Below are positions 1 to 64,000 of a stretch of DNA of 64,000 nt, piece after piece. The DNA comes from Stakelama flava (GTDB taxonomy: Bacteria > Pseudomonadota > Alphaproteobacteria > Sphingomonadales > Sphingomonadaceae). The notes beneath the pieces were generated by a model. The model made no database searches, was not told the origin of the DNA, and saw only the letters and a program-made list of their open reading frames with translations. The position numbers and the translations under genes were made by a program. The DNA is taken from assembly GCF_019351405.1 (NCBI RefSeq), contig NZ_JAHWZX010000001.1:248001-312000 (forward strand). Direction: 5' to 3'. Numbering within the stretch: the stretch's first letter is position 1; each line of letters begins with the position of its first letter.

Positions 1-125
1 CCGAAAAAGGTGATTCTGTCGGCGACGTCATCGGTCAGGTCGGAAAAGCGCTGTTTGGCGGCGATGAACCGGTTGCGACCGATATCGATTGCGATCACGC
101 GATCACAGCAGCGATGAATTTCTGA
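1..125 (+). CDS. C-terminal fragment of a hypothetical protein
   Basis: An open frame enters from the left edge (first full codon at base 3) and ends at TGA 123-125, giving about 40 residues. The visible part is glycine-rich, then acidic, and ends CDHAITAAMNF. I recognise no family: there is no membrane segment and no catalytic motif. It converges with the minus-strand ferredoxin-like gene, with only 22 bases between the two stop codons. The start and most of the gene lie outside the window, so function cannot be judged. Confidence 0.45.
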   Translation, partial: EKGDSVGDVIGQVGKALFGGDEPVATDIDCDHAITAAMNF

Positions 126-147
126 GGCCGCCCGGCGCCGACGACCT

Positions 148-468
148 TCATCGTTCCGGGGCGAGACCGAGCGAGCGCGCCACCTCATCAAGGTTCGCAC
201 CGGGCGCAACCAGCAGCCACTGGTCCATTCGCGAGGCGTTGACGACCGTTACGGCGTTTTTCGGGCAGACGCCGAGGCATTTCGTTTCGACGATGCCGAC
301 ATGGCCCTTACGCCCTTTCTTCACGCCCAGATGTTTGCGAAGCGCCTTGGACAGCTTTTGTTTGCCATCAGCGCCAAAGCCGCCCCTGACCTTTTTCTGG
401 CATTTGGCGCAGACAAGCGCGGCGTTGGTCCAGTTGGCGTTTATATGGCTTTTCAACCGGGTTTCCAC
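148..468 (-). CDS. (2Fe-2S) ferredoxin domain protein, thioredoxin-like fold
   Basis: A 106-residue protein with a Cys pair near the N terminus (VCAKCQKK) and a second pair in CLGVCPKNAV. This is the four-cysteine layout of thioredoxin-fold [2Fe-2S] ferredoxins, related to the NuoE and sucrase/ferredoxin-like families. It is probably a soluble cytoplasmic electron carrier. The basic linker between the pairs (KALRKHLGVKKGRKG) is typical of the alphaproteobacterial members. Its start lies 16 bases inside the 3' end of the upstream J-domain gene, so the two are translationally coupled. The partner redox enzyme is not visible. Confidence 0.75.
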   Translation of the reverse strand: METRLKSHINANWTNAALVCAKCQKKVRGGFGADGKQKLSKALRKHLGVKKGRKGHVGIVETKCLGVCPKNAVTVVNASRMDQWLLVAPGANLDEVARSLGLAPER

Positions 469-992
469 TGACGGCGCTCTTCGACCGATTTCAGCACGTC
501 ATACGCCGCCTGAATCGCGTGGAAGCGCTTTGCGGCCTCGGCATCGTCCGGCCGCTTGTCGGGATGGTTTTCCTTGGCAAGCCGCCGCCAGGAGGCGCGA
601 ACAGCATCAAAATCGGCATCGCTGTCGAGTTCAAGGATGTCGAGAGCGCGCATCTCATCGCGCGAACGGGTGCCGTCGCCCGGTCCCGCCCAGCCATAAT
701 GCGCCGAATCGGCAAAACCCGACGCATCGCGCCGTTCATTCGCCTCACGCTGCTTCGCCTCTTCCTCGCTCAGCCCTTCGAAATAATTCCAGCCGCGATT
801 ATATTCCGCCGCGTGTTTTTCGCAGAAATACCAGCGTTCCGGGCTGTTGGGTGCTTTGGGCGCGGGGCAGGTGCCGGGTTCTTCACACCCCTGGCGGTCG
901 CACAGGCGGACATTCGCCGCCTCACGTCCTTGTTCGCCATAGGGACGCCAGCGCGGAAAGCCCCAGTCATAGGATCGGGAAGTTCGTGCCAT
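453..992 (-). CDS. J-domain (DnaJ-like) protein with N-terminal Cys/His cluster
   Basis: The protein has 179 residues from ATG at 992, chosen because MARTSRSYDWGFPRW begins the conserved part; upstream in-frame codons run into the RNase P leader side. The C-terminal ~65 residues are a J domain with the HPD tripeptide (ENHPDKRP) that stimulates DnaK ATPase. The middle holds cysteines and a histidine (LCDRQGCEEPGTC, then YFCEKH) arranged like a zinc site. There is no G/F-rich linker or DnaJ zinc-finger repeat, so it is a class III co-chaperone and not DnaJ itself. Its stop overlaps the ferredoxin start, suggesting co-expression; the client is unknown. Confidence 0.8.
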   Translation of the reverse strand: MARTSRSYDWGFPRWRPYGEQGREAANVRLCDRQGCEEPGTCPAPKAPNSPERWYFCEKHAAEYNRGWNYFEGLSEEEAKQREANERRDASGFADSAHYGWAGPGDGTRSRDEMRALDILELDSDADFDAVRASWRRLAKENHPDKRPDDAEAAKRFHAIQAAYDVLKSVEERRQWKPG

Positions 993-1007
993 AAGCGTAT
1001 GAAATAG

Positions 1008-1019
1008 GGCGCAAGCGCC
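1008..1019 (-). terminator. Possible rnpB terminator hairpin
   Basis: A perfect 5-bp stem (GGCGC-AA-GCGCC on the plus strand) lies about 30 bases downstream of the RNase P RNA 3' end and is followed on the minus strand by CTATTTC. The U tract is short, so termination may be weak and some transcripts may run on into the J-domain gene starting at 992. Confidence 0.35.
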
Positions 1020-1049
1020 GCAAAGACCAGAGCAGGACGCAGCGAAATC

Positions 1050-1414
1050 GTGCCAGAGGGCCTGTAAGCCGGGTTCTGTCCATCCCTTGCGGGACTGGGC
1101 GACCATTCCTCTAGGACGGTGCTTGCGCGCCGCCTCAAGCAACCAACCCGGACGGCGGGCCGGAACTGTAGCCCATTTGCCATCCCTATTCGGTCTTGCT
1201 CCCGGTGGGGTTTGCCATGCCGCCGCCGTTACCGACCGCGCGGTGCGCCCTTACCGCACCCTTTCACCGTGACCCGGTCGAAACCGGGCCGTCTGCTCTC
1301 TGTGGCACTTTCCCTGGGGTCGCCCCCGCCGGGCGTTACCCGGCACCGTCGTTTCCGTGGAGCCCGGACTTTCCTCGTGGCGCATGTCCACGCGGTCGCC
1401 CAGCCCTCTGGCAC
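1050..1414 (-). ncRNA. rnpB: RNase P RNA (type A)
   Basis: Catalytic RNA of RNase P, which removes tRNA 5' leaders. On the minus strand the 5' region carries the invariant GAGGAAAGTCCGGGCTCC and the 3' region ACAGAACCCGGCTTACAGGCC, both diagnostic of bacterial RNase P. I placed the ends from the closing P1 helix: GTGCCAGAGGGC at the 5' end pairs with GCCCTCTGGCAC at the 3' end. This gives about 365 nt, normal for type A RNA. The 5' end lies only about 10 bases from the stop codon of the upstream amidase gene, so its promoter must sit inside that gene unless it is processed from read-through. Exact ends may move by a few bases. Confidence 0.96.
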
Positions 1415-1423
1415 GCGCGCTAG

Positions 1424-2113
1424 TTAGTCGTCTCCCTGCGGTTTGGGAAGCAGCAGCGCGAGAAGAATCGCGCGGCATTCGGCATCGATGATCCCGTCGA
1501 TCAGTTCGGGACGGAATCGCCGCTGAAACGCAACGACCGCAGCTTCGCCGTCCGTCACGTCGTACCCGAAACGTTCGAGCGCCAGCATGAAGCCGCCATC
1601 GGGCCAGTGCGGATCGGCAAGATTTCTGGTCGGTCGCGGAAGGACTAGGCGAAGCCGCGCCAGTTTCCCCCAGGGGAACAGCTCGCCCGGATCCTGTTTG
1701 CGCGCCGGGGCGACATCGGAATGGCCCACCACGTTTCCGCGCGTGATTTCGTACCGGTCCTTGATCGCATGGACCAGACGAATGACCGAGGCGACCTGGG
1801 GATCGGGAAAGGGGCGATAGCCGAATTCATGGCCGGGATTGACGATCTCTATCCCCACCGACGCGCTGTTGATGTCGCCGATGTCGCGCCAATGCGAACG
1901 ACCGGCGTGCCAGGCGCGATTGTCTTCATCGACCAGACGATGAACCGCACCATCCTCCTCAACCAGATAATGCGCCGAAACTTTTGATTCGGCATCGGTG
2001 AGACGGGCGAGCGCCGCCGCACCGCTCTGCATCCCGGTATAGTGCAGCACGATCATCGAAACCGACAGCGTGCGCTGATCGAAATTGGGCGAAGGGTTTT
2101 CGATGAATTTCAT
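1424..2113 (-). CDS. N-acetylmuramoyl-L-alanine amidase (AmpD/AmiD-type)
   Basis: A 229-residue zinc amidase of the amidase_2 (PGRP-like) family that cleaves the lactyl-amide bond between MurNAc and the stem peptide. His24 (IVLHYTGM) and the later GHSDVAPARKQDPG segment provide the expected zinc ligands. A C-terminal ~70-residue extension resembles a peptidoglycan-binding helical region, as in AmiD. I see no signal peptide or lipobox at the N terminus, which favours cytoplasmic muropeptide recycling over a periplasmic role, but this is inference. rnpB begins almost at its stop codon. Confidence 0.85.
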   Translation of the reverse strand: MKFIENPSPNFDQRTLSVSMIVLHYTGMQSGAAALARLTDAESKVSAHYLVEEDGAVHRLVDEDNRAWHAGRSHWRDIGDINSASVGIEIVNPGHEFGYRPFPDPQVASVIRLVHAIKDRYEITRGNVVGHSDVAPARKQDPGELFPWGKLARLRLVLPRPTRNLADPHWPDGGFMLALERFGYDVTDGEAAVVAFQRRFRPELIDGIIDAECRAILLALLLPKPQGDD

Positions 2114-2186
2114 TGCGCGCGCATATCACCGCTGGGAAAGCCGTTCTTCCCGATTGGGGGCAATATCGCGCGAAAGCAAGTCGTCG

Positions 2187-3056
2187 TCAGGCGGCATCGC
2201 GCGCCGTTGCGGGCGTCCGGCGGTAAAAGCCGCGAAAACGCTGGCACGGCATTAACGCCTTTGTATGCCCGATTACCGTCTCTCCTGCGCCGAGAACCAG
2301 CAGGCTTTCATCGCGCATCGCGCCCGCCAGTTTGGCGAAGACGCGTGAACGCAATTCGTCCGAAAAATACAAAAGCACATTTCGGCACAAAATCAGGTCG
2401 AACTTCCCCGGTGGCGGCGCTTCGTTGGCCAGATTGTTGCGGCGGAACTGAACACGGCGAACCAGATCGGAACGGGCGATCCATTCTTCATCGACGCTGT
2501 CGAACCAGGAAATCATTCGACGCACCGGCAGGCCTCGCTGGATTTCGAACTGGCTGAACCGCCCTGCCTGCGCGCGGCGGAGCGCCATTGCCGAAATATC
2601 GGTGGCAACGATTTCGGGAAAAGCAGGATCGTCGGCGGCGAGCCGTTCGGACAGGAGGATCGCAAGCGAAAACGGCTCCTGCCCGGTCGAACATCCTGCC
2701 GACCATATGCGAAACCGCCGCCCGTTATTTTCCGCGCGCACGGTAAGCGCCGCATCGACAATCTGATCGAGGATCGATGCATCCCGGAAGAACGACGTTT
2801 CGTGGTTCACGATCGCTTCGATAACGGTGTCGGTCAGCGGCGAGTCGGGATTGCTGACCACCGCTGTCGCAAGATCGTCCAGCGATGCGAAATCATTCAG
2901 GCGAAGCAGCGGCTGCAGTGCGGTTTCGATCCGCCAGCTGCGACTTGCCCCGACCTGCTGGCCGGTACGCTGTTCAAGGATAGCCGCGATGACGCCCAGC
3001 GCCCCTTGCGAAAGCGCGCCGCTGGCGGGACGGGCAGTGGCAGGCGAAACGATCAT
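2187..3056 (-). CDS. cheR: CheR chemotaxis glutamate methyltransferase
   Basis: A 289-residue SAM-dependent O-methyltransferase that methylates glutamates of chemoreceptors. The N-terminal helical domain leads into NHETSFFRD (residues 84-92), a CheR signature, then the SAM-binding segment WSAGCSTGQEP (about 118-128) and ILCRNVLLYF. It has no TPR extension. Its start overlaps the cheB stop by 4 bases and it is the last gene of the minus-strand chemosensory operon. No methyl-accepting receptor gene is in the window, so the receptor it serves lies elsewhere. Confidence 0.95.
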   Translation of the reverse strand: MIVSPATARPASGALSQGALGVIAAILEQRTGQQVGASRSWRIETALQPLLRLNDFASLDDLATAVVSNPDSPLTDTVIEAIVNHETSFFRDASILDQIVDAALTVRAENNGRRFRIWSAGCSTGQEPFSLAILLSERLAADDPAFPEIVATDISAMALRRAQAGRFSQFEIQRGLPVRRMISWFDSVDEEWIARSDLVRRVQFRRNNLANEAPPPGKFDLILCRNVLLYFSDELRSRVFAKLAGAMRDESLLVLGAGETVIGHTKALMPCQRFRGFYRRTPATARDAA

Positions 3057-4117
3057 GCGGTGCAGCTCCGCGCGATAAACTGGCCGATTGCGTCGGGGGT
3101 CATGACTGCCGATGCGTTACCACCCGCAGCGATTGCGCCGGGCATGCCCCAGACGACAGAACTTTCCCTGTCCTGCACCAGAACGGTGCCACCTGCGTCA
3201 TGCAGGCTTTGCGCGCCCAACATTCCGTCCCTCCCCATACCGCTCAATACGATCGCCAACCCGCGCGCGCCGTAAACTTCCGCCACCGAAGCCAGCATCG
3301 GATCGACCGAGGGCATGCAGCCGCTGTTCGACCGTTCCTGAACCAGCCGGATCGCTGCGCCATCGGAAATGCGAACACAGCGCATATGCGCATCGCCCGG
3401 CGCGACGATGATCCGGCCTGGCCGAATACGCATATGGTCGCTCGCCACATCGCACGGCCGGCCGGCCAGCAGGGCAAGCTGCGTCGCGAAATAGCGCATG
3501 AACGACATGGGCAGATGCTGGGTCACCAGAATCGGGACATCAAAAGCAGGCGGAATCGCCCGCAATACCTGCGACAGCGCATGAATGCCGCCGGTCGAAG
3601 CGCCGATCGCAACGATATCGAAAGCGTGGACAGGCTTCACCGAACCGGTCGGACACCCCGGCGCAGGATTGCCTGAACGCACCGTCAGGCGAACCATCCG
3701 GTCGTAAAGCGCATCGGCGAAGCGCGTCGCCAGCCTGCCCGTATCGGGCTTCACCATCGTGTCCGCGGCACCCAGCGCCAGCGCCTGAACCGCCGCCGCA
3801 CCGCCTTCGTCGCAAGCCGACGATACGACAATGATCCGTGCGCCATTGCCCAGCCGAAGCAGGTCGGGAAGCGCAGTCAGCCCATCGACGCCCGGCATCT
3901 CAATGTCGAGGAGAATGATATCGACCTGATTGTGTCGCAGATGGTCGAGCGCTGCCCCGGCGTTGGGGACGGTCGCCGACACCGCAAATCCTGCGAACGA
4001 GTCGACCATTCGCGTAATCACGGTGCGCGCCACGACCGAATCGTCCACCACCAGCACACGCGACATCGCGGTTTCGCGGGCGGTATTCGTATCCATATCG
4101 TGGGTGGCGATGTTCAT
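3053..4117 (-). CDS. cheB: CheB receptor methylesterase/response regulator
   Basis: A 354-residue protein with an N-terminal receiver domain (VVDDS; phospho-acceptor Asp71 in LLDIEMPG) and a C-terminal methylesterase/deamidase domain with the Ser-His-Asp triad: Ser174 in GASTGG, His201 in TQHLP and Asp297 in GMGRDG. It counteracts CheR when phosphorylated by CheA. The start is uncertain. ATG at 4117 follows cheY by 11 bases, but the receiver proper begins at an in-frame ATG at 4066 (MSRVLVVDDS), and neither has a strong Shine-Dalgarno sequence. Confidence 0.95.
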   Translation of the reverse strand: MNIATHDMDTNTARETAMSRVLVVDDSVVARTVITRMVDSFAGFAVSATVPNAGAALDHLRHNQVDIILLDIEMPGVDGLTALPDLLRLGNGARIIVVSSACDEGGAAAVQALALGAADTMVKPDTGRLATRFADALYDRMVRLTVRSGNPAPGCPTGSVKPVHAFDIVAIGASTGGIHALSQVLRAIPPAFDVPILVTQHLPMSFMRYFATQLALLAGRPCDVASDHMRIRPGRIIVAPGDAHMRCVRISDGAAIRLVQERSNSGCMPSVDPMLASVAEVYGARGLAIVLSGMGRDGMLGAQSLHDAGGTVLVQDRESSVVWGMPGAIAAGGNASAVMTPDAIGQFIARSCTA

Positions 4118-4128
4118 GACCGCGCGGT

Positions 4129-4494
4129 TCAGGCCATGCCGACGATCTGAAGCTTGCTTTCAAGCGTTTCGCGATCGAACGGCTTCATCACATATTCGTC
4201 CGCCCCCGCATCGATCGCGGCGCGAATATGCGCCATGCCGTTTTCGGTCGTGCAAAATATGATCTTCGGCCGATTGGTGACGTCCGATTCGCCGAGCGCC
4301 CGCAGAAAATCCATGCCGCTCATCACCGGCATGTTCCAGTCGAGCAGCACCACATCGGGTGGCGAATCAAGGCAGCTGTCCAGCGCCTGGCGGCCATCGC
4401 ACGCTTCGCGAACCTCGAATTGCAAGGTTTCGAGGATATGGCGGGCGACCTGTCGAATCACTTTCGAATCATCGACTACCAGACAGCTCTTCAT
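4129..4494 (-). CDS. cheY: CheY-type single-domain response regulator
   Basis: A 121-residue free receiver domain. The start is set at ATG 4494 (MKSCLVVDDS), which matches the family; the longer reading adds 14 unlikely residues. Acidic pocket Asp8/Asp9, phospho-acceptor Asp52 (LLDWNMPVMSG) and Lys104 (VMKPFD) are all present, so it should be phosphorylatable by CheA. In this operon it would carry the signal to the flagellar motor or another output. It lies 74 bases downstream of cheW and 11 bases upstream of cheB. Confidence 0.93.
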   Translation of the reverse strand: MKSCLVVDDSKVIRQVARHILETLQFEVREACDGRQALDSCLDSPPDVVLLDWNMPVMSGMDFLRALGESDVTNRPKIIFCTTENGMAHIRAAIDAGADEYVMKPFDRETLESKLQIVGMA

Positions 4495-4569
4495 GAAAAA
4501 TACCCTGTTGTACGCATAGAAACGAAGCGATGGCATGGCGTTCGTAAGGGCCGCGTTAACGCGCGGCGA

Positions 4570-4995
4570 TCAGTCGGATTTTTCATCGCCATGAACCAGG
4601 CATTCGACATCGACGATCAGGATCGGTTCGCCGTCGCGCTCCACATAACCACGCCCCGCCTTTCGCCAGACGCGATCCAGTGCGATGCCGTCGGTCAGCG
4701 GATTGGCGGCGAACGGCACCACATCCTCCAGTTCCTCGACCATGACCGCGTAATGATGCCCGTCGACCTGGGTGATGACCGCCCGGCCAATCTCAGGCGA
4801 GGGCGAAAGACCGAGCGCGGCCCGGCTGTCGATCACCGTGACCACGCGGCTGCGAAGCGCACTGATGCCGCGGACATGACCGGGCGCAAGCGGAACGTCG
4901 GTGACGCCGGCAAGGTCGATGACCGATTCGACCTGTTCCGAATCGATAACGACAGGCCGTCCGGCGATTCGCGCGACGAGGTAGAGCGATTCCAT
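4570..4995 (-). CDS. cheW: CheW coupling protein
   Basis: A 141-residue CheW-like (SH3-fold) protein linking CheA to chemoreceptors. It keeps the family pattern of a hydrophobic N-terminal strand, the segment VRGISALRSRVVTVIDSRAALG, and a C-terminal ILIVDVECLV strand. It is slightly shorter than E. coli CheW. Its ATG shares its A with the last base of the cheA stop codon (TGATG), so the two are translationally coupled and probably made in fixed ratio. Confidence 0.9.
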   Translation of the reverse strand: MESLYLVARIAGRPVVIDSEQVESVIDLAGVTDVPLAPGHVRGISALRSRVVTVIDSRAALGLSPSPEIGRAVITQVDGHHYAVMVEELEDVVPFAANPLTDGIALDRVWRKAGRGYVERDGEPILIVDVECLVHGDEKSD

Positions 4996-7307
4996 CAGAT
5001 GGTCCTCAGGCGTTCCGCGACGGCGCCCAACAACGCGGCGCGATCATAGCGGAATATGCCTGCACGGTCCGCCCCGCCGCCCCTGCGATCACTAAGATGC
5101 ACCAGCGGCGCAGTCCCGGCCGCATCGGGTGTTTCGCCTTCGCGCGCCAGCACCACCGCCGGCGCCTGCCCTGCCTCCAATTTGAAAACCGCGCGATACC
5201 CGGCGCTTTCCAGCAGCGGTTTGACAAAGTTGCGCATCCACCCGTCGTCCGCGCCTGCCAGCAGGCATATCGGCGAGGCGTCATGCGCCGCCTCGTTCGG
5301 GCCGAATTGTTCGAACAGCCAGTTGGGATCGATCATCTCGATCTGCTCGCCCTCGACCAGCATCACCCCGGCCACCGGCCCCTGTTCCCCCGGCGTCATC
5401 TCGTCACGCACATGCACGATGTCGAACGCTTCGCGCACCGCATAGGCGATTTCACCGTCGCCGCAATTCAGCCGTAACAACGCGATGCTGCCCCGCGGCG
5501 GAAGGTCGCCCGTCACCGCGACGGTGATCATCGATCCGTCGATCGCGATGCGCAGCCGCCCGGCGGACATCGCCACCGCCTCCGCCCGCGCCTTTTCGAT
5601 CCGGTCGACGACCGAAAGCGGTATGCTGCGCCGGCTGCCATCGAGATCGAGGAACATCAGCGCAGGCATGCCCAGATCTTCCTCCACCTCCGCTTCCTCC
5701 TCCGACCGGGTGAACGCGCCGTTGATGCCAAACCGGACATTGGCGCGCGCGGCGATGCCCGCACCGTCGAGCAACAGCATCGGCTGACCGCTGTCGGGCA
5801 GCGTCTGACCCCCATATACGCCGCTTGCCATGATCTGCGGCACCGCCGGTTTGATGACCAGTTCCTCGGTATCGAATACGGTATCGACCGCCAGTGCATA
5901 GCTGCCCGTGCCCATGCCGACGATGACCAGCATTCCCGCCGTCTCGTGCCCGGACGATTCGATGCGCAACACATCGCAAAGCCGGACAAGCGGCAGCTTG
6001 CGGCCGCGCACTGTGGCGATGCTTGCACTGCCCAGTTGATCTACCCGGATGTTCTGCGCGCCGGCGCTGACGATCTCCTCAACCGCCTGACGGGGCAATG
6101 CGAACGACTGGTTCCCCACGCCCAGCGTCACTGCCGAGATGATCGACAAGGTAAGTGGCAGGTGGATAGTGATCCTGAGCCCCTTTCCGGGCGAATTATC
6201 GAGTTCGATCCTGCCGCCGATCTGATCGACGCTGGCGCGCACGACGTCCATCCCGACCCCGCGGCCGGACACTTCGGTGGCGGCATCCTTTGTGCTCAGC
6301 CCTGGCTCGAAGATCAGCGCCAGCTTCGCCTGATCGGGCAGCTTGCGCAATTCCGCTTCGCTGCGCGACCCATTCTCGGCCAGTTTGCGAATCACCCGCT
6401 CGACATCGATGCCGCGTCCGTCATCGATGATTTCCATGACGATCTGATTGCCGGATTGCCGTGCCGCAACGGTCAGGCGGCCATTTTCCGGCTTTCCAGC
6501 CTTGCGTCGGTCGGCGGGAAATTCAATGCCGTGATCGATCGAATTGCGAATGATGTGGACCAGCGGATCGCGCATCGCCTCGATCATTTCGCGGTCGAGT
6601 TCGACATCGGCCCCGTCGATCGACAGCGATACCGCCTTGCCCAGGCTCGCTGCGGTATCGCGCACCACGCGGGGCAAGGGCGAAAACAAGGCGTCTAGTT
6701 TCTGCATTCGGGTCAGCGTGACCGCATCGCGCATATCGGCGACCGTCGCGGACATGCGTTCCAGCGCGGCCTCTATCGCCGGATCGCAATCGCTATCGCG
6801 CAGGCGGCGGGCCAGTTCGTTGCGCGCCAGCACCATGTCGGACATCCCGCCCATCATCCGGTCGAGCAGATCAACGCTCAGCCGCACACTACGCGACGCG
6901 GGACGAACCTGCACCGGCGCGGCGTGATGCACCTCCGCCGATCCGTCCTCCAGCGCGGCGATGAGGAGGTCCTCGCCCGAATGGTCGAGCGCTGTTCCCG
7001 CATCGATCGCTTCGACGATCTCGGCAATTCGATCGACAATGCCGAGCACGGCGTTGACCAGTTGCTGGTCCGGCGTGCGATGCCCGTCGCGAACCTGCGC
7101 CAGGACATCCTCTGCCGCATGGCTGAGCCGCTGCAACCGGGGAAGGTCAAGGAATCCGCAGCTTCCCTTTACCGTATGCACGAACCGGAAAATGGCATCC
7201 AGCCGTGCGCGATCGCCGGGCGCGGCTTCCCAAGCGACGATCTCACCCGAAAGCGTTTCCAGCGTTTCGCGTGTTTCGGCAATGAAGTCCTGAAGCAGAT
7301 CGTCCAT
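4995..7307 (-). CDS. cheA: CheA chemotaxis histidine kinase with extra C-terminal domains
   Basis: The protein has 770 residues from ATG 7307 (MDDLLQDFIAETRETLETL, the usual CheA N terminus). Domains in order: HPt with phosphorylatable His44 (FVHTVKGSCGF); dimerisation helices; an HATPase with HIIRNSIDHGIE (N box), DDGRGID (G1) and GRGVGMDVV (G2); and a CheW-like domain (LTLSIISAVTLGVGNQSFALP). Unlike textbook CheA, the protein continues with about 130 residues that look like a second CheW-like domain. A final ~93 residues (about 678-770) resemble a receiver fold with a DD pair (GADDGWMRNFVKPLLESAGY) but without the phospho-acceptor Asp or the conserved Lys. A CtrA-like box lies just upstream. 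Confidence 0.95.
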   Translation of the reverse strand: MDDLLQDFIAETRETLETLSGEIVAWEAAPGDRARLDAIFRFVHTVKGSCGFLDLPRLQRLSHAAEDVLAQVRDGHRTPDQQLVNAVLGIVDRIAEIVEAIDAGTALDHSGEDLLIAALEDGSAEVHHAAPVQVRPASRSVRLSVDLLDRMMGGMSDMVLARNELARRLRDSDCDPAIEAALERMSATVADMRDAVTLTRMQKLDALFSPLPRVVRDTAASLGKAVSLSIDGADVELDREMIEAMRDPLVHIIRNSIDHGIEFPADRRKAGKPENGRLTVAARQSGNQIVMEIIDDGRGIDVERVIRKLAENGSRSEAELRKLPDQAKLALIFEPGLSTKDAATEVSGRGVGMDVVRASVDQIGGRIELDNSPGKGLRITIHLPLTLSIISAVTLGVGNQSFALPRQAVEEIVSAGAQNIRVDQLGSASIATVRGRKLPLVRLCDVLRIESSGHETAGMLVIVGMGTGSYALAVDTVFDTEELVIKPAVPQIMASGVYGGQTLPDSGQPMLLLDGAGIAARANVRFGINGAFTRSEEEAEVEEDLGMPALMFLDLDGSRRSIPLSVVDRIEKARAEAVAMSAGRLRIAIDGSMITVAVTGDLPPRGSIALLRLNCGDGEIAYAVREAFDIVHVRDEMTPGEQGPVAGVMLVEGEQIEMIDPNWLFEQFGPNEAAHDASPICLLAGADDGWMRNFVKPLLESAGYRAVFKLEAGQAPAVVLAREGETPDAAGTAPLVHLSDRRGGGADRAGIFRYDRAALLGAVAERLRTI

Positions 7308-7350
7308 GGTTCCCCGCACATAAGCGCGCAGGCACCATGCCGCAGGACGG

Positions 7351-7365
7351 TTAAAGGCTGGTTTA
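7351..7365 (-). promoter_or_regulatory. Candidate CtrA-binding site upstream of cheA
   Basis: On the plus strand this reads TTAA-N7-TTTA; on the minus strand it is TAAA-N7-TTAACC, matching 7 of the 8 defined positions of the alphaproteobacterial CtrA consensus TTAA-N7-TTAA(C). It overlaps the chpT stop codon and ends 43 bases before the cheA ATG. A match this good is expected a few times by chance in 64 kb, so position is the main argument. Confidence 0.35.
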
Positions 7366-8007
7366 CCCGACCCGGAAAGATGCCCCAAAGACGAGAATGT
7401 CCGCCTCAGGCGGCGAAACTTGGAGGCTGCCGCCGCTCTGCATCACGAGTTGATGGACCAGAAACGCCGCTGCGGCGCGCGGCGTTACCGGGGCATCGCC
7501 CGATTCGCCAAGCAGCGCATTGCGTAATTCGCCATCCAGAACGATGCGCGGGCCATCGGCGCGCACGCCGATTTCGATCATATTGTCCACGACCTCTGCG
7601 CCGATATCGAGTTGGCCGCCGCGAATCAGCGCATCGCCGCCGATCAGCGCAAGGTTGAGCAGCACCTTGATCGCCTGTTTGGGAAGCACCTGCTCGCTCA
7701 CCATCCAGCCGAGTTGCAGCCGTTGATTGTCGCCAAACAGCCCTTCAATGGCTGTCTTCGCCTCCCGCGCGTCAACCGTTTCGCCAAATCCCCCGGCCGC
7801 ACCGAAGGCAAGCCGGAAGAATTTCAGCTTGTTGGCCGAAGCGCGCGCGCTGTCGGCGAGCAGTTCGAGGCAGCGAGCGCGCATTTCCGGATCATGTTCG
7901 TCGGCAAGCAGTTCCAGCCCGTTGTTGAGCGCGCCGACCGGACTGAGCAGGTCATGGCACAACCGGGAACATAAAAGGCTCGCAAAATCAGTCGCGGAAA
8001 TATTCAA
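7363..8007 (-). CDS. chpT: ChpT histidine phosphotransferase
   Basis: The protein has 214 residues from a TTG start at 8007, chosen because GGAG lies 8 bases upstream and because upstream in-frame residues look non-coding. The N-terminal helix carries the HPt His18 in CSRLCHDLLSPVGALNNGLELL, the ChpT signature. The rest is the degenerate GHKL-like domain that does not bind ATP in this family. In Caulobacter-type signalling ChpT passes phosphate from the hybrid kinase CckA to CtrA and CpdR. Here it is followed by cheA 55 bases downstream and its start overlaps the JAMM protease gene by 20 bases, placing cell-cycle phosphorelay and chemotaxis genes in one transcription unit. Confidence 0.9.
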   Translation of the reverse strand: MNISATDFASLLCSRLCHDLLSPVGALNNGLELLADEHDPEMRARCLELLADSARASANKLKFFRLAFGAAGGFGETVDAREAKTAIEGLFGDNQRLQLGWMVSEQVLPKQAIKVLLNLALIGGDALIRGGQLDIGAEVVDNMIEIGVRADGPRIVLDGELRNALLGESGDAPVTPRAAAAFLVHQLVMQSGGSLQVSPPEADILVFGASFRVG

Positions 8008-8485
8008 GCTCGACGCTCCAGCTATCTTCCCTCCCCGACCGCAGGACCGCGGCCAGGGACGTATCGATCCGATTACCAGTCGGCATGTCGAAAGCAACCG
8101 CATCGAAGCGCCCGTGCATATCGCCTTGCGCCACCGCGCGCCACAGTCGCGCTTCATCGCGCGTGACGATCAGCCATAATTTTCCGTCCGGCTGAGCCAT
8201 TGCCGCGTCCGTGGCTGAGGGAAACGGCCTGCCGCCGGGATGCGAATGATAATAGCCGATAATTTCGAATCCGCCCGGACGCCGCGCCAGCCGGTGGCAG
8301 CGCAACAACATCGCCGGATCGATTTCGAAACGGCGCGCGGGATCGGCGGCCGCGTTGGCGGTGGCGAGCGCTGCACGCACCGCATCGCCATGTCCGCGCA
8401 GAATACCGCAAATTTCGGCATCAGGAGACTGTCCGGCCAACACCATCAATCGGGTCAGCGTCGCTCTTGAAATTCGCGGGTTCAT
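7988..8485 (-). CDS. JAMM/MPN+ metalloprotease-like protein (Mov34/MPN/PAD-1 family)
   Basis: A 165-residue single-domain protein. The zinc motif is complete: Glu24 (DAEICG), His80-Ser-His82 (YYHSHPGG), Ser90 and Asp93, i.e. E...HxH-x7-S-x2-D. Active JAMM peptidases cleave isopeptide or peptide bonds next to ubiquitin-like folds, or process sulfur-carrier proteins. No ThiS/MoaD-like carrier, E1 or E2 gene is near, so the substrate is unknown. The start is ATG 8485 (MNPRIS); ATG 8491, two codons upstream, is possible. It begins the operon leading into chpT and the che genes and is head-to-head with rluD. Confidence 0.82.
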   Translation of the reverse strand: MNPRISRATLTRLMVLAGQSPDAEICGILRGHGDAVRAALATANAAADPARRFEIDPAMLLRCHRLARRPGGFEIIGYYHSHPGGRPFPSATDAAMAQPDGKLWLIVTRDEARLWRAVAQGDMHGRFDAVAFDMPTGNRIDTSLAAVLRSGREDSWSVELEYFRD

Positions 8486-8503
8486 GCCCATCTTGCTACC
8501 CGA

Positions 8504-9454
8504 ATGGATCGGGGGGTTTCCACAATAGAAGCGCGCATCGCGGACATGGCCCATGGCTGGCGTCTGGACCGTGCGCTTGCGCAGGCCGTCCCTACGATTT
8601 CGCGCGAACGATTGAAGGTCCTGATCGCCAAGGGAAATGTCGTCGACCCGCGCGGCGTTCCTGTGCGCAACGCATCGCAGAAAATCTCCGCCGGCGAAAT
8701 ATTCAGCGTTTCGGTCCCCGAACCCGAACCCGCCCATAATGTCGCCGAAGCGATCCCGCTTTCGATCGTGTATGAAGACGAGCATCTGATCGTGATCGAC
8801 AAGCCGGTGGGGCTGGTCGTCCACCCGGCGGCGGGAAATCCCGATGGCACGCTGGTCAATGCGCTGCTTCATCATTGCGCGGGCCAGCTTTCGGGCATCG
8901 GCGGCGTTGCGCGTCCCGGCATCGTCCATCGCATCGACAAGGATACATCGGGACTGATCGTCGCGGCAAAGCACGACCGCGCGCACGAAGGGCTGGCGCG
9001 TCAGTTCAAGGCGCATACGATCGACCGGCGCTATCTGGCGATCGTCGCCGGCCTGCCGGTTCAGGGCGAGGGCATTGTCGAAGCACCGCTCGGCCGTTCG
9101 TCCGCCAATCGCAAGAAAGTGGCGATCGTTCCGGGCGGCAAGCACGCGACCACCCGCTATCGTCTGGTCGAACCGCTGAACCAGGCCGCGCTGGTCGAAT
9201 GCCGGCTGGAGACCGGACGTACGCATCAGGTGCGCGTGCACATGGCATCGATCGGCCACCCGCTGCTGGGTGATCAGACCTATGGCCGTCCGCGCCCCGT
9301 TCACCGGCCGATCCTCGAAACGCTGGGTTTCCGGCGTCAGGCCTTGCACGCGGCCCGGTTGGGGTTCACCCACCCTATAAATAGTAACGCTTTGTCGTTC
9401 GATAGCGAAATGCCTGCGGACATGCGGGAACTGTTGGGCCAACTTCACGTATAG
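8504..9454 (+). CDS. rluD: RluD-type 23S rRNA pseudouridine synthase
   Basis: A 316-residue RluA-family synthase that isomerises uridines in 23S rRNA (helix 69 for RluD). An N-terminal S4 RNA-binding domain (WRLDRALAQAVPTISRERLKVLI) is followed by the catalytic domain with Asp145 in HRIDKDTSG and the C-terminal GRTHQVRVH motif. The ATG at 8504 has no clear Shine-Dalgarno sequence; an in-frame ATG at 8546 is an alternative. Its 5' end is only 12-18 bases from that of the divergent JAMM gene, so promoters must overlap coding sequence. Confidence 0.9.
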   Translation: MDRGVSTIEARIADMAHGWRLDRALAQAVPTISRERLKVLIAKGNVVDPRGVPVRNASQKISAGEIFSVSVPEPEPAHNVAEAIPLSIVYEDEHLIVIDKPVGLVVHPAAGNPDGTLVNALLHHCAGQLSGIGGVARPGIVHRIDKDTSGLIVAAKHDRAHEGLARQFKAHTIDRRYLAIVAGLPVQGEGIVEAPLGRSSANRKKVAIVPGGKHATTRYRLVEPLNQAALVECRLETGRTHQVRVHMASIGHPLLGDQTYGRPRPVHRPILETLGFRRQALHAARLGFTHPINSNALSFDSEMPADMRELLGQLHV

Positions 9455-9513
9455 GAACTGGTGACGATCGCGCTATCAGGCGACGGCACCGACGGATCAA
9501 GGAGACACGGATC

Positions 9514-10419
9514 ATGGCAGGCGCAAGCAACGTCCCGGCGACGATCCCCGCGCTTGGCGGAGAGGCGAGCCTCAACCGCTATCTTGCCGAGATCAAGAAA
9601 TTCCCGATTCTCACGCCCGAGCAGGAATATATGCTCGCCAAGCGGTTTCAGGAGCATCAGGACCCGGAAGCGGCCGCCCAGCTGGTCACCAGCCATTTGC
9701 GGCTCGTGGCGAAGATCGCCATGGGCTATCGCGGCTATGGGCTGCCGGTCAGCGAACTGATTTCGGAGGGCAATATCGGCCTGATGCAGGGCGTGAAGAA
9801 ATTCGAACCCGATCGCGGCTTTCGCCTCGCCACCTATGCGATGTGGTGGATTCGCGCCTCGATCCAGGAATTCATTCTGCGGTCATGGAGCCTGGTTAAG
9901 ATGGGCACCACTGCGGCGCAGAAAAAGCTGTTCTTCAACCTGCGCAGGATGAAGGCGAAGCTCGACGCGTTCGAGGACGGCGACCTGCGTCCCGAAGATG
10001 TCGAGAAGATCGCGACCGATCTGGGCGTGACCGCTGATGAGGTCACCAGCATGAATCGCCGCATGGCGATGGGCGGCGATACGTCGCTTAACGTGCCGAT
10101 GCGCGAGGATGGCGAAGCGCAGTGGCAGGACTGGCTTCAGGATGACGAGCCGCTTCAGGACGAACGTGTCGCCGATGCGCAGGAAGCCGATGTCCGTCAC
10201 GATATGCTGGTCGAAGCGATGGACGATTTGAACGATCGCGAAAAGCATATCCTGACCGAGCGCCGGTTGACCGACGACCCCAAGACACTGGAAGAATTAT
10301 CGCAGGTTTATGGCGTCAGCCGCGAACGTGTCCGCCAGATCGAAGTGCGCGCGTTCGAGAAGCTGCAAAAGGCGATGATGCGACTGGCGGGCGATAAGCG
10401 GTTGCTCCCCGCCGGGTGA
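9514..10419 (+). CDS. rpoH: Heat-shock sigma factor sigma-32
   Basis: A 301-residue sigma-70-family factor that directs RNA polymerase to heat-shock promoters. Region 2 includes GLMQGVKKFEPDRGFRLATY and MWWIRASIQEFIL. The RpoH box, characteristic of sigma-32, appears as QKKLFFNLR. Region 4 ends with the helix-turn-helix VSRERVRQIEVRAFEKL. AAGGAG stands 9 bases before the ATG. It follows rluD by 59 bases. Alphaproteobacteria often carry two rpoH paralogues; this one has the full RpoH-box form. Confidence 0.96.
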   Translation: MAGASNVPATIPALGGEASLNRYLAEIKKFPILTPEQEYMLAKRFQEHQDPEAAAQLVTSHLRLVAKIAMGYRGYGLPVSELISEGNIGLMQGVKKFEPDRGFRLATYAMWWIRASIQEFILRSWSLVKMGTTAAQKKLFFNLRRMKAKLDAFEDGDLRPEDVEKIATDLGVTADEVTSMNRRMAMGGDTSLNVPMREDGEAQWQDWLQDDEPLQDERVADAQEADVRHDMLVEAMDDLNDREKHILTERRLTDDPKTLEELSQVYGVSRERVRQIEVRAFEKLQKAMMRLAGDKRLLPAG

Positions 10420-10551
10420 TCGTGCATCGCTTGTTGCCGTAAGGGGCAGACGGAAACGGGGCTGGATCGAGGTGAAATGGCTTTGATCGCAGCCTGACCA
10501 TCCGACTTGTCCCCTGCTGCCACCCTGCCCGGTCATCAATCGCGGAACGTA

Positions 10552-11262
10552 ATGGCTAAATCCCGAAAGCGTCGCGGCCGCCCCATCCGGTGGATAGCGG
10601 TCACGCTGGTCAAACTCGCTGCCGCTTTCCTTATCCTGTCGGTAATCTGGGTCGGGGTGTATCGGTTCGTGCCGCCGCCGATCACGATAACGATGCTCGG
10701 CGATATGATTTCCGGTCACGGCGTCACCAAAGACTGGATGGGCATCGGACGTATTGACCGCGACATGGCGCGCGCGGCGATCGCGGGCGAAGATTCACGC
10801 TTTTGCGAACATTCGGGGTTCGATTACGAAGCCATTCGCAAGGCGTTCGAGCGTAATCAGGCGGGCGGCCACGTCATCCGCGGCGGCTCCACGATTAGTC
10901 AGCAGACCGCGAAAAATGTCTTTTTGTGGCAGGATGGCGGCTATTTCCGCAAAGGACTGGAAGCGTGGTTCACCTTCCTGATCGAACATTTATGGGGCAA
11001 GCGCCGGATCATGGAAGTCTATCTGAACGTCGCAGAGACGGGGATCGGCACTTATGGCGTCGATGCTGGCGCACGGCGTTATTTCGGTCATGGTGCGGAT
11101 ACGCTCAGCACGCAGGAAGCGGCGCGGATCGCGGCGGTGCTGCCGCTTCCCAAGAAACGCGCCGCCATTGCCCCCAGCGGCTTTACCCGCCGATACGGCA
11201 ACACCATCGCAAAACGGATGAATGTCGTGCGTACCGACGGGCTTGATGCCTGCGTCTATTGA
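10552..11262 (+). CDS. mtgA: Monofunctional biosynthetic peptidoglycan transglycosylase
   Basis: The protein has 236 residues from ATG 10552 (MAKSRKRRGRPIRW). A positively charged N terminus is followed by one membrane anchor (about 13-38), then a GT51 domain facing the periplasm. The catalytic Glu80 lies in AAIAGEDSRFCEHSGFD and the second GT51 motif is RGGSTISQQTAKN. It polymerises lipid II into glycan strands. There is no transpeptidase domain, which separates MtgA from class A PBPs. It converges with the next gene with 7 bases between stop codons. Confidence 0.94.
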   Translation: MAKSRKRRGRPIRWIAVTLVKLAAAFLILSVIWVGVYRFVPPPITITMLGDMISGHGVTKDWMGIGRIDRDMARAAIAGEDSRFCEHSGFDYEAIRKAFERNQAGGHVIRGGSTISQQTAKNVFLWQDGGYFRKGLEAWFTFLIEHLWGKRRIMEVYLNVAETGIGTYGVDAGARRYFGHGADTLSTQEAARIAAVLPLPKKRAAIAPSGFTRRYGNTIAKRMNVVRTDGLDACVY

Positions 11263-11269
11263 CGCGCGA

Positions 11270-11533
11270 TCAGTTGTTTGAACCCTGATCGATCGCGTCG
11301 CCCGCCTTGTCGGCGGTATCCGACACACTCTTGGCGGCGTCGGTGACTGCCTGAGTCTTCAGATTGTCATTCTTGCTCTGGTTGAGCAGGAAATAGGCGC
11401 CGACGATCACGAGGATCAGCACCGCAAAGCCAATCAACAGACCGCCCCCGCCACCGCCGCGCCGTTCCTCGATCACGGTTGTATGGGTGTGGCCCTCGCG
11501 GGGTTCGGTCGTTTCTACACGTTCATCTACCAT
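11270..11533 (-). CDS. Small single-pass membrane protein, unknown function
   Basis: An 87-residue protein with an acidic N terminus (MVDERVETTEPREGHTH), a polyglycine stretch, one transmembrane helix (about 32-50, LLIGFAVLILVIVGAYFLL) and a helical polar tail (VTDAAKSVSDTADKAGDAI) reminiscent of short coiled-coil stress proteins. A purine-rich Shine-Dalgarno (AAGGAGGA) lies just upstream of the ATG, supporting real translation. I recognise no named family. It is flanked by mtgA (convergent) and ybaB (same strand, 83 bases upstream). Confidence 0.6.
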   Translation of the reverse strand: MVDERVETTEPREGHTHTTVIEERRGGGGGGLLIGFAVLILVIVGAYFLLNQSKNDNLKTQAVTDAAKSVSDTADKAGDAIDQGSNN

Positions 11534-11616
11534 CGCGGCGTCCTCCTTTAAACTGGGAGGGTCAACGTGGATTGGCTTTCAAATGTTCCGCGACCGACAT
11601 GGTTGGCGATGCCGGG

Positions 11617-11949
11617 TCAGAATGGCATCTTGAATCCCGGCGGAAGTTCCATGCCGCTGGTCAGCTTCGACATTTCCTCATTACTTGCCTGATCCGCCTT
11701 GGCGCGGGCATCGTTGAACGCGGCGGTGACCAGATCCTCGACCACCTGCTTTTCCGAAGGCTGGAGCAGCGATTCGTCGATATTCACGCCGACGATCCGG
11801 CCCTTTGCCGTCGCTTTCACCGTGACGAGACCTCCGCCCGCCTTCCCTTCAACCTCGATCGTGTCAAGATTGGCCTGCGCTTTTTGAAGTTCGTTTTGAA
11901 CATTCTGAGCCATGTTCATGATTTCTTCGAGATTTTGCATCGCAATCAT
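11617..11949 (-). CDS. YbaB/EbfC nucleoid-associated protein
   Basis: A 110-residue DNA-binding protein of the YbaB/EbfC family: an N-terminal coiled coil (MQNLEEIMNMAQNVQNELQKAQ), the strand segment GLVTVKATAKGRIVGVNID and a C-terminal helix ending in PPGFKMPF. These dimers bend DNA and influence nucleoid structure and repair. It lies directly after dnaX, the classic order in many bacteria. If translation starts at 11949 the ATG overlaps the dnaX TGA by four bases; an ATG three codons in (11940) fits the family start equally well. Confidence 0.92.
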   Translation of the reverse strand: MIAMQNLEEIMNMAQNVQNELQKAQANLDTIEVEGKAGGGLVTVKATAKGRIVGVNIDESLLQPSEKQVVEDLVTAAFNDARAKADQASNEEMSKLTSGMELPPGFKMPF

Positions 11950-13604
11950 CCATTCTGCTTGCGGGTCCAGCTGGCCAGTTCGGCACCGGGAAACGCGTCC
12001 ATCGCCGCGGCGACCATCGGTTCGGCGAGCACCGACGCACGATCGGCCTCCTGATCCGCACGCCGCCTTTCACGCAATGTCGGTTCGCCCGGCGCATCGC
12101 TGGCCGTGATCTTCCATACAACGCCCGTAATCTCGCGCAGGTCCGCGGCAAGGTCACGCAAAAATTCGCTGGGCAGCGGCCGCGCGGCGCTCACTTCCAT
12201 CTTTGGCGGATCGAACGTGATCGGGCTTATGAGGTTGCGAACATGCGATTCCATCGCATGCTTATTATGCCGTTCAAGCAGCGCGGCGAGATCGTCAAGA
12301 CTGGTCGGGAGCTGCTGTACGGGTGGACCATCGGGCGCAGGCGCAGGCGCGGCGGGGGGACCGTCGGGTTGCGCGCCACCGACAGGCTGAACGGGCGGCG
12401 AATCTCCCCGCGCCAGCCGACGGGCGAGATCGCCCGGATCGGGAAGCGAGGCGGCATGGACGATACGGAGCAGCGCCATTTCGCACGCTTCGATCGGCAT
12501 GGCGGCGCGCGCCACCTCTTCATGCCCTTTCAACAGCATCTGCCACAACCGGTGGAGCAACGGATTCGACAACGACCCCGCCCACTCGCCCAGCATGTCG
12601 CGGGCTTCTGCCGACTGCGCCGGATCGTCCGGCGTGCCCACCTTCACCAGCGTGATGCCGTGCACCGTTTCGAGCAGCGCCTGCATCACCGACTGGGGAT
12701 CGACGCCAAGATCATATTGCCGCCGGATCGCCGTGATCACGCCGGCTGCATCGCCGCCCAGCAACAGCCCGAACAGGTCGCGCATCGCGCCGCGATCGGA
12801 CAGGCCCAGCATCTGGCGAACCGCATCGGCTCGAACGCCCCCGCCCTCCATATCGGCATGGGCGATCGCCTGATCGAGGATGGACAGGCCGTCGCGCGCC
12901 GATCCTTCCGCCGCGCGCGCGATCAACGCCAGCGCTTCGGGTTCGGCCTGAGCGCCCTCCTGCTCAGCAACCCAGGCGAAATGCGTGGCCAGCTTTTCGG
13001 CGGAAATGCGCCGCAGATCGAAACGCTGACAGCGCGAAAGCACCGTTACCGGCACCTTGTGCACTTCGGTGGTGGCGAAAAGGAACTTCACATGGGCCGG
13101 CGGCTCTTCCAACGTCTTCAGCAGCGCGTTGAAGGCGTTTTTCGACAGCATGTGGACTTCATCGATGATGTAGATTTTGTAGCGCGCCGAAACCGCGGCG
13201 TAGCGCGACGCTTCGATAATTTCGCGCACATCGTCGACGCCGGTATGACTGGCCGCGTCCATTTCGATGACGTCGATATGGCGCCCTTCGGCGATAGCGC
13301 GGCACGGTTCGCACACGCCGCATGGAGAGATGGTCGGGCCACCATTGCCGTCCGGCCCGATGCAGTTCAGCGCCTTCGCGATCAGCCGCGCGGTCGATGT
13401 CTTGCCCACCCCGCGAACACCGGTGAGCAGAAATGCGTGCGCCAGCCGGTCGCGGCGAATCGCGTTGGCCAGCGTGGTGACCATCGCATCCTGGCCGATC
13501 AGTTCGGAAAAGGTCTGCGGCCGGTATTTGCGCGCGAGCACGCGATAGCTTTCCGCCTTGTTCGGCTGGGGCGGTTCGTCGAGGCCGAGGGACGATTCGT
13601 TCAT
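11946..13604 (-). CDS. dnaX: DNA polymerase III subunit gamma/tau
   Basis: The protein has 552 residues from ATG 13604, where the conserved N terminus (RVLARKYRPQTFSELIGQ) begins shortly afterwards. AAA+ clamp-loader ATPase: Walker A TGVRGVGKTS (about 61-70), a zinc site with Cys81, 95, 98 and 101, DEVHML as Walker B and SRCQRFDLRR as sensor 1 region. The C-terminal third has a proline/alanine-rich linker (about 390-420) and a tau-like domain that contacts DnaB and the polymerase. I see no obvious A-rich slippery site for a gamma frameshift. The SRP RNA gene lies upstream on the same strand. Confidence 0.96.
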   Translation of the reverse strand: MNESSLGLDEPPQPNKAESYRVLARKYRPQTFSELIGQDAMVTTLANAIRRDRLAHAFLLTGVRGVGKTSTARLIAKALNCIGPDGNGGPTISPCGVCEPCRAIAEGRHIDVIEMDAASHTGVDDVREIIEASRYAAVSARYKIYIIDEVHMLSKNAFNALLKTLEEPPAHVKFLFATTEVHKVPVTVLSRCQRFDLRRISAEKLATHFAWVAEQEGAQAEPEALALIARAAEGSARDGLSILDQAIAHADMEGGGVRADAVRQMLGLSDRGAMRDLFGLLLGGDAAGVITAIRRQYDLGVDPQSVMQALLETVHGITLVKVGTPDDPAQSAEARDMLGEWAGSLSNPLLHRLWQMLLKGHEEVARAAMPIEACEMALLRIVHAASLPDPGDLARRLARGDSPPVQPVGGAQPDGPPAAPAPAPDGPPVQQLPTSLDDLAALLERHNKHAMESHVRNLISPITFDPPKMEVSAARPLPSEFLRDLAADLREITGVVWKITASDAPGEPTLRERRRADQEADRASVLAEPMVAAAMDAFPGAELASWTRKQNG

Positions 13605-13744
13605 CGCTGCGGGTCTAGCCCAAGCAGGCGGGCGTGTCGAAGAGATCGGCACTGTGAAGCAGCGTCGCTCGCTCGCCAGTGCCGAACGCCTCCGCACCGC
13701 CAGGGCATATCGGCGTTGCAGCGGGACATTCAGCTTTTTCGAAA

Positions 13745-13840
13745 AGGTGGGAGCCGGAACGACCCGATACGAAATCGTTGCGGCTGCTTCCTTCCGGACC
13801 TGACCGGGTTGGCGACGGCACCGTCCGCCCGACTCCCGTC
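13745..13840 (-). ncRNA. ffs: Signal recognition particle 4.5S RNA
   Basis: RNA of the bacterial SRP that binds Ffh and targets membrane proteins. The minus strand carries the invariant apical hairpin GGTCAGGTCCGGAAGGAAGCAGCC in segments GGTCAGGTCC and GGAAGGAAGCAGCC. The distal stem closes through GGGAGTCGG (5', near 13837) and CCGGCTCCC (3', near 13749). Length is about 90-96 nt, normal for the small type. It lies upstream of dnaX and is followed by ACCTTTTC. Ends are set by the stem and may shift a few bases. Confidence 0.93.
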
Positions 13841-13913
13841 CGGGCATATGGTCGAAGCTACCTTACGACGCAAGGGGGTGCGGATGAAGACAGCCGCGCG
13901 CGGCGCCACTTCG

Positions 13914-14927
13914 TCAGAAAAAGGTCGTGAGCCCGTAGAACAGCGCGCCGACCGCCGCCGAAGCGGGAATCGTCACTACCCAGGCGATGACGACATTCTG
14001 AGCCACACCCCAGCGCACGGCGGATGCGCGTCGCGCAGTCCCTGCCCCGATGATCGACCCGGTGATCGTGTGCGTGGTCGAAACCGGAATGCCCAGAAAG
14101 GATGCGCCGAACAGCACGATCGATCCGGCGAGCGAAGCGCTGAACCCCTGATGCTGCGACAATTTGGTGATTCGCGATCCCATCGTTTCGATGATCCGCC
14201 AGCCGCCGGTCATCGTGCCCAGCGCGATCGCGGTGTAGCAGGCGATGGCAACCCAGTGCGGCACTTCGAACGGCCCGGTCAGATACCCGGTCGAATACAG
14301 CAGGACGGTGATGATCCCCATCGTCTTTTGCGCGTCGTTCAGGCCATGGCTGAGCGAATAGGCGCCTGAGGAAAACAGGTGCAGCACGCGCAGCCCCTTT
14401 TCCGCGCCGCGCGCCGTTGCGCGGTGCAGCGCCCAGCTGGACAGCAGCATGACGAGCATGGCGAGGAACATGCCGATCATCGGCGACAGCACGATGGCAA
14501 GCAGCGTCTTGTTCAGCCCGCCCCATTCGATGCCGGTAAGGCCCGCATGCGCGACGCCAGCCCCGATCAGCCCGCCGATCAGCGCGTGGCTGGACGAAGA
14601 CGGTATCCCCTTCATCCAGGTGACGACGTTCCAGAACATCGCGCCGACCAGCGCGCCGAAAATCACCGCGGGCGTGACGAGGTCCTTGTCGATCAACCCC
14701 TTGCCGATGGTTTCGGCAACGGCGTGCAGGCTGGGAAAGGCGATGGTGAGGAAATAGGCCGCGAAGTTGAAGACCGCGGCGAATCCCACCGCCATCAGCG
14801 GCGACAGCAACCGGGTCGCAACGACGGTCGCGATAGAATTGGCGGCATCATGCAGCCCGTTGAGATAATCAAAGGCCAGCGCGACGACGATCAGCGCGAC
14901 CAGCAGCGGAAAGGCGAGTTCGTGCAC
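13914..14927 (-). CDS. Pit-family inorganic phosphate transporter
   Basis: A 337-residue membrane protein of the PiT (PHO4) family, which moves phosphate, often as a metal-phosphate complex, with protons or sodium. It begins with hydrophobic helices and the signature FDYLNGLHDAANSIATVVATR. The repeat counterpart in the second half is LSHGLNDAQKTMGII, and GIPVSTTHTITGSIIGAG is also typical. About ten membrane helices are predicted by eye. It follows the NUDIX/DUF47 gene by 14 bases, the usual pairing of a Pit transporter with its PhoU-like accessory. Confidence 0.93.
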   Translation of the reverse strand: MHELAFPLLVALIVVALAFDYLNGLHDAANSIATVVATRLLSPLMAVGFAAVFNFAAYFLTIAFPSLHAVAETIGKGLIDKDLVTPAVIFGALVGAMFWNVVTWMKGIPSSSSHALIGGLIGAGVAHAGLTGIEWGGLNKTLLAIVLSPMIGMFLAMLVMLLSSWALHRATARGAEKGLRVLHLFSSGAYSLSHGLNDAQKTMGIITVLLYSTGYLTGPFEVPHWVAIACYTAIALGTMTGGWRIIETMGSRITKLSQHQGFSASLAGSIVLFGASFLGIPVSTTHTITGSIIGAGTARRASAVRWGVAQNVVIAWVVTIPASAAVGALFYGLTTFF

Positions 14928-14941
14928 GAAAAGCCGGCCGG

Positions 14942-16075
14942 TCAGACGTGATCGATGACGATGCCGTCGATTTCATCGGCGACATCTTCGAACGCGTCGA
15001 CGATGCGTTCGAGATGCTTGTAGATTTCGCGCTCCACGACGAAGCGCAGCGTATCGTTCTCGCCATGCTGCTTCAGCGCTTTTTTCAGCCCCTCGGTATG
15101 AATTTCATCGGCATGTCCCTCCATGCGCACCAGCCGTTCGGTCAGTTCGTGCAGCCGCCGGCCGTTGCGCGCGACATCGCGCAGCAGCGGCATGGCATCG
15201 GCGGTCAGGCGCGCGGCATCGACCACGATCGCCGCCATGTCGCGCATTTCGGGGGTGAAATCGGCAAAGCCGTACAGGTCGATCGCCTGCGCCGCCGCCT
15301 GCATTTCGTCCACCGTGTCGTCCAGCGCGCCGATCAGGCTGGTAATCGCGGCACGATCGAAGGGGGTGAGGAAGGTCCGGCGAACCGTCTGAAGCACTTC
15401 GCGGGTGATTTCGTCGGCATCATGTTCGCGCTCGATAATCTCGCGGATATGCTCGTTCGCGCCCTTTCCATCGCCGAACAGGCGCGCGGTGGCGTCCGCC
15501 GCGGCGAGCACGGCGGCGGCCTGCGCCTCGAACATTTCGAAGAAATTGCCCGTTCTGGGCAACAGGCGCTGGAACCAGGCGAACATGGCTTTAATCCCCG
15601 ATTTTTGTGAAACCGTGCTCATCAGCCCGGTGCGCGCGGCGGCGCTTTTGAACTCCGACGCGGCGAAGGAGCGAATCAGCTCTCCCAGATCCTCCTCGTC
15701 CACCGCATCCGCCGCCTCGGCAAGCGAGAACCAGCGACGCTCGCGCTGCTTCTCTTCCTTCCAGGAATCGAGAACACGCGTAGCGGCAAGCGGAAAGACA
15801 TCGACATCGACCATCAGCGACGCGCCGCTGCCGCGCCGTTTTCTGTATCGGTAGCTGCCAAGCGGCACCGGGCAGACAGCGCCGATGATCCCCGCTTCCT
15901 CCTCCGCCTCCGCCGCGGCGGCAAGGTGTGGTGGCACGCCGGGACCGATATTCCCCTTCGGCATCACCCAGCGCCCGGTATCGCGCGAGGTGATTAGCAT
16001 CACCTGCACCGGCGAATCGCCTGCGATATCCTCGGACCGATAGGGAAGGGCTGCTATCTGACGAATGGGTTGCAT
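14942..16075 (-). CDS. NUDIX hydrolase fused to a PhoU-like (DUF47) Pit accessory protein
   Basis: A 377-residue open frame with two domains. Residues 1-145 are a NUDIX fold of the diphosphoinositol-polyphosphate/Ap4A type (WVMPKGNIGPGVPP, then AAAAEAEEEAGI, where the usual REx2EE box has lost its Arg). From about 164 the sequence becomes DUF47/PhoU-like (MFAWFQRLLPRTGNFFEMFEAQ, EREHDADEITREVL), the helical accessory normally encoded alone beside Pit. An internal ATG at 15586 coincides with the usual DUF47 start and has GGGG upstream, so a separate DUF47 protein may also be made. Pit follows 14 bases later, pointing to phosphate uptake control. Confidence 0.85.
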   Translation of the reverse strand: MQPIRQIAALPYRSEDIAGDSPVQVMLITSRDTGRWVMPKGNIGPGVPPHLAAAAEAEEEAGIIGAVCPVPLGSYRYRKRRGSGASLMVDVDVFPLAATRVLDSWKEEKQRERRWFSLAEAADAVDEEDLGELIRSFAASEFKSAAARTGLMSTVSQKSGIKAMFAWFQRLLPRTGNFFEMFEAQAAAVLAAADATARLFGDGKGANEHIREIIEREHDADEITREVLQTVRRTFLTPFDRAAITSLIGALDDTVDEMQAAAQAIDLYGFADFTPEMRDMAAIVVDAARLTADAMPLLRDVARNGRRLHELTERLVRMEGHADEIHTEGLKKALKQHGENDTLRFVVEREIYKHLERIVDAFEDVADEIDGIVIDHV

Positions 16076-16221
16076 TCCTGTTGTGATCAGGTTGCAGCCC
16101 CTTAAGGGCCAGTCGTGCGCGGCGCAACGTCCCGTATGCGGTTGAGACAGGCAGGGTTAATGGTACATGGTTACCTGCCCTTGGTTGCACGTGATACCAT
16201 CCACCGAAGGAACGCCGCCGC

Positions 16222-17643
16222 ATGACCACCGCCGAAGTGACGCCCGAACTCGACATCGCCACCCATGCCGACCGGGCGTTTTTCGGCCATCCCAAGGGAC
16301 TTGCCTATCTGGCCTTTACCGAAGCGTGGGAGCGGTTTTCCTATTACGGGATGCAGACTCTGCTGGTGCTGTACATGGTGCATCACCTGTTGCAGCCGCA
16401 AAATATCGGCAATGTCGCGGCGTTCGGCGCGTTCCATTCGCTGCCTATGTATCGCGGGCTTTCGGGAGAGGCGCTGGCGTCCGCGATCTTCGGCACCTAT
16501 GCCGCGCTCGTCTATCTGACGCCGATCGCCGGCGGCTTTATCGCCGATCGCTGGCTGGGCAAGCGGCGCGCGGTATTGTTCGGCGCGATCGCGATGGCGG
16601 CGGGCCATTTCCTGATGGCGTTCGAAGCGAGCTTCCTGTTCGCACTGCTCGCGCTCGTCATCGGATCGGGACTGATGAAGGGCAATATCGCGAGTCAGGT
16701 CGGCTCGCTGTATAACGAGGCGGACCTGCGCCGCGCCGATGCGTTCCAGATATTTTATCTCGGCATCAATGCAGGCGTGATCCTGTCCCCCATCATCGTC
16801 GGGACACTGGGGCAGGATGTCGGTTGGCACTGGGGGTTCGGCGCGGCCGGCGTGGGGATGCTGATTTCGCTCGCCATTTATATCGCCGGGCAAAAATATC
16901 TGCCACGCGAACATTTCACCGCAAAGGACCGTAGCGCCACCGCAGCGCCGAAGGCGAAGCTGACGCGCGGCGACCTTCCCGCCCTGATCGCGGTGCTGCT
17001 GCTGATCCCGGTGCTGGCGATCGCGCTGATCCCCAATATGCAGATCTTCAACATCTACCTGATCTGGGGCGACCAGCATTTCGCGCTGAGCCAGTTCAAT
17101 GTCCCCGCTCTGCACTTCCGGTTCCTCTCGTCCTACCTCATCACCATCGATTCGATCGTGTCGGTGTCGTTCCTGTTCCTCGTCGCGCTGTTCTATCGCT
17201 GGTACGGAAAGCGGTGGGAGCAGCCCGATGAACTGACCAAGATGATCATCGGCGCAGGGTTTTCGGTAGCGGGGATGGCCTGCCTGTTCATGGCCGCCGC
17301 CACGACGCCCGAAGGGCATAAGATAAGCATGTTCTGGCCGATGATGTTCGAACTGATGAACTCGATCGGCTTTGCGCATGTCCTGCCGGTCAGTCTGGCG
17401 CTGTTCGCGCGGCTTGCCCCAAAGGCGCTGAACGCGACGGTGATCGGTTTCTATTACCTGTCCTTCTTCGCCGCCAATTCAATGATCGGCTGGCTGGGCG
17501 GATTTTACGTGAAGATGCCCACGACCAGCTTCTGGCTGATCCATGGCGCGTGCGCCGCCTTTGCGGGCGTGGTGTTCATCGCGTTCAAGCTGCTGCTCGC
17601 CAAACGGCTTATGCACGACGCGCCGGACGTGGCGCCGGGCTGA
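16222..17643 (+). CDS. POT/PTR-family proton-coupled oligopeptide transporter
   Basis: A 473-residue inner-membrane transporter of the major facilitator superfamily. The POT signature ExxER lies in helix 1 (FTEAWERFSYYGMQ, Glu34/Glu37/Arg38), followed by GGFIADRWLGKR between helices 2 and 3. These proteins import di- and tripeptides with protons. About 12-14 membrane segments are visible. GAAGGAA precedes the ATG. It is transcribed divergently from the NUDIX/DUF47-Pit pair; the 146-base gap carries a 10-bp palindrome CCCTTAAGGG (16099-16108) of unknown meaning. Confidence 0.92.
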   Translation: MTTAEVTPELDIATHADRAFFGHPKGLAYLAFTEAWERFSYYGMQTLLVLYMVHHLLQPQNIGNVAAFGAFHSLPMYRGLSGEALASAIFGTYAALVYLTPIAGGFIADRWLGKRRAVLFGAIAMAAGHFLMAFEASFLFALLALVIGSGLMKGNIASQVGSLYNEADLRRADAFQIFYLGINAGVILSPIIVGTLGQDVGWHWGFGAAGVGMLISLAIYIAGQKYLPREHFTAKDRSATAAPKAKLTRGDLPALIAVLLLIPVLAIALIPNMQIFNIYLIWGDQHFALSQFNVPALHFRFLSSYLITIDSIVSVSFLFLVALFYRWYGKRWEQPDELTKMIIGAGFSVAGMACLFMAAATTPEGHKISMFWPMMFELMNSIGFAHVLPVSLALFARLAPKALNATVIGFYYLSFFAANSMIGWLGGFYVKMPTTSFWLIHGACAAFAGVVFIAFKLLLAKRLMHDAPDVAPG

Positions 17644-17654
17644 CCCCCTGCCCG

Positions 17655-19139
17655 TTAAACCTCGGCCGGGGCAGTGCTCCAGCCGAGATGCGGCAGCGTG
17701 ATCGAGCGTTTGCCGGCAAGATCGACTCGCGTGACGAACAGGTCGCGCTCCTCGATATAGGCGATCAGGCGGCGGACGCGGCCCAGCGAACTGGTGCCAT
17801 AGGTTTCGGCAAGCTGCTCCTCGCTCGGGCACGGCGCGCCGTCCTTCGCCGCGCGCGCGACGAGCAGGAAGGTCCCGAGCATATCGTCGGGCAAGGTATC
17901 GGCAAGCGCGATCGCCGCCTCCCACTCCTCACCCGGCGCATCGAAGATACCGGCGCGCGCGCACGACAGTCGGCGCGTGAATTGCGCAAGGTCGAGCGGC
18001 GGCGGCGACAGACCCGCCATTCGGCAGCGGACCTGAAAATCCTGAAACAGCACGGGCGGAGCGCGAAACGCCGAATCCGAATCGGCAACGATCGCGCGCA
18101 ACGTGTCGGCGATGATCGCCTCCACCTCTTCCGGCTCCTTTTCGGGAAGCGCCGCGGCGCTTGGCGTTTGCTGCGAAACACTGGCCGCCAGCTTTTCCAT
18201 CAGCGTTTCCAAAGCCTGTTTCTTTGGCGTGGGCGGCGGCGGTGGCGGCGGCGCTTCTTCCAGTTCAGCGAAGAGCAGATCCTTCATGTCCTCTGCCGGC
18301 GCTGTGGGAAGCGGGGTCAGCTTGGGGCTGCCGCTGCGCGCACTGGTTTCGACATCGCCGATTTTCACCGACACCGGGCGGCGGCTGAGCGCGGGACCGA
18401 GCGCGAGGAAATTGCCGCGCGCCAGGTCGCGAATCTGTTCGGCCTGTCGCCGCTCCATACCCAGCAGGTCGGCGGCCCGCGCCATGTCGATGTCGAGAAA
18501 GGTGCGCCCCATCAGGAAGTTTGACGCCTCGGCAGCAACATTCTTGGCAAGCTTAGCGAGCCGCTGGGTCGCGATCACGCCTGCAAGCCCGCGCTTTCGC
18601 CCGCGACACATCAGGTTGGTCATCGCGCCCAGCGAGGCACGGCGCACATCCTCCGGCACCTCCCCACCGCCGGTGGGGGCGAAAAGCTGCGCTTCATCCA
18701 CGACGACCAGCGCGGGGTACCAGTGCTCGCGTGGCGCATCGAACAATGCGGACAGGAACCAGGCCGCGCAGCGCATCTGCCCGTCGGCCTCCAGCCCTTC
18801 CAGGTTCAGCACAACCGAAGCGCGATGTTCGCGAAGCCGTGCGGCAAAGGTCGTGATCTCCCGCTCCGAATGGTCGAGCGCGTCGATGACGACATGGCCA
18901 TAGGCGTCGGACAGGGTGACAAAATCGCCTTCGGGATCGATGACCACTTGCTGCACCTGTCCTGCGCTTTTTTCGAGCAGGCGGCGAAGGAGATGCGACT
19001 TCCCCGACCCCGAATTGCCTTGCACCAGCAATCGCGTGGCGAGCAGTTCTTCGAGGTCCATGGGAACGCTGTTCCCCGCGCCGTCGGTTCCAAGATCGAC
19101 GAGAACGGTCATGGGATCGTTAATGGCGGAAGCGGGCAT
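17655..19139 (-). CDS. HerA-like ATP-binding protein (DUF87-type)
   Basis: A 494-residue P-loop ATPase of the HerA/FtsK superfamily. Walker A is GNSGSGKS (41-48), Walker B is ALVVVDEAQLF, and MCRGRKRGLAGVIATQR carries the downstream conserved Arg/Gln positions. After the motor domain a proline-rich linker (PPPPPPP, about 290) leads to a helical C-terminal domain with a winged-helix-like end. Archaeal HerA works with the nuclease NurA on DNA ends; no NurA or other nuclease is adjacent here, so the substrate is unknown. It converges with the peptide transporter. Confidence 0.8.
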   Translation of the reverse strand: MPASAINDPMTVLVDLGTDGAGNSVPMDLEELLATRLLVQGNSGSGKSHLLRRLLEKSAGQVQQVVIDPEGDFVTLSDAYGHVVIDALDHSEREITTFAARLREHRASVVLNLEGLEADGQMRCAAWFLSALFDAPREHWYPALVVVDEAQLFAPTGGGEVPEDVRRASLGAMTNLMCRGRKRGLAGVIATQRLAKLAKNVAAEASNFLMGRTFLDIDMARAADLLGMERRQAEQIRDLARGNFLALGPALSRRPVSVKIGDVETSARSGSPKLTPLPTAPAEDMKDLLFAELEEAPPPPPPPTPKKQALETLMEKLAASVSQQTPSAAALPEKEPEEVEAIIADTLRAIVADSDSAFRAPPVLFQDFQVRCRMAGLSPPPLDLAQFTRRLSCARAGIFDAPGEEWEAAIALADTLPDDMLGTFLLVARAAKDGAPCPSEEQLAETYGTSSLGRVRRLIAYIEERDLFVTRVDLAGKRSITLPHLGWSTAPAEV

Positions 19140-19278
19140 GCCGGGGCAAGGGCGGCGGTGGAGTTATCCACAGGCTTTTGATGGCGGCCATGTCGGAACC
19201 TGCGCGGGCGGCGGGCCAGCGTTTCTGCTGGATGCTCGCATTCGTTGGGCTGGCGATCATGATCACAACGCCGTTTGC

Positions 19279-19352
19279 GCTGAGCTTGTCGAAGCGCTGC
19301 TCTTTCTCCTGTTGCGCGGAAGAAAGAAGGACGGTCCTTCGACAAGCTCAGG
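19279..19352. repeat. REP-type palindromic element, copy 1
   Basis: Inverted arms TGAGCTTGTCGAAG (19281-19294) and CTTCGACAAGCTCA (19337-19350) are exact complements, 70 bases end to end, with a second purine/pyrimidine stem inside. The same element occurs at 28135-28200. It fills much of the 228-base gap between the HerA-like gene and the beta-lactamase, where I see no gene. Such elements are common in sphingomonad genomes and are thought to be moved by RAYT transposases; none is in the window. Confidence 0.85.
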
Positions 19353-19367
19353 ACGAGCGGCACTGTG

Positions 19368-20249
19368 TCATCCCGTGAACAGCGCGCCCACCAGTTCGCC
19401 GACCTTGGCATGGACCGCGTTGGCCGCATTGTCGGGTGTATCGGGCGCCCATAAATAGCTGGCGATGATGATCGGGCGCTTGCCTTCGCCGGGCCAGGCG
19501 ATTGCAACATCGTTGAACCAGCCATCGCCGCTGGTGCCGGTCTTGTCGCCCACCTTCCAGTCGGCGGGAAGGCCTGCGCGCAGCCGGTCGCTGCCGGTGG
19601 TGCTGTCGACCAGCCATTCGCCCAGCATCCTGCGATTGTCCTCGGTCAGCGCATTGGTCAGGAGCAGATCGTTTACCAGCGTCGCCATGGCATAGGGCGT
19701 CGTCGCATCCTGCTCCTGCCCCGGACGAACGCGGTTCACCAACGGTTCGGGATGGTCGATATTGGTGACCGCATCGCCGACATCGCGCAGATAGCGCGTA
19801 ACGCCTCGCGGGCCGCCCACCTGCGGCAGCAAAAGGTTCGCGGCGCTGTTGTCGCTGACCGTAACTGCCGCCTTGGCCAGTTCCGCGATCGTCATGCTGC
19901 CCCTGGCAAGGTTCGCCTTCACGACGGGGGCGTAATCGAGCACATCGGCCTGTGTGATCCGCACCGATTTATTCAGATCGACATCGCCGCGCTCCGCCTT
20001 TGCCAGCACACAGGCAGCAAGCGGCAGCTTGAACGTCGAACACAGCGCGAAGCGTTCATCGGCGCGCCACAGCAGGCGCTGGCCGTTGCCGGTATTGAGC
20101 ACGGCAAGACCCAGCCTGCCCTGAACCGCATCCTCCAATTGTTCGAAGACCGAACCGCCCGCCGCCTGAAACGCGCGGGCGCTGCCGGTGGTCGCCGCGA
20201 CGCCCAGCGCAGCGGCAGCGGAAAGAATATCGCGGCGATTGAAATTCAT
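19368..20249 (-). CDS. Class A serine beta-lactamase
   Basis: A 293-residue periplasmic enzyme that hydrolyses beta-lactams. An N-terminal Tat-like signal (NRRDILSAAAALGVAATTGSARA) suggests export folded. Active-site motifs are complete: Ser71-Thr-Phe-Lys74 (Ambler S70xxK), Ser132-Asp-Asn134 (SDN130 loop), Glu168 and Asn172 (E166/N170) and KTGTSG. A Cys directly precedes the active serine, as in carbapenemases with a 69-238 disulfide, but the partner position is Ser here, so that bridge cannot form. Substrate range cannot be read from sequence. It lies 3 bases after the ferredoxin stop, with no nearby regulator such as AmpR. Confidence 0.92.
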   Translation of the reverse strand: MNFNRRDILSAAAALGVAATTGSARAFQAAGGSVFEQLEDAVQGRLGLAVLNTGNGQRLLWRADERFALCSTFKLPLAACVLAKAERGDVDLNKSVRITQADVLDYAPVVKANLARGSMTIAELAKAAVTVSDNSAANLLLPQVGGPRGVTRYLRDVGDAVTNIDHPEPLVNRVRPGQEQDATTPYAMATLVNDLLLTNALTEDNRRMLGEWLVDSTTGSDRLRAGLPADWKVGDKTGTSGDGWFNDVAIAWPGEGKRPIIIASYLWAPDTPDNAANAVHAKVGELVGALFTG

Positions 20250-20252
20250 GAG

Positions 20253-20588
20253 TCAGCGTCCCTGCATATTATGGACCTGGGAAGGGATGCGCACCGTCAA
20301 TTCGTCCATTCCGTCGGCAAGCGTGATCTGACAGGCGAGGCGGCTGGTGCGATGCACATCAGCGGCAAGGTCGAGCATATCCTCTTCCTCGTCGCTCGCT
20401 GGCGGCAGCTTCGTGAAATCATCATCAGACACGATGACATGGCAGGTCGAGCAGGCCATCTGCCCCTCACATGTCCCTTCAAGCGGCTGCCCCGCCGCCT
20501 GCCCCACCCGAAGCAGCGAATCGCCGGGTTCACCCTCCACCTCCTGCACGGTTTCGCCGTCGGGTCCGATGAAGCGGACGCGAGTCAT
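20253..20588 (-). CDS. [2Fe-2S] ferredoxin, adrenodoxin/ISC type
   Basis: A 111-residue plant-like-fold ferredoxin with cluster ligands Cys40, Cys46, Cys49 and Cys86 (CEGQMACSTC, then RLACQI), the C-x5-C-x2-C spacing of Isc-type and adrenodoxin-type ferredoxins. Its start overlaps the stop of the upstream cysteine desulfurase by 4 bases. In iron-sulfur assembly such ferredoxins deliver electrons to reduce persulfide sulfur. That role fits the neighbour, although no scaffold gene (iscU/sufB) is present here. Confidence 0.92.
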   Translation of the reverse strand: MTRVRFIGPDGETVQEVEGEPGDSLLRVGQAAGQPLEGTCEGQMACSTCHVIVSDDDFTKLPPASDEEEDMLDLAADVHRTSRLACQITLADGMDELTVRIPSQVHNMQGR

Positions 20589-21676
20589 ACGGGCGCCATC
20601 TGGCTGCGTGCGGCTTCGTCGATGCGGTGGATGGCGGCGATAAGGTCCTCCCGTTGCGTATAGCGGCCGAAGCCCAGGCGAATGCTGCTACGCGCCTCGC
20701 GGTCGGACAGGCCGATGCCGCGCAACACATGGCTCGACCGCCCCGAACCGCTGGCACAGGCCGATCCGGCCGAAAAGGCGATGTCGCGAAGCTCACTCAT
20801 CAACCGGTTCACGTCCAGCCCTTCGCGCCTGATGTTGAGGTTGCCGCGATAACGATGATCGGTTGAACCGTTGATGACCCAGCCATCGCCCAATGCATTG
20901 ACCGCGGCATCCCAGAGCGCGGCGACATGCGTTGCGTCGGCGTCAAAGCGATCGGCGGCGAGTTGAGCCGCCACACCGAAACCGGCGCACAAGGCTGGCG
21001 AGAGCGTGCCCGATCGACCCGCCTTTTCCTGCCCGCCGCCATGGAGCAGCGGAGCAATTTGCGCACCGTCACGAATCCATAGCGCGCCGATCCCCTTCGG
21101 TCCGTGAATCTTGTGTGCCGAAAGCGCGATCAGGTCGCATCCTTCGGGAATCGCGATCCGGCCATAGCCCTGCACCGCATCGCACAGCATCAACGCACCG
21201 GCTTCATGCGCAATCGCCGCGATTTCCGCGACGGGTTGAATCACGCCGATTTCGTTATTCACGAGCATCGCTTCGACGAGCGCGGTCCCCGGCGTGATTG
21301 CTTCGCGGATGGAGTGGAGGTCGATCAGGCCATCTCCATCGACCGGCAATATTATGACCTCGCGCCCTTTCGCCTCCAGCGCGCGGACGGTGTCAAGCAC
21401 GGCGGCATGTTCGGTCACCAGCGTGACGGTGCGTCCTTCGACGCCCTTGATCGCCCAGTTGAGCGCTTCGGTCGCGCCGCTGGTGAAGGGCAGTATGCCG
21501 CCGGGGGGAAGCAGCGCCGCGACCTGTTCGCGCGCGACCTCCACCGCCGCCGCAGCCGCGCGACCCGGACGATGGCTGCTGTGCGGATTGGCGTGCCCGC
21601 TTTCGAGCCAGGGAAGCATCGCGGCGAGTGCTTCGGGAGCAAGCGGCGTCGTCGCCTGATAATCGAGATAGGTCAT
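20585..21676 (-). CDS. Cysteine desulfurase (IscS/NifS family), second of a tandem pair
   Basis: The protein has 363 residues from ATG 21676 (MTYLDYQATTPLAPEAL, the family N terminus). PLP enzyme that converts cysteine to alanine and an enzyme-bound persulfide. It keeps the usual motifs: VTEHAAVLD, VNNEIG, CDAVQ, the PLP lysine in SAHKIHGPKGIG and the catalytic Cys in SAGSACASG. It overlaps the upstream desulfurase by 4 bases and the downstream ferredoxin by 4 bases, so all three are one operon. This copy has the more canonical active site of the two. Confidence 0.93.
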   Translation of the reverse strand: MTYLDYQATTPLAPEALAAMLPWLESGHANPHSSHRPGRAAAAAVEVAREQVAALLPPGGILPFTSGATEALNWAIKGVEGRTVTLVTEHAAVLDTVRALEAKGREVIILPVDGDGLIDLHSIREAITPGTALVEAMLVNNEIGVIQPVAEIAAIAHEAGALMLCDAVQGYGRIAIPEGCDLIALSAHKIHGPKGIGALWIRDGAQIAPLLHGGGQEKAGRSGTLSPALCAGFGVAAQLAADRFDADATHVAALWDAAVNALGDGWVINGSTDHRYRGNLNIRREGLDVNRLMSELRDIAFSAGSACASGSGRSSHVLRGIGLSDREARSSIRLGFGRYTQREDLIAAIHRIDEAARSQMAPV

Positions 21677-22758
21677 GCGGCACGGCTCCGCGCGTCTTGC
21701 GCGATTCGCGTCCACGCCTCGGCAAAGGCGGCGATGTGTTCCGGCGTTGTGTTCCAGCCGACGCTGACCCGGATCGCGCAATCGGCAAGGTCGCCCGGCG
21801 TGCGAATCGCACGTAGGACATGGCTGGATTTAAGCGTGCCCGACGAACAGGCGCTGCCCGCCGACACGGCGATCCCCGTAATGTCGAAGCGGATGAGCTG
21901 GGTCGCCGATTTCACGCCCGGCATCGCCCAGTTGCAAATCGCCCGCGATCCGCCGGGCGCGATCTGCACCCCGCCCGCATCGGCTAGCTTCATCTGAAGA
22001 TCGAGCAGCGCCGGACGCAGCGCCGAAAGCCAGGTGGCGGTGCCGTCCTCATCAACCTCGCGCGCTTCCAGCGCGGCGGCCATGCCCAGCGCACCGGGGA
22101 GATTCTCCGTCCCACCGCGATACCCGAATTCCTGCCCGCCCGATGCCTCAAGCACCGAAAATTCGCGCACCAGCAGCGCGCCGATTCCCGGTGGTCCGCC
22201 GAATTTATGCGCCGACAGGGCGATCATGTCCGCATCGGGAAGCGCATGTTTGCCCGCCGATTGCGAACAGTCCGAAAAGAGCAGGCCGCCCTTCGTCCGC
22301 ACATCGGCGGCAATATCGGCGACCGGCTGAATCGCGCCGAGTTCGGAATTGACATGCTGCACCGCGACCAGCGGCGCATCGCTTCGGGTGAGCAGCGCGC
22401 ATAGCAGTTCGCGATCGATCTGACCGCCGGGCAGGACGGGTATGCGCCGTGCATCGCCCGCCATGCGGAGCACCGAATCATGTTCGATCGCGCCGACCAG
22501 CCGGTCGCCGCCCTTCCCGCGCCGCAACGCGATGGCGATCGCCTCGCTCGCGCCGCTGGTAAAGATCAGTTCGCCATCCCAGCCGAGCGCGGCCTTTATT
22601 CGGAGGCGCGCATCCTCAAGCGCGGCGCGCGCCGCACGGCCTTCGGCATGCGGAGAGGAAGGATTTGCAAAGCCACGCATTGCGTCTTCCATCGCCGCAA
22701 TCGCCTGCGGCCGCATCGGCGTAGTGGCCGCATGATCCAGATAGATACGTTCAGCCAT
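21673..22758 (-). CDS. Cysteine desulfurase-like protein, first of a tandem pair
   Basis: A 361-residue fold-type I PLP enzyme, homologous to the following gene. It has the N-terminal YLDHAATTP, GAIEHDSVL, DCSQ, the PLP lysine in SAHKFGGPPGIG and the catalytic Cys loop SAGSACSSG. One change stands out: the normally invariant VNNE(I/L)G reads VNSELG, replacing an Asn that contacts the PLP ring with Ser. It may be a functional but specialised desulfurase or a partner subunit of the next gene. It is divergent from the alpha/beta hydrolase, with 102 bases between starts. Confidence 0.9.
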   Translation of the reverse strand: MAERIYLDHAATTPMRPQAIAAMEDAMRGFANPSSPHAEGRAARAALEDARLRIKAALGWDGELIFTSGASEAIAIALRRGKGGDRLVGAIEHDSVLRMAGDARRIPVLPGGQIDRELLCALLTRSDAPLVAVQHVNSELGAIQPVADIAADVRTKGGLLFSDCSQSAGKHALPDADMIALSAHKFGGPPGIGALLVREFSVLEASGGQEFGYRGGTENLPGALGMAAALEAREVDEDGTATWLSALRPALLDLQMKLADAGGVQIAPGGSRAICNWAMPGVKSATQLIRFDITGIAVSAGSACSSGTLKSSHVLRAIRTPGDLADCAIRVSVGWNTTPEHIAAFAEAWTRIAQDARSRAA

Positions 22759-22860
22759 GCCGGGCCATGTTCAGGATGATTGCGCGAAAGGTCACGTCGC
22801 CTATATAGCCTCCACATTTTCCGCGTGCCACCGCGCGCGATCCCCAATTGCGGAAGATTC

Positions 22861-23517
22861 ATGCCCGAAGTCATTTTTCCCGGTCCCGAAGGTCGCCTTG
22901 AAGGCCGTTTCGCGCCCGCCCCCAAACCGCGCGCGCCGGTCGCGCTGATCCTGCACCCCCACCCGGCATCGGGCGGCACGATGAACAACCGCATCGTTCA
23001 GGAACTCTACAAGACCTTTCAGCGGCGCGGCTTCGCGACCCTGCGGTTCAATTTTCGCGGCGTCGGGCGCAGCCAGGGCACGTTCGACAACGGCATCGGC
23101 GAATTGTCCGATGCGGCGAGCGCGCTCGACTGGGTGCAGAGCTTCCATCCCGAAGCGTCCACCACCTGGGTCGCAGCGCCCAGTTTCGGCGCGTGGATCG
23201 GCATGCAGCTTTTGATGCGCCGCCCCGAAATTCGCGGTTTCATCTCGATCGCGCCGCCCGCAAACCTGTATGATTTCAGCTTTCTGGCGCCCTGCCCCGC
23301 CTCTGGTATCATCATCAACGGCGAATCGGACGAAGTGGTGACGCCCAGCGGGGTTCAGCGGCTGGTCGACAAGCTGCGCACCCAGAAGCACATCACGATT
23401 CATCATGAAACCATTCCGGGGGCGAACCATTTCTTCGAACATGAAATGGACCCGCTGATGGGATCGGTGAACAATTATCTGGATATGCGGCTGGACCCGA
23501 ACTGCCCGATCAAGTGA
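22861..23517 (+). CDS. Alpha/beta hydrolase (YpfH/CC_0125-like dienelactone-hydrolase type)
   Basis: The protein has 218 residues from ATG 22861 (MPEVIFPGPEGRLEGRF, the family start). It has HPHPASGGTMNNRI near the N terminus, RFNFRGVGRS as oxyanion-loop strand, and the nucleophile-elbow region AAPSFGAWIGMQL. NGESDEVVTPSGVQRLV and PGANHFF carry the Asp and His of the triad. The proteins are cytoplasmic hydrolases, widespread in alphaproteobacteria and often next to cysteine desulfurases; the substrate is not known. Confidence 0.85.
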   Translation: MPEVIFPGPEGRLEGRFAPAPKPRAPVALILHPHPASGGTMNNRIVQELYKTFQRRGFATLRFNFRGVGRSQGTFDNGIGELSDAASALDWVQSFHPEASTTWVAAPSFGAWIGMQLLMRRPEIRGFISIAPPANLYDFSFLAPCPASGIIINGESDEVVTPSGVQRLVDKLRTQKHITIHHETIPGANHFFEHEMDPLMGSVNNYLDMRLDPNCPIK

Positions 23518-23549
23518 TCGGCGCGGTTCGGGCCGGGCGCGGACGGCGG

Positions 23550-24173
23550 TCAGCCGCGTTTCAGATCGGCCGACTGGATATGCCAGCGACGCTGTTCGGC
23601 GCTTGATCCGGGAACATCATTGACGCGGCGAAGCGTATACGTGCCGGCAAAATGCTGCTGCGTGCCGTCCTTCAGCCGCGAATCGATTTCGACCGGGACC
23701 TCGATATAGATCGAACCGGCGGCGCCTTCGGGTTGGCCGACATTGCCGATCGTCACCTTTGTCGAGGCGGTCTGGGCAAAGCCCTTTTCAAAGCCGGTCA
23801 GGCTCTGGTGGCTTGCCTTGCCGTCATCGCCCCAAAGGGCATAGGCGGTACGGAAATCGCCGCTGTCGATCGCGTCGTAATAGTGACGGACCACGGCAGC
23901 CGCCGCTCGCGACGTTTTGGCCTCGGCCGGGGTGGCGGGAACGTCGTCCGATCCATCGGAAACGGTCGCAGCGGTCGGCGCGGGCGTGGGATTGGAAGCG
24001 GAAGCCACGACCGAATCGTCCCCATTCATACCGGTATCCGCGCTCTGCGATGATGCATCGGGGGCGGCGACGTCAGCGGTTGCCGAATTGTCGGCTGTCG
24101 TTTGTCCGCCCGAACAGGCAACGAGCAGCGCGAACGGCGCAGCCATGGCAAAAGTCGGGGTCCGGATCGTCAT
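23550..24173 (-). CDS. Putative lipoprotein with C-terminal NTF2-like domain
   Basis: A 207-residue protein. A signal peptide ends in the lipobox LVAC with Cys20 as the lipidation site, so it is likely membrane-anchored in the periplasm. Residues 21-85 are a low-complexity Ala/Ser/Asp/Thr/Pro linker. From about 88, AAAVVRHYYDAIDSGDFRTAYALWGDDG resembles the start of NTF2/SnoaL-like folds. No catalytic residues are evident. It is convergent with the alpha/beta hydrolase. I cannot assign a role. Confidence 0.7.
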   Translation of the reverse strand: MTIRTPTFAMAAPFALLVACSGGQTTADNSATADVAAPDASSQSADTGMNGDDSVVASASNPTPAPTAATVSDGSDDVPATPAEAKTSRAAAAVVRHYYDAIDSGDFRTAYALWGDDGKASHQSLTGFEKGFAQTASTKVTIGNVGQPEGAAGSIYIEVPVEIDSRLKDGTQQHFAGTYTLRRVNDVPGSSAEQRRWHIQSADLKRG

Positions 24174-24235
24174 ATTCGTACCTCATCCTGTATCAGTTGT
24201 GCGTCAAAAACCACGCAATCCCGACAAAAGGTCCG

Positions 24236-24418
24236 TCACAGCGTCCAGATCAGCACATTGCCGAGCAGGACCGCCGCGCAGACGATCATCAACAATCCCT
24301 TGTTCCGCGTACCCCTTCCGCGCCGGATCAGCACCACGCCGCCGGCAAACAGCATGAAGACCGCGACCATCGCGATGGCAGGCGCTGCCGCCGCGATCGC
24401 TTCAGCTACCGGGTGCAT
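24236..24418 (-). CDS. Small two-helix membrane protein, unknown function
   Basis: A 60-residue protein with two hydrophobic helices (about 8-30 and 42-59) joined by a short basic loop (IRRGRGTRNKG), so both ends probably face the periplasm. It starts 21 bases after the threonine dehydratase stop on the same strand and is probably co-transcribed with it. Composition matches neighbouring genes and no other frame is coding here. No named family recognised. Confidence 0.55.
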   Translation of the reverse strand: MHPVAEAIAAAAPAIAMVAVFMLFAGGVVLIRRGRGTRNKGLLMIVCAAVLLGNVLIWTL

Positions 24419-24439
24419 CGCTGTCAGGCTCGCCGGGCA

Positions 24440-25408
24440 TCAACGATCGCCGGCCAGCGCAGCGGAATAGGCATCGACATCGACATTGCCGCCGGACAGC
24501 ACCACCAGCATCCCCGGCTGCGGTGCGACCTTTCGCGCCAGCAGCGCGGCGAGCGCCACCGCGCCCCCCGGCTCCACCACCAGCCGCAGCTTTGTCGCCG
24601 CCCAGCGCTGGGCGGCGCGAACCTCCGCTTCGCTGACCGCGACCCCCTTCGCATCGCGCCGCGCCAGAACTTCGAAGGTGCGCTCGCTGACCCGTTTGGT
24701 CTGCAACGCATCGCAGGCGGTGGGCGGCGGATTGTCGCCAACCGGCTCGATCCACCCCGCCTCCAGGCTGCGACACATATCGTCCCAGCCTTCGGGTTCG
24801 ACCACGGTGATCGCCGCATCGGGCAGGCCAAGCGTCATCCCCGCCGCCAGGCCGCCGCCGCCGCACGGCACGACGAGATGCGACGGATCGGGCAGCCCTG
24901 CCTCCACCATCTGGGTCATCGCTTCGATCGCGGCGCTCCCCTGCCCCTCTATCACCCAGGGATCATCGAAGCTGGGCACCAGAATGGCGCCGCGCGCATG
25001 GGCAAGGTGCGCGGCGATCTTTTCGCGGCTTTCGCTGTCGCGGTCATAGGTCACGATCTCCGCCCCCAACGCCAGCGTCCCTTCGCGCTTCGATCGCGGC
25101 GCGTCGGCGGGCATCACGATCACCGCGGGCATGCCGAGCCGCTTTGCCGCCCAGGCGATGCCCTGCGCATGATTGCCGGACGAAAAGGCGACCACCCCCT
25201 TGTCACGCACATCGGGATCGATCGCGGTCAACCGGTGCCATGCGCCGCGCAGCTTGAACGCGCCCATGGGTTGCAGACATTCGGCCTTGAACGTTACGGC
25301 GACGCCCCCCACGTCGTGCACGTAAATAGGGGATGGCGGCAGAATCGCCGCCACTTTCGCCGCAGCATCGCGAACGCCTGCCCTGGTCGGTTGTCGCATT
25401 ATCGTCAC
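24440..25408 (-). CDS. Threonine/serine dehydratase, catabolic-like PLP enzyme
   Basis: A 322-residue fold-type II PLP enzyme that deaminates threonine (or serine) to the 2-oxo acid. The PLP lysine is Lys52 in MGAFKLRGA; SSGNHAQGIA is the substrate/carboxylate loop and PCGGGGLAAG the phosphate-binding loop. There is no C-terminal ACT-like regulatory domain, so it is not the feedback-controlled biosynthetic IlvA type. It is divergent from the ornithine decarboxylase leader. Serine racemase is a close relative and cannot be excluded. Confidence 0.86.
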   Translation of the reverse strand: MTIMRQPTRAGVRDAAAKVAAILPPSPIYVHDVGGVAVTFKAECLQPMGAFKLRGAWHRLTAIDPDVRDKGVVAFSSGNHAQGIAWAAKRLGMPAVIVMPADAPRSKREGTLALGAEIVTYDRDSESREKIAAHLAHARGAILVPSFDDPWVIEGQGSAAIEAMTQMVEAGLPDPSHLVVPCGGGGLAAGMTLGLPDAAITVVEPEGWDDMCRSLEAGWIEPVGDNPPPTACDALQTKRVSERTFEVLARRDAKGVAVSEAEVRAAQRWAATKLRLVVEPGGAVALAALLARKVAPQPGMLVVLSGGNVDVDAYSAALAGDR

Positions 25409-25460
25409 GTATTTCCCCAGTCTTGGAACGGTGCATCGCCGAAACGCTTTACATAGCAGA

Positions 25461-25550
25461 AGGTGGTCCCTATGTGGGCGCTCCGCTGCCCCAGGGACTT
25501 CCTACCGCAAGGCAGCTCTTATGTTGAACTACCCTGTGGAGGTCCCTTGA
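25461..25550 (+). promoter_or_regulatory. speF-type leader riboregulator of ornithine decarboxylase
   Basis: The leader holds mutually exclusive pairings. GGTCCCT (25465-25471) pairs with AGGGACT (25493-25499), closing a hairpin with an inner GGGC/GCCC stem (25476-25479 with 25488-25491). The same strand AGGGACTTCC (25493-25502) can instead form ten consecutive pairs, one of them G-U, with GGAGGTCCCT (25538-25547), which includes the ornithine decarboxylase Shine-Dalgarno GGAGG (25538-25542). One fold frees the ribosome site, the other hides it. From memory this matches the Rfam speF motif found upstream of alphaproteobacterial ornithine decarboxylases; a covariance search would settle it. 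The ligand is not shown by the sequence. Confidence 0.8.
25521..25550 (+). CDS. Nine-codon upstream ORF in the ornithine decarboxylase leader
   Basis: ATG 25521 to TGA 25548-25550 encodes MLNYPVEVP. AAGG at 25509-25512 stands 8 bases upstream as a possible ribosome site. The uORF runs through the sequestered Shine-Dalgarno region and stops one base before the TTG start of ornithine decarboxylase, so its translation could open the inhibitory helix or allow re-initiation. It is too short for coding statistics and could be chance. Confidence 0.35.
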   Translation: MLNYPVEVP

Positions 25551-25551
25551 A

Positions 25552-26766
25552 TTGGCCGAACATCATAGCGCGCTGGGGCTAGCAACCGCCCTTCGTCCGG
25601 TCCAGCCGGTAACCCTCGTCCGCCCCCATGCGGCGCGCAGGGCAGCTACATTCTTTACCGAGAAATTTCCCGGTCGCTGCATGTATGCGGTGAAGGCGAA
25701 CCCTTCGCCCGACCTGTTGCAGCTGCTGTGGGAATCGGGTGTCACCCATTACGACGTGGCGTCGATCGGTGAAGTGCGCCTCGTATCGCGTACACTTCCG
25801 CAAGCCACCTTGTGCTTCATGCACCCGGTCAAGGCGGAAGAGGCGATTGCAGAGGCCTATTTCACGCATGGCGTTCGCACCTTCAGCCTGGACACGATCG
25901 AGGAGCTGGAAAAGATCATGCGCGCCACGCGCGGCGCCGAAGACCTGACGCTGTGCGTCCGGCTTCGCGTATCGTCGGACTTGTCCAAGCTGAGCCTTGC
26001 CGCGAAGTTCGGTGCCGAACTCGACGATGTGAAGGAATTGCTCTTCGCCACGCGTCAGGCGGCGGACGCGCTCGGCATCTGCTTCCATGTCGGCAGCCAG
26101 GCGATGAGCCCCGACGCCTATGCCAATGCGATGGAAATCGTTCGCGCTGCGATTGTCGAGGCATCGGTCACGGTCGACGTGATCGATGTTGGCGGCGGAT
26201 TCCCCTCCACCTATCCCGGTATGGAGCCGCCGCCGCTGGAACGCTATTTCGACGCGATCCATCGCGCGTTCGAAAGCCTGCCGATTTCCTATTCGGCCGA
26301 GCTATGGGCCGAACCGGGTCGCGCGCTGTGCGCCGAATACAGCTCGCTGATCGTGCGGGTGGAAAAACGGCGCGGGACCGAACTGTATATCAATGACGGC
26401 GCGTATGGCGCGCTGTTCGACGCGGCGCATATGGGCTGGCGATTTCCGGTAAAGCGGCTTCGCGAGGTGCCGACCGCTTCGCCCTATGAAGCGTTCAGCT
26501 TTTACGGCCCAACCTGCGACGATATCGATCATATGGCAGGGCCCTTTTTGCTACCCGCTGATATCCAGACCGGCGATTATATCGAGATCGGGATGCTGGG
26601 GGCTTATGGCGCTGCGCTGCGCACCGCGTTCAACGGCTTCGGTTCCGACGAAACCCATATCGTCAATGACGAACCGATGGACACGCTGTATCTGGGCGAT
26701 ACGCATGAAAGCGAACCCGACCGGGTGGTGTCGCTGGACGAGCATCGCCGCAAGGCGGGTCAGTAA
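25552..26766 (+). CDS. Ornithine/lysine decarboxylase (type III PLP fold)
   Basis: The protein has 404 residues from TTG 25552, chosen because GGAGG lies 9 bases upstream and no ATG precedes the conserved core. Eukaryotic-like ornithine decarboxylase that makes putrescine: PLP lysine Lys48 in MYAVKANPSPD, the glycine loop IDVGGGFPSTYPG, WAEPGRALCAE, and the active-site Cys in FYGPTCDDID. It starts the polyamine module with the NspC-like and dehydrogenase genes nearby on the other strand. Expression is probably set by the speF-type leader and ends at a strong intrinsic terminator. Lysine as substrate is possible. Confidence 0.92.
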   Translation: MAEHHSALGLATALRPVQPVTLVRPHAARRAATFFTEKFPGRCMYAVKANPSPDLLQLLWESGVTHYDVASIGEVRLVSRTLPQATLCFMHPVKAEEAIAEAYFTHGVRTFSLDTIEELEKIMRATRGAEDLTLCVRLRVSSDLSKLSLAAKFGAELDDVKELLFATRQAADALGICFHVGSQAMSPDAYANAMEIVRAAIVEASVTVDVIDVGGGFPSTYPGMEPPPLERYFDAIHRAFESLPISYSAELWAEPGRALCAEYSSLIVRVEKRRGTELYINDGAYGALFDAAHMGWRFPVKRLREVPTASPYEAFSFYGPTCDDIDHMAGPFLLPADIQTGDYIEIGMLGAYGAALRTAFNGFGSDETHIVNDEPMDTLYLGDTHESEPDRVVSLDEHRRKAGQ

Positions 26767-26771
26767 GGACG

Positions 26772-26810
26772 AAAAAGGCCGGACGGGATTACCCGATCCG
26801 GCCTTTTTTT
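26772..26810 (+). terminator. Rho-independent terminator after ornithine decarboxylase
   Basis: The stem AAAGGCCGGA/TCCGGCCTTT encloses an inner CGGG/CCCG pair and is followed by a run of T residues. It begins 6 bases after the TAA stop. Because A residues precede the stem, it may also work for the convergent NspC gene ending at 26881. Confidence 0.93.
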
Positions 26811-26880
26811 GCCTGGAACCGTTTGCGCTCAGCAAAGCTTCTCAACCGCGCCCGACAAGAACGATGGGGAAGCGAACCGC

Positions 26881-28092
26881 TTAGCTCAACCGGTCGCGAA
26901 ACGTCGTCCAGTCGAATTGGCGGACGACCTCCAGACTGTCGTCGCGGCTGTCCCATATCGCGATTGCGGGCAGCGACACGCCGTTGAAGGTGGTTGTCTT
27001 CACCATCGAATAATGCGCCTGATCGAGGAACGCGAAGCGATCGCCCGGTTCGGGACGTGACGCGAAGCGATAATCCCCGATCTCATCCCCGGCGAGACAG
27101 GACGGGCCGCCGAGCCGAACGGTCACTCCGCCTTCGGCCGGTTCACCCAGCATCGCGGGACGGTACGGCGCCTCGATCACGTCGGGCATATGGCAGGTCG
27201 CAGAAATGTCGACGATCGCCACCGGCATGCCGTTGTCGAATATGTCGACGAACTCGCCGACCAATATGCCGGCATCAAGCGCGATCGCCTCACCGGGTTC
27301 GAGCATCACCTCGCACCCGGTTTCCTCGCGCACCTGCCGAATGAACGCAATCAGATCGTCGCGCTGATAATCGAGACGCGTGATGTGATGCCCGCCGCCG
27401 AAATTGATCCATTTAAGCTGCGCGAAATAAGGTGCGAGCCGCGGTTTCAGCGCTTCCCAGGTACGGCGCAGCGGCGGGAAATCCTGTTCGCACAGCGTAT
27501 GGATGTGAACGCCGTCGATCCCGTCCAGATGTTCGGGCAGAAGCTGATCGACCGGAAAGCCGAGCCGCGAATGGGGTCGCGCAGGATCATATTTCGACAC
27601 CTCGCCCTCGCTGTGCATCGGGTTGAGGCGAAGCCCCATATCGAACGTCTCGCCTGTTTCGCGCGCCGCTTGTGCCGCGCCGCGCATCGCCGCCGCCTGC
27701 CCCGGCGAATTGAAGATGACATGATCGGACAGGCGGAACACTTCCGCCATGTCGGCGTCCTTATACCCGGCGCAAAAGGTCGCGACTTCGCCGGTATAGC
27801 ACTCGGCGGCGAGCCGCGCTTCCCACAGGCCTGATGTCGCGGCGCCGTCGAGATAGCGCCCGACCAGAGGCCCAAGCGACCACATCGAAAAGGCTTTGAG
27901 CGCGAGCAAAATCTTGCACCCCGCCCGGTCACGCACATCGGCAAGCACTTGCAGATTTGCCTCAACCGCCGCGCGATCGACTACGAAACAGGGCGATGGA
28001 ACGCGCGACAGATCGAAATCGGTGAATGCGCCCGGACCGCCGGATTTGGTGGTCATGGGGGTCTGGGGTTCGGGATCTGAATGCTTGGTCAT
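26881..28092 (-). CDS. nspC: Carboxynorspermidine decarboxylase
   Basis: A 403-residue fold-type III PLP decarboxylase that removes CO2 from carboxy(nor)spermidine, the last step of the aspartate-semialdehyde route to triamines. The PLP lysine is Lys66 in LLALKAFSMW; GVHIHTLCEQ, NFGGGHHITR and LEPGEAIALDAG are characteristic of NspC rather than LysA. The C-terminal WDSRDDSLEVVRQFD is also typical. ATG 28057 (MTTKSGGPG) is an alternative start twelve codons in. The dehydrogenase that makes its substrate lies upstream on the same strand, separated by a REP element. Confidence 0.93.
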   Translation of the reverse strand: MTKHSDPEPQTPMTTKSGGPGAFTDFDLSRVPSPCFVVDRAAVEANLQVLADVRDRAGCKILLALKAFSMWSLGPLVGRYLDGAATSGLWEARLAAECYTGEVATFCAGYKDADMAEVFRLSDHVIFNSPGQAAAMRGAAQAARETGETFDMGLRLNPMHSEGEVSKYDPARPHSRLGFPVDQLLPEHLDGIDGVHIHTLCEQDFPPLRRTWEALKPRLAPYFAQLKWINFGGGHHITRLDYQRDDLIAFIRQVREETGCEVMLEPGEAIALDAGILVGEFVDIFDNGMPVAIVDISATCHMPDVIEAPYRPAMLGEPAEGGVTVRLGGPSCLAGDEIGDYRFASRPEPGDRFAFLDQAHYSMVKTTTFNGVSLPAIAIWDSRDDSLEVVRQFDWTTFRDRLS

Positions 28093-28132
28093 TTCCTATT
28101 CCTCACAATCAAACCCATTCGCACCCGTCCGT

Positions 28133-28202
28133 GCTGAGCTTGTCGAAGCACCGTTCTTCTTAACGCCGGGCGGAAGAAGAACAGCCCTTCGACAGGCTCA
28201 GG
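28133..28202. repeat. REP-type palindromic element, copy 2
   Basis: TGAGCTTGTCGAAG (28135-28148) and CTTCGACAGGCTCA (28187-28200) form the outer stem with one mismatch. GTTCTTCTT and GAAGAAGAAC form an inner stem. It is the same family as the element at 19279-19352 and lies between the two carboxynorspermidine genes. Confidence 0.85.
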
Positions 28203-28259
28203 GCAAACGGTGCGCAGATATCGAGCCGCTGGCGGCACGGGCCTGCGTCGGGGCGCGGA

Positions 28260-29465
28260 TCAGAAACGCAGCGGTTCGGCGAGTTCGCGTACCTGCCAGG
28301 GCAGGCCATGCTGGTTGAGCATGTCCATGAACGGATCGGGATCGAGCTGTTCCATGTTGAACACACCCTCCCCCTTCCACGTGCCGTTCAGCATCAGCGC
28401 GGCGCCGATCATTGCAGGCACGCCGGTGGTGTAGCTTACCGCCTGATTGCCGGTTTCCTCGAACGCGGCTTCGTGATCGCACACATTGTAGATGCGCACG
28501 GTTTTCGCCTCACCGTCCTTGGTGCCGGTGGCGATGTCGCCGATATTGGTCTTGCCCTTGGTCGTCTGGCCCAGATCGCTGGGTTCAGGCAGCACCGCTT
28601 TCAGGAACTGAAGCGGGATGATCTCGACGCCGTTATACATGACCGGATCGATCCGGGTCATGCCGACATTCTGAAGCACGTCGAGATAGCGCAGATATTG
28701 ATCGCCGAAGGTCATCCAGAAGCGGATGCGCTTGATGCCCGGAATGTGTTTGGCCAGGCTTTCCAGTTCCTCATGATACATGAGGTACATGTTCTTCGTG
28801 CCGACTTCCTCGAAATTATAAACCTGCCGCGTCGAAAGCGCGGGCGTTTCGATCCATTCGCCATTTTCGTAATGGCGCGCGGGCGCGGTGATTTCGCGGA
28901 TGTTGATTTCGGGATTGAAATTGGTCGCGAAATGCTGGCCGTGATCGCCGCCATTGCAATCGAGAATGTCGAGCGTGTCGATCGTGTCGAGGTGATGTTT
29001 CTTCAAATATGCGGCGAACACGCTGGTGACGCCCGGATCGAAACCCGAGCCGAGCAGCGCCATCAGTCCCGCTTCCTTGAAACGTTCCTGATATTCCCAT
29101 TGCCAGCGATATTCGAACTTCGCCTCGTCGCGCGGTTCGTAATTTGCGGTGTCCAGATAATGCACACCGGCCTTCAGGCAGGCGTCCATGATCGGCAGGT
29201 CCTGATAGGGCAGCGCGAGATTGACGACCAGCGCGGGCTTCACCTGCTCGATCAGCCTGACCGTCGCATCGACATCGTCGGCGTCCACCTGAGCCGTATC
29301 GATGTCGGCGCCGAACCGCTGCTTCACCGATGCGGCGATCGCATCGCATTTGAACCGGCGTCGGCTGGCCAACGTGATCTTCCCGAACAGTTGCGGGTTC
29401 TTCGCCATCTTGTGAACCGCGACCGACGAAACGCCGCCTGCACCGATTACGAGAACGTCCTTCAC
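28260..29465 (-). CDS. Carboxynorspermidine/saccharopine dehydrogenase-type synthase
   Basis: The protein has 401 residues from GTG 29465 (VKDVLVIGAGGV), with AAAGG about 10 bases upstream. The N-terminal Rossmann motif GAGGVSSVAVHKMAK binds NADPH; NLALPYQDLPIMDACLKAG and LGSGFDPGVTSVFAAY are signatures of carboxynorspermidine dehydrogenase. It condenses a diamine with aspartate semialdehyde and reduces the product to carboxy(nor)spermidine, which NspC then decarboxylates. Saccharopine reductase (lysine metabolism) is the close alternative; the NspC neighbour argues for polyamines. Confidence 0.9.
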   Translation of the reverse strand: MKDVLVIGAGGVSSVAVHKMAKNPQLFGKITLASRRRFKCDAIAASVKQRFGADIDTAQVDADDVDATVRLIEQVKPALVVNLALPYQDLPIMDACLKAGVHYLDTANYEPRDEAKFEYRWQWEYQERFKEAGLMALLGSGFDPGVTSVFAAYLKKHHLDTIDTLDILDCNGGDHGQHFATNFNPEINIREITAPARHYENGEWIETPALSTRQVYNFEEVGTKNMYLMYHEELESLAKHIPGIKRIRFWMTFGDQYLRYLDVLQNVGMTRIDPVMYNGVEIIPLQFLKAVLPEPSDLGQTTKGKTNIGDIATGTKDGEAKTVRIYNVCDHEAAFEETGNQAVSYTTGVPAMIGAALMLNGTWKGEGVFNMEQLDPDPFMDMLNQHGLPWQVRELAEPLRF

Positions 29466-29601
29466 GCCATATGCCTTTCGGTAAATTCGAACAGGCGCCG
29501 GACATAGCGATGCACAGGGGCGATGCAAGCCGCCGCCCCTCGACAAAGCACCGCCCGGTGGCGCAAAGAGACGCGCAACCAAGCGAAGGACGGGGACGAA
29601 T

Positions 29602-30603
29602 ATGACGATGGACAGGCGGACGCTGCTGGGCGGAGCAATCGGACTTGGCGTGGCGGGAGCTGCAGGCGTCGCCAATGCGCAGGACTGGCCCGCCCCAGTG
29701 CCCGCCGACAAAGCGCCCGACAAGCCCGCATGGCCGCCGCAGGAAACATTCCGACTGTGGCCCGGCCGACCGCCCGGCGCTCCGGCGACGTTGCCCGCCG
29801 ACCGGTCGACGATGGAAGGCCCCGCAAACGGACGCCAGCTATGGGTGCGCGGCGTCGCCACTCCCACCGTTTCGGTCTATCGCCCCAAGAACCCCGACGG
29901 GCGCGCGCTGCTGTGCATTCCGGGCGGCGGATACCAGTTTCTGTCGGTACAGAATGAAGGGATCGACGTCGCCGATACCTTCAACCCCCATGGCATCACG
30001 ATCTTCGTCCTGACCTATCGCCTGCCCGGTGAAGGCTGGTCGAACCGGGCGAACGTCCCGTTGCAGGATGCGCAACGCGCGATGCGGCTGATCCGTTCGC
30101 GCGCCGCGCGCTGGAATCTCGACCCCAAAAAGCTGGGCATTGTCGGCTTTTCCGCGGGCGGCCATCTGGCCGCTTCGCTGACCGTCGGGTTCGACGACAA
30201 AATCTACACTCCCGTGGACGATGCGGACAAATTGTCGGCAAAGCCGGCCTATTCCGGGCTGATCTATCCGGTGATCGACCTGTCGCTCGCACCCAACGGC
30301 AATTCGACCAAGAGCCTGCTCGGCTCCGAACCCACGCCGCAACTTTACGCGCGCTATGATGCCAGCAAGCGCATGGGCGATTACGCCCCGCCGATGTTCA
30401 TCGTTCAGGCGCTGGACGATCCCATCGTGAATCCCAAAAATGCGATAAACATGATGGAAGCGGCACGCGCGCACAAAGTGCCGGTGGAGGCGCATTTCTT
30501 CGAACATGGCGGGCACGGTTTCGGGCCAAAGCAACTGGCAAAGGACATGCCCGCCGCACACTGGCCACTGCTGTTCCGGCTATGGACAGCAAAGCATAGC
30601 TGA
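29602..30603 (+). CDS. Exported alpha/beta hydrolase, carbohydrate-esterase-like
   Basis: A 333-residue protein with a twin-arginine signal (MDRRTLLGGAIGLGVAGAAGVANA, cleavage near 26). The mature part has the oxyanion region CIPGGGYQF, the nucleophile Ser in GFSAGGHLAASL, an Asp near QALDDPIVN and a His in HGGHGFG. The layout matches BD-FAE/acetyl-xylan-esterase-like hydrolases that deacylate sugars outside the cytoplasm. It is divergent from the polyamine dehydrogenase and convergent with the exopolysaccharide locus. Confidence 0.85.
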   Translation: MTMDRRTLLGGAIGLGVAGAAGVANAQDWPAPVPADKAPDKPAWPPQETFRLWPGRPPGAPATLPADRSTMEGPANGRQLWVRGVATPTVSVYRPKNPDGRALLCIPGGGYQFLSVQNEGIDVADTFNPHGITIFVLTYRLPGEGWSNRANVPLQDAQRAMRLIRSRAARWNLDPKKLGIVGFSAGGHLAASLTVGFDDKIYTPVDDADKLSAKPAYSGLIYPVIDLSLAPNGNSTKSLLGSEPTPQLYARYDASKRMGDYAPPMFIVQALDDPIVNPKNAINMMEAARAHKVPVEAHFFEHGGHGFGPKQLAKDMPAAHWPLLFRLWTAKHS

Positions 30604-30618
30604 GCGAAGCGTGCTTCC

Positions 30619-32505
30619 TCAGTCGAACAGGCGGCGGGCGGCGCGATCAAGCATCAGCAATTGCCAGAGCGTCCGGCCGTGATCGGCGCGGCCCGCGCGG
30701 TGATCCGCCGCCAGCCGCGCCAGTGCCTTGCGATCGAACCACGCACTGAGGATGGGTGATACGGCAAGCGCCCTCGCTTCAGGTGCAAGTTCGCCGCGAA
30801 ACCACGCACTGACCGGCGTGACGAACCCCATTTTGGGGCGGTAGAGAATCTCCTTGGGCAACCAGGGCGCCATCGCCTTCTTCATCAGCCATTTGCCCTC
30901 GCCATGGCGAAGCCGCATCGACACGGGCAGGCGCGCGGCAAATTCGATCAGGCGATGGTCGAGCAATGGTTCGCGCGCCTCCAGCCCCACCGCCATGCTC
31001 GTCCGATCGATCTTGGTCAGGATATCGCCCGGCAGCCAGTGTTTGAAATCGGCATATTGCGCGCGGTCAAGCGGTTCGCGCGCGGGCGCATCGCGCATTG
31101 CGGCGATATAGCGATCCTCTGCCCGATGCCCGTCGAGCCGTCTGGTCATCGAATCGGCGTATAATTGCCGGCGAAGTGCGGGCGGCGTCACGCCGACCGA
31201 GCGGGCATAGGCTTCATCCCCTTCTTCCGCGATGCCGAGCAGCGTGGTCTTAGCGCGCAGGAAGCGCGGCGCCCAGTCCGCCTTTGGGTAAGCGCGCCCC
31301 AGCGTGCCGAATACAGGACTGCGGATGGAATCGGGGATCAGACCGCGCACCCGTTCCTCTGCCGCCTGGAACCGGTATCGGCGATATCCGGCCATCGCTT
31401 CGTCCGCACCATCACCCGACAGAGCCACCGTCACCCGTTCGCGGGCAAGCGCGCAGACCTGATAGGTGGCGAGCGCCGAGGCATCTGCAAAGGGTTCGTC
31501 GAACGCCCGCGTCAACCGGTCGACCAACGCGAAATCGTCCGGCGCTACGGTGCGGGTACGGTGGCTGGTCGCAAAACGCTTGGCCACGATTTCGGCATGC
31601 GCGGTTTCGTCATGATCGGCCTGATCGAACCCGATGGTGCAGGTTTCGACCGGCTGACGGCTGGTTTCGGCCATCAACGCAACCACCGCCGAACTGTCCA
31701 CCCCGCCCGAAAGGAACGCGCCCAGCGGCACGTCGGAGACCATGCGCGATCGCACCGCCTGACGCAGATGTTCGGCCAGTTCGGCCTGAAGGTCGCTGGC
31801 CGATCCCTTTGCCCGGTCAGAAAAATCGACGTCCCACCATTGCACCGGATCGGGCACGGGGTGGCCGCGCCGAAGCAGCAGGAAATGTCCCGCGGGCAAT
31901 TTCCTCACCCCCGCGATCATGCTCGCATCGTCGGGAATATAGCCCAGCGCCATGAAATCCTCCACCGCGCGGACATCGGCTTCACGCCGCATCAGCGGAT
32001 GGGCGAGCAACCCTTTCAGTTCGGATGCGAACGCCACCGCCCCGTCCGACAGGCGGGTGTAGAAAAGCGGCTTCACCCCCATCCGGTCGCGCGCCAGAAA
32101 CAGGCTCCGCGTCCCGGCATCGTACAGCGCGAACGCGAACATGCCGTTCAGCCGGTCGAGCAGATCGGGGCCCCATGCGCGCCAGCCGTGAAGCAGCACT
32201 TCGGTATCGCTTTGCGTGGTGAAGTGCGCGCCCATATCGGTGAGTTCGCGCGCCAGTTCGGCGAAATTGTAAACCTCGCCATTGAAACTGATCGTCAATC
32301 CGCCGTCCGGCGTGGCCATGGGCTGCGCACCGCCCTCCAGATCGATGATCGAAAGGCGGCGATGGCCAAGCGCCACGCCGGTATCGGTCCATATCCCTGC
32401 ACCGTCGGGACCGCGATGCGCCAGCGCTTCGGTCATGGCGGCGATGCGCGCGGGATCGACCGGCTTTGGCGTTTCGGGATAGAAGAGACCGGCAATGCCG
32501 CACAT
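30619..32505 (-). CDS. XrtA-system asparagine-synthase-like amidotransferase
   Basis: The protein has 628 residues from ATG 32505, so the N terminus is MCGIAGLF with Cys2 as the glutaminase nucleophile. An N-terminal Ntn glutamine amidotransferase domain (HRGPDGAGIW, HRRLSIIDLEGG, SFNGEVYNF) is followed by an asparagine-synthetase ATP-pyrophosphatase domain (LSGGVDSSAVV, LSGDGADEAMAGY). In exosortase A loci such proteins are named 'amidotransferase 1' and probably amidate a sugar or peptide part of the exopolysaccharide. Its ATG shares a base with the xrtA stop (TGATG). It is the last gene of the minus-strand unit. Confidence 0.92.
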   Translation of the reverse strand: MCGIAGLFYPETPKPVDPARIAAMTEALAHRGPDGAGIWTDTGVALGHRRLSIIDLEGGAQPMATPDGGLTISFNGEVYNFAELARELTDMGAHFTTQSDTEVLLHGWRAWGPDLLDRLNGMFAFALYDAGTRSLFLARDRMGVKPLFYTRLSDGAVAFASELKGLLAHPLMRREADVRAVEDFMALGYIPDDASMIAGVRKLPAGHFLLLRRGHPVPDPVQWWDVDFSDRAKGSASDLQAELAEHLRQAVRSRMVSDVPLGAFLSGGVDSSAVVALMAETSRQPVETCTIGFDQADHDETAHAEIVAKRFATSHRTRTVAPDDFALVDRLTRAFDEPFADASALATYQVCALARERVTVALSGDGADEAMAGYRRYRFQAAEERVRGLIPDSIRSPVFGTLGRAYPKADWAPRFLRAKTTLLGIAEEGDEAYARSVGVTPPALRRQLYADSMTRRLDGHRAEDRYIAAMRDAPAREPLDRAQYADFKHWLPGDILTKIDRTSMAVGLEAREPLLDHRLIEFAARLPVSMRLRHGEGKWLMKKAMAPWLPKEILYRPKMGFVTPVSAWFRGELAPEARALAVSPILSAWFDRKALARLAADHRAGRADHGRTLWQLLMLDRAARRLFD

Positions 32506-34043
32506 CAGGGGGCGGTCCTTACCATCCGGTCGGCAAGCGTGTCGATGTCGAGCGCATCGACAAAGCGCGCCATGTCCGCGCGCGGGACATTGGTACCGTT
32601 TTCCTCTTCCGAAACCAGAACCGCAACCGCACGCTGACGCCCGCCAAGCAACCTGGCGCGCAGCGTGGCGAGCTTCACCATGTTCGGATCGGCGGTCAGC
32701 GTTCCGGCGACATCGTACCAGATCACGACATGGCGATAGACGGGGCCCGGGGCGGTCATGCGCATGGTCGCCCCGCCCTTCACCGGCGCTTCGTCGGCGA
32801 CGCGCACCCATTTGCCATTTTCCCGGATCGGTCCGATGCCGAAGCCGACAACCTCCCGCCCGTCCGACTGGCCGGCATAGATTGCCACGGCCAGATCGAC
32901 GCGTGCGCCGTCCGGTCCCGCATATTGCCCGATCAGCACATGGTCCGCGCCCGGATAGTTGGGCGTCCATGCCGACCGGGTGACGCGATCTACCCGTTGC
33001 CATCCCGGAACATCTGGCAGCGAGATGGCGCGGGGCAGCGCATCGGCGCGTCCCGCGATCGCTGCGGACCATGCGAAGAATGCAACCGCGATGGCGATCA
33101 CGAACCCGGTTCCGGTCACCGGATCGGTGCGATGCCGTACCGGCGGCGGAAAATCGGCGGGATCGAACCAAGGCGCATCGGGATCGCGGTCGAACCATCG
33201 CCAGCCAATGGCGAGCACGGCGGCCATGACCAGCGCGAAGAAAATCCACCCGTAAACGATATGGTCGAACCCCGTCGCTGCCTCGACCGATGTCCAATAG
33301 GCGGCGTAGATCGTACCGAACGCGCGCAAACCGTTTGCAATCACCGGGACGATCAGCGCCATCGCCATAAAGCCCGCGCGGCGCGCCCATGAAATATAGC
33401 AGACATTGGCGACCAGCGCGCCATAGGCGATCATCGCGATCAGGAACTTGGCCCCCGAACACGCCTCCGCCACCTCGAAATAGCCGTTCGGGATGGTGAT
33501 GAGCACCCCGTCGACACTGGCGGGCACCGCGAACAGGTGAAGCAGCGCCATGCACATCTTCACTGTGACCGTTTGCAGCGGGCCTTCGAACATTTCGCCG
33601 AAGGGAACGAGGAAGAACAGGAAGGCGAGCGGGAAGAGCAGCGCGCGCGCGACATGCGGCCCCAACAACGTCAACGCCGCGCCCTGGATCATCACAACCA
33701 GCCCGAAATGGCGCAGCAGCGCCACGCCTGCCGCGCTCCCCAGCAGCCAGGCAAAGCCGCCCGCCACTACCAGCGCAAGGCCGGGATACCAGCTTTGCGG
33801 CACAAGCCGCGCCAGCCCCTCGCGTCGCTGCCAAACCAGCCAGCCGAACACTGGCATGATGAACAGGCAGTGGCCGAAGGTCGTGCTGTTCCAGTAAATA
33901 CCGGCAAGGTCGGCGACATCGGCATGGAACAGGATCAGCAGTGCAGCGATGGCGCCGCCCAGAAACAGCGCATTGCGGCGCCAACGGCCGTTAAAGCCGC
34001 CGCGCGCACCATCGAAATCACGGGAGGACCAGGCGATGCTCAT
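32505..34043 (-). CDS. xrtA: Exosortase A fused to an EpsI domain
   Basis: A 512-residue inner-membrane protein. The N-terminal ~280 residues are an eight-helix exosortase with the transpeptidase-like triad Cys195 (EACSGAKF), Arg240 (NGLRAF) and His261 (GFDHIVYGW). After a further helix (about 308-326) the C-terminal ~190 residues are a periplasmic EpsI (DUF3485) domain (VPGWQRV to MRMTAPGP). Exosortases recognise and process PEP-CTERM tails of exported proteins. I find no PEP-CTERM protein in this window, so the substrates are elsewhere. Confidence 0.94.
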   Translation of the reverse strand: MSIAWSSRDFDGARGGFNGRWRRNALFLGGAIAALLILFHADVADLAGIYWNSTTFGHCLFIMPVFGWLVWQRREGLARLVPQSWYPGLALVVAGGFAWLLGSAAGVALLRHFGLVVMIQGAALTLLGPHVARALLFPLAFLFFLVPFGEMFEGPLQTVTVKMCMALLHLFAVPASVDGVLITIPNGYFEVAEACSGAKFLIAMIAYGALVANVCYISWARRAGFMAMALIVPVIANGLRAFGTIYAAYWTSVEAATGFDHIVYGWIFFALVMAAVLAIGWRWFDRDPDAPWFDPADFPPPVRHRTDPVTGTGFVIAIAVAFFAWSAAIAGRADALPRAISLPDVPGWQRVDRVTRSAWTPNYPGADHVLIGQYAGPDGARVDLAVAIYAGQSDGREVVGFGIGPIRENGKWVRVADEAPVKGGATMRMTAPGPVYRHVVIWYDVAGTLTADPNMVKLATLRARLLGGRQRAVAVLVSEEENGTNVPRADMARFVDALDIDTLADRMVRTAP

Positions 34044-35257
34044 GCGGCGGATCTGTCACCCGCCCGCCCCGGCGTCGCAAGCCCGACAAGCGTATCGAGC
34101 ACCGAAAACCGCGCGCTCCAGCCATAGCGTTCGACCATGCGCGCGCGCGCCGCCGCGCCCAGCGCGCGGGCGGCGCTCGGATCATCGAGCAGCGCGACGA
34201 CTTCGCTGGCGAACGCATTTGCGTCCTCCGCAACCCGAAGCGCGCCGCCATGATCGATACCGCAAGCCGCAGCGGGGGTGGCAACCACAGGACGCGCCAT
34301 CGCCATCGCCTCCAACACCTTGTTCTGAATCCCGCGCGCCAGTTCCAACGGCGCGACCGCGATCGTGGCGGCGGCGAGCCAGCTGCGCACATCCTCCACC
34401 TCGCCAGTCACGATCACGCCGGACAGCTTACCGAGTGCAGTCACCGTGCCGCCCGGCCGCCGCCCGACGATTGCGAACCGCGCCTGCGGGTACGAGGCAC
34501 GAACCTGGGGAAGGATTTCGCGCGCAAACCAATCGACCGCCTCGACATTGGGGCGATAATCCATCTGGCCGGTGAAGACGATCAACGGCCCCGCTGCGTT
34601 CAGCCGCTCAAAACCGGCGTCGCCATCGTAAAATTCGGTGTCGATTCCGTTTTCAACCACCTGGACTCGCGCCGCACCGCCTTGCGCGCGAAACAGTGCC
34701 GCTTCGGCTTCGCTGACGAAAAGACTGACGTCCGCGCGCGCCGCCACAGCGCGTTCATGGTCGGCGATCAAGCGGCCCTCGCGCGCATTGATCCACGCCA
34801 TCGGCCCATGGGCGTCCTTCGCATAAGCGGCGAATTTTGCCGAATCCATATCGACAAAGTCCATCACCAGCCGGCCCGCGAAATCGCGCGGGATATATTG
34901 CGCCATCTGCCCGGAAAACACGTAGATCGCGTCGATGGCATGGCCCGCCAATACCTCGCCCACGGCCTTGCGCATCGAACGATGATCGAACGCCGCAATC
35001 GAAGCGGGGGTGCCGCGCACGAGTGATTGCAACCCCGCGACCAGCATCGATTTGCTCCGCGGGATGACCGTTGCGCTAACGGTATGGCGTGCCAGTTCAG
35101 CGTCATGGCCCAAGTCGCGAGCGTCATCCGCAAAGGCAAGCAAATGGACCGGGGCGCGGCTGCCGAGATACTTCAGGATATGACAGCTGCGGATTTTGTC
35201 CCCGCGATCGGGCGGATAGGGCACGCGATGGGCGAGGAACAGGATGTCGCCCATCAC
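34040..35257 (-). CDS. XrtA-associated glycosyltransferase (GT4 type)
   Basis: A 405-residue GT-B-fold glycosyltransferase of the group named 'PEP-CTERM/XrtA system glycosyltransferase'. It opens with ILFLAHRVPYPPDRGDKIRS. The C-terminal half has VFTGQMDYRPNVEAVDWF, ARFAIVGRRPGG and PLELARGIQNKVLEAMAMARPVVATPAA, the donor-nucleotide region of GT4 enzymes. It probably adds a sugar to the growing repeat unit on the cytoplasmic face. It overlaps both neighbours by 4 bases. Confidence 0.9.
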   Translation of the reverse strand: MMGDILFLAHRVPYPPDRGDKIRSCHILKYLGSRAPVHLLAFADDARDLGHDAELARHTVSATVIPRSKSMLVAGLQSLVRGTPASIAAFDHRSMRKAVGEVLAGHAIDAIYVFSGQMAQYIPRDFAGRLVMDFVDMDSAKFAAYAKDAHGPMAWINAREGRLIADHERAVAARADVSLFVSEAEAALFRAQGGAARVQVVENGIDTEFYDGDAGFERLNAAGPLIVFTGQMDYRPNVEAVDWFAREILPQVRASYPQARFAIVGRRPGGTVTALGKLSGVIVTGEVEDVRSWLAAATIAVAPLELARGIQNKVLEAMAMARPVVATPAAACGIDHGGALRVAEDANAFASEVVALLDDPSAARALGAAARARMVERYGWSARFSVLDTLVGLATPGRAGDRSAA

Positions 35258-36321
35258 CCCAGCCCTTTTGCGATCAACGGGCCGATGCGGTTAGCCGCCC
35301 AAAGCGGCAATTTCTTCCATGCCGCCACCTGCAACCGGTATTTGGGGCTGAGCGGATTGATCTTGCGCGGCTCCCCGTCGCGTGCGCGCGCCCAATAGGT
35401 GAGCGGTTCGGGGGTGAAACCCCAATTCTTCTTGTACGCCGCCGGCCCGGTCCCGACCTTCGACCGACCGAAATCGAACCGGGCGCATCCACGCCGCCGC
35501 GCATGGCACATCAGCGCGTAATACATGCGTTCATTGGCGCGAAGCGTCCGCGCGGCGTGAACGCCCCCGCCCCAATAGGGATAAACCGTGCCGCGCCAGT
35601 ACAGGCTGAGAACGGCCGCAACCGGCCGCTGCTTTTCGCGCACGACAAGGATATCGGCCGATTCGCCGAACTCCTCCAGCATGGCGGTAAACAGCCGTTT
35701 CGGAAAAACCGGCGTGCCCAGATTGCGCACCGATTCGGCATATACCGCATAATGATCGCGCCGCTGTCTGGCATCGCGGCCCGTCTCGACCGTCAGATCG
35801 CCTTTCAGCGATTTGCGGATTTCGGCACGCTGCTTGCGCGGTATCGCGGAAAGCTGTTCCTCGTCACTTTGGGCAAGATCGCCGACAAAGCCCAGATAGC
35901 TGTCGTCGCACTGCCAGCCCGCGGCGGGCCGCGCCCCGCCGCGCAGTTCCAGCGTGTTGCAGCCCCGGTTCTGGGTGAGTGCCCATGCCGCATCGACCAG
36001 CGGCGTTACCGCCGCGTCATCGCTTGCGAGCACCCCGCCGCCGACCGCGAAGCCGGCCGACACCATGGCGTTGCCGAACAGCGGCGAGCGGGTTTCGGTA
36101 AGCGGCAATATGCCGTGGAGCGCCCCTTGCGCATCCTGCGCCACCAGCATGCGCGCACGCTGACCACAGCCGCGTTCGACCGCAATGCTCCATTGCGGCA
36201 GGTGAAATGGCGTGCCGCCCGGATGCGCTTCGACAAACGCCGTAATTCGCGCGCAATCGTTATCGTCGTACAGATCGGCGTCGCGCACCGTCAGCTTGGG
36301 GAACGAAATCGGCGCGTTCAT
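35254..36321 (-). CDS. XrtA-associated FemAB/GNAT-like transferase
   Basis: A 355-residue FemAB-family protein with two GNAT-like folds (CFHLPQ-like FHLPQWSIAVERG; AVLSLYWRGTVYPYWGGG; ANERMYYALMCHARRRG; FDFGRSKVGTGPAAYKKNWGF). FemAB enzymes attach amino acids from aminoacyl-tRNA to cell-wall precursors. In XrtA loci the homologue is thought to modify the polysaccharide or its carrier, but no reaction has been proven. It is translationally coupled to the glycosyltransferase and the deacetylase by 4-base overlaps. Confidence 0.9.
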   Translation of the reverse strand: MNAPISFPKLTVRDADLYDDNDCARITAFVEAHPGGTPFHLPQWSIAVERGCGQRARMLVAQDAQGALHGILPLTETRSPLFGNAMVSAGFAVGGGVLASDDAAVTPLVDAAWALTQNRGCNTLELRGGARPAAGWQCDDSYLGFVGDLAQSDEEQLSAIPRKQRAEIRKSLKGDLTVETGRDARQRRDHYAVYAESVRNLGTPVFPKRLFTAMLEEFGESADILVVREKQRPVAAVLSLYWRGTVYPYWGGGVHAARTLRANERMYYALMCHARRRGCARFDFGRSKVGTGPAAYKKNWGFTPEPLTYWARARDGEPRKINPLSPKYRLQVAAWKKLPLWAANRIGPLIAKGLG

Positions 36322-37160
36322 CCTAGCCGAGCGCCTTCCGCAGCGGCGACTTCGTCAACCCGCGTCCATTGATGCGCGGCGAGCAGGCGGCGCAGCTTGC
36401 TCTCCATCGCCGACAGGCGGCTGTAATGGCGAAGACGCGATCGGATCGGTGCATCGCTCACCCGCGGCTGATCCGGATCGACTTCCCATGGATGAAAATA
36501 GAATATGGCGGGCCGTCCATCTCGACCGTTCACCCGGCGCACCGTCCAGCGCATGAACGCGCCGGGCAACAGGCGGAAAAAACCGCCGCCCGTCGCCATG
36601 TTGCGCCTGCCCAGCCTGGCAGTCGTGACTGGCAGTTCGACCAGCGGCGAATCGTCCAGCGGGCGAAAGGCGAAGCGCGGCGCTTCGGGCCAGCCATAAT
36701 GATCGTGCACCACCGGGGCGACGCTGGAAGAATAGCGATAGCCTTCCCCGGCAAGGATGTCGTGCGCCCAGGGCGTGCGCTTGTCGATCGAGAAACTGGG
36801 CGCGCGATACCCGGTGACCGCGACGCCGGACGTTTGCTCAAGCACCGCACGCGTGCGGCGCAGGTCGTCACGAAACTGATCGGGCGTCAACGTGAAGACG
36901 CGCCGATGATCCCAGCCATGGCTGGCGACCTCATGCCCGGCATCGGCAATCCGCCGCATCAGTTTCGGATTGCGCTGTGCAATCCAGCCGAGCGTGAAAA
37001 AGGTCGCCTTCACCCCGGCTTCGGCGAACAGCGCAAGCACGGCATCGCTGTTCGCTTCGACACGATGTTCCAGCCGGTCCCAGTCGGCGCGATCGATCAC
37101 GCGTTCGAACGCGCCGACCTGGAACCAGTCTTCGATATCGACGGACATCGCGTTGCGCAT
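36318..37160 (-). CDS. XrtA-associated polysaccharide deacetylase
   Basis: The protein has 280 residues from ATG 37160 (MRNAMSVDIEDWFQV, the family N terminus; longer readings extend into the ATPase gap). It is a NodB-fold carbohydrate esterase 4: the catalytic Asp-Asp-like motif SVDIEDWF, the metal His pair in ASHGWDHRRVF and a C-terminal FYFHPWEVDPDQPR. It removes acetyl groups from N-acetyl sugars of the exopolysaccharide. There is no signal peptide, which is usual for this subgroup. Confidence 0.92.
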   Translation of the reverse strand: MRNAMSVDIEDWFQVGAFERVIDRADWDRLEHRVEANSDAVLALFAEAGVKATFFTLGWIAQRNPKLMRRIADAGHEVASHGWDHRRVFTLTPDQFRDDLRRTRAVLEQTSGVAVTGYRAPSFSIDKRTPWAHDILAGEGYRYSSSVAPVVHDHYGWPEAPRFAFRPLDDSPLVELPVTTARLGRRNMATGGGFFRLLPGAFMRWTVRRVNGRDGRPAIFYFHPWEVDPDQPRVSDAPIRSRLRHYSRLSAMESKLRRLLAAHQWTRVDEVAAAEGARLG

Positions 37161-37173
37161 CGCCGTGCCGCTC

Positions 37174-38316
37174 CTATCCCATCGAATTTCGGATAGTGCC
37201 GATATCGGGTCGCGCGCCGTCGCCTTCCACCCAGTCGACGAGCAGCGTGAGAACCCGGCGAAGCGCCCGATCCTGTTCATCCAGTCGCGATTCGATCCGC
37301 GCGAGTTGCTTCGCCATGTCGTCGGACTCATCGCGCACCGGTTCCTCAGGCGTTTCCTCAACAGGCGCAGGCGCCGGGGCCGGGTGATTTTCCTGATGAT
37401 CGACCGTCGGCGCTGGGTCGGCCGGTTCGGCAGCTATCGGGCCTGGCTCGGGCACCGGCTCGCGCGGTTCGGAGCGCGCTGCCGCAACCCGCGCGACCGG
37501 GTTCATGTCGCCTTCCAGATCGGCAATGACCTGTTCGACATCCGCTCCCGAAAAAGCGTCAATCTCCTCGATCGCGCCGAACAGCAGAACCCGGCCCGCA
37601 AGCTGGTTCACCAGCCGTGGGATGCCGTGCGACCAGCGGTGGATCGCGGCAATCGCGTCGTTGCTGAAACGCGGCCGCCCGCGCCAGCCCACGACCGACA
37701 GCCGGTGGATCAGATAGGATTCGACCTCATCGCGCTCCATCGGGGCAAGATGATGCATCGCGATGATCCGCTGGCGAAGCTGTTCCAGCCGCGAATGGCC
37801 CTGCAGCACGTCGCGAAATTCGGGCTGGCCGAGCAGGAATATCTGAAGCAGCGGATAACCGCCCGATTGAAAATTGGAGAGCATCCGAAGTTCTTCGAGC
37901 GAAGCGACGGGAAGCGCCTGCGCCTCGTCGACGATCAGCAGCGTCCGGCGTCCTTCGCGCGCCTGAGCATGCAGGCCGCGCTCGATCGCGGCGAGCAGAT
38001 GCGCCTTCGCCATCCCGCTGCTGTCGACGTCCAGCCCCGCCGCGACCATGTGCAGCAGGTCCTCCGCCTCTATCTGCGTGGTGACGATGGTGATGAGGTG
38101 CAGTTGCTCGGTATCCAGCGTCTCGGTCAGGTGACCGACCAGCGTCGTCTTTCCCGCGCCCGGATCGCCGGTGATGACGATGAACCCCTCGCCCTGGCTG
38201 ATGCCATAGCCGAGATACGCCATCGCCTTTCTGTGCGTGGCGGTATCGAACCAGAATTTCGGATCGGGGGTAAGCTGGAATGGCCTTCCGCTCAGTCCGT
38301 AATGGTCGTCATACAT
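37174..38316 (-). CDS. XrtA-associated ExeA-like AAA ATPase
   Basis: A 380-residue ATPase starting MYDDHYGLSGRPFQLTPDPKFWF, diagnostic of this group. Walker A is GDPGAGKTTL (50-59), Walker B LLIVDEAQAL, and LIHRLSVVGW follows in the sensor region. It resembles GspA/ExeA but lacks the membrane and peptidoglycan-binding part. The last ~110 residues are a Pro/Glu-rich tail and a coiled-coil segment (MAKQLARIESRLDEQDRAL). It probably supports assembly or trafficking of the export complex. Confidence 0.92.
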   Translation of the reverse strand: MYDDHYGLSGRPFQLTPDPKFWFDTATHRKAMAYLGYGISQGEGFIVITGDPGAGKTTLVGHLTETLDTEQLHLITIVTTQIEAEDLLHMVAAGLDVDSSGMAKAHLLAAIERGLHAQAREGRRTLLIVDEAQALPVASLEELRMLSNFQSGGYPLLQIFLLGQPEFRDVLQGHSRLEQLRQRIIAMHHLAPMERDEVESYLIHRLSVVGWRGRPRFSNDAIAAIHRWSHGIPRLVNQLAGRVLLFGAIEEIDAFSGADVEQVIADLEGDMNPVARVAAARSEPREPVPEPGPIAAEPADPAPTVDHQENHPAPAPAPVEETPEEPVRDESDDMAKQLARIESRLDEQDRALRRVLTLLVDWVEGDGARPDIGTIRNSMG

Positions 38317-38348
38317 TCTGTCTGCTCCTCATCCGCGGCCGTGGCGCG

Positions 38349-39944
38349 TCAGAAACTGTAGCCAAGGCCGAGCAGCGCCTGGGCGGAAATATCCTGCTGC
38401 GCGCCTTCGGTATCATAGGTGAAAAGACCGCCGGAAAGCGACGCGCCCAGCCGGCCGAAACTGCGGGTATAGGCAAGGTTCGCCCCCGCCCCCCAGACCG
38501 ACGAGCTGCCCAGCCCGCTTTCGTAATAATTGGCGTAGATATTGCCCGACAGTGTCGAAGTTGACGACAGCGCCCGTGCGGCGAAAGCCTGAAAATAATA
38601 GCTTTCGTCAGTGACGCCGTCGATATCGATCCCGGCGATGAGTTCGGGCGCATAATAGCGGCGATTGGCATAGCCCGCACCTATGCCGAAGCGCGTGCCG
38701 CCACGATTGAAGGAGATCACGCCGTCCACGCCCCGCGCGCGATAATTGGCGGCGGCAAGCGATTGCAGCACGCCGTTCAGGCAACCGCCCGCGGCGCTTC
38801 CCACGCTGCCATAGACGCAGCCATTGTAATTGTTGCTGAACGTATCGGGGCTGGTGTCGAATTGCGTCGGCAGCGCTTCCACCGCCGACCCTAGTTGCCG
38901 TCCAAAACTCTGCACGCTGTCGTACACGCCGACCTGTATCCCCGAACCGGGGCCGATCTGGTGGCTGAACGATCCGGTATAGCTCCAGCTGTCATAGCGC
39001 CTGCCGATCCGCGCTTCCAGTTCGGTGCGCGGGCTGGGCCGCCATAAGATGCCCGCGTCCCAGAATAGCGGGTTGTCGGTTTCATACGCGATCCGCCGCG
39101 GCGAATCGGGATCGGTGACATAGCGTCCGCTGCTGCTGATCACCGGATCGCCGTCATCGTCGGTCAGCGCATCGCGCTGGCTGATTTCGATATGCTCATA
39201 GCCCGCGCCGCCGACAAGCGCGAGTTCGCGGCTGACCGGCAGCACTAGGTCGCCCCGGACATATTCGCCCTGATAACGCTGGTCGAGCTGACTCGCATCC
39301 TCCCGGTTTACCGCGGCGCTGACCGTGATCCCGACGGGCAGGACGCGGCCCGCCTCCACGCCCGCGCTCGCGCTGAAGGCATGCCGGGTCGAGCTGTCGA
39401 AATAATCCTGCGCGGGCTGATCGGCGGCGGCGACATAATCGGGCGTCTCCGCCTTGGTATAGCCGAAGCGATATGCCGCGCCGATCTGTACGGGGCCGAT
39501 GCCGGTGGACACGGTCGGCCCTAGATCGGCCGAATAGATTTGCGTGATATTGTCGCTATCGACCGCAAGCAGCGACGGGTCAGCACCGCGAATATCGGTG
39601 CGGCTGCGCGTCGCGATCGCGCTGGCGTCGAACGATACGCCCGGCGCTACGTCGATCGCCGCGCGCGCCAGCCCGCTATGCACATCCTCGTCGCTCAGAT
39701 CGTCGTCATAGGCGAAGCGATGTTCGTAATTATAGCTTAGCTGCACTTGCACCCGGCGCGACTGGATCAAGGCATCGAGCCCCGCGCCGAGCGTCGAATA
39801 GGTAAGCACATCGCCCGATTGCAGATCGGCGGTCAGCACCTGCGACGCCTCGATATGCGGCGTGATTTCGGTTCGCGACTGCGCGGAGGCAGGCTCTGCG
39901 GTGGCGATCAGCGCGATACCGCACAGGAGCGCGCGGTTCCTCAT
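38349..39944 (-). CDS. XrtA-associated outer-membrane beta-barrel protein
   Basis: The protein has 531 residues from ATG 39944 with a Sec signal peptide (MRNRALLCGIALIATAEPASA). The rest alternates hydrophobic and polar residues, as expected for beta strands, and ends in an aromatic residue (LLGLGYSF), the C-terminal signature of outer-membrane barrels. It belongs to the PEP-CTERM system-associated TIGR03016-like group and may form or assist the polysaccharide exit route. A Cys pair in NGCVYGSVGSAAGGCLNG may form a disulfide. It overlaps the kinase gene by 4 bases. Confidence 0.88.
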   Translation of the reverse strand: MRNRALLCGIALIATAEPASAQSRTEITPHIEASQVLTADLQSGDVLTYSTLGAGLDALIQSRRVQVQLSYNYEHRFAYDDDLSDEDVHSGLARAAIDVAPGVSFDASAIATRSRTDIRGADPSLLAVDSDNITQIYSADLGPTVSTGIGPVQIGAAYRFGYTKAETPDYVAAADQPAQDYFDSSTRHAFSASAGVEAGRVLPVGITVSAAVNREDASQLDQRYQGEYVRGDLVLPVSRELALVGGAGYEHIEISQRDALTDDDGDPVISSSGRYVTDPDSPRRIAYETDNPLFWDAGILWRPSPRTELEARIGRRYDSWSYTGSFSHQIGPGSGIQVGVYDSVQSFGRQLGSAVEALPTQFDTSPDTFSNNYNGCVYGSVGSAAGGCLNGVLQSLAAANYRARGVDGVISFNRGGTRFGIGAGYANRRYYAPELIAGIDIDGVTDESYYFQAFAARALSSTSTLSGNIYANYYESGLGSSSVWGAGANLAYTRSFGRLGASLSGGLFTYDTEGAQQDISAQALLGLGYSF

Positions 39945-40972
39945 TTTCCTGAATCCGTGCCGTAATAGGTGCCAAATCGCGCGCCGCCGGGGGCGAAGGT
40001 GACGCCGTTGAGGAGAAGCTGGATGTGATCGCACCGGTCGAGCAGTTGCACCGCTTCGCGCAGGTCCGCTTCGCTGGTCGAATCGGCGCGCACGACGAGC
40101 ATCACCTGTCCGACATGCATCGCAAGTGCCGAGGCGGAAGAGGCGGCGAGCGCGGGCGGCGAATCGAACAGCACGATGCGCTTCGGATTGGCTGCGGCCA
40201 GACGATCGAGGATCGCGCTGGCACGCGCGCTGGCGAGCAGTTCGGTGTCGCTGTCCGACCGCGTGCCTGCCGGCAGGATCGAAAGGTGCGGTATATCGGT
40301 GGCAAGTATCAGGCGTTCGACGTCGATCGATGAATCGCCCAGCGCGTCGAGCAGCCCCGGCCCCGGTTCGATCCCCAGCGTGGCCGGAATGTCGGGCTTC
40401 GCGAAATCGGCATCGACCAGCAGGATTTCGACATCCTTTTCCGCCGCCAGCGAAATGGCAAGGTTGATAGCGCAAAAGGTCTTGCCGTCGTTCGGTCGTG
40501 CAGAGCCGACCAGAATCATTCGCGAATGCGCGCCATTCTCCCGTTCCACGGCAGCGGCGGTGATCAGCAATTGCCGCTTCACCAGCCGCATTTCCTCGGC
40601 CAGCGCGGTTACCGGCGCACCGGGCACCAGCATGCCCTTTTCGACCAGTCGGTCGCGATCGATCGCGACGACATCACGCGGTGCGGTGGATAGGCCCAGC
40701 TTGCCCCTGACCAGCGGCGGATCGTTACGGGGCTGTTCGGGTGCGGACGGCGGCTCTGACGGTGAACCTGCAACCGGCTCCTGCGCGACGGCCACCGTCG
40801 GCGTGGCCGGCACGGCTGATTCTTCTCGCGGCGCGGCTTGCGCATCCTCCACATCGGAAAAGCGTCGTGGTTTGTCGAGCGGGGGGAACTCGCCCGGCAC
40901 GCCATAGGCATAGCGTTCGGCGGCGCGTTCGAGCAGCGTGCCCTTATATTTGCGCGGAGTGCTTTCGTTCAT
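39941..40972 (-). CDS. XrtA-associated tyrosine autokinase (BY-kinase)
   Basis: The protein has 343 residues from ATG 40972 (MNESTPRKYKGTLLERAAERY). The N-terminal half is a disordered Pro/Ala/Glu linker. The kinase domain has the variant Walker A SARPNDGKTF, Walker A' ILLVDADFAKPDI and Walker B VLFDSPPAL. The C terminus has a YY pair (FGTYYGTDSGK) as likely autophosphorylation sites. Together with the chain-length protein just upstream it should control polymer length, as Wzc/CapB pairs do. Confidence 0.92.
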   Translation of the reverse strand: MNESTPRKYKGTLLERAAERYAYGVPGEFPPLDKPRRFSDVEDAQAAPREESAVPATPTVAVAQEPVAGSPSEPPSAPEQPRNDPPLVRGKLGLSTAPRDVVAIDRDRLVEKGMLVPGAPVTALAEEMRLVKRQLLITAAAVERENGAHSRMILVGSARPNDGKTFCAINLAISLAAEKDVEILLVDADFAKPDIPATLGIEPGPGLLDALGDSSIDVERLILATDIPHLSILPAGTRSDSDTELLASARASAILDRLAAANPKRIVLFDSPPALAASSASALAMHVGQVMLVVRADSTSEADLREAVQLLDRCDHIQLLLNGVTFAPGGARFGTYYGTDSGK

Positions 40973-40982
40973 CGCCTGCTCC

Positions 40983-42506
40983 TCACGCGACCATCCCGCG
41001 CTGGACGAATTCGATGCCCAGCAGCGCGACATAGGCGAAGGCGAGCGCCCCTGCTCCGCCGTAAAACAGTTTCAGCCGCTTTCGCCGAAGCGCGCTCTGC
41101 GCATGGGTCACTACCTCGCCGATCGAACCGATCACCGGCATGCCGCTTGCACGCTCAAGCCGCGCCGCTGTGGGAAAGGTGGTGCGCAGCTTGCCCAGCG
41201 CGAACGCAGCGCCGATGCCACCGCCAATGCCAAGGATCAGCACCCCGGTCAGCAGCAACGGACGGTTGGGCGCGGCCGGAACACGCGGCGCGGTCGGCGG
41301 ATCGACCACGTTGAATTTTACCGAATCATCGGCATTTTGCGCCTGCGCCTGTAGCTTCACCTGCTCGCGGTCGGACAGCAATTTATTATATTGGTCCTGC
41401 AGTACCTGAAGATCGCGCTGGGTCTGCGCCTGATCCGCGGCGACCGCCGGGTTGCCGTTCAGCTTCGCCTGAAGCTGGTCGAGATCGCCCTGAAGCTGGT
41501 TGCGGCGCTGGGTCAGCTCGGCAACGCGCGATTCCTTGTCCGCCTGCATCGACTGAAGCTGCATATAAAGCGGGTTGGGCGAACCGCCGCCGCTGTTGAC
41601 CGGTTCGCTCCGGGCGGCCTGCTTCGCCTGGGCAAGCTGATTTTTCAGCGCGATCACATCGGGATGCTGATCTGTCCAGCCGCGCGCACGCGCTTCCGCC
41701 AGTTGCCCCTCGATCGTAGCAACCCGCGTGCGTGCGGGACCGGCGCTGCCTGCGCTGCCCGGAATAGAACGCGGCGTGCTCGACAGCTGCGCACCGACCG
41801 CGGTCATGCTGGAGCGCGCGGCGGCAAGGTCCTGTTCGACATCGGCAAGCTGACTGCGCGCGGCGGAAATGCGATCGGTGAGCGATCCCGTGCCGGGCAG
41901 CGAGGAAAGATACTGGTCCTGAAAATCAGCAACTTTCTCCTCCGCCGCTTGAAGCTGTTTCTGACGCTGATCGAGCTGCTGGTTGAGAAAATCGAGCCGC
42001 TGCGCGACATCCTCGCGATCGGCGGACAGATTGTCGCTAACGAACACGTCGATCAGCTTCTGGACGATCTGGCGGGAGAGTTTCGCGCTCTCGGCATCCG
42101 ACCCGGCGGCGACGCTGGCCGAAATCTTGAACAGATTGTCCTGTTGCTGGGTAACGGTGATCATGTCCTGAAGCGCGGCGACCTTTGCCGCGACCTCGGC
42201 ATCGCTCGACGCGCTTTTGGAAAGATCGGTGCCGCGCACCACCTTTTCCAGATTCACGGCCGATGTCAGCGTCTGGCGGATGCGGTCCATCTGGCGCGCC
42301 TGCTGAACCGGTGTGGCGGCGGCGTCGCCCTGAAGAATATCGCTGGTTTCAACCAGGATACGCGCGCTCGATTCATATCGGTTAGGGATTTGCGAAACGA
42401 CCAGCCAGCCGGCAAGGCACAGCGCCCATGCGACGGCAAGCGCGATCCAGCGCTTCGCCCAGATCGCATGCAGCGCGATCCGGAGTTCGTCGACCATCCC
42501 CCCCAT
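40983..42506 (-). CDS. XrtA-associated Wzz-type chain-length determinant
   Basis: A 507-residue inner-membrane co-polymerase. One membrane helix near 15-35 (WIALAVAWALCLAGWLVV) and a second near 420-440 (LLLTGVLILGIGGGIGAAFAL) flank a large periplasmic coiled-coil region rich in Gln and Glu (about 170-400). A third short helix lies at the end (LAFAYVALLGIEFV). No kinase domain is fused; it is the separate next gene. It follows the export lipoprotein by 2 bases. Confidence 0.92.
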   Translation of the reverse strand: MGGMVDELRIALHAIWAKRWIALAVAWALCLAGWLVVSQIPNRYESSARILVETSDILQGDAAATPVQQARQMDRIRQTLTSAVNLEKVVRGTDLSKSASSDAEVAAKVAALQDMITVTQQQDNLFKISASVAAGSDAESAKLSRQIVQKLIDVFVSDNLSADREDVAQRLDFLNQQLDQRQKQLQAAEEKVADFQDQYLSSLPGTGSLTDRISAARSQLADVEQDLAAARSSMTAVGAQLSSTPRSIPGSAGSAGPARTRVATIEGQLAEARARGWTDQHPDVIALKNQLAQAKQAARSEPVNSGGGSPNPLYMQLQSMQADKESRVAELTQRRNQLQGDLDQLQAKLNGNPAVAADQAQTQRDLQVLQDQYNKLLSDREQVKLQAQAQNADDSVKFNVVDPPTAPRVPAAPNRPLLLTGVLILGIGGGIGAAFALGKLRTTFPTAARLERASGMPVIGSIGEVVTHAQSALRRKRLKLFYGGAGALAFAYVALLGIEFVQRGMVA

Positions 42507-42508
42507 GA

Positions 42509-43150
42509 TCAGAACATGCTTTCAGGAATGATGATGACATCGCCGGGCTGCAAGCGGACATTGGCCGAAATGTCGCCATCCTTCAGCAGGCTGCCGAGGC
42601 GCAGGCGATATTCGCGCTGCTTGCCGGTCTGCGGGTCAAGCCGCACCAGCCGCGCGCGGTTGCCCGACGCATATTCGTTGAGGCCACCCACCGTAATCAT
42701 CGCGTCAAGCAACGTCATGTTCGCGCGATACGGAATGGAGGCAGGCTTTTCGCTGGCGCCGACGATGCGTATCTGCTGACCGAAAGTGCCGGAAAAATTT
42801 TCCACGATCACCGATACGATCGGGTCCTGAATATACTGGCTGAGCGCGATTTTCATGTCTTCGGCAAGCATCGCCGGCGTCTTGCCCACGGCGGGCATGT
42901 CGCTCACCAGCGGCGTGGTGATGCGCCCGTCGGGACGGACCTGAACCTTTGCCGACAGTTCGGCATTGCGCCACACGAATATCTGAAGCTGGTCCAGCGG
43001 GCCGATGACATATTCATCGCTCACCTGTTGCGGATTGGCGGAAAGCTGCGCCGGGGGAAGTTCCTGGCCGGTGCTGGTCGCGCAGCCGCCCAGCATCGCG
43101 GCGAGCGCAAGCGGTGCGGCGATTGTTCCCGCAAGATCGACGAAACGCAT
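42509..43150 (-). CDS. XrtA-associated polysaccharide export lipoprotein (Wza-like)
   Basis: The protein has 213 residues from ATG 43150. The signal peptide ends in the lipobox LGGC with Cys23. The mature part has the polysaccharide-export domain (YVIGPLDQLQIFVWRNAELS), then a SLBB-type segment (IRIVGASEKPASIPYRANMTLLDAM). It should form the periplasmic and outer-membrane exit channel. It is shorter than E. coli Wza and lacks its C-terminal helix, consistent with a separate barrel partner (38349-39944). A CtrA-like box lies about 88 bases upstream. Confidence 0.93.
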   Translation of the reverse strand: MRFVDLAGTIAAPLALAAMLGGCATSTGQELPPAQLSANPQQVSDEYVIGPLDQLQIFVWRNAELSAKVQVRPDGRITTPLVSDMPAVGKTPAMLAEDMKIALSQYIQDPIVSVIVENFSGTFGQQIRIVGASEKPASIPYRANMTLLDAMITVGGLNEYASGNRARLVRLDPQTGKQREYRLRLGSLLKDGDISANVRLQPGDVIIIPESMF

Positions 43151-43237
43151 CTGCCCTTCCCTCCATCGCCGGCCCCCCCTGCGCTTCGTTGGTCGCAGGA
43201 GTGCCACGGTTCAGCCCCCGGCTATGCGGGAGGGAGG

Positions 43238-43252
43238 TTAAGATAGCGTTAG
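43238..43252 (-). promoter_or_regulatory. Candidate CtrA-binding site upstream of the export gene
   Basis: The plus strand reads TTAA-N7-TTAG; the minus strand reads CTAA-N7-TTAACC, 7 of 8 defined positions of the CtrA consensus, with the same TTAACC half-site as the box before cheA. It sits in the 98-base gap between the PLP decarboxylase stop and the export lipoprotein start. The match alone is not significant. Confidence 0.3.
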
Positions 43253-44484
43253 GGCTGGTGCGCTCGGGCCAGCACTTCAAGCGCGGCGGTATGACCGAGA
43301 AACGCCGAAGGACTGGCCGTCGCGCCGTATGCCCCGGCAAGGAAAATCGCGACGATATCGCCCGGTTCGGCGCGGGGGAGCGCGATGCGATCGGCCAGCC
43401 GGTCGAGCGGCGTGCACAGGCACCCGACGACCGACGCGGTCTCCACCGCCTCCCCATCCATGTTCGCGGCCAGCGCGACCGGATAGTTGCGCCGAACCAC
43501 CGTGCCGAAATTGCCGCTCGCCGCGAGCTGGTGATGGAGGCCGCCATCGACGACCAGAAAGGTTTCGCCCTGGCTGACCTTCCGGTCGACCACGCGGGTG
43601 AGATAGACGCCAGCCTCTCCCACCAGCCATCGGCCGAGTTCGACGGCATAGCCGCATCCCGAAACGGTGAGCGGGCAAGTATCGATTGCGTGCCGCAACG
43701 CCGTCCCGATGGCTTCGACATCGACCGGTTCGTCACCCGGAAAATAAGGGATGCCGAACCCGCCGCCCAGATTGACGAACGGGGGCATGTGGCCCGCTGC
43801 CCAGGCCAGCCGTTCGGCGAGCGCAAGCGTTGCCGCCTGTGTTTCGATAATGGCGGCGGTGTCGAGCGATTGCGATCCTGCGAAGATATGGAATCCGCGC
43901 CAGTCGGCGCCGCGTTCGACCAGCATGCGCACCAGCGCGGGAACGTCCGCCGCATCGACACCGAATTGCGAGGCGCGCCCGCCCATCTTCATGCCCGAAC
44001 CGCGCAGTTCGAAATCGGGGTTCACGCGAACCGCGAGCCGCGGAACAACGCCCGTACGCTCGCCGATGGCAAGCGCGCGCGCCGCCTCGCCCGTCGATTC
44101 CAGATTGAGCGTTACGCCCGCCCGGATCGCCGCCTCCAGCTCGTCATCGCGTTTTCCCGGACCGGCAAAGCTGATCGCGCGACCGGGCTTCGCTTCCAGC
44201 GCAAGGGCCATCTCTCCGCCCGAAGCGACATCCAGCCCATCGACCAGTCCCGCCATTGCCCGCACCAGCGGCGGATAAGGGTTCGCCTTGATCGCATAAT
44301 GAATCCCGACCGACTCCGGCAGCGCGGCTCGCAACCGGGCAACGCGGCGATCGATCGCGGGCATGTCATAGATGAACGCGGGTGTATCGCCTGCCCGGTC
44401 GATCCAATAATCGGCGTCCATGCCGGCGATGGTCAGCACGCGCCTGCCCGCATAATCGGGCGGGATCGGTCCCATCGGCTTCAT
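43249..44484 (-). CDS. XrtA-associated PLP-dependent decarboxylase
   Basis: A 411-residue fold-type III PLP enzyme resembling diaminopimelate and ornithine decarboxylases. The PLP lysine is Lys66 in HYAIKANPYPP; NLGGGFGIPYFPG is the phosphate loop and GCLCTPLDRLAD holds the active-site Cys. In XrtA loci this form sits beside the acyl-CoA ligase and is thought to supply an amine for a polysaccharide modification; its substrate is unproven. It overlaps the ligase gene by 4 bases. Confidence 0.92.
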   Translation of the reverse strand: MKPMGPIPPDYAGRRVLTIAGMDADYWIDRAGDTPAFIYDMPAIDRRVARLRAALPESVGIHYAIKANPYPPLVRAMAGLVDGLDVASGGEMALALEAKPGRAISFAGPGKRDDELEAAIRAGVTLNLESTGEAARALAIGERTGVVPRLAVRVNPDFELRGSGMKMGGRASQFGVDAADVPALVRMLVERGADWRGFHIFAGSQSLDTAAIIETQAATLALAERLAWAAGHMPPFVNLGGGFGIPYFPGDEPVDVEAIGTALRHAIDTCPLTVSGCGYAVELGRWLVGEAGVYLTRVVDRKVSQGETFLVVDGGLHHQLAASGNFGTVVRRNYPVALAANMDGEAVETASVVGCLCTPLDRLADRIALPRAEPGDIVAIFLAGAYGATASPSAFLGHTAALEVLARAHQP

Positions 44485-45989
44485 GTGTTCACCTCGGCCC
44501 GAAGCCTTGCGCGGTCAAGTTTGCCATTGGCGTTGCGCGGCAGTTCATCGCGCCAGTCATAGCGCGATGGCTGCATGAAAGCGGGAAGCTCCCGTCGCAG
44601 GCGCAGGCGAACCGCCTCCTCCGCCGCAGCCCGGTCCCCGTTCGCGCGCGCGATGATGGTGATCGACTGGCCCAGCCGAGCGTCGGGAACGCCGAACGCC
44701 GCCGCTTCGGCCACTTCATCGCCCGCGAGCACCGCCTCCTCGATTTCCTGCGGGCTAATCCGGTTGCCCGCGCTCTTGATCATTTCATCGTCGCGACCGA
44801 CGAAGCGAAGCAGCCCGTCTTCGCCCTCCACCACCGTATCGCCGGACCAGACCGCCATCCCTCCGCTCACGGCAAAAGACGGCGCTGGCCGGAAACGAAT
44901 GGCGGTTCGTTCTGCATCGTGCCAGTACCCTTGCGCGACGAGCGGTCCGGCATGAACCAGTTCCCCCGGCTCACCCGGCGCGGCACGGCTGCCATCGGGC
45001 CGCAGGACAAGAATTTCGGCAAAGGGGACTGCGCGCCCCATCGAATCGGGATGCGCATCGATCAATGCCGGATCGAGAAACGTCGAACGGAACGCTTCGG
45101 TCAGGCCGTACATCGCGTACAGATCGGCCTGTGCGAAACGTTCGCGCAACCCCCGCACCAGGCGGGGCGTGAGCGCGCCGCCCGAATTGGTGAGCCGCTT
45201 CAACCGGGCGGCATCGACATCGGTCCACCCGGTTTCGAGCAATTGCACCCATAGCGGCGGCACCCCGGCGAGCGTGGTGATATCGTGGCGAGCCACCGCC
45301 TTCACCACGTCGCGCGGGGTCAGATAATCAAGCGGAACGACCGTGGCCCCCGCAGCCCATGTCGACAGCAGCTGGTTCTGCCCATAGTCGAAACTGAGCG
45401 GCAGCACGCCGAGCACGCGGTCGTCCGGCGTAAGCTTCAGATAGTGCGCGACGCTGACCGCGCCCAGCCACAGATTGGTGTGCGAAAGCATCACCCCTTT
45501 GGGCCGTCCGGTCGATCCCGACGTATAGAGGATTGCGGCGATTTTCTCCGGGTCGGCAGACGAGGGAGGCAGAGGAACACCGCCCTTCAGGTCATCCTCG
45601 TTTAACAGTCGGCAGCCGACGGGCACGTCGCCATCGTTCAGCGCGGGGTGGCGAGCGGACTGGGTGACGAACAACGCGGCACCGCTATCGGCCAGGATAT
45701 GCGCGACCTGCGCGCGTTTGAGCGCCGGGTTGACCGGTACATGCACCAGTCCCGCACGCGGCGCAGCAAGCGGAAGCAGGCAGGCGGTGCGCGTCTTGGG
45801 CAGCCAGCTCGCCACCCGGTCGCCGGGCGACAGGCCATAGTGCGCAAGTGCGCCGGCAAGTTCGCCCACCGCAGTTTCCAGCGCGTCGTAATCCAGACTG
45901 CCATGTCGGTGAACAAGCGCGGGCGCGCCGCCACCGCCGCTCAGGGGCAGGTGGTCGATCGGGCGGGGAACGGGATCAAGCGGAACCAT
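44481..45989 (-). CDS. XrtA-associated acyl-CoA ligase (AMP-forming)
   Basis: The protein has 502 residues from ATG 45989 (MVPLDPVPRPIDHLPL); AAGG stands about 8 bases upstream, and a start twelve codons earlier is less likely. ANL-superfamily adenylating enzyme: ATP loop LYTSGSTGRPKGV, YGLTEAFRSTF, WSGDTVVEGEDGLLRFVGRDDEMIKSAGNRISP and the C-terminal lysine in PRNANGKLDRARL. It activates a carboxylic acid, probably to load the acyl carrier protein encoded divergently 93 bases away. It is the first gene of the minus-strand XrtA unit. Confidence 0.92.
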   Translation of the reverse strand: MVPLDPVPRPIDHLPLSGGGGAPALVHRHGSLDYDALETAVGELAGALAHYGLSPGDRVASWLPKTRTACLLPLAAPRAGLVHVPVNPALKRAQVAHILADSGAALFVTQSARHPALNDGDVPVGCRLLNEDDLKGGVPLPPSSADPEKIAAILYTSGSTGRPKGVMLSHTNLWLGAVSVAHYLKLTPDDRVLGVLPLSFDYGQNQLLSTWAAGATVVPLDYLTPRDVVKAVARHDITTLAGVPPLWVQLLETGWTDVDAARLKRLTNSGGALTPRLVRGLRERFAQADLYAMYGLTEAFRSTFLDPALIDAHPDSMGRAVPFAEILVLRPDGSRAAPGEPGELVHAGPLVAQGYWHDAERTAIRFRPAPSFAVSGGMAVWSGDTVVEGEDGLLRFVGRDDEMIKSAGNRISPQEIEEAVLAGDEVAEAAAFGVPDARLGQSITIIARANGDRAAAEEAVRLRLRRELPAFMQPSRYDWRDELPRNANGKLDRARLRAEVNT

Positions 45990-46081
45990 CGTCAGCCTTG
46001 ATAGCCATGGCGGCGGCGCTAACAAGGGCGGCCTTGGCTTTGCGACGCGCAGCGATTATCGAACCGCGCGGTTGAACATTG

Positions 46082-46372
46082 ATGCAAAGGATCGAATCCT
46101 TGGTTCCCGAAGGCAAGGTGGAAGTGGAAAAGACGGTTCGCGCGACGCTGGGCGACGTGCTGGGTCTGACGCCCGAGCGGGTTGCGTCGTTCGACGACGA
46201 AACGCCGCTGTTCGGCGCGCTTCCCGAACTTGATTCGATGGCGGTCGCCGGTCTGCTCACCGAACTCGAGGACCGGCTGGGCATCCTGATCGACGATGAC
46301 GATATCGATGGCGAGACGCTGGAAACCTTCGGCGCGCTCACCCGCTTCGCGAGCGCCAAGGCGCTTCAGTGA
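46082..46372 (+). CDS. XrtA-associated acyl carrier protein
   Basis: A 96-residue acyl carrier protein. Ser52 in PELDSMAV is the expected phosphopantetheine site. It has the usual acidic helical character (ELEDRLGILIDDDDID). ATG 46082 is preferred to the TTG one codon upstream. It starts the plus-strand arm of the XrtA locus, divergent from the acyl-CoA ligase that presumably charges it. A phosphopantetheinyl transferase is not in the window. Confidence 0.9.
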   Translation: MQRIESLVPEGKVEVEKTVRATLGDVLGLTPERVASFDDETPLFGALPELDSMAVAGLLTELEDRLGILIDDDDIDGETLETFGALTRFASAKALQ

Positions 46373-47034
46373 TCAATTCCTACGATTGGGAAGGCGGGAA
46401 TGAGGCGATGCTTCGCTTCGGCCCCGATACCGGCCCGGTCGTACTGATCGCGCTTCCTTTGTTAGAGGAGGCGAACCGGACGCGTGCGCTGGTCATTACC
46501 GTTTTGCGGATGCTGGCCGGGCACGGAATCGGCGGCGCGCTGCCCGACCTTCCGGGTACGGGCGAAAGCCTCCTTCCGACAAGCGAAATGACGCTGGAGG
46601 GATTGCGCTCCGCCTTCGCGGCGGCGGCCCTGTCGCTCGGGTCGCGCCCCGTTCACGTCGCCAGCATCCGCAGCGGGTCGCTGATCGATGTGCAGGCAAA
46701 GGCCGCCGGCCGCTGGCGGCTTGCCCCGCAAAGCGGCCCCGGCCTGCTTCGCGATTTGCACCGCGTTCAGCGCGTATCCGAACTGGGGGACACGAAAGCC
46801 GACGCGTTGGTTTTTGCCGGCAATCGCCTCGCCCCCGCGCTGATCGAGGCGCTCGACCAACCGCCCGCCGCCACCCCCGGCCCGCTTCGCGAAGTCGCTA
46901 TCCAGAGCGGCCAGCCCGATCCCGTAATCGAAGGTCCCGCGCTGTGGCGGCGCAGCGAACCCGGCAACGACGCGGCCTTCGCCGAACGCATCGCCGACGA
47001 CATCGCCCGCTGGATCGCTTCGTGCGACGCCTGA
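46369..47034 (+). CDS. XrtA-associated hydrolase 2-like protein, apparently lacking the nucleophile
   Basis: The protein has 221 residues from GTG 46369, which overlaps the acyl carrier protein stop (GTGA). The position between the carrier protein and hydrolase 1, and the segment DLPGTGESL, match the 'hydrolase 2, exosortase A system-associated' group of alpha/beta-hydrolase folds. The usual nucleophile-elbow Gly-x-Ser-x-Gly is not evident: the corresponding strand reads HVASIRSGSLID. The protein may be catalytically inactive or use another residue. It is coupled to hydrolase 1 by a 13-base overlap. Confidence 0.72.
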   Translation: MINSYDWEGGNEAMLRFGPDTGPVVLIALPLLEEANRTRALVITVLRMLAGHGIGGALPDLPGTGESLLPTSEMTLEGLRSAFAAAALSLGSRPVHVASIRSGSLIDVQAKAAGRWRLAPQSGPGLLRDLHRVQRVSELGDTKADALVFAGNRLAPALIEALDQPPAATPGPLREVAIQSGQPDPVIEGPALWRRSEPGNDAAFAERIADDIARWIASCDA

Positions 47035-47822
47035 TAACCTTCGGCTGCGAAGGCGAAACGCTGCTCGGCACGCTAGATGACGCACCCGGCAGAACCGGCC
47101 TGCTGATCGTGTCGGGCGGCAACGAAATCCGCATCGGCGCGCATCGTGGCATGGCGATGCTGGCGCAGGACGTTGCGGCGGCGGGCTATCCGGTATTTCG
47201 GTTCGATCGGCGCGGGATCGGGGATTCGAGCGGCGTAAATGGCGGTTTTGAATCGAGCGGACCCGACATTGCCGCCGCCGCCGCGTGTTTTCGCGCAAGA
47301 CAGCCGCAGATCGACCGGCTGATCGCATTCGGCAATTGCGACGCCGCGACGGCGCTGATACTTTTCGGCCGGGAAGCGAACGTCGATCGAATGCTGCTCG
47401 CCAATCCCTGGATCGGCGGCGATTCAGGTCCAGAAGCTATACCGCCCGCCGCCGCGATCCGCGCGCGCTATGCCGCCCGTATGCGCGATCCGCACCAATG
47501 GCTGCGTCTGTTGCGCGGCGGCGTGAATATGTCCAGACTTATTCAGGGTGTAGCGCGGATTGTCGCCAGCAGGCGTGAACCTGCACAACCACTCTTTACA
47601 CAATGTGTGAACTCTCTTCGCGCGCTGGGAAGCGATGCGGCCCTACTCCTCGCAAGCGGTGACAACACCGCCATCGCTTTCACCGATGCCTGGACTCGCG
47701 CGCCCACCGCGCTTCGCAGCGCTATTGCCTGTCAGCGCTGCGACACCGCCAGCCACAGCTTCGCGCACGAAGCCGACAAGGCATGGCTTTACGAACGCAT
47801 TCTGGAAACGATGCGCGACTGA
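47022..47822 (+). CDS. XrtA-associated hydrolase 1
   Basis: The protein has 266 residues from GTG 47022, inside the end of the previous gene. Alpha/beta-hydrolase fold: VSGGNEIRIGAHRG near the N terminus, FRFDRRGIGDSSG as the oxyanion-loop region and an elbow GNCDAATALI, where Cys replaces Ser as in other members of 'hydrolase 1, exosortase A system-associated'. HSFAHEADKAWL may supply the His. It probably acts on an acyl or thioester intermediate carried by the acyl carrier protein. It converges with trxB. Confidence 0.82.
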   Translation: MRRLITFGCEGETLLGTLDDAPGRTGLLIVSGGNEIRIGAHRGMAMLAQDVAAAGYPVFRFDRRGIGDSSGVNGGFESSGPDIAAAAACFRARQPQIDRLIAFGNCDAATALILFGREANVDRMLLANPWIGGDSGPEAIPPAAAIRARYAARMRDPHQWLRLLRGGVNMSRLIQGVARIVASRREPAQPLFTQCVNSLRALGSDAALLLASGDNTAIAFTDAWTRAPTALRSAIACQRCDTASHSFAHEADKAWLYERILETMRD

Positions 47823-47846
47823 GCGACCGGGCTTGCGGCGAGAGCG

Positions 47847-48815
47847 CTACTCCGCCGCCTCGGCGATATCCGCCTCCATCTCACCCAGAAAGCGTTCGGC
47901 ATCGAGCGCGGCCATGCAGCCGGTTCCCGCCGCCGTCACCGCTTGCCGATAGGTTTTGTCCATCACATCGCCGCACGCGAACACGCCAGCCACGCTGGTG
48001 CGCGTGCTGCCGGTTTCGACAGCGATATAGCCGTCATCGTCAAGGGAAAGATGCCCGCGGAACAGTTCGGTCGCCGGGTGATGGCCGATCGCGACGAAGC
48101 CGCCCTCCACATCAAGCGTGGAAGTGTCGCCGGTCTGCGTGTCCTTCAGTTCCAGCGCGACCAACCCTTCCGGATTGCCGCCGCCGACAAAGCGTTCGAC
48201 CTGCTTGTTCCAAAGCACCTTGATCTTGTCGCTCTTGAACAGGCGCTCCTGCAGGATCCGTTCGGCGCGCAGTTCGTTGCGGCGATGGATCAGCGTCACA
48301 TCGTCCGAATGGTTGGTAAGGTACAGCGCCTCTTCGACCGCGGTATTGCCGCCGCCGATCACCGCGACCTTTTTCCCGCGATAGAAAAACCCGTCGCACG
48401 TCGCGCAGGCGGAAACGCCCTTGCCCTTCATCGCTTCTTCCGAATCAAGGCCGAGCCATTTTGCCTGCGCCCCGGTGGCGATCACCAGCACATCGCCTTC
48501 ATACACATCGCCGCCATCGCCGGTCATTCGGAAGGGCCGCTGGGTCAGGTCGACGTCGACGATCGTGTCCCAGATCAGCGTCGTGCCGACATGCTCTGCC
48601 TGTTTCTGCATCTGTTCCATCAGCCAGGGGCCCTGGATGACATCCGCGAAACCGGGATAATTTTCGACATCGGTGGTCGTCATCAACTGACCGCCGGGCT
48701 GAATGCCCTGAACCAGAATTGGTTTCATCCCGGCGCGCGCACCGTAAATGGCGGCGGACAGCCCGGCAGGTCCGGAACCCAGGATCAGCATACGGGTCTT
48801 GTGGGTGTCGCTCAC
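47847..48815 (-). CDS. trxB: Thioredoxin reductase
   Basis: A 322-residue flavoprotein that reduces thioredoxin with NADPH. FAD motif GSGPAGLSAAIYGARAG (13-29), redox pair Cys137-Ala-Thr-Cys140 in SACATCDGFF, NADPH motif GGGNTAVEEAL and the C-terminal FAD-binding FACGDVMDKTYRQAVTAAGTG. Length is normal for the low-molecular-weight bacterial type. It is transcribed alone, convergent with the XrtA hydrolases and divergent from the YdeP gene. Confidence 0.96.
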   Translation of the reverse strand: MSDTHKTRMLILGSGPAGLSAAIYGARAGMKPILVQGIQPGGQLMTTTDVENYPGFADVIQGPWLMEQMQKQAEHVGTTLIWDTIVDVDLTQRPFRMTGDGGDVYEGDVLVIATGAQAKWLGLDSEEAMKGKGVSACATCDGFFYRGKKVAVIGGGNTAVEEALYLTNHSDDVTLIHRRNELRAERILQERLFKSDKIKVLWNKQVERFVGGGNPEGLVALELKDTQTGDTSTLDVEGGFVAIGHHPATELFRGHLSLDDDGYIAVETGSTRTSVAGVFACGDVMDKTYRQAVTAAGTGCMAALDAERFLGEMEADIAEAAE

Positions 48816-48993
48816 ATGTCTCTCTATCGTTCAGAGGAAAACCGTCGGGCGCGGCAGATAGCGCGACCCCGACCATGGGTGCAACATAGGGAAGGGCGAT
48901 GGCGGCGAAAGCCCCTTTCGCCAGAAGCAAAACTTGCTGCAACGATATCAGTGCTGCAGGGTTCATCGTGAAGTACCATCGGGAGAATACGCC

Positions 48994-51282
48994 ATGGCCG
49001 GGCAGGACGATATCGAAATCAAGCAATATGAAGGCGCTGCCGGCGGCTGGGGTTCGATGGAAGGCATGGCGCATGTCCTGCCCAAGGAAAAGCTTAACGC
49101 GGAAGCGCTCGACGCGCTGCGCCGTCAGAACAAGCCCGAAGGCGTGATGTGCGTCAGCTGCGCCTGGGGCAAGCCCGCCAAGCCGCATGTCGCGGAATTC
49201 TGCGAAAACGGGGCGAAGGCGACCGCGTGGGAACTGACCACGCTTCGCAACACCCCCGATTTCTTTCAGGCGCACAGCGTCGGCGAATTGCAGGGCTGGC
49301 GCGATTATGACCTGGAACAAGCGGGCCGCCTGACCCATCCGATGAAATATGACGCGGCATCGGACAAATATGTCGCGGTAAGCTGGAAAGAGGCGTTCGA
49401 CGCGATCGGCGCGAAGCTGAAGAAGCTCGATGCGAAAAAGGTCGTTTTCTACGCCTCGGGCCGGGCGAGCCTTGAAACCAGCTATATGTATTCGCTGTGC
49501 GCGCGGCTGTACGGATCGCACAACCTGCCCGACAGTTCGAACATGTGTCACGAAACGACGTCGGTGGGGCTGAGCAACGCCATCGGTTCGCCGGTCGCGA
49601 CGATCCAGATGGACGATTACGAACATTGCGACACGATCTTCTGCTGGGGGCAGAATGTCGGAACCAACAGCCCGCGCATGCTTCACGTGCTGGAAAAGGC
49701 GCGCAAGCGGGGCGTCGAGATCGTCACCTTCAACCCGTTGAAGGAACGCGGATGGGAGAAATTCACCAACCCGCAAAATCCGGTGCAGATGACGCTGGGC
49801 ACATCGACACAGATTTCGACCCAATATCATCAGGTGAAGGCTGGCGGCGACATCTCCGCGATCCTGGGCATCGCCAAGATCGCGATCGAGGCCGATGACG
49901 AAGCCCGTTCGGCGGGGCGCGAAGCTATCCTCGACCATCATTTCATCGAACAACACACCGTTCGTTTCGAAGAATTCGCCGATTATGCGCGTAAGGCGAA
50001 ATGGGACGACATCGTTCGCGAAAGCGGCCTGACGCGCGAAGCGATCGAGGATGCAGCGCGTATCTATTTGAAATCAAAGGCGATGATCGCCGTATACGGC
50101 ATGGGCATTACCCAGCACCGCTATGGCATGGATTCGCTCTACATGATCGTGAATTTGCTGCTGATGCGCGGCCATATCGGCCGTCCGGGGGCTGGCCCCG
50201 GTCCGGTTCGCGGCCATTCGAACGTGCAGGGACAGCGAACGGTGGGGATTACCGAAAAGCCCAAACTGGCCCCGAATGCGCGGCTGAAACAGCTTTACGA
50301 TTTCAATCCGCCCGACTGGCAGGGATGGGATACGGTCGAAAGCTGCCGTCACATTATCGACGGCACCTGCGACGGTTTTATCCAGCTTGGCGGCAATTTC
50401 CTACGCGCCACGCCCGAGCATGAAAAGATGGTCAAGGGATGGGAGAAAATCCCGTTGCAGGTCCATATCGCGACCAAGCTGAACAAATCGCACCTGCATC
50501 CGGGCGAGGATTGCTGGCTGCTCCCCTGTCTCGGCCGGATGGAGCGCGATATGCAGGCAAGCGGGCCGCAGGCAGTGACGATGGAGGATTCGTTCAGCCA
50601 TATCTATGGCTCGCGCGGCAAGGCCACCCCGGCGAGCCACCACCTGCTGTCCGAACCCGCGATCGTCGCGGGTATCGCCAAGGCGGCGCTGGAACCGAAC
50701 GAAAATGTCCCCTGGGACGCATGGGTCGATGATTACAGCTTGGTGCGCGACGCGATCGAGGATACCTATCCCGACAAATTCTCCAACTTCAACGACCGCA
50801 TGTGGCAACCGGGCGGCTTCTGGAAGGGCAATCCGGCGGCGCACCGCAAATGGGAGACCGAAAGCGGCAAGGCGGAATTCAACGCCCCGCGCGCGATGAA
50901 CGCCGCCGGGTTCGACGACAAGCCCGGCCGGTTCCGGCTGGTGACTCTGCGGTCGAACGATCAGTTCAACACGACCATCTACGGCTATCACGATCGCTTC
51001 CGCGGCATTCACGGCACGCGAGAGGTCGTCATGATGAATCATGCGGATATGACCGCGCTGGGCCTGTTCGAAGGCGATATGGTTTCGCTGGCGAGCGATG
51101 CCGATGATCAGGAGGACCGCGTCGTCGACGGGCTGCGCATCGTTCCTTATGACATTCCGCAGGGGTGCCTTGGCGGCTATTATCCCGAACTCAACGTGCT
51201 GATCCCGATCGAACATCATGCACTGGAAAGCCATGTCCCGGCGGGCAAATCGGTGCCGGTAACGATCCGCAAATCGCGGTGA
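48994..51282 (+). CDS. FdhF/YdeP-family molybdopterin oxidoreductase
   Basis: The protein has 762 residues from ATG 48994, with GGGAG 8 bases upstream. Molybdenum bis-MGD enzyme of the DMSO-reductase superfamily, YdeP branch. Near the N terminus MCVSCAWGKPAKPHVAEFCENG keeps cysteines where formate dehydrogenases bind a [4Fe-4S] cluster. GQNVGTNSPRM, RGHIGRPGAGPGPVRGHSNVQG and SNDQFNTTIYGYHDR follow as cofactor contacts. There is no Tat signal, so it is cytoplasmic. MobA and FdhD follow with overlaps, supplying cofactor and sulfuration. The substrate is unknown; E. coli YdeP is linked to acid resistance. Confidence 0.9.
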   Translation: MAGQDDIEIKQYEGAAGGWGSMEGMAHVLPKEKLNAEALDALRRQNKPEGVMCVSCAWGKPAKPHVAEFCENGAKATAWELTTLRNTPDFFQAHSVGELQGWRDYDLEQAGRLTHPMKYDAASDKYVAVSWKEAFDAIGAKLKKLDAKKVVFYASGRASLETSYMYSLCARLYGSHNLPDSSNMCHETTSVGLSNAIGSPVATIQMDDYEHCDTIFCWGQNVGTNSPRMLHVLEKARKRGVEIVTFNPLKERGWEKFTNPQNPVQMTLGTSTQISTQYHQVKAGGDISAILGIAKIAIEADDEARSAGREAILDHHFIEQHTVRFEEFADYARKAKWDDIVRESGLTREAIEDAARIYLKSKAMIAVYGMGITQHRYGMDSLYMIVNLLLMRGHIGRPGAGPGPVRGHSNVQGQRTVGITEKPKLAPNARLKQLYDFNPPDWQGWDTVESCRHIIDGTCDGFIQLGGNFLRATPEHEKMVKGWEKIPLQVHIATKLNKSHLHPGEDCWLLPCLGRMERDMQASGPQAVTMEDSFSHIYGSRGKATPASHHLLSEPAIVAGIAKAALEPNENVPWDAWVDDYSLVRDAIEDTYPDKFSNFNDRMWQPGGFWKGNPAAHRKWETESGKAEFNAPRAMNAAGFDDKPGRFRLVTLRSNDQFNTTIYGYHDRFRGIHGTREVVMMNHADMTALGLFEGDMVSLASDADDQEDRVVDGLRIVPYDIPQGCLGGYYPELNVLIPIEHHALESHVPAGKSVPVTIRKSR

Positions 51283-51800
51283 CCGCGCAGGTCGGCGCGA
51301 TACTGGCCGGCGGGGCGGCACGACGGTTCGGTGGTGACAAGGCGCTGGCCATGCTGGATGGCGTCGCGCTGATCGACCATGCCGCCCGCGCGCTGGGCGA
51401 TCATGTCAATCGCGTCGTGGTAATCGGGCGGGAACATGGCGCCTTGCCGCATGCGCCGGACCGTCCGGCCCCCGATCTGGGGCCGCTGGGCGGCATTACC
51501 GGGGCACTTGCCTATGCCATGATCCATGGCGCGGATTCGGTTCTGACGGTAGCGTGCGATGTACCTCGCCCGCCCGAAAGTCTGTTTCGCGTATTGGCGC
51601 GTCCGCCCGCCTTTTGCGATGACCACCCCGTTTTCGGCCATTGGCCAGTTTCGCTACTACCCGATCTGGAGGTTTGGCTGAATCGTGACGGCGATCGGTC
51701 GGTTCGCGGGTTCGCGCGCGCGGTCGGCGCGCTGCCGGTTCGCATCGCCGAACCGATCATGGATATCGACACGCGCGAGGATCTGGAACGCGCACGATGA
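51279..51800 (+). CDS. mobA: Molybdenum cofactor guanylyltransferase
   Basis: The protein has 173 residues from GTG 51279, overlapping the YdeP stop (GTGA). Transfers GMP from GTP to molybdopterin, making the MGD form used by the upstream oxidoreductase. The N-terminal nucleotide-binding signature is AILAGGAARRFGGDKALA, followed by GPLGGITGALAYA and the metal Asp in LTVACDVPRPP. Slightly shorter than E. coli MobA. It is coupled to fdhD by a 4-base overlap. Confidence 0.92.
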   Translation: MTAQVGAILAGGAARRFGGDKALAMLDGVALIDHAARALGDHVNRVVVIGREHGALPHAPDRPAPDLGPLGGITGALAYAMIHGADSVLTVACDVPRPPESLFRVLARPPAFCDDHPVFGHWPVSLLPDLEVWLNRDGDRSVRGFARAVGALPVRIAEPIMDIDTREDLERAR

Positions 51801-52582
51801 TCCGACGTGACGAAGCCGTGACCCGGTTGTCGGAAACAGGCGCCGAACCGATAGCGCGCGCAATCGCTGTGGAGGCACCCGTCGCGGTCGAATTCAACGG
51901 CATCGGCTATGCCGTGATGATGATGACCCCGGCGGACCTTCCCGCCTTCGCACTTGGCTTTGCGCTGACCGAGCGCATCGCTGCGGGGCCGGACGATGTG
52001 ATCGATTGCGACGTGGCGGACGTGCCCGCCGGAATCGTACTTCGCATCACCGTTTCGCCCAGCGCCGCCGAACGGATCGGCGAGCGCATCCGCCACCGAA
52101 CCAGCGATACCGGATGCGGACTATGTGGAATCGCCAGTCTGGACAGCCTGCAACGCCCCCTCCCTCCCGCGCCCAAACCGATGGCGATCGACCGGGCGGC
52201 GATCGACCGGGCAACCGCCGGATTGCGCGAATATCAGCCGCTGGGGGCGGCTACCGGCGCGACGCACGCCGCCGCATTTTGCGGTACGGAGGGTGCGATC
52301 ATCGCCGCGGCGGAGGATGTCGGGCGGCACAATGCGCTGGACAAGTTGATCGGCGGGATCGGTGGAAAAGCGCCCGGCCCCGGCTTCGCGCTCGTAACCT
52401 CGCGGATCAGCTTTGAAATGGCCGACAAGGCGCTGGTCGCGGGATTTCCGCTGCTGGTCGGGATATCCGCGGCGACGACGATGGCGCTCGACCATGCGCG
52501 GCGTAACGGATTGGCGCTGGTCGCCCTGGCGCGGCGCGATTCGATGCTGGTGATGAACGATCCGGCCATCGGGACGATCTGA
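51797..52582 (+). CDS. fdhD: FdhD sulfurtransferase for molybdoenzyme maturation
   Basis: A 261-residue protein. FdhD passes sulfur from a cysteine desulfurase to the Mo-bis-MGD cofactor before insertion into formate-dehydrogenase-like enzymes. The persulfide-carrying C-x2-C is in DTGCGLCGIASLD. AAEDVGRHNALDKLIG and SRISFEMADKAL are further family signatures. Third gene of the YdeP-MobA-FdhD operon; it implies that the YdeP-type enzyme needs a sulfurated cofactor. It converges with the ferredoxin reductase. Confidence 0.95.
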   Translation: MIRRDEAVTRLSETGAEPIARAIAVEAPVAVEFNGIGYAVMMMTPADLPAFALGFALTERIAAGPDDVIDCDVADVPAGIVLRITVSPSAAERIGERIRHRTSDTGCGLCGIASLDSLQRPLPPAPKPMAIDRAAIDRATAGLREYQPLGAATGATHAAAFCGTEGAIIAAAEDVGRHNALDKLIGGIGGKAPGPGFALVTSRISFEMADKALVAGFPLLVGISAATTMALDHARRNGLALVALARRDSMLVMNDPAIGTI

Positions 52583-52603
52583 ACACCCATTGGGCCTGCA
52601 AGA

Positions 52604-53830
52604 TCAGGCGAGCATTTCCTTAAGCGGGACGCTGTCGTCGGCAAGTTTTGCAGGGTCTATCCGCGCGCCTTCCGCGACCAGCTTGCGTCCCTGAACATAG
52701 TCTTTGATCCTGTTGACGCAGTCGAGCGCAATCACGCTTCCCTGCCGCAGATATACGACCGAAAAGCTGCGCGCATCAGGATCGCCGCGAACTATCGCCG
52801 TGTCATGCCCGATCGACAGGCCGACGGTTTGCAGCTTCAAATCATATTGGTTCGACCAGAACCACGGCACCGCTGCATATGCTGCGTCCTGCCCTACGAT
52901 CGTCTTTGCCGCCACCACGGCCTGATCATTGGCGTTCTGCACCGATTCCAGCCGTAGCGACGCATTTGCGGCAAATCTGTTTTCGTGCAGCGCGCAATCG
53001 CCGATTGCGTAAATGTCGGGCAGGCTGGTGCGACACTGCGCATCGACCTCGACGCCGTTGCCGCCGCGTGCCCCCGCCGCGATCAGCGGTTCGACCGCAG
53101 GCGCGATGCCGATCCCGACAATGACCATATCGGCGGAAAGCGTTTCGCCATCGGAGAGGCGAACCCCCTTCACCGTTTCGTCGCCAAGAATGCAGTCGAC
53201 CGCCGAGCCGAGCCGTATATCGACACCATGGCTGCGATGTTCACGTTCGAAGAACCGCGACAATGCTTCGCCCGCCACACGGGACAGCACCCTGTCCTGC
53301 GCTTCCAGCAGCACCACCTGCTTGCCGAATTTGGCAAGCACCGCTGCTGCTTCTAACCCGATATAGCCGCCGCCAACGACCACCACGCGCGCCACGTCGG
53401 GCAGTTCGGCCATCATCCTGTCGGCATCGGCGCGTGACCGGACACTGTGAACGCCGGCAAGATGATGTCCGTCGCAGGTCAGCCGCCGCGGCGCACCGCC
53501 GGTTGCCCAGACCAGTGCACCATAGCTGATTTCACTGCCGCGATCGGTGACGATGCGATACGCGCCAGCGTCCACGCCGACCACGCTTTCGCCTAGCGCG
53601 AAATCCACATGCCGTTCCGCCCAGAAGGGCTCCGGGCGGATCAGCAGGCGATCGAACGTCTTGTCGCCTGCAAGATATTCCTTGGACAGGGGCGGGCGTT
53701 CATAGGGCAGCTCCGGCTCCGCCCCGACCAGCAGGATGCTGCCCTCGAACCCGTTCTGACGAAGCGCGATCGCACATGCCGCCCCCGCCTGCCCAGCGCC
53801 GACGATAACGACATCCGCATGCCTGTTCAT
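52604..53830 (-). CDS. FAD-dependent ferredoxin reductase (putidaredoxin-reductase type)
   Basis: The protein has 408 residues from ATG 53830 ([20 protein letters not shown], the FAD dinucleotide motif). A second Rossmann motif, [17 protein letters not shown], binds NAD(P)H, and [13 protein letters not shown] closes the FAD site; a C-terminal reductase domain follows. Such enzymes reduce a [2Fe-2S] ferredoxin for a cytochrome P450 or a ring-hydroxylating oxygenase. A fitting ferredoxin is encoded just upstream, but no oxygenase lies in the window. Confidence 0.92.
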
Positions 53831-53850
53831 TCGAAAGCCCCCGAACCGGC

Positions 53851-54168
53851 TTAATCCTCCGGCGCGATCCGCACGCGCAATCCGTCCAGATCGGGACCGA
53901 AGGGAATCTGGCACGACAGGCGGGAATATTCGTTCCGATGTTCCGAACTGTCGAGCAAATCGTCCTCATCCTCGCTCATCTTCGGCAATTTGACCATGAA
54001 TTCCGGATCGACATGCACATGGCACGTCGCGCAGGAACAGCATCCGCCGCACAGGGCCAGCAGTTCATCGAACCCGTTGTCACGAATGACTTCCATGACC
54101 GAATGGCCCGCTTCGCCATCGACCTCAGTCTCTTTTCCTTCACGCGTGACGACGTTCAGCTTTGGCAT
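53851..54168 (-). CDS. [2Fe-2S] ferredoxin (putidaredoxin-like)
   Basis: The protein has 105 residues from ATG 54168 ([16 protein letters not shown]). Cluster ligands Cys40, Cys46, Cys49 and Cys86 have the adrenodoxin/putidaredoxin spacing ([10 protein letters not shown], then RLSCQI); two extra Cys at 43 and 44 fill the loop. It is followed 20 bases later by its likely reductase. Upstream, at 54240-54251, is a perfect 12-bp palindrome that could be an operator. Confidence 0.92.
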
Positions 54169-54239
54169 GGAAGTTCTAAACCTTTCAAAATTTCTGAAAG
54201 CGGCAATGATATGGCTTGCGCGATGCATGAACCGTCATG

Positions 54240-54251
54240 TGCTTGCAAGCA
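54240..54251. promoter_or_regulatory. Palindromic operator candidate upstream of the ferredoxin operon
   Basis: TGCTTGCAAGCA is a perfect 12-bp palindrome, in the 108-base gap between the thiolase stop and the ferredoxin start, 72 bases before the ferredoxin ATG. Such symmetric sites are typical of TetR- or MarR-like dimers. No regulator gene is adjacent, so the binding protein is unknown. Confidence 0.4.
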
Positions 54252-54276
54252 TGTTGCCTCTTTAACGAATACACTC

Positions 54277-55461
54277 TTACACCAGTTCGATCGCTATCGC
54301 GGTTGCTTCGCCCCCGCCGATGCAAAGGCTCGCAATGCCCCGCTTCAGCCCGCGATTTTGCAGCGCGGCCAGAAGCGTCGCCATGATCCGTGCGCCGCTC
54401 GCGCCGATCGGATGACCCAGCGCACAGGCGCCGCCGTTCACGTTCAATCTGTCTTCGGGGATGTCTAGGTCGCGTTGGGCGATCATCGCAACCACGGCAA
54501 ATGCCTCATTGACTTCGAACAGGTCGACATCCGCGACGCTCCAGCCGATCCGATCCATCAGCTTTTTCATCGCCGGCACCGGCGCGGTGGTAAACAGGCC
54601 GGGTTCGTGCGCATGGGCAGCATGGCCGACGATCCGCGCCATCACGTTCATCCCCAGCTTTTCGGCAACGCTGGCGCGGGTCATGACCAGCGCCGCCGCC
54701 CCGTCGGAGATTGAGGAAGCGTTGGCGGGCGTGATCGTTCCGTCCTTTTCGAAAACCGGTTTCAGCGTAGGAATCTTGTCGATCTTTGCCTTGCCCGGTT
54801 GCTCGTCAGTCGCGACGGTCACGCTGCCCTTGCGCCCCGGAACCTCAACCGCGACGATCTCACGTTCGAACGCACCGCTGGCGATCGCTTCGTTGGCACG
54901 ATTGAGCGAGCGGATCGCATATTCGTCCTGCGCCTCGCGCGTGAACTGGTACATCCGCACCGCATCCTCGGCGAACGCGCCCATGGGCTTGCCGGGGGTA
55001 TAGGCATCTTCCAGCCCGTCCATCATCATCGTGTCGATGACCTGACCATGGCCCAGCCGCGCACCCGCACGATGTTTGGGAAGCGCGTAGGGCGCGTTCG
55101 ACATGCTTTCCATGCCGCCCGCAACGATCATGTCGGCGCTACCCGCGGCCAGCGCGTCATGCGCCATTATCGCCGCCTGCATCCCCGATCCGCACATCTT
55201 GTTGACGGTGGTCGCCTGCGTATTGCGCGCCAGTCCCGCGCCAAGCGCCGCCTGCCGGGCGGGCGCCTGTCCCAGCGTGGCTGGCAGGACGCAGCCCATG
55301 AAAATCTGGTCGATCGCATCGGCTTTCGCGCCCGCGCGCTCTATCGCTGCTTTCACGGCGGCAGCCCCCAGCTGTGTCGCGCTGAGACCGGTGAGTTCGC
55401 CCATAAAACCGCCCATGGGCGTGCGGGCATAGCTGGCGATGACAACGGGATCGGCGGACAT
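54277..55461 (-). CDS. Acetyl-CoA C-acetyltransferase (thiolase)
   Basis: A 394-residue thiolase that condenses two acetyl-CoA or cleaves 3-ketoacyl-CoA. The acyl-accepting Cys90 is in NKMCGSGMQAA; the His of NVNGGACALGHPIGASGAR and the second Cys of ASLCIGGGEATA complete the active site. Length and motifs fit the PhaA/AtoB biosynthetic type better than trifunctional FadA. No polyhydroxybutyrate genes are adjacent, so the pathway (storage polymer, ketone bodies or amino-acid breakdown) is open. Confidence 0.93.
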   Translation of the reverse strand: MSADPVVIASYARTPMGGFMGELTGLSATQLGAAAVKAAIERAGAKADAIDQIFMGCVLPATLGQAPARQAALGAGLARNTQATTVNKMCGSGMQAAIMAHDALAAGSADMIVAGGMESMSNAPYALPKHRAGARLGHGQVIDTMMMDGLEDAYTPGKPMGAFAEDAVRMYQFTREAQDEYAIRSLNRANEAIASGAFEREIVAVEVPGRKGSVTVATDEQPGKAKIDKIPTLKPVFEKDGTITPANASSISDGAAALVMTRASVAEKLGMNVMARIVGHAAHAHEPGLFTTAPVPAMKKLMDRIGWSVADVDLFEVNEAFAVVAMIAQRDLDIPEDRLNVNGGACALGHPIGASGARIMATLLAALQNRGLKRGIASLCIGGGEATAIAIELV

Positions 55462-55595
55462 GAACGGCTCTCCAAAACAGCAGGAACGGGCGCGCGAAAA
55501 CGCGCCGCTTTATTCTGACAAGCGCTAGATCGACCCGCAGCCGCCGCGCGTCAAGCCGACCCCATAGGGCGGTGAACATCGAAAAATAGGGGAAA

Positions 55596-55672
55596 TGGTA
55601 GCGGAGGAGGGACTTGAACCCCCGACACCCGGATTATGATTCCGGTGCTCTAACCAGCTGAGCTACTCCGCC
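55596..55672 (-). tRNA. Elongator tRNA-Met (CAT anticodon)
   Basis: A 77-nt cloverleaf including an encoded 3' CCA. Acceptor stem GGCGGAG pairs with CTCCGCT (with one G-U). The D arm is GCTCAGCTGGTTAGAGC, the anticodon arm CCGGA-ATCATAA-TCCGG places CAT in the loop, and the T arm has GGTTCAAGTCC. The acceptor differs from initiator tRNAs, so I read it as elongator Met. A tRNA-Ile modified at CAU is the alternative. Confidence 0.93.
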
Positions 55673-55731
55673 CCGTTTCGGGCCTCGCATCGTGCGAAGA
55701 GCGCGCGACATAGGGCGATGACGCCGCCCGG

Positions 55732-56241
55732 TCAAGCGAACATGTGGCGCGAAATCGCTTCCCACGGTCCGCCGCGGTAATAGAAGGCCGCGAGACCCGC
55801 GATCACGACCGGGCGCGCGGTAAATTCCGCTTCCAGCCTGGCCTTCAGCGCGCGCGCCTCCTTCGGCGCGACCTTGTTCTGCACCGTGACGTGCGCGCGC
55901 CAGCCTCCCGCATCCTGCGGCGTGAGCAGCGGGGCGAAAGCATCGGCAAGCGAATCACGAATGTTCTGCAACGCACAGGATTCGATCCGATAGGCAACGC
56001 CGCCGCCCAGATCCATCAACCCGGCGATGCGCGCGGATGGCGCCGCCACGCCACGCGTTTCCCCGGCGAGGCGTTGTTTGAGCTCGGGCAGCAGCGTGGG
56101 CGGCAAATGGTGAAACAGCGTCAGATGCGCGGTCAGATGGTTTCGGTCGGGCGGGAAAAACGTCTTTCGCTGCCGGTCGAACCACGCCTGATCCTCACCA
56201 CCGAACAATGCGGTGACGATGATCGGCGCGGCATCGGTCAA
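55732..56241 (-). CDS. 2H phosphoesterase (2'-5' RNA ligase family)
   Basis: A 169-residue protein with the two HxT motifs of the 2H superfamily: His39-Leu-Thr41 ([11 protein letters not shown]) and His117-Val-Thr119 ([10 protein letters not shown]). Members act as 2',3'-cyclic phosphodiesterases (ThpR/LigT) or on other cyclic nucleotides. Its start overlaps the kup stop by 4 bases, an unusual pairing that implies co-expression with potassium uptake. The true substrate is not shown by the sequence. Confidence 0.88.
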
Positions 56242-58160
56242 ATCTCCACCTGGCTGCCCAGTTCGACCACGCGATTGGTCGGCAGACGGAAAAACTCCAT
56301 CGCGCTTTCGGCGTTGCGCAGCATCCAGGAGAAAATCTTCTCACGCCAGATCATCATGCCCGGCCGTTCGGCGGGGAGCAGCGTCTGTCGGGCGAGGAAG
56401 AAGCTGGTGTCCATCATCTTGAACTCCTCGCCACAGGTATGGACCTGCTTCAGCGCGGCGGGGACGTCGGCATCCTGCATGAAGCCATAGCGGATGACCA
56501 TGCGGTGGAAGCCCTGCCCCAGATCCTCGCTCCGCACGCGCTCGGCATCGACTACGAAGGGCTGATCCATGATCTTTACGGTCAGCAGGACGACACGCTC
56601 GTGCAGCACCTTGTTGTGTTTCAGATTGTGTAGCAGCGCGTGCGGCACGCCTTCGGGGGTGGAGGTCATGAAAACGGCGGTGCCGGGGACGCGGCTCGCC
56701 GAATTGGCCGCCGACTGGATGAACACCTTGATCGGCATCGCGGCTTCACGCATCCGCTCGATCATCAGCTTGCGCCCCTTTGCCCAGGTCGTCAGCATCG
56801 TGAACACGATGAACCCGACCAGCAGCGGGAACCAGCCACCATCGGGGATCTTGGTCGTGTTCGCCGCGAAATAGGCGATATCGACGATGAAGAAGATGGT
56901 GAGCAGCGGCAGCGCGTAGCGCTTCTTCCAGTTCCACAGCCAGAACAGCAAAACGGTGAGCAGACAGGTGTCGATCAGCATCGCACCCGTCACCGCGATG
57001 CCGTAAGCGCTGGTGAGGTTGGACGAAGTCTGGAAGAACAGCACCAGCAGAATGACCATCGTCATCAACAGCCAGTTGATGATCGGAATGTATATCTGCC
57101 CTGCGGTCGCTGCACTGGTGTGATCGATGCGCAGTCGGGGAATGAAGCCAAGCTGAATCGCCTGCTGCGTTACCGAAAACGCGCCCGAAATCACCGCCTG
57201 GCTGGCGATGATCGCGGCTGCCGTCGCCACCAGCACCAGCGGCAGGCGAAGCGATTCGGGCGCCAGCAGATAGAAGGGGCTTTCCAGCGCGAGCACGCCG
57301 TCACGGATCAGCAGCCCGCCCTGCCCCATATAGTTGCACATCAGCGCGGGCAGCACGAACCACAGCCACGAAACGCGGATCGGGTTGCGGCCGAAATGGC
57401 CCATATCGGCGTAGAGCGCCTCCGCGCCGGTCACCGCCAGCACCACCGAACCGAGCGCGAAAAATGCCTGCATCGGGCTGATCAGGAAAAATTCAACCGC
57501 ATGATAGGGCAGCAGCGCCCAGAGCACCTGCGGCGTCTGAACGATCGAAATGATCCCCAACACCGCGATGATCAGGAAATAGCACATCATGATCGGGCCG
57601 AAGAACGCCCCGACGCGCGACGTGCCGCCGCGTTGTATCGAAAACAGGAAAACCAGAATCACCACCGCGATCGGCAGCACAAGGTCGCCAAAGGCAGGCG
57701 CTGCAACCGCAAGCCCTTCAATCGCGCCGAGTACAGAGACGGCGGGGGTGATCATGCTGTCGCCATAAAAAAGCGCGGTGGCGAACACGCCCAGCAGCAC
57801 GATTCCGCGTGACCATCGCTTTTCCTTGGTCCGGCCGGAAACAAGCGCGAGCAGCGCCAGGCTGCCGCCCTCCCCCTTGTTATCAGCCCGCATGATGATG
57901 GTAACGTATTTCAACGTCACCACGATCATCATCGACCAGAACATCAGGCTGATGACGCCCATGATGTGGGCGGTGTCCAGCGTCAGTTCATGATGACCGG
58001 CAAAGGTTTCGCGAAACGCGTAGAGCGGCGACGTGCCGATGTCGCCGAACACCACGCCGATCGCGGCAATGGCAAGCTTCCACGTCTTTTGCGTGTGCTC
58101 CCCGTGATGGCCGGCGGGTCGCTCCGCCGGTTCCAGGGCGGTGTCTTCGCCGGAAGTCAC
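56238..58160 (-). CDS. kup: Kup-type potassium uptake transporter
   Basis: A 640-residue inner-membrane KUP/HAK/KT transporter that imports K+ with protons. The N-terminal signature is [17 protein letters not shown], followed by [19 protein letters not shown] and [19 protein letters not shown]. About 12 membrane helices lead into a C-terminal cytoplasmic domain ([29 protein letters not shown]). The first 25 residues are polar and His-rich. It is upstream of, and overlaps, the 2H phosphoesterase gene. Confidence 0.95.
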
Positions 58161-58254
58161 GTGCGCTTGATTCGCGCCGGAAGAATGTCAGAAAAGGCCA
58201 TACAGACCAGCTTGCGCCTTTTAATCTCGAAACCGCGGCGCGTTAGCACGCGCG

Positions 58255-58758
58255 TCATGCCCCCGCAATGCCACGACTCACCGCATCGGTGCCGGTAAGC
58301 ATCGCATCGGCCTCGCTGCGCGTGGGGACGCTACGCAAAACGAAGCTGGACGAGATGGTCAGGACATTGGGCAGCCGGCCCAGATGTTCGCGGTGAAGCC
58401 GTTCATAATCGTCGAGGTCGCGACACACTATCTTCAGCCGGTAATCCTGCGCTCCCGACACCAGCATGCATTCGGTGATCCCGTCGATCGTCGCAATCGC
58501 GCGTTCGAATGCGGCAAGGTCTTCGTCGACTTGCGTGCCGAGCGTGATGTCGACCAGAGCGATTACGTGAAAACCGAGCATACGCCGCCCCAGACGCGCG
58601 CAATAGCCGCGAATGCGGCCGGTCGCTTCCAGCGCCTGAATGCGGCGCGTACAGGCCGATTGCGACAGGCCCGCCCTGGCCGCGACCTCGCTTACGCTCA
58701 TCCGCGCGTCATCTGACAGCAGCGCCATGATTTTACGGTCCATCGCGTCGATTTGCAT
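58255..58758 (-). CDS. Lrp/AsnC-family transcriptional regulator
   Basis: A 167-residue regulator: an N-terminal winged helix-turn-helix (MSVSEVAARAGLSQSACTRRIQALEATG) and a C-terminal RAM/ACT-like ligand-binding domain (VTLGTQ-like DITLGTQVDEDL; ECMLVSGAQDYRLKIV). It is divergent from alanine dehydrogenase, with 135 bases between the starts, the typical layout for an AldR-like activator that senses alanine. That role is inferred from position. Confidence 0.92.
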   Translation of the reverse strand: MQIDAMDRKIMALLSDDARMSVSEVAARAGLSQSACTRRIQALEATGRIRGYCARLGRRMLGFHVIALVDITLGTQVDEDLAAFERAIATIDGITECMLVSGAQDYRLKIVCRDLDDYERLHREHLGRLPNVLTISSSFVLRSVPTRSEADAMLTGTDAVSRGIAGA

Positions 58759-58893
58759 GGAATCACCGAATTATTTGCCAACCACCGCACTTCCATGCGC
58801 CTGCTTCGACTTCTGACGCAAGCTTTGCAGAGATTCGCAACCGCCCGCGATGCTAAGGGTTACCCGGAGCGAACAAGCGAAGAGGATGAAGCC

Positions 58894-60006
58894 ATGCGCA
58901 TCGGCGTGCCAAAGGAAATCAAGAGTCAGGAATATCGGGTCGGCCTGACCCCGCCCTCCGTCGCAGAGCTGGTCGCGGCGGGACATGAGGTGATTATCGA
59001 AACCAATGCAGGCGGCGGCATCGATTTCGACGACAGCGATTATACCGGTGTCGGCGCGCGCATCGTTCCCGATGCGAAAAGCGTTTTCGAACAGGCCGAT
59101 ATGATTGTGAAGGTGAAGGAGCCACAGCCGGTCGAGATCGCGATGCTTGAGCCGCGCCATACGCTGTTCACCTATCTTCACCTCGCCGCCAGCCGGGACC
59201 TGACCGAGGGGCTGCTCAAATCGGGCGCGACCTGCATCGCCTATGAAACCGTTACCGGGCCGAAGGGCGGCCTGCCGCTGCTCAAGCCGATGAGCGAGGT
59301 CGCAGGACGCATGTCGGTTCAGGTCGGCGCGCATTTCCTGGAAAAGGAACAGGGCGGCCGCGGAATCCTGCTCGGCGGCGTACCGGGCGTTGCCCCTGCC
59401 CGCGTCGCAATTCTGGGCGGCGGAACATCGGGAGTGAACGCGGCGCAGATGGCGGTCGGTATGCGCGCCGATGTCACCATCTATGACATTTCGAACGAAC
59501 GGCTGGCCGAACTCGACATGTTCTTTTCCAGCCAGATCAAGACCGCCTATGCATCGAAAGCGGCAATCGAGGCGGCGGTTGCGAAGGCGCATCTGGTAAT
59601 CGGCGCGGTGCTGGTTCCCGGCGCGGCCGCTCCAAAGCTGGTGACGCGCGACATGCTGAAAACGATGAAGCGCGGCAGCGTGCTCGTCGATATCGCGATC
59701 GATCAGGGCGGGTGCTTCGAAACGTCGAAGCCGACCACCCATGACGACCCAGTCTATGAAATCGACGGGGTTACCCATTATTGCGTGGCGAACATGCCGG
59801 GCGCGGTGGCGCGCACCAGCGCGTTCGCGCTCAACAACGCAACGCTGCCGTTCGTGCTACGCCTTGCCAATATGGGAGCGGAAAAGGCGATGCAGAGCGA
59901 TCCGCATCTTGCCGCGGGCCTCAACACCTCGAACGGCAAAATCCGCTATGAGGCGGTCGCTCAGGCATTCGGCATGGCGCATGATCCGTGGAATGGAACG
60001 AACTGA
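58894..60006 (+). CDS. ald: Alanine dehydrogenase
   Basis: The protein has 370 residues from ATG 58894 (MRIGVPKEIKSQEYRVGLTPPSV, the family N terminus), with AGAGGA upstream. Oxidises alanine to pyruvate and ammonia with NAD+. Lys and His of VKVKEPQPVE and FTYLHLAAS are the substrate contacts. VAILGGGTSGVNAAQMAVGM binds NAD, and VDIAIDQGGCFETSKPTTHDDP is strongly conserved. Divergent from the Lrp-type regulator; followed 37 bases later by a DUF3072 gene. Confidence 0.96.
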   Translation: MRIGVPKEIKSQEYRVGLTPPSVAELVAAGHEVIIETNAGGGIDFDDSDYTGVGARIVPDAKSVFEQADMIVKVKEPQPVEIAMLEPRHTLFTYLHLAASRDLTEGLLKSGATCIAYETVTGPKGGLPLLKPMSEVAGRMSVQVGAHFLEKEQGGRGILLGGVPGVAPARVAILGGGTSGVNAAQMAVGMRADVTIYDISNERLAELDMFFSSQIKTAYASKAAIEAAVAKAHLVIGAVLVPGAAAPKLVTRDMLKTMKRGSVLVDIAIDQGGCFETSKPTTHDDPVYEIDGVTHYCVANMPGAVARTSAFALNNATLPFVLRLANMGAEKAMQSDPHLAAGLNTSNGKIRYEAVAQAFGMAHDPWNGTN

Positions 60007-60043
60007 GAACAAACTGCGTTGGGCATCGCGAAAGGAAAATCCG

Positions 60044-60265
60044 ATGCCCAATCAACACCCCAAGGCCGACCCTACCTCCAATGCCGAGAAGGACCCGGAA
60101 AACTGGACAACCGGCGATGAAGCGATGACCGGGGCGCAAGCCTCTTACCTGAAAACGCTCAGCGAGGAGGCGGGCGAACCGTTCGACGAAAGCCTGAGCA
60201 AGGCGGACGCATCGCTGCGCATCGACGAATTGCAGAAGCGCACCGGGCGCGGCGCAGACGCGTAA
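60044..60265 (+). CDS. DUF3072 small protein
   Basis: The protein has 73 residues from ATG 60044, with AAAGGA about 8 bases upstream. The polar N terminus is followed by MTGAQASYLKTLSEEAGEPF and SLSKADASLRIDELQKRTG, the DUF3072 pattern, which resembles a SAP-like helix pair. Function unknown. It may share the alanine dehydrogenase transcript. It converges with the ccm operon with only 5 bases between stop codons. Confidence 0.82.
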   Translation: MPNQHPKADPTSNAEKDPENWTTGDEAMTGAQASYLKTLSEEAGEPFDESLSKADASLRIDELQKRTGRGADA

Positions 60266-60270
60266 GCGAT

Positions 60271-60915
60271 TTATTCGTGGCCCGAGGCCTCTTCCGATAG
60301 CATGATAAACCGGTCGAGCAGCACAAGCCGCTGGCGAATCCCGTCGCAAAATGTCGCTTCGGGCGAACACAGTGCCAGCGCACGCGCCCAATGCGGCCGT
60401 GCGGCCTTAAACCGGTTCGCCCGGATCAGCGCGACGCCATAGAAAAACTGTGGGCCGGAATGATCGGGAGCGAGCGTAATGGCGCGTTCGAATGCAAGCC
60501 GTGCCGGGGGAGACAGATCACCTTCGTCATGCTCGATGTAAACCATGCCAAGCCAGGTCCATAGCGACGCGGTTTGCGGTTGATGACGAACCGCGGCGAG
60601 CATCAGCTTGACCGCCGATTCGGTCGACCCCTTGCGCACCAGCGCATCGGCGGCGAGGAAATAGGGTCGTTCATAGGTCAGCTTGCCGAACATCTGCTCG
60701 CGCAGCTCGACCATCTGCGCATCGCCTTCGGCCATGATGGTGCCATGCGTAACCGGCGCGCCGGGAAGCCCCGGATGCCCTTGCCAGGCATAGCCCGCCG
60801 CCCCCAGCGTCAGCGCGGCAAGAACGAAGGTCCACAGCCCGCGCGACACGCCCATCGCCAGCAACACGCCGATAACCGCGACCGCCACGCCGCCAAGGAT
60901 CAGCCATCCGGTCAT
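60271..60915 (-). CDS. ccmI: Cytochrome c maturation TPR protein (CcmI/CycH-like)
   Basis: The protein has 214 residues from ATG 60915 (MTGWLILGGVAVAVIG). Two N-terminal membrane helices (about 2-22 and 26-44) are followed by a periplasmic region with tetratricopeptide repeats (LWTWLGMVYIEHDEG; ARLAFERAITLAPDHSGPQFFYG; ARPHWARALALCSPE). CcmI captures apocytochrome c C termini and passes them to the CcmF/H heme lyase. Last gene of the minus-strand ccm operon, overlapping ccmH by 4 bases. Confidence 0.88.
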   Translation of the reverse strand: MTGWLILGGVAVAVIGVLLAMGVSRGLWTFVLAALTLGAAGYAWQGHPGLPGAPVTHGTIMAEGDAQMVELREQMFGKLTYERPYFLAADALVRKGSTESAVKLMLAAVRHQPQTASLWTWLGMVYIEHDEGDLSPPARLAFERAITLAPDHSGPQFFYGVALIRANRFKAARPHWARALALCSPEATFCDGIRQRLVLLDRFIMLSEEASGHE

Positions 60916-61328
60916 CGCCGCCGCCTCCTGAAACTTCGTGTGGCAAGCCACACGCCCGCGCCCAGCAACAGGAAGGGCGCAAACCAGAGCGGCGCGGTGG
61001 CCCAGCCGAGCGGCGGATCATAGGTCACATAATCGCCATAACGTTCGATCAACCAGTCGCGGACCGCTTCGGGAGCCTCTCCGTTTGCAATCCGCTCGCG
61101 CACCAGTGCGCGCATATCGGCGGCCATATCGGCGTCGCTGTCGACGATCGACTGGCCCTGGCATACCAGACAGCGAAGCTCTTCCATCAGATCGTGGGCC
61201 TTTGCCTCCTGCGCGGGATCAGGCAGTTCGCTATAGGCATAGCGATCGGCATCGGCGGTCTGCGCTGTGAGAGGAATCGGCGCGCCGAGCGCCGCGAGCA
61301 GCGAAAGCGCGATCAGCATACCCCTCAT
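60912..61328 (-). CDS. ccmH: Cytochrome c biogenesis protein CcmH
   Basis: The protein has 138 residues from ATG 61328. A signal peptide (about 1-22) is followed by LRCLVCQGQS with the redox pair Cys53/Cys56 that reduces the apocytochrome CxxCH site. A C-terminal membrane helix (LWFAPFLLLGAGVWLA) anchors it. This is the short CcmH (CcmL) form; the TPR part is the separate next gene. It overlaps ccmG and ccmI by 4 bases each. Confidence 0.95.
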   Translation of the reverse strand: MRGMLIALSLLAALGAPIPLTAQTADADRYAYSELPDPAQEAKAHDLMEELRCLVCQGQSIVDSDADMAADMRALVRERIANGEAPEAVRDWLIERYGDYVTYDPPLGWATAPLWFAPFLLLGAGVWLATRSFRRRRR

Positions 61329-61852
61329 CGCGCATCTTCCAATGCTTTCAGAATGCCGGGAATGTCCTCTTCGCGGATAGGCCCGACATGTTGTTCGACG
61401 ATCTTTCCCTGCCCGTCGATCACGAAGGTTTCGGGAACCCCCGATGAGCCGAGGGCAAGCTGGACGCGGCCCTTCGGATCGCTGCCCAGCCGGGCATAGG
61501 GGTCGCCCCAGCGGTTCAGAAAGGTGCGGACATCGCCGGGTGTGTCGCGCACCGCCACCGCATCGATCGGCACGCCGCGCGCCGCAAGATCGGCAAGTTG
61601 GGGCGCTTCGGCTGCGCAAGGGACGCACCAGCTTGCGAAGATATTTACCAGCCGGGGCTTGCCCCGCCGGTACAAAGCAGCGTTGATTCCGGGCTTGTCG
61701 TCGAGCAACGGGGCCAGGTCGAAGCGCGGCAGATCCCTGCCGACCATATGCGAAAATACCGTGCGATCGGACGGCTGGTGCATTTCCATCGCGACCAGTG
61801 CGACGATCCCGGCGAAGACCAGCAGCGGAGCCCAGAGCAGCCAGTGCCTCAT
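61325..61852 (-). CDS. ccmG: CcmG/DsbE thiol-disulfide oxidoreductase
   Basis: The protein has 175 residues from ATG 61852. One N-terminal membrane anchor (about 4-22) and a periplasmic thioredoxin fold with Cys76-Val-Pro-Cys79 (NIFASWCVPCAAEAP). The cis-proline loop is GVPETFVID. It keeps apocytochrome or CcmH thiols reduced before heme attachment. It overlaps ccmF and ccmH by 4 bases. Confidence 0.95.
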   Translation of the reverse strand: MRHWLLWAPLLVFAGIVALVAMEMHQPSDRTVFSHMVGRDLPRFDLAPLLDDKPGINAALYRRGKPRLVNIFASWCVPCAAEAPQLADLAARGVPIDAVAVRDTPGDVRTFLNRWGDPYARLGSDPKGRVQLALGSSGVPETFVIDGQGKIVEQHVGPIREEDIPGILKALEDAR

Positions 61853-63783
61853 ATCATCCCCGCCGCGACACGCCGCCGTCGCCGCTCGGTGCGCCACTCA
61901 CGCGTGACACGGCCAATCAGCGACAGCAACCCGCCCAGCGCGATCATGCCGCCGCCAAGCCAGATGAGCGTAACCAGCGGTTTCCACCACAGCCGGAGCT
62001 GCCAGCGCCCATCGGCATTGCGTTCGCCGAGCACGGTGTAAAGCTGTCCATCGAAAGCGGTCAGGATCGCCGATTCATTGGTGGTCGTAACCGGATCGGA
62101 AAAATAGCGCCGTTGCGGGTTCAGCACCGCCGTTCCGCCCCCGCGTCGGGCGGTGAGGACGCCCCCGATTGCCGACCAGTTCTTGCCCACCTGCGGCTTC
62201 ACACCGGTAAAGGCCACCCGGTACGGCCCGACATCGACGCTTTGGCCAAGACGAAGCGCGACCAGCCGTTCGCGGGTAAACGCCGCTTCGGACGCCATGC
62301 CGGTAACCGCCACCGCCACCCCCAGATGCGCGATCACCATGCCCCAGGTGAACAGCGGCATGCGGCGCAGATTGCGGCCCCATAATGGCGCGACGCTTGC
62401 CAGCGCCAGTCCTGCGGCGAGCGCAAGCCCTGTGAGTGGCAGCGCTCCGGCCCCGGCAGTGAGGAACAGCAGCGCGGTCAGCGTCGCCAGCGCCGCCCCG
62501 GCCGGAAGCGCCATGCGCCGCATCAAAAGGCGCGCATCGTCACGCCGCCAGCGGAGCATTGGCCCGGCGGCAAGCGCGATCATCAGCAGCAGCGCGACCG
62601 GTCCCACGGTTTTGTCGAAGAACGGTTTTCCGACCGACAATTGCACTCCCATCGCCTGCGCAACCAGCGGATACAGTGTTCCGATCAGGACGATGCCCAG
62701 AATGACGCTGAGCAGCAGGTTGTTGAGTACCAGCCCCGCCTCGCGGCTCACCGGATCGAACGTATTGCCCTGCCGCACCGTGCCGATCCGCGCGGCGAAC
62801 AGCGCGAGCGCGCCGCCGATATAGATTGCCAACAGCACGAGCAGGAAGCTGCCGCGCGCAGGATCGACGGCAAAGGAATGGACACTGGTCAATATGCCCG
62901 ATCGCACCAGAAACGTGCCGATCATCGACATCGAGAACGCCACCACCGCCAGCATGATCGTCCAGGCGCGCAGCCCGTCGCGCGTCGCCAGGACATTTAC
63001 CGAATGGAGCAGCGCAGTCGCGGCGAGCCAGGGCATCAGCGAGGCATTCTCGACCGGGTCCCAGAACCACCACCCACCCCAGCCGAGTTCGTAATAGGCC
63101 CAATAGCTTCCCGCCGTTATGCCCAGCGTCAGGAACAGCCACGCGCCAAGTATCCATGGCCGCATCGCGCGGGCAAAGGCCGGGCCGACCTCGCGAGTGA
63201 CCAGCGCGCCGACCGCGAAGGAAAACGCGACCGACAGGCCGACATAGCCGAAATACAGCGTGGGCGGATGAAAGGCGAGGCCGGGGTCCTGCAGCAGCGG
63301 GTTTAGGCCACGCCCGTCGGCGGGCGGCGGCCATATCCGCGCGAACGGGTTAGACGACAACAACAGGAAGGCAAAGAAGCCGAGCGCGATCAATCCTTGC
63401 GCGCCAAGCGTCGCGATCACCGTGCGACGATCAAGACGCCATTCGAAGATCGCGATGGCCGCGCCGGAAATGCCAAGGATCGTCACCCATAGCAGCATCG
63501 ATCCTTCATGGTTTCCCCATGCGCCGGCGATCTTGTACAGCAGCGGCTTCATCGAATGGCTGTTTTCGGCGACCAGCAGCACCGACATGTCCGACCGGGC
63601 GAACAGCGCGATCAACGCCGCCATCGCGAACAGCGTCAATACGCCCTGAACAACGGCGACGGGGCGAACCGCCGCCATGATATCGTCGCGATTAAAGCGA
63701 ATGCCGGTAATCGCCAGCGCGCACTGGAGCAGCGCCAGCGACGCCGCCAGCCACAAAATCGCCAGCCCCGCTTCGGCGATCAT
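61849..63783 (-). CDS. ccmF: Heme lyase subunit CcmF
   Basis: A 644-residue inner-membrane protein with about 14-15 helices. The heme-binding WWD motif is [34 protein letters not shown] and the periplasmic His-containing loops are also family features. It joins heme from CcmE to apocytochrome c with CcmH and CcmI. Normal length; overlaps ccmE and ccmG by 4 bases. Confidence 0.96.
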
Positions 63784-64000
63784 GGCTTCAGGCTTTCCGT
63801 CTTGTGCATTTTGCCCGCCATTTGCGGGGGCATATAGCGTTCGTCATGTTTGGCGAGCAGCGTATCGGCGGTGAACCCGCCATCGGCACGGAAATGCCCT
63901 TCGGCGACGACGCCGGATCCTTCGCGGAACAGATCGGGGGTTACGCCGGTGAAACGGACCGGAACGCTGGCCTTTCCATCGGTCACGACGAAGCGAATGG
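63780..64000 (-). CDS. ccmE: Heme chaperone CcmE, truncated by the window edge
   Basis: About 73 C-terminal residues are visible; the start and membrane anchor lie beyond base 64000. The OB-fold segment [23 protein letters not shown] leads to LAKHDERY, where the His binds heme covalently. CcmE carries heme to CcmF. First visible gene of the operon; ccmABCD are expected beyond the edge. Confidence 0.94.

Follow-up and report, generated by a model that had tools for sequence, protein, structure and literature searches.

The ornithine decarboxylase (ODC) gene in the window, by which we mean the whole 64,000-nucleotide stretch of Stakelama flava DNA analysed here, is preceded by a leader that is almost certainly an odc1-motif (uORF-25-1) RNA, a cis-regulatory element of ODC, as judged by the published text description of that motif. 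An odc1 leader with a pseudoknot covering the Shine-Dalgarno sequence, two start codons and a mini-ORF is, in our view with good confidence, the best overall explanation of the region. The motif has already been described (Brewer et al. 2021, PMC8632094, in its section on odc1), and the window copy is a further member. The label of the leader is thereby corrected from speF, as given in the initial annotation, to odc1. The features discussed below are the following.

25448-25474, + strand: putative promoter, with a -35 element TTTACA (25448-25453), a 15-base spacer and a -10 element CCTATG (25469-25474); spacing kept in the genus
25485-25490, + strand: predicted 5' arm of helix S1, GCUGCC, pairing with 25511-25516
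25491-25493, + strand: loop L1, CCA (CCAU in most relatives), from the alignment of leaders
25494-25502, + strand: predicted 5' arm of helix P2, GGGACUUCC, the anti-Shine-Dalgarno strand; 9/9 core pairs in 57/57 leaders, and covariation in the family
25503-25510, + strand: loop L2, UACCGCAA (consensus AACCGCAA); CCGCAA is invariant in 42 and in 90 aligned leaders
25511-25516, + strand: predicted 3' arm of S1, GGCAGC; covariation with the 5' arm
25517-25537, + strand: loop L3; a small hairpin P3 is frequent in relatives, none being convincing in the window
25538-25546, + strand: predicted 3' arm of P2, GGAGGUCCC, which holds the Shine-Dalgarno GGAGG (25538-25542); from pairing counts
25547-25582, + strand: mini-ORF (uORF) with a TTG start, 11 codons (MNWPNIIARWG) and the stop TAG at 25580-25582; from conservation of the codon-12 stop
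25552-26766, + strand: ornithine decarboxylase-type gene with a TTG start (PF02784, PF00278); frame kept in 60/60 genus loci
1049-1411, - strand: RNase P RNA (Rfam)
13743-13840, - strand: small SRP RNA (Rfam)
55599-55672, - strand: tRNA (Rfam)

Identity and distribution of the leader

By its domains, the gene at 25552-26766 encodes an ornithine/diaminopimelate-type decarboxylase, no NCBIfam equivalog cut-off being reached. The TTG at 25552, already named as its start in the initial annotation, is in frame and open in 60/60 genus loci despite nine different N-terminal lengths among the 60 genus ODC loci, and it is therefore taken as the true ODC start. On the opposite strand, 26881-29507 holds relatives of carboxynorspermidine decarboxylase (nspC) and carboxynorspermidine synthase, with scores below the equivalog cut-offs; together with the ODC gene, these convergent genes are likely a polyamine gene cluster, and since they adjoin the ODC gene, a polyamine role would be its natural reading. 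Elsewhere in the window, the ORF at 19368-20249 on the - strand has STFK and SDN motifs and, by eye, is presumably class A beta-lactamase-like.

The text of PMC8632094 describes odc1 (uORF-25-1) from 272 alphaproteobacterial examples as an extended stem with the ribosome-binding site in its right shoulder, a pseudoknot to the 5' end, and ODC downstream; two UUG codons are separated by two bases, a UUG being always present, and the uORF peptide has an unvarying length of 11 amino acids. Each of these described features can be recognized in the window leader: the stem with the ribosome-binding site in its 3' arm (P1 of that paper, P2 here), the pseudoknot from the 5' end to the loop (our S1), UUG-NN-UUG (TTG 25547 and TTG 25552), the overlapping 11-codon uORF (25547-25582), and a downstream ODC, the gene type being predicted from PF02784/PF00278. 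The window copy is thus a plain odc1 member that deviates slightly from what is usual in the genus (CAGGGAC for CAUGGGAC, CCU..GUGG for CCAA..UUGG, and no P3). Searches of the literature on the odc1 motif and on ODC/Sphingomonas/uORF found no description besides PMC8632094.

The element is strongly conserved. The initial annotation had rightly called it a cis-acting leader of ODC, and had placed it in the speF family. The speF motif (RF00518; Corbino et al. 2005, PMC1273637) is, in the passage describing it, likewise an ODC leader of alphaproteobacteria; its sequence and architecture differ from those of the window leader, which its covariance model does not match. Within 25380-25640, RF00518 matched nothing at a threshold as loose as E <= 10. 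It was also absent from the complete genome, in a search in which 14 control genomes were equally silent, so that this genome-wide silence comes without a positive control. The same model does find speF in 4/142 class genomes, with sequences unlike the window leader. In favour of a riboswitch-like speF element stands the same group of downstream enzymes in alphaproteobacteria (COG0019/ODC, according to the speF passage in PMC1273637); a position upstream of an ODC-type (COG0019) gene is indeed found here and is insufficient by itself. As far as the Rfam model goes, a speF identity is refuted, and we reject it as vanishingly improbable.

No other Rfam family was recognized either. With Rfam 15, 25380-25640 had no match up to E = 10; the whole window at gathering scores yielded the RNase P RNA, the SRP RNA and one tRNA only, and four further members of the family that were searched were, like the window leader, matched by no Rfam model. 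The SAM-II and preQ1-II types of riboswitch share a compact pseudoknot near the transcript start, but the window leader has no Rfam match to either family and no known ligand. In the speFL/speF leader of Salmonella and E. coli, a small upstream ORF controls an ODC gene, as is proposed for the window; that uORF is located entirely before the gene, whereas the window uORF overlaps the ODC start. A scan of 25300-26900 reported no terminator-like site on the + strand.

Of the 61 genomes in the genus sample, 60 have the ODC protein, and 60/60 genus leaders carry the same element, one of them (L014) without the 5' arm. A covariance model, R1, was built on 42 of the genus leaders. In the genome of the window, the leader is the sole strong match of R1 (E 6e-20; next 1.5). 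Among 296 order genomes, 196 match, one each, in 44 genera that all belong to the window's own family; at least one of these matches is false, because L157, with E <= 0.01 in the order search, reads as no ODC leader. R1 missed 17 genomes of the family; once the filters were relaxed, the leaders of eight of these could be retrieved and read, the other nine being unread or without a credible match. In the class sample, searched with stricter filters, R1 gave no credible match beyond the family (best E 0.13), a search that would probably also miss the members of family f149 described below.

Predicted pseudoknot and putative promoter

The pairing of S1 and P2 was counted in anchored leaders, as the MAFFT alignment A2 misregisters G runs of three and four. 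Nine of the 155 anchored family leaders could not be registered (L014, L146, L150, L155, L158, L162, L164, L166 and L169), and 128 distinct leaders were left, from more than 30 genera by a hand count. In S1 (GCUGCC/GGCAGC), 768/768 cells are paired and six two-sided changes occur, including U-A to A-U, C-G to U-A and G-C to U-G; neither value was reached in 500 shuffles, it being understood that the registration pattern C[AT]GC[CT] versus [GA][GC]C[ATG]G fixes pairs 2 and 4 and leaves only pairs 1, 3 and 6 to vary. Such exchanges can be seen directly in L133 and L147 (CAGCC/GGCUG) and in L145 (CUGCU/AGCAG). In P2, pairs 1-9 are formed in 1132/1152 cells with eight two-sided changes, which 1/500 shuffles reaches, a count biased by the registration having required GGGAC (pairs 1-5). 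Pair 6 is unpaired in 6/128 distinct registered leaders. Pairs 10-12 are formed in 231/384 cells (shuffle mean 200.6), pair 12 being mostly lost. In L156, L160, L163 and L165, P2 scarcely exceeds GGGAC/GUCCC, so that the Shine-Dalgarno itself is hardly paired there.

Both S1 and P2 are thus supported by sequence comparison. Since the strands of S1 enclose the 5' strand of P2, and the 3' strand of P2 lies downstream, the two helices would form an H-type pseudoknot over the Shine-Dalgarno, and we consider such a covering pseudoknot highly probable. As side observations made by eye, extra small hairpins are present in L1 of L141, L147, L162, L164 and L168 (in L2 of L161), and S1 is apparently wholly different in L168.

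The stretches GGTCCCT (25465-25471), AGGGACTTCC (25493-25502), GGAGGTCCCT (25538-25547) and TTG (25552), from which the initial annotation had deduced a switch, are present where it placed them. Its proposal that the AGGGACTTCC strand can mask the Shine-Dalgarno holds: the helix consists of nine core pairs (one of them G-U) plus A25493-U25547, and the nine core positions are paired in 57/57 distinct genus leaders. Its upstream partner GGTCCCT fared differently. A TTTAC box, 15 bases and a TA-containing -10 element are found with the same spacing in 59/59 genus leaders printed (L014, without the 5' arm, was skipped), in an arrangement that lies 36-39 bases before CGCUG. The position of this putative promoter is supported by the comparison of sequences, although a generic sigma-70 scan reported no promoter-like site at 25448-25474. 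Because of this conserved promoter-like 5' part, the RNA should begin just before the element, with a predicted transcription start near 25480-25484, a few bases upstream of it. GGTCCCT comprises the last four bases of the -35/-10 spacer and the first three of the -10 stretch; lying between the two boxes, it is probably not transcribed. Many of the genus promoter spacers (25454-25468 in the window, and equivalents) carry GGGGGTCC-like runs that resemble the Shine-Dalgarno arm.

That AGGGACTTCC would switch between the upstream GGTCCCT and the Shine-Dalgarno strand in two mutually exclusive states is, accordingly, very improbable. Both complementarities exist in the window, and the upstream helix is part of the minimum free energy (MFE) structure when the RNA is made to start at 25455 (z = -0.12). 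However, the upstream arm belongs to the putative promoter, and its complete pairing in the same register is seen in 1/57 distinct genus leaders, namely the window itself, and the upstream helix was rejected on these two grounds. A helix as long as that of the window, between the upstream 39 bases and AGGGACTTCC, arises in 14% of shuffles; across the 57 leaders, the longest upstream helix has a mean of 5.67 versus 5.03 in shuffles, a slight excess that we take as an effect of composition. Folding from the predicted start, 25482, gives the Shine-Dalgarno helix with z = -1.32, 16/200 shuffles being as good, and the structural evidence is comparative, not energetic. Measured against the refuting conditions named in the initial annotation, speF fails; covariation supports the helix on the Shine-Dalgarno side and does not support the upstream helix.

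Another alternative partner concerns S1, as GCUGCCCCA (25485-25493) might pair either within S1 or with UGGGGCUAGC in the ODC coding region (25574-25583), as a switch at the level of the genus. This long-range pairing is formed in 375/378 cells of 42 genus leaders, belongs to the MFE structure of the predicted transcript, and was built into model R1, before it was seen not to be kept in many genera. In many other genera it is lost, the segment reading CUGGCUGUAG or similar, and the conservation of 25574-25583 is also explained by the uORF stop together with the ODC residues. We consider such a switch improbable, and retain S1 as the partner of GCUGCCCCA.

Double start and mini-ORF

A second TTG lies five bases ahead of the one that starts ODC; the ORF read from it has 11 codons and overlaps ODC codons 1-11. 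The conservation of this uORF was counted in the 155 anchored family leaders, which include genomes fetched twice and contain 116 distinct overlaps; the count omits L002, L062-L069 and L157, and L149, L159, L161 and L168 could not be anchored. The start codon is TTG in 152 leaders, GTG in two and ATG in one. A stop at codon 12 is present in 155/155 (TAG in 146, TGA in five and TAA in two, plus L117 and L135, which have an additional earlier stop at codon 10). Among the distinct overlaps, the codon-12 stop is found in 116/116, where the ODC residues and the codon usage elsewhere in the gene would predict 6.8. Three of the four unanchored leaders keep it as well; the fourth, L159, combines a start spacing of 4 with a uORF of 10 codons. 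Comparison thus supports selection on the position of the uORF stop. In contrast, uORF codons 4-11 are no better conserved than the overlapped ODC frame (amino acid entropy 1.77 versus 1.66). The GTG and ATG starts, the spacing of 4 in L159 and the extra codon-10 stops go beyond the odc1 text of PMC8632094.

According to the reporter section of the same paper, both starts of a relative from S. echinoides are used in E. coli, that of the uORF about 3-fold more strongly; expression of the main ORF is lost with each of three changes close to the pseudoknot, of which two (M4 and M5) scarcely alter the uORF (PMC8632094). Conserved bases in this region are therefore needed in that relative.

Two further arrangements of reading frames were considered and set aside. 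An upstream uORF ending at the TGA at 25548-25550 (for example from ATG 25521) is open in the window, and it was dropped because a stop interrupts it in L112, the only relative followed by eye. Frameshifting from the uORF into ODC was rejected since there is no slippery site, codon 11 being variable.

A fixed stop might also indicate an arrest peptide. In the SpeFL and AMD1 uORFs, the ribosome pauses at the stop in response to ornithine or polyamine, and a comparable pause at the mini-ORF stop could block ODC initiation 28-30 bases upstream. The stop position fixed in all of the distinct anchored overlaps would agree with this, as would the 29/29 registered f149 leaders of another order, which stop at codon 12 or 14. 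Arrest peptides are not known to vary widely in their last residues; here, however, these residues do (RWG, HWL, PRL, PST, RWS), a codon-10 stop has been gained in 2/155 leaders, and L159 has only 10 codons. We therefore regard arrest as unlikely, and favour a mini-ORF of fixed length that competes with ODC for initiation.

Proposed control and relatives in another order

The following sequence of events is proposed. Transcription would begin a few bases 5' of the odc1 element, and the 5' end of the RNA would fold into an H-type pseudoknot consisting of the S1 hairpin (GCUGCC/GGCAGC), whose loop strand GGGACUUCC would pair downstream with GGAGGUCCC as P2; the ribosome-binding site would thereby be covered, as the comparison of leaders suggests. 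A single ribosome-binding site would serve two TTG starts five bases apart, the first leading into the 11-codon ORF, with its stop 28-30 bases inside ODC, and the second into ODC. Opening or rearrangement of the pseudoknot may decide both the loading of the ribosome and which start is taken, so that the mini-ORF would be a dead end of fixed length in competition with ODC; both suggestions are consistent with the reporter data as given in PMC8632094. We think it reasonably likely that the choice of start site is the regulated step.

As to the signal, the gene itself suggests that feedback by the pathway, through polyamine or ornithine, would be the most likely. That one of these is the direct ligand is likewise deduced from the gene, and we put it forward as a tentative possibility. 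Autoregulation by a protein or a base-pairing sRNA acting on the pseudoknot, with no small-molecule ligand, is doubtful: the passage on speF, a different RNA, in PMC1273637 reports no binding of ornithine, putrescine or spermidine, which speaks for a trans-acting factor, but we know of no candidate factor. Control by start-site choice, with pathway feedback, is the reading retained here.

The analysis was extended to loci of other orders. Of the 39 genomes of family f149 with a match, 32 leaders were examined, and 29 of these were registered by a pattern that demanded an ATG start and not a stop. Without exception, these 29 fall into two classes: the stop is codon 12 in 15 leaders (14 of them distinct, versus 0.45 expected) and codon 14 in the other 14 (12 distinct, versus 0.38); of the unregistered L283, L288 and L290, the first two show 11-codon uORFs. 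The double starts of this family are ATG-NN-GTG/ATG (L201-L204, L208, L210, L218, L223, L224, L230, L238 and L270-L290). In the 13-codon group, CCAUGGRAC..CGCAA of the odc1 core is retained and S1 is a different one, CGYCAWUC/GAWUGGCG, in which 8/8 positions are paired in 14/14 leaders with one compensatory position, the arms being partly fixed by the pattern; in its P2, GGRACCUC/GAGGUUCC, every position is paired in 13/14. The other f149 leaders have 11 codons behind an unlike leader. Searched against 70 sister-order loci, R1 gave eight matches, of which the five best (E 0.012-0.17) are the five members of the 13-codon group in the sample first examined, weak on their own but rightly placed. 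With their ATG starts, different S1, 13 codons and varied peptide length, these members from another order differ from the odc1 text of PMC8632094.

With patterns written after the sequences had been seen, 17/17 leaders of f63, 11/11 of f149, 8/10 of f148, 9/16 of f146 and 1/16 of f147 have another start codon five bases ahead of that of ODC. The double start alone proves little, because NTG-NN-NTG by itself, in frame with ODC and close to its start, occurs in 8/26 class loci (L170-L195), in some cases far from any likely start; a uORF of constant length is the more telling sign. The uORFs of f63, f148 and f146 have 17-48 codons, and their leaders share other conserved blocks. In the sister-order families f63, f146, f147 and f148 (among L170 and L205-L269), many ODC leaders have conserved blocks in common ahead of the start, such as CTAACGCC and CTGGGTTTAACAA-like stretches, and are probably other structured leaders. 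At gathering scores, Rfam matched none of 11 sister-order leaders (L205, L214, L216, L228, L231, L237, L241, L249, L251, L252 and L257). A P2 helix for f148 (GNGAC/GUCNC) was rejected, as by eye the varying position is paired in 3/8 sequences.

The conserved device may perhaps be the start-codon pair with a mini-ORF of fixed length rather than any single RNA fold, as part of a wider alphaproteobacterial control of ODC in which the ribosome terminating on the mini-ORF, at a set distance within ODC, would gate the second start; we offer this with considerable reserve. To the published section on odc1, the present analysis adds counted covariation in both helices (S1 and P2), a conserved putative promoter that would define where the RNA begins, and a mini-ORF stop whose position is maintained although TAG, TGA and TAA all occur there. 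To judge from the leaders of the second order, the double start and a mini-ORF of constant length may outlast the RNA that surrounds them, and the existence of clades with uORFs of 11, 13 or more codons makes the role of the mini-ORF testable by comparison.
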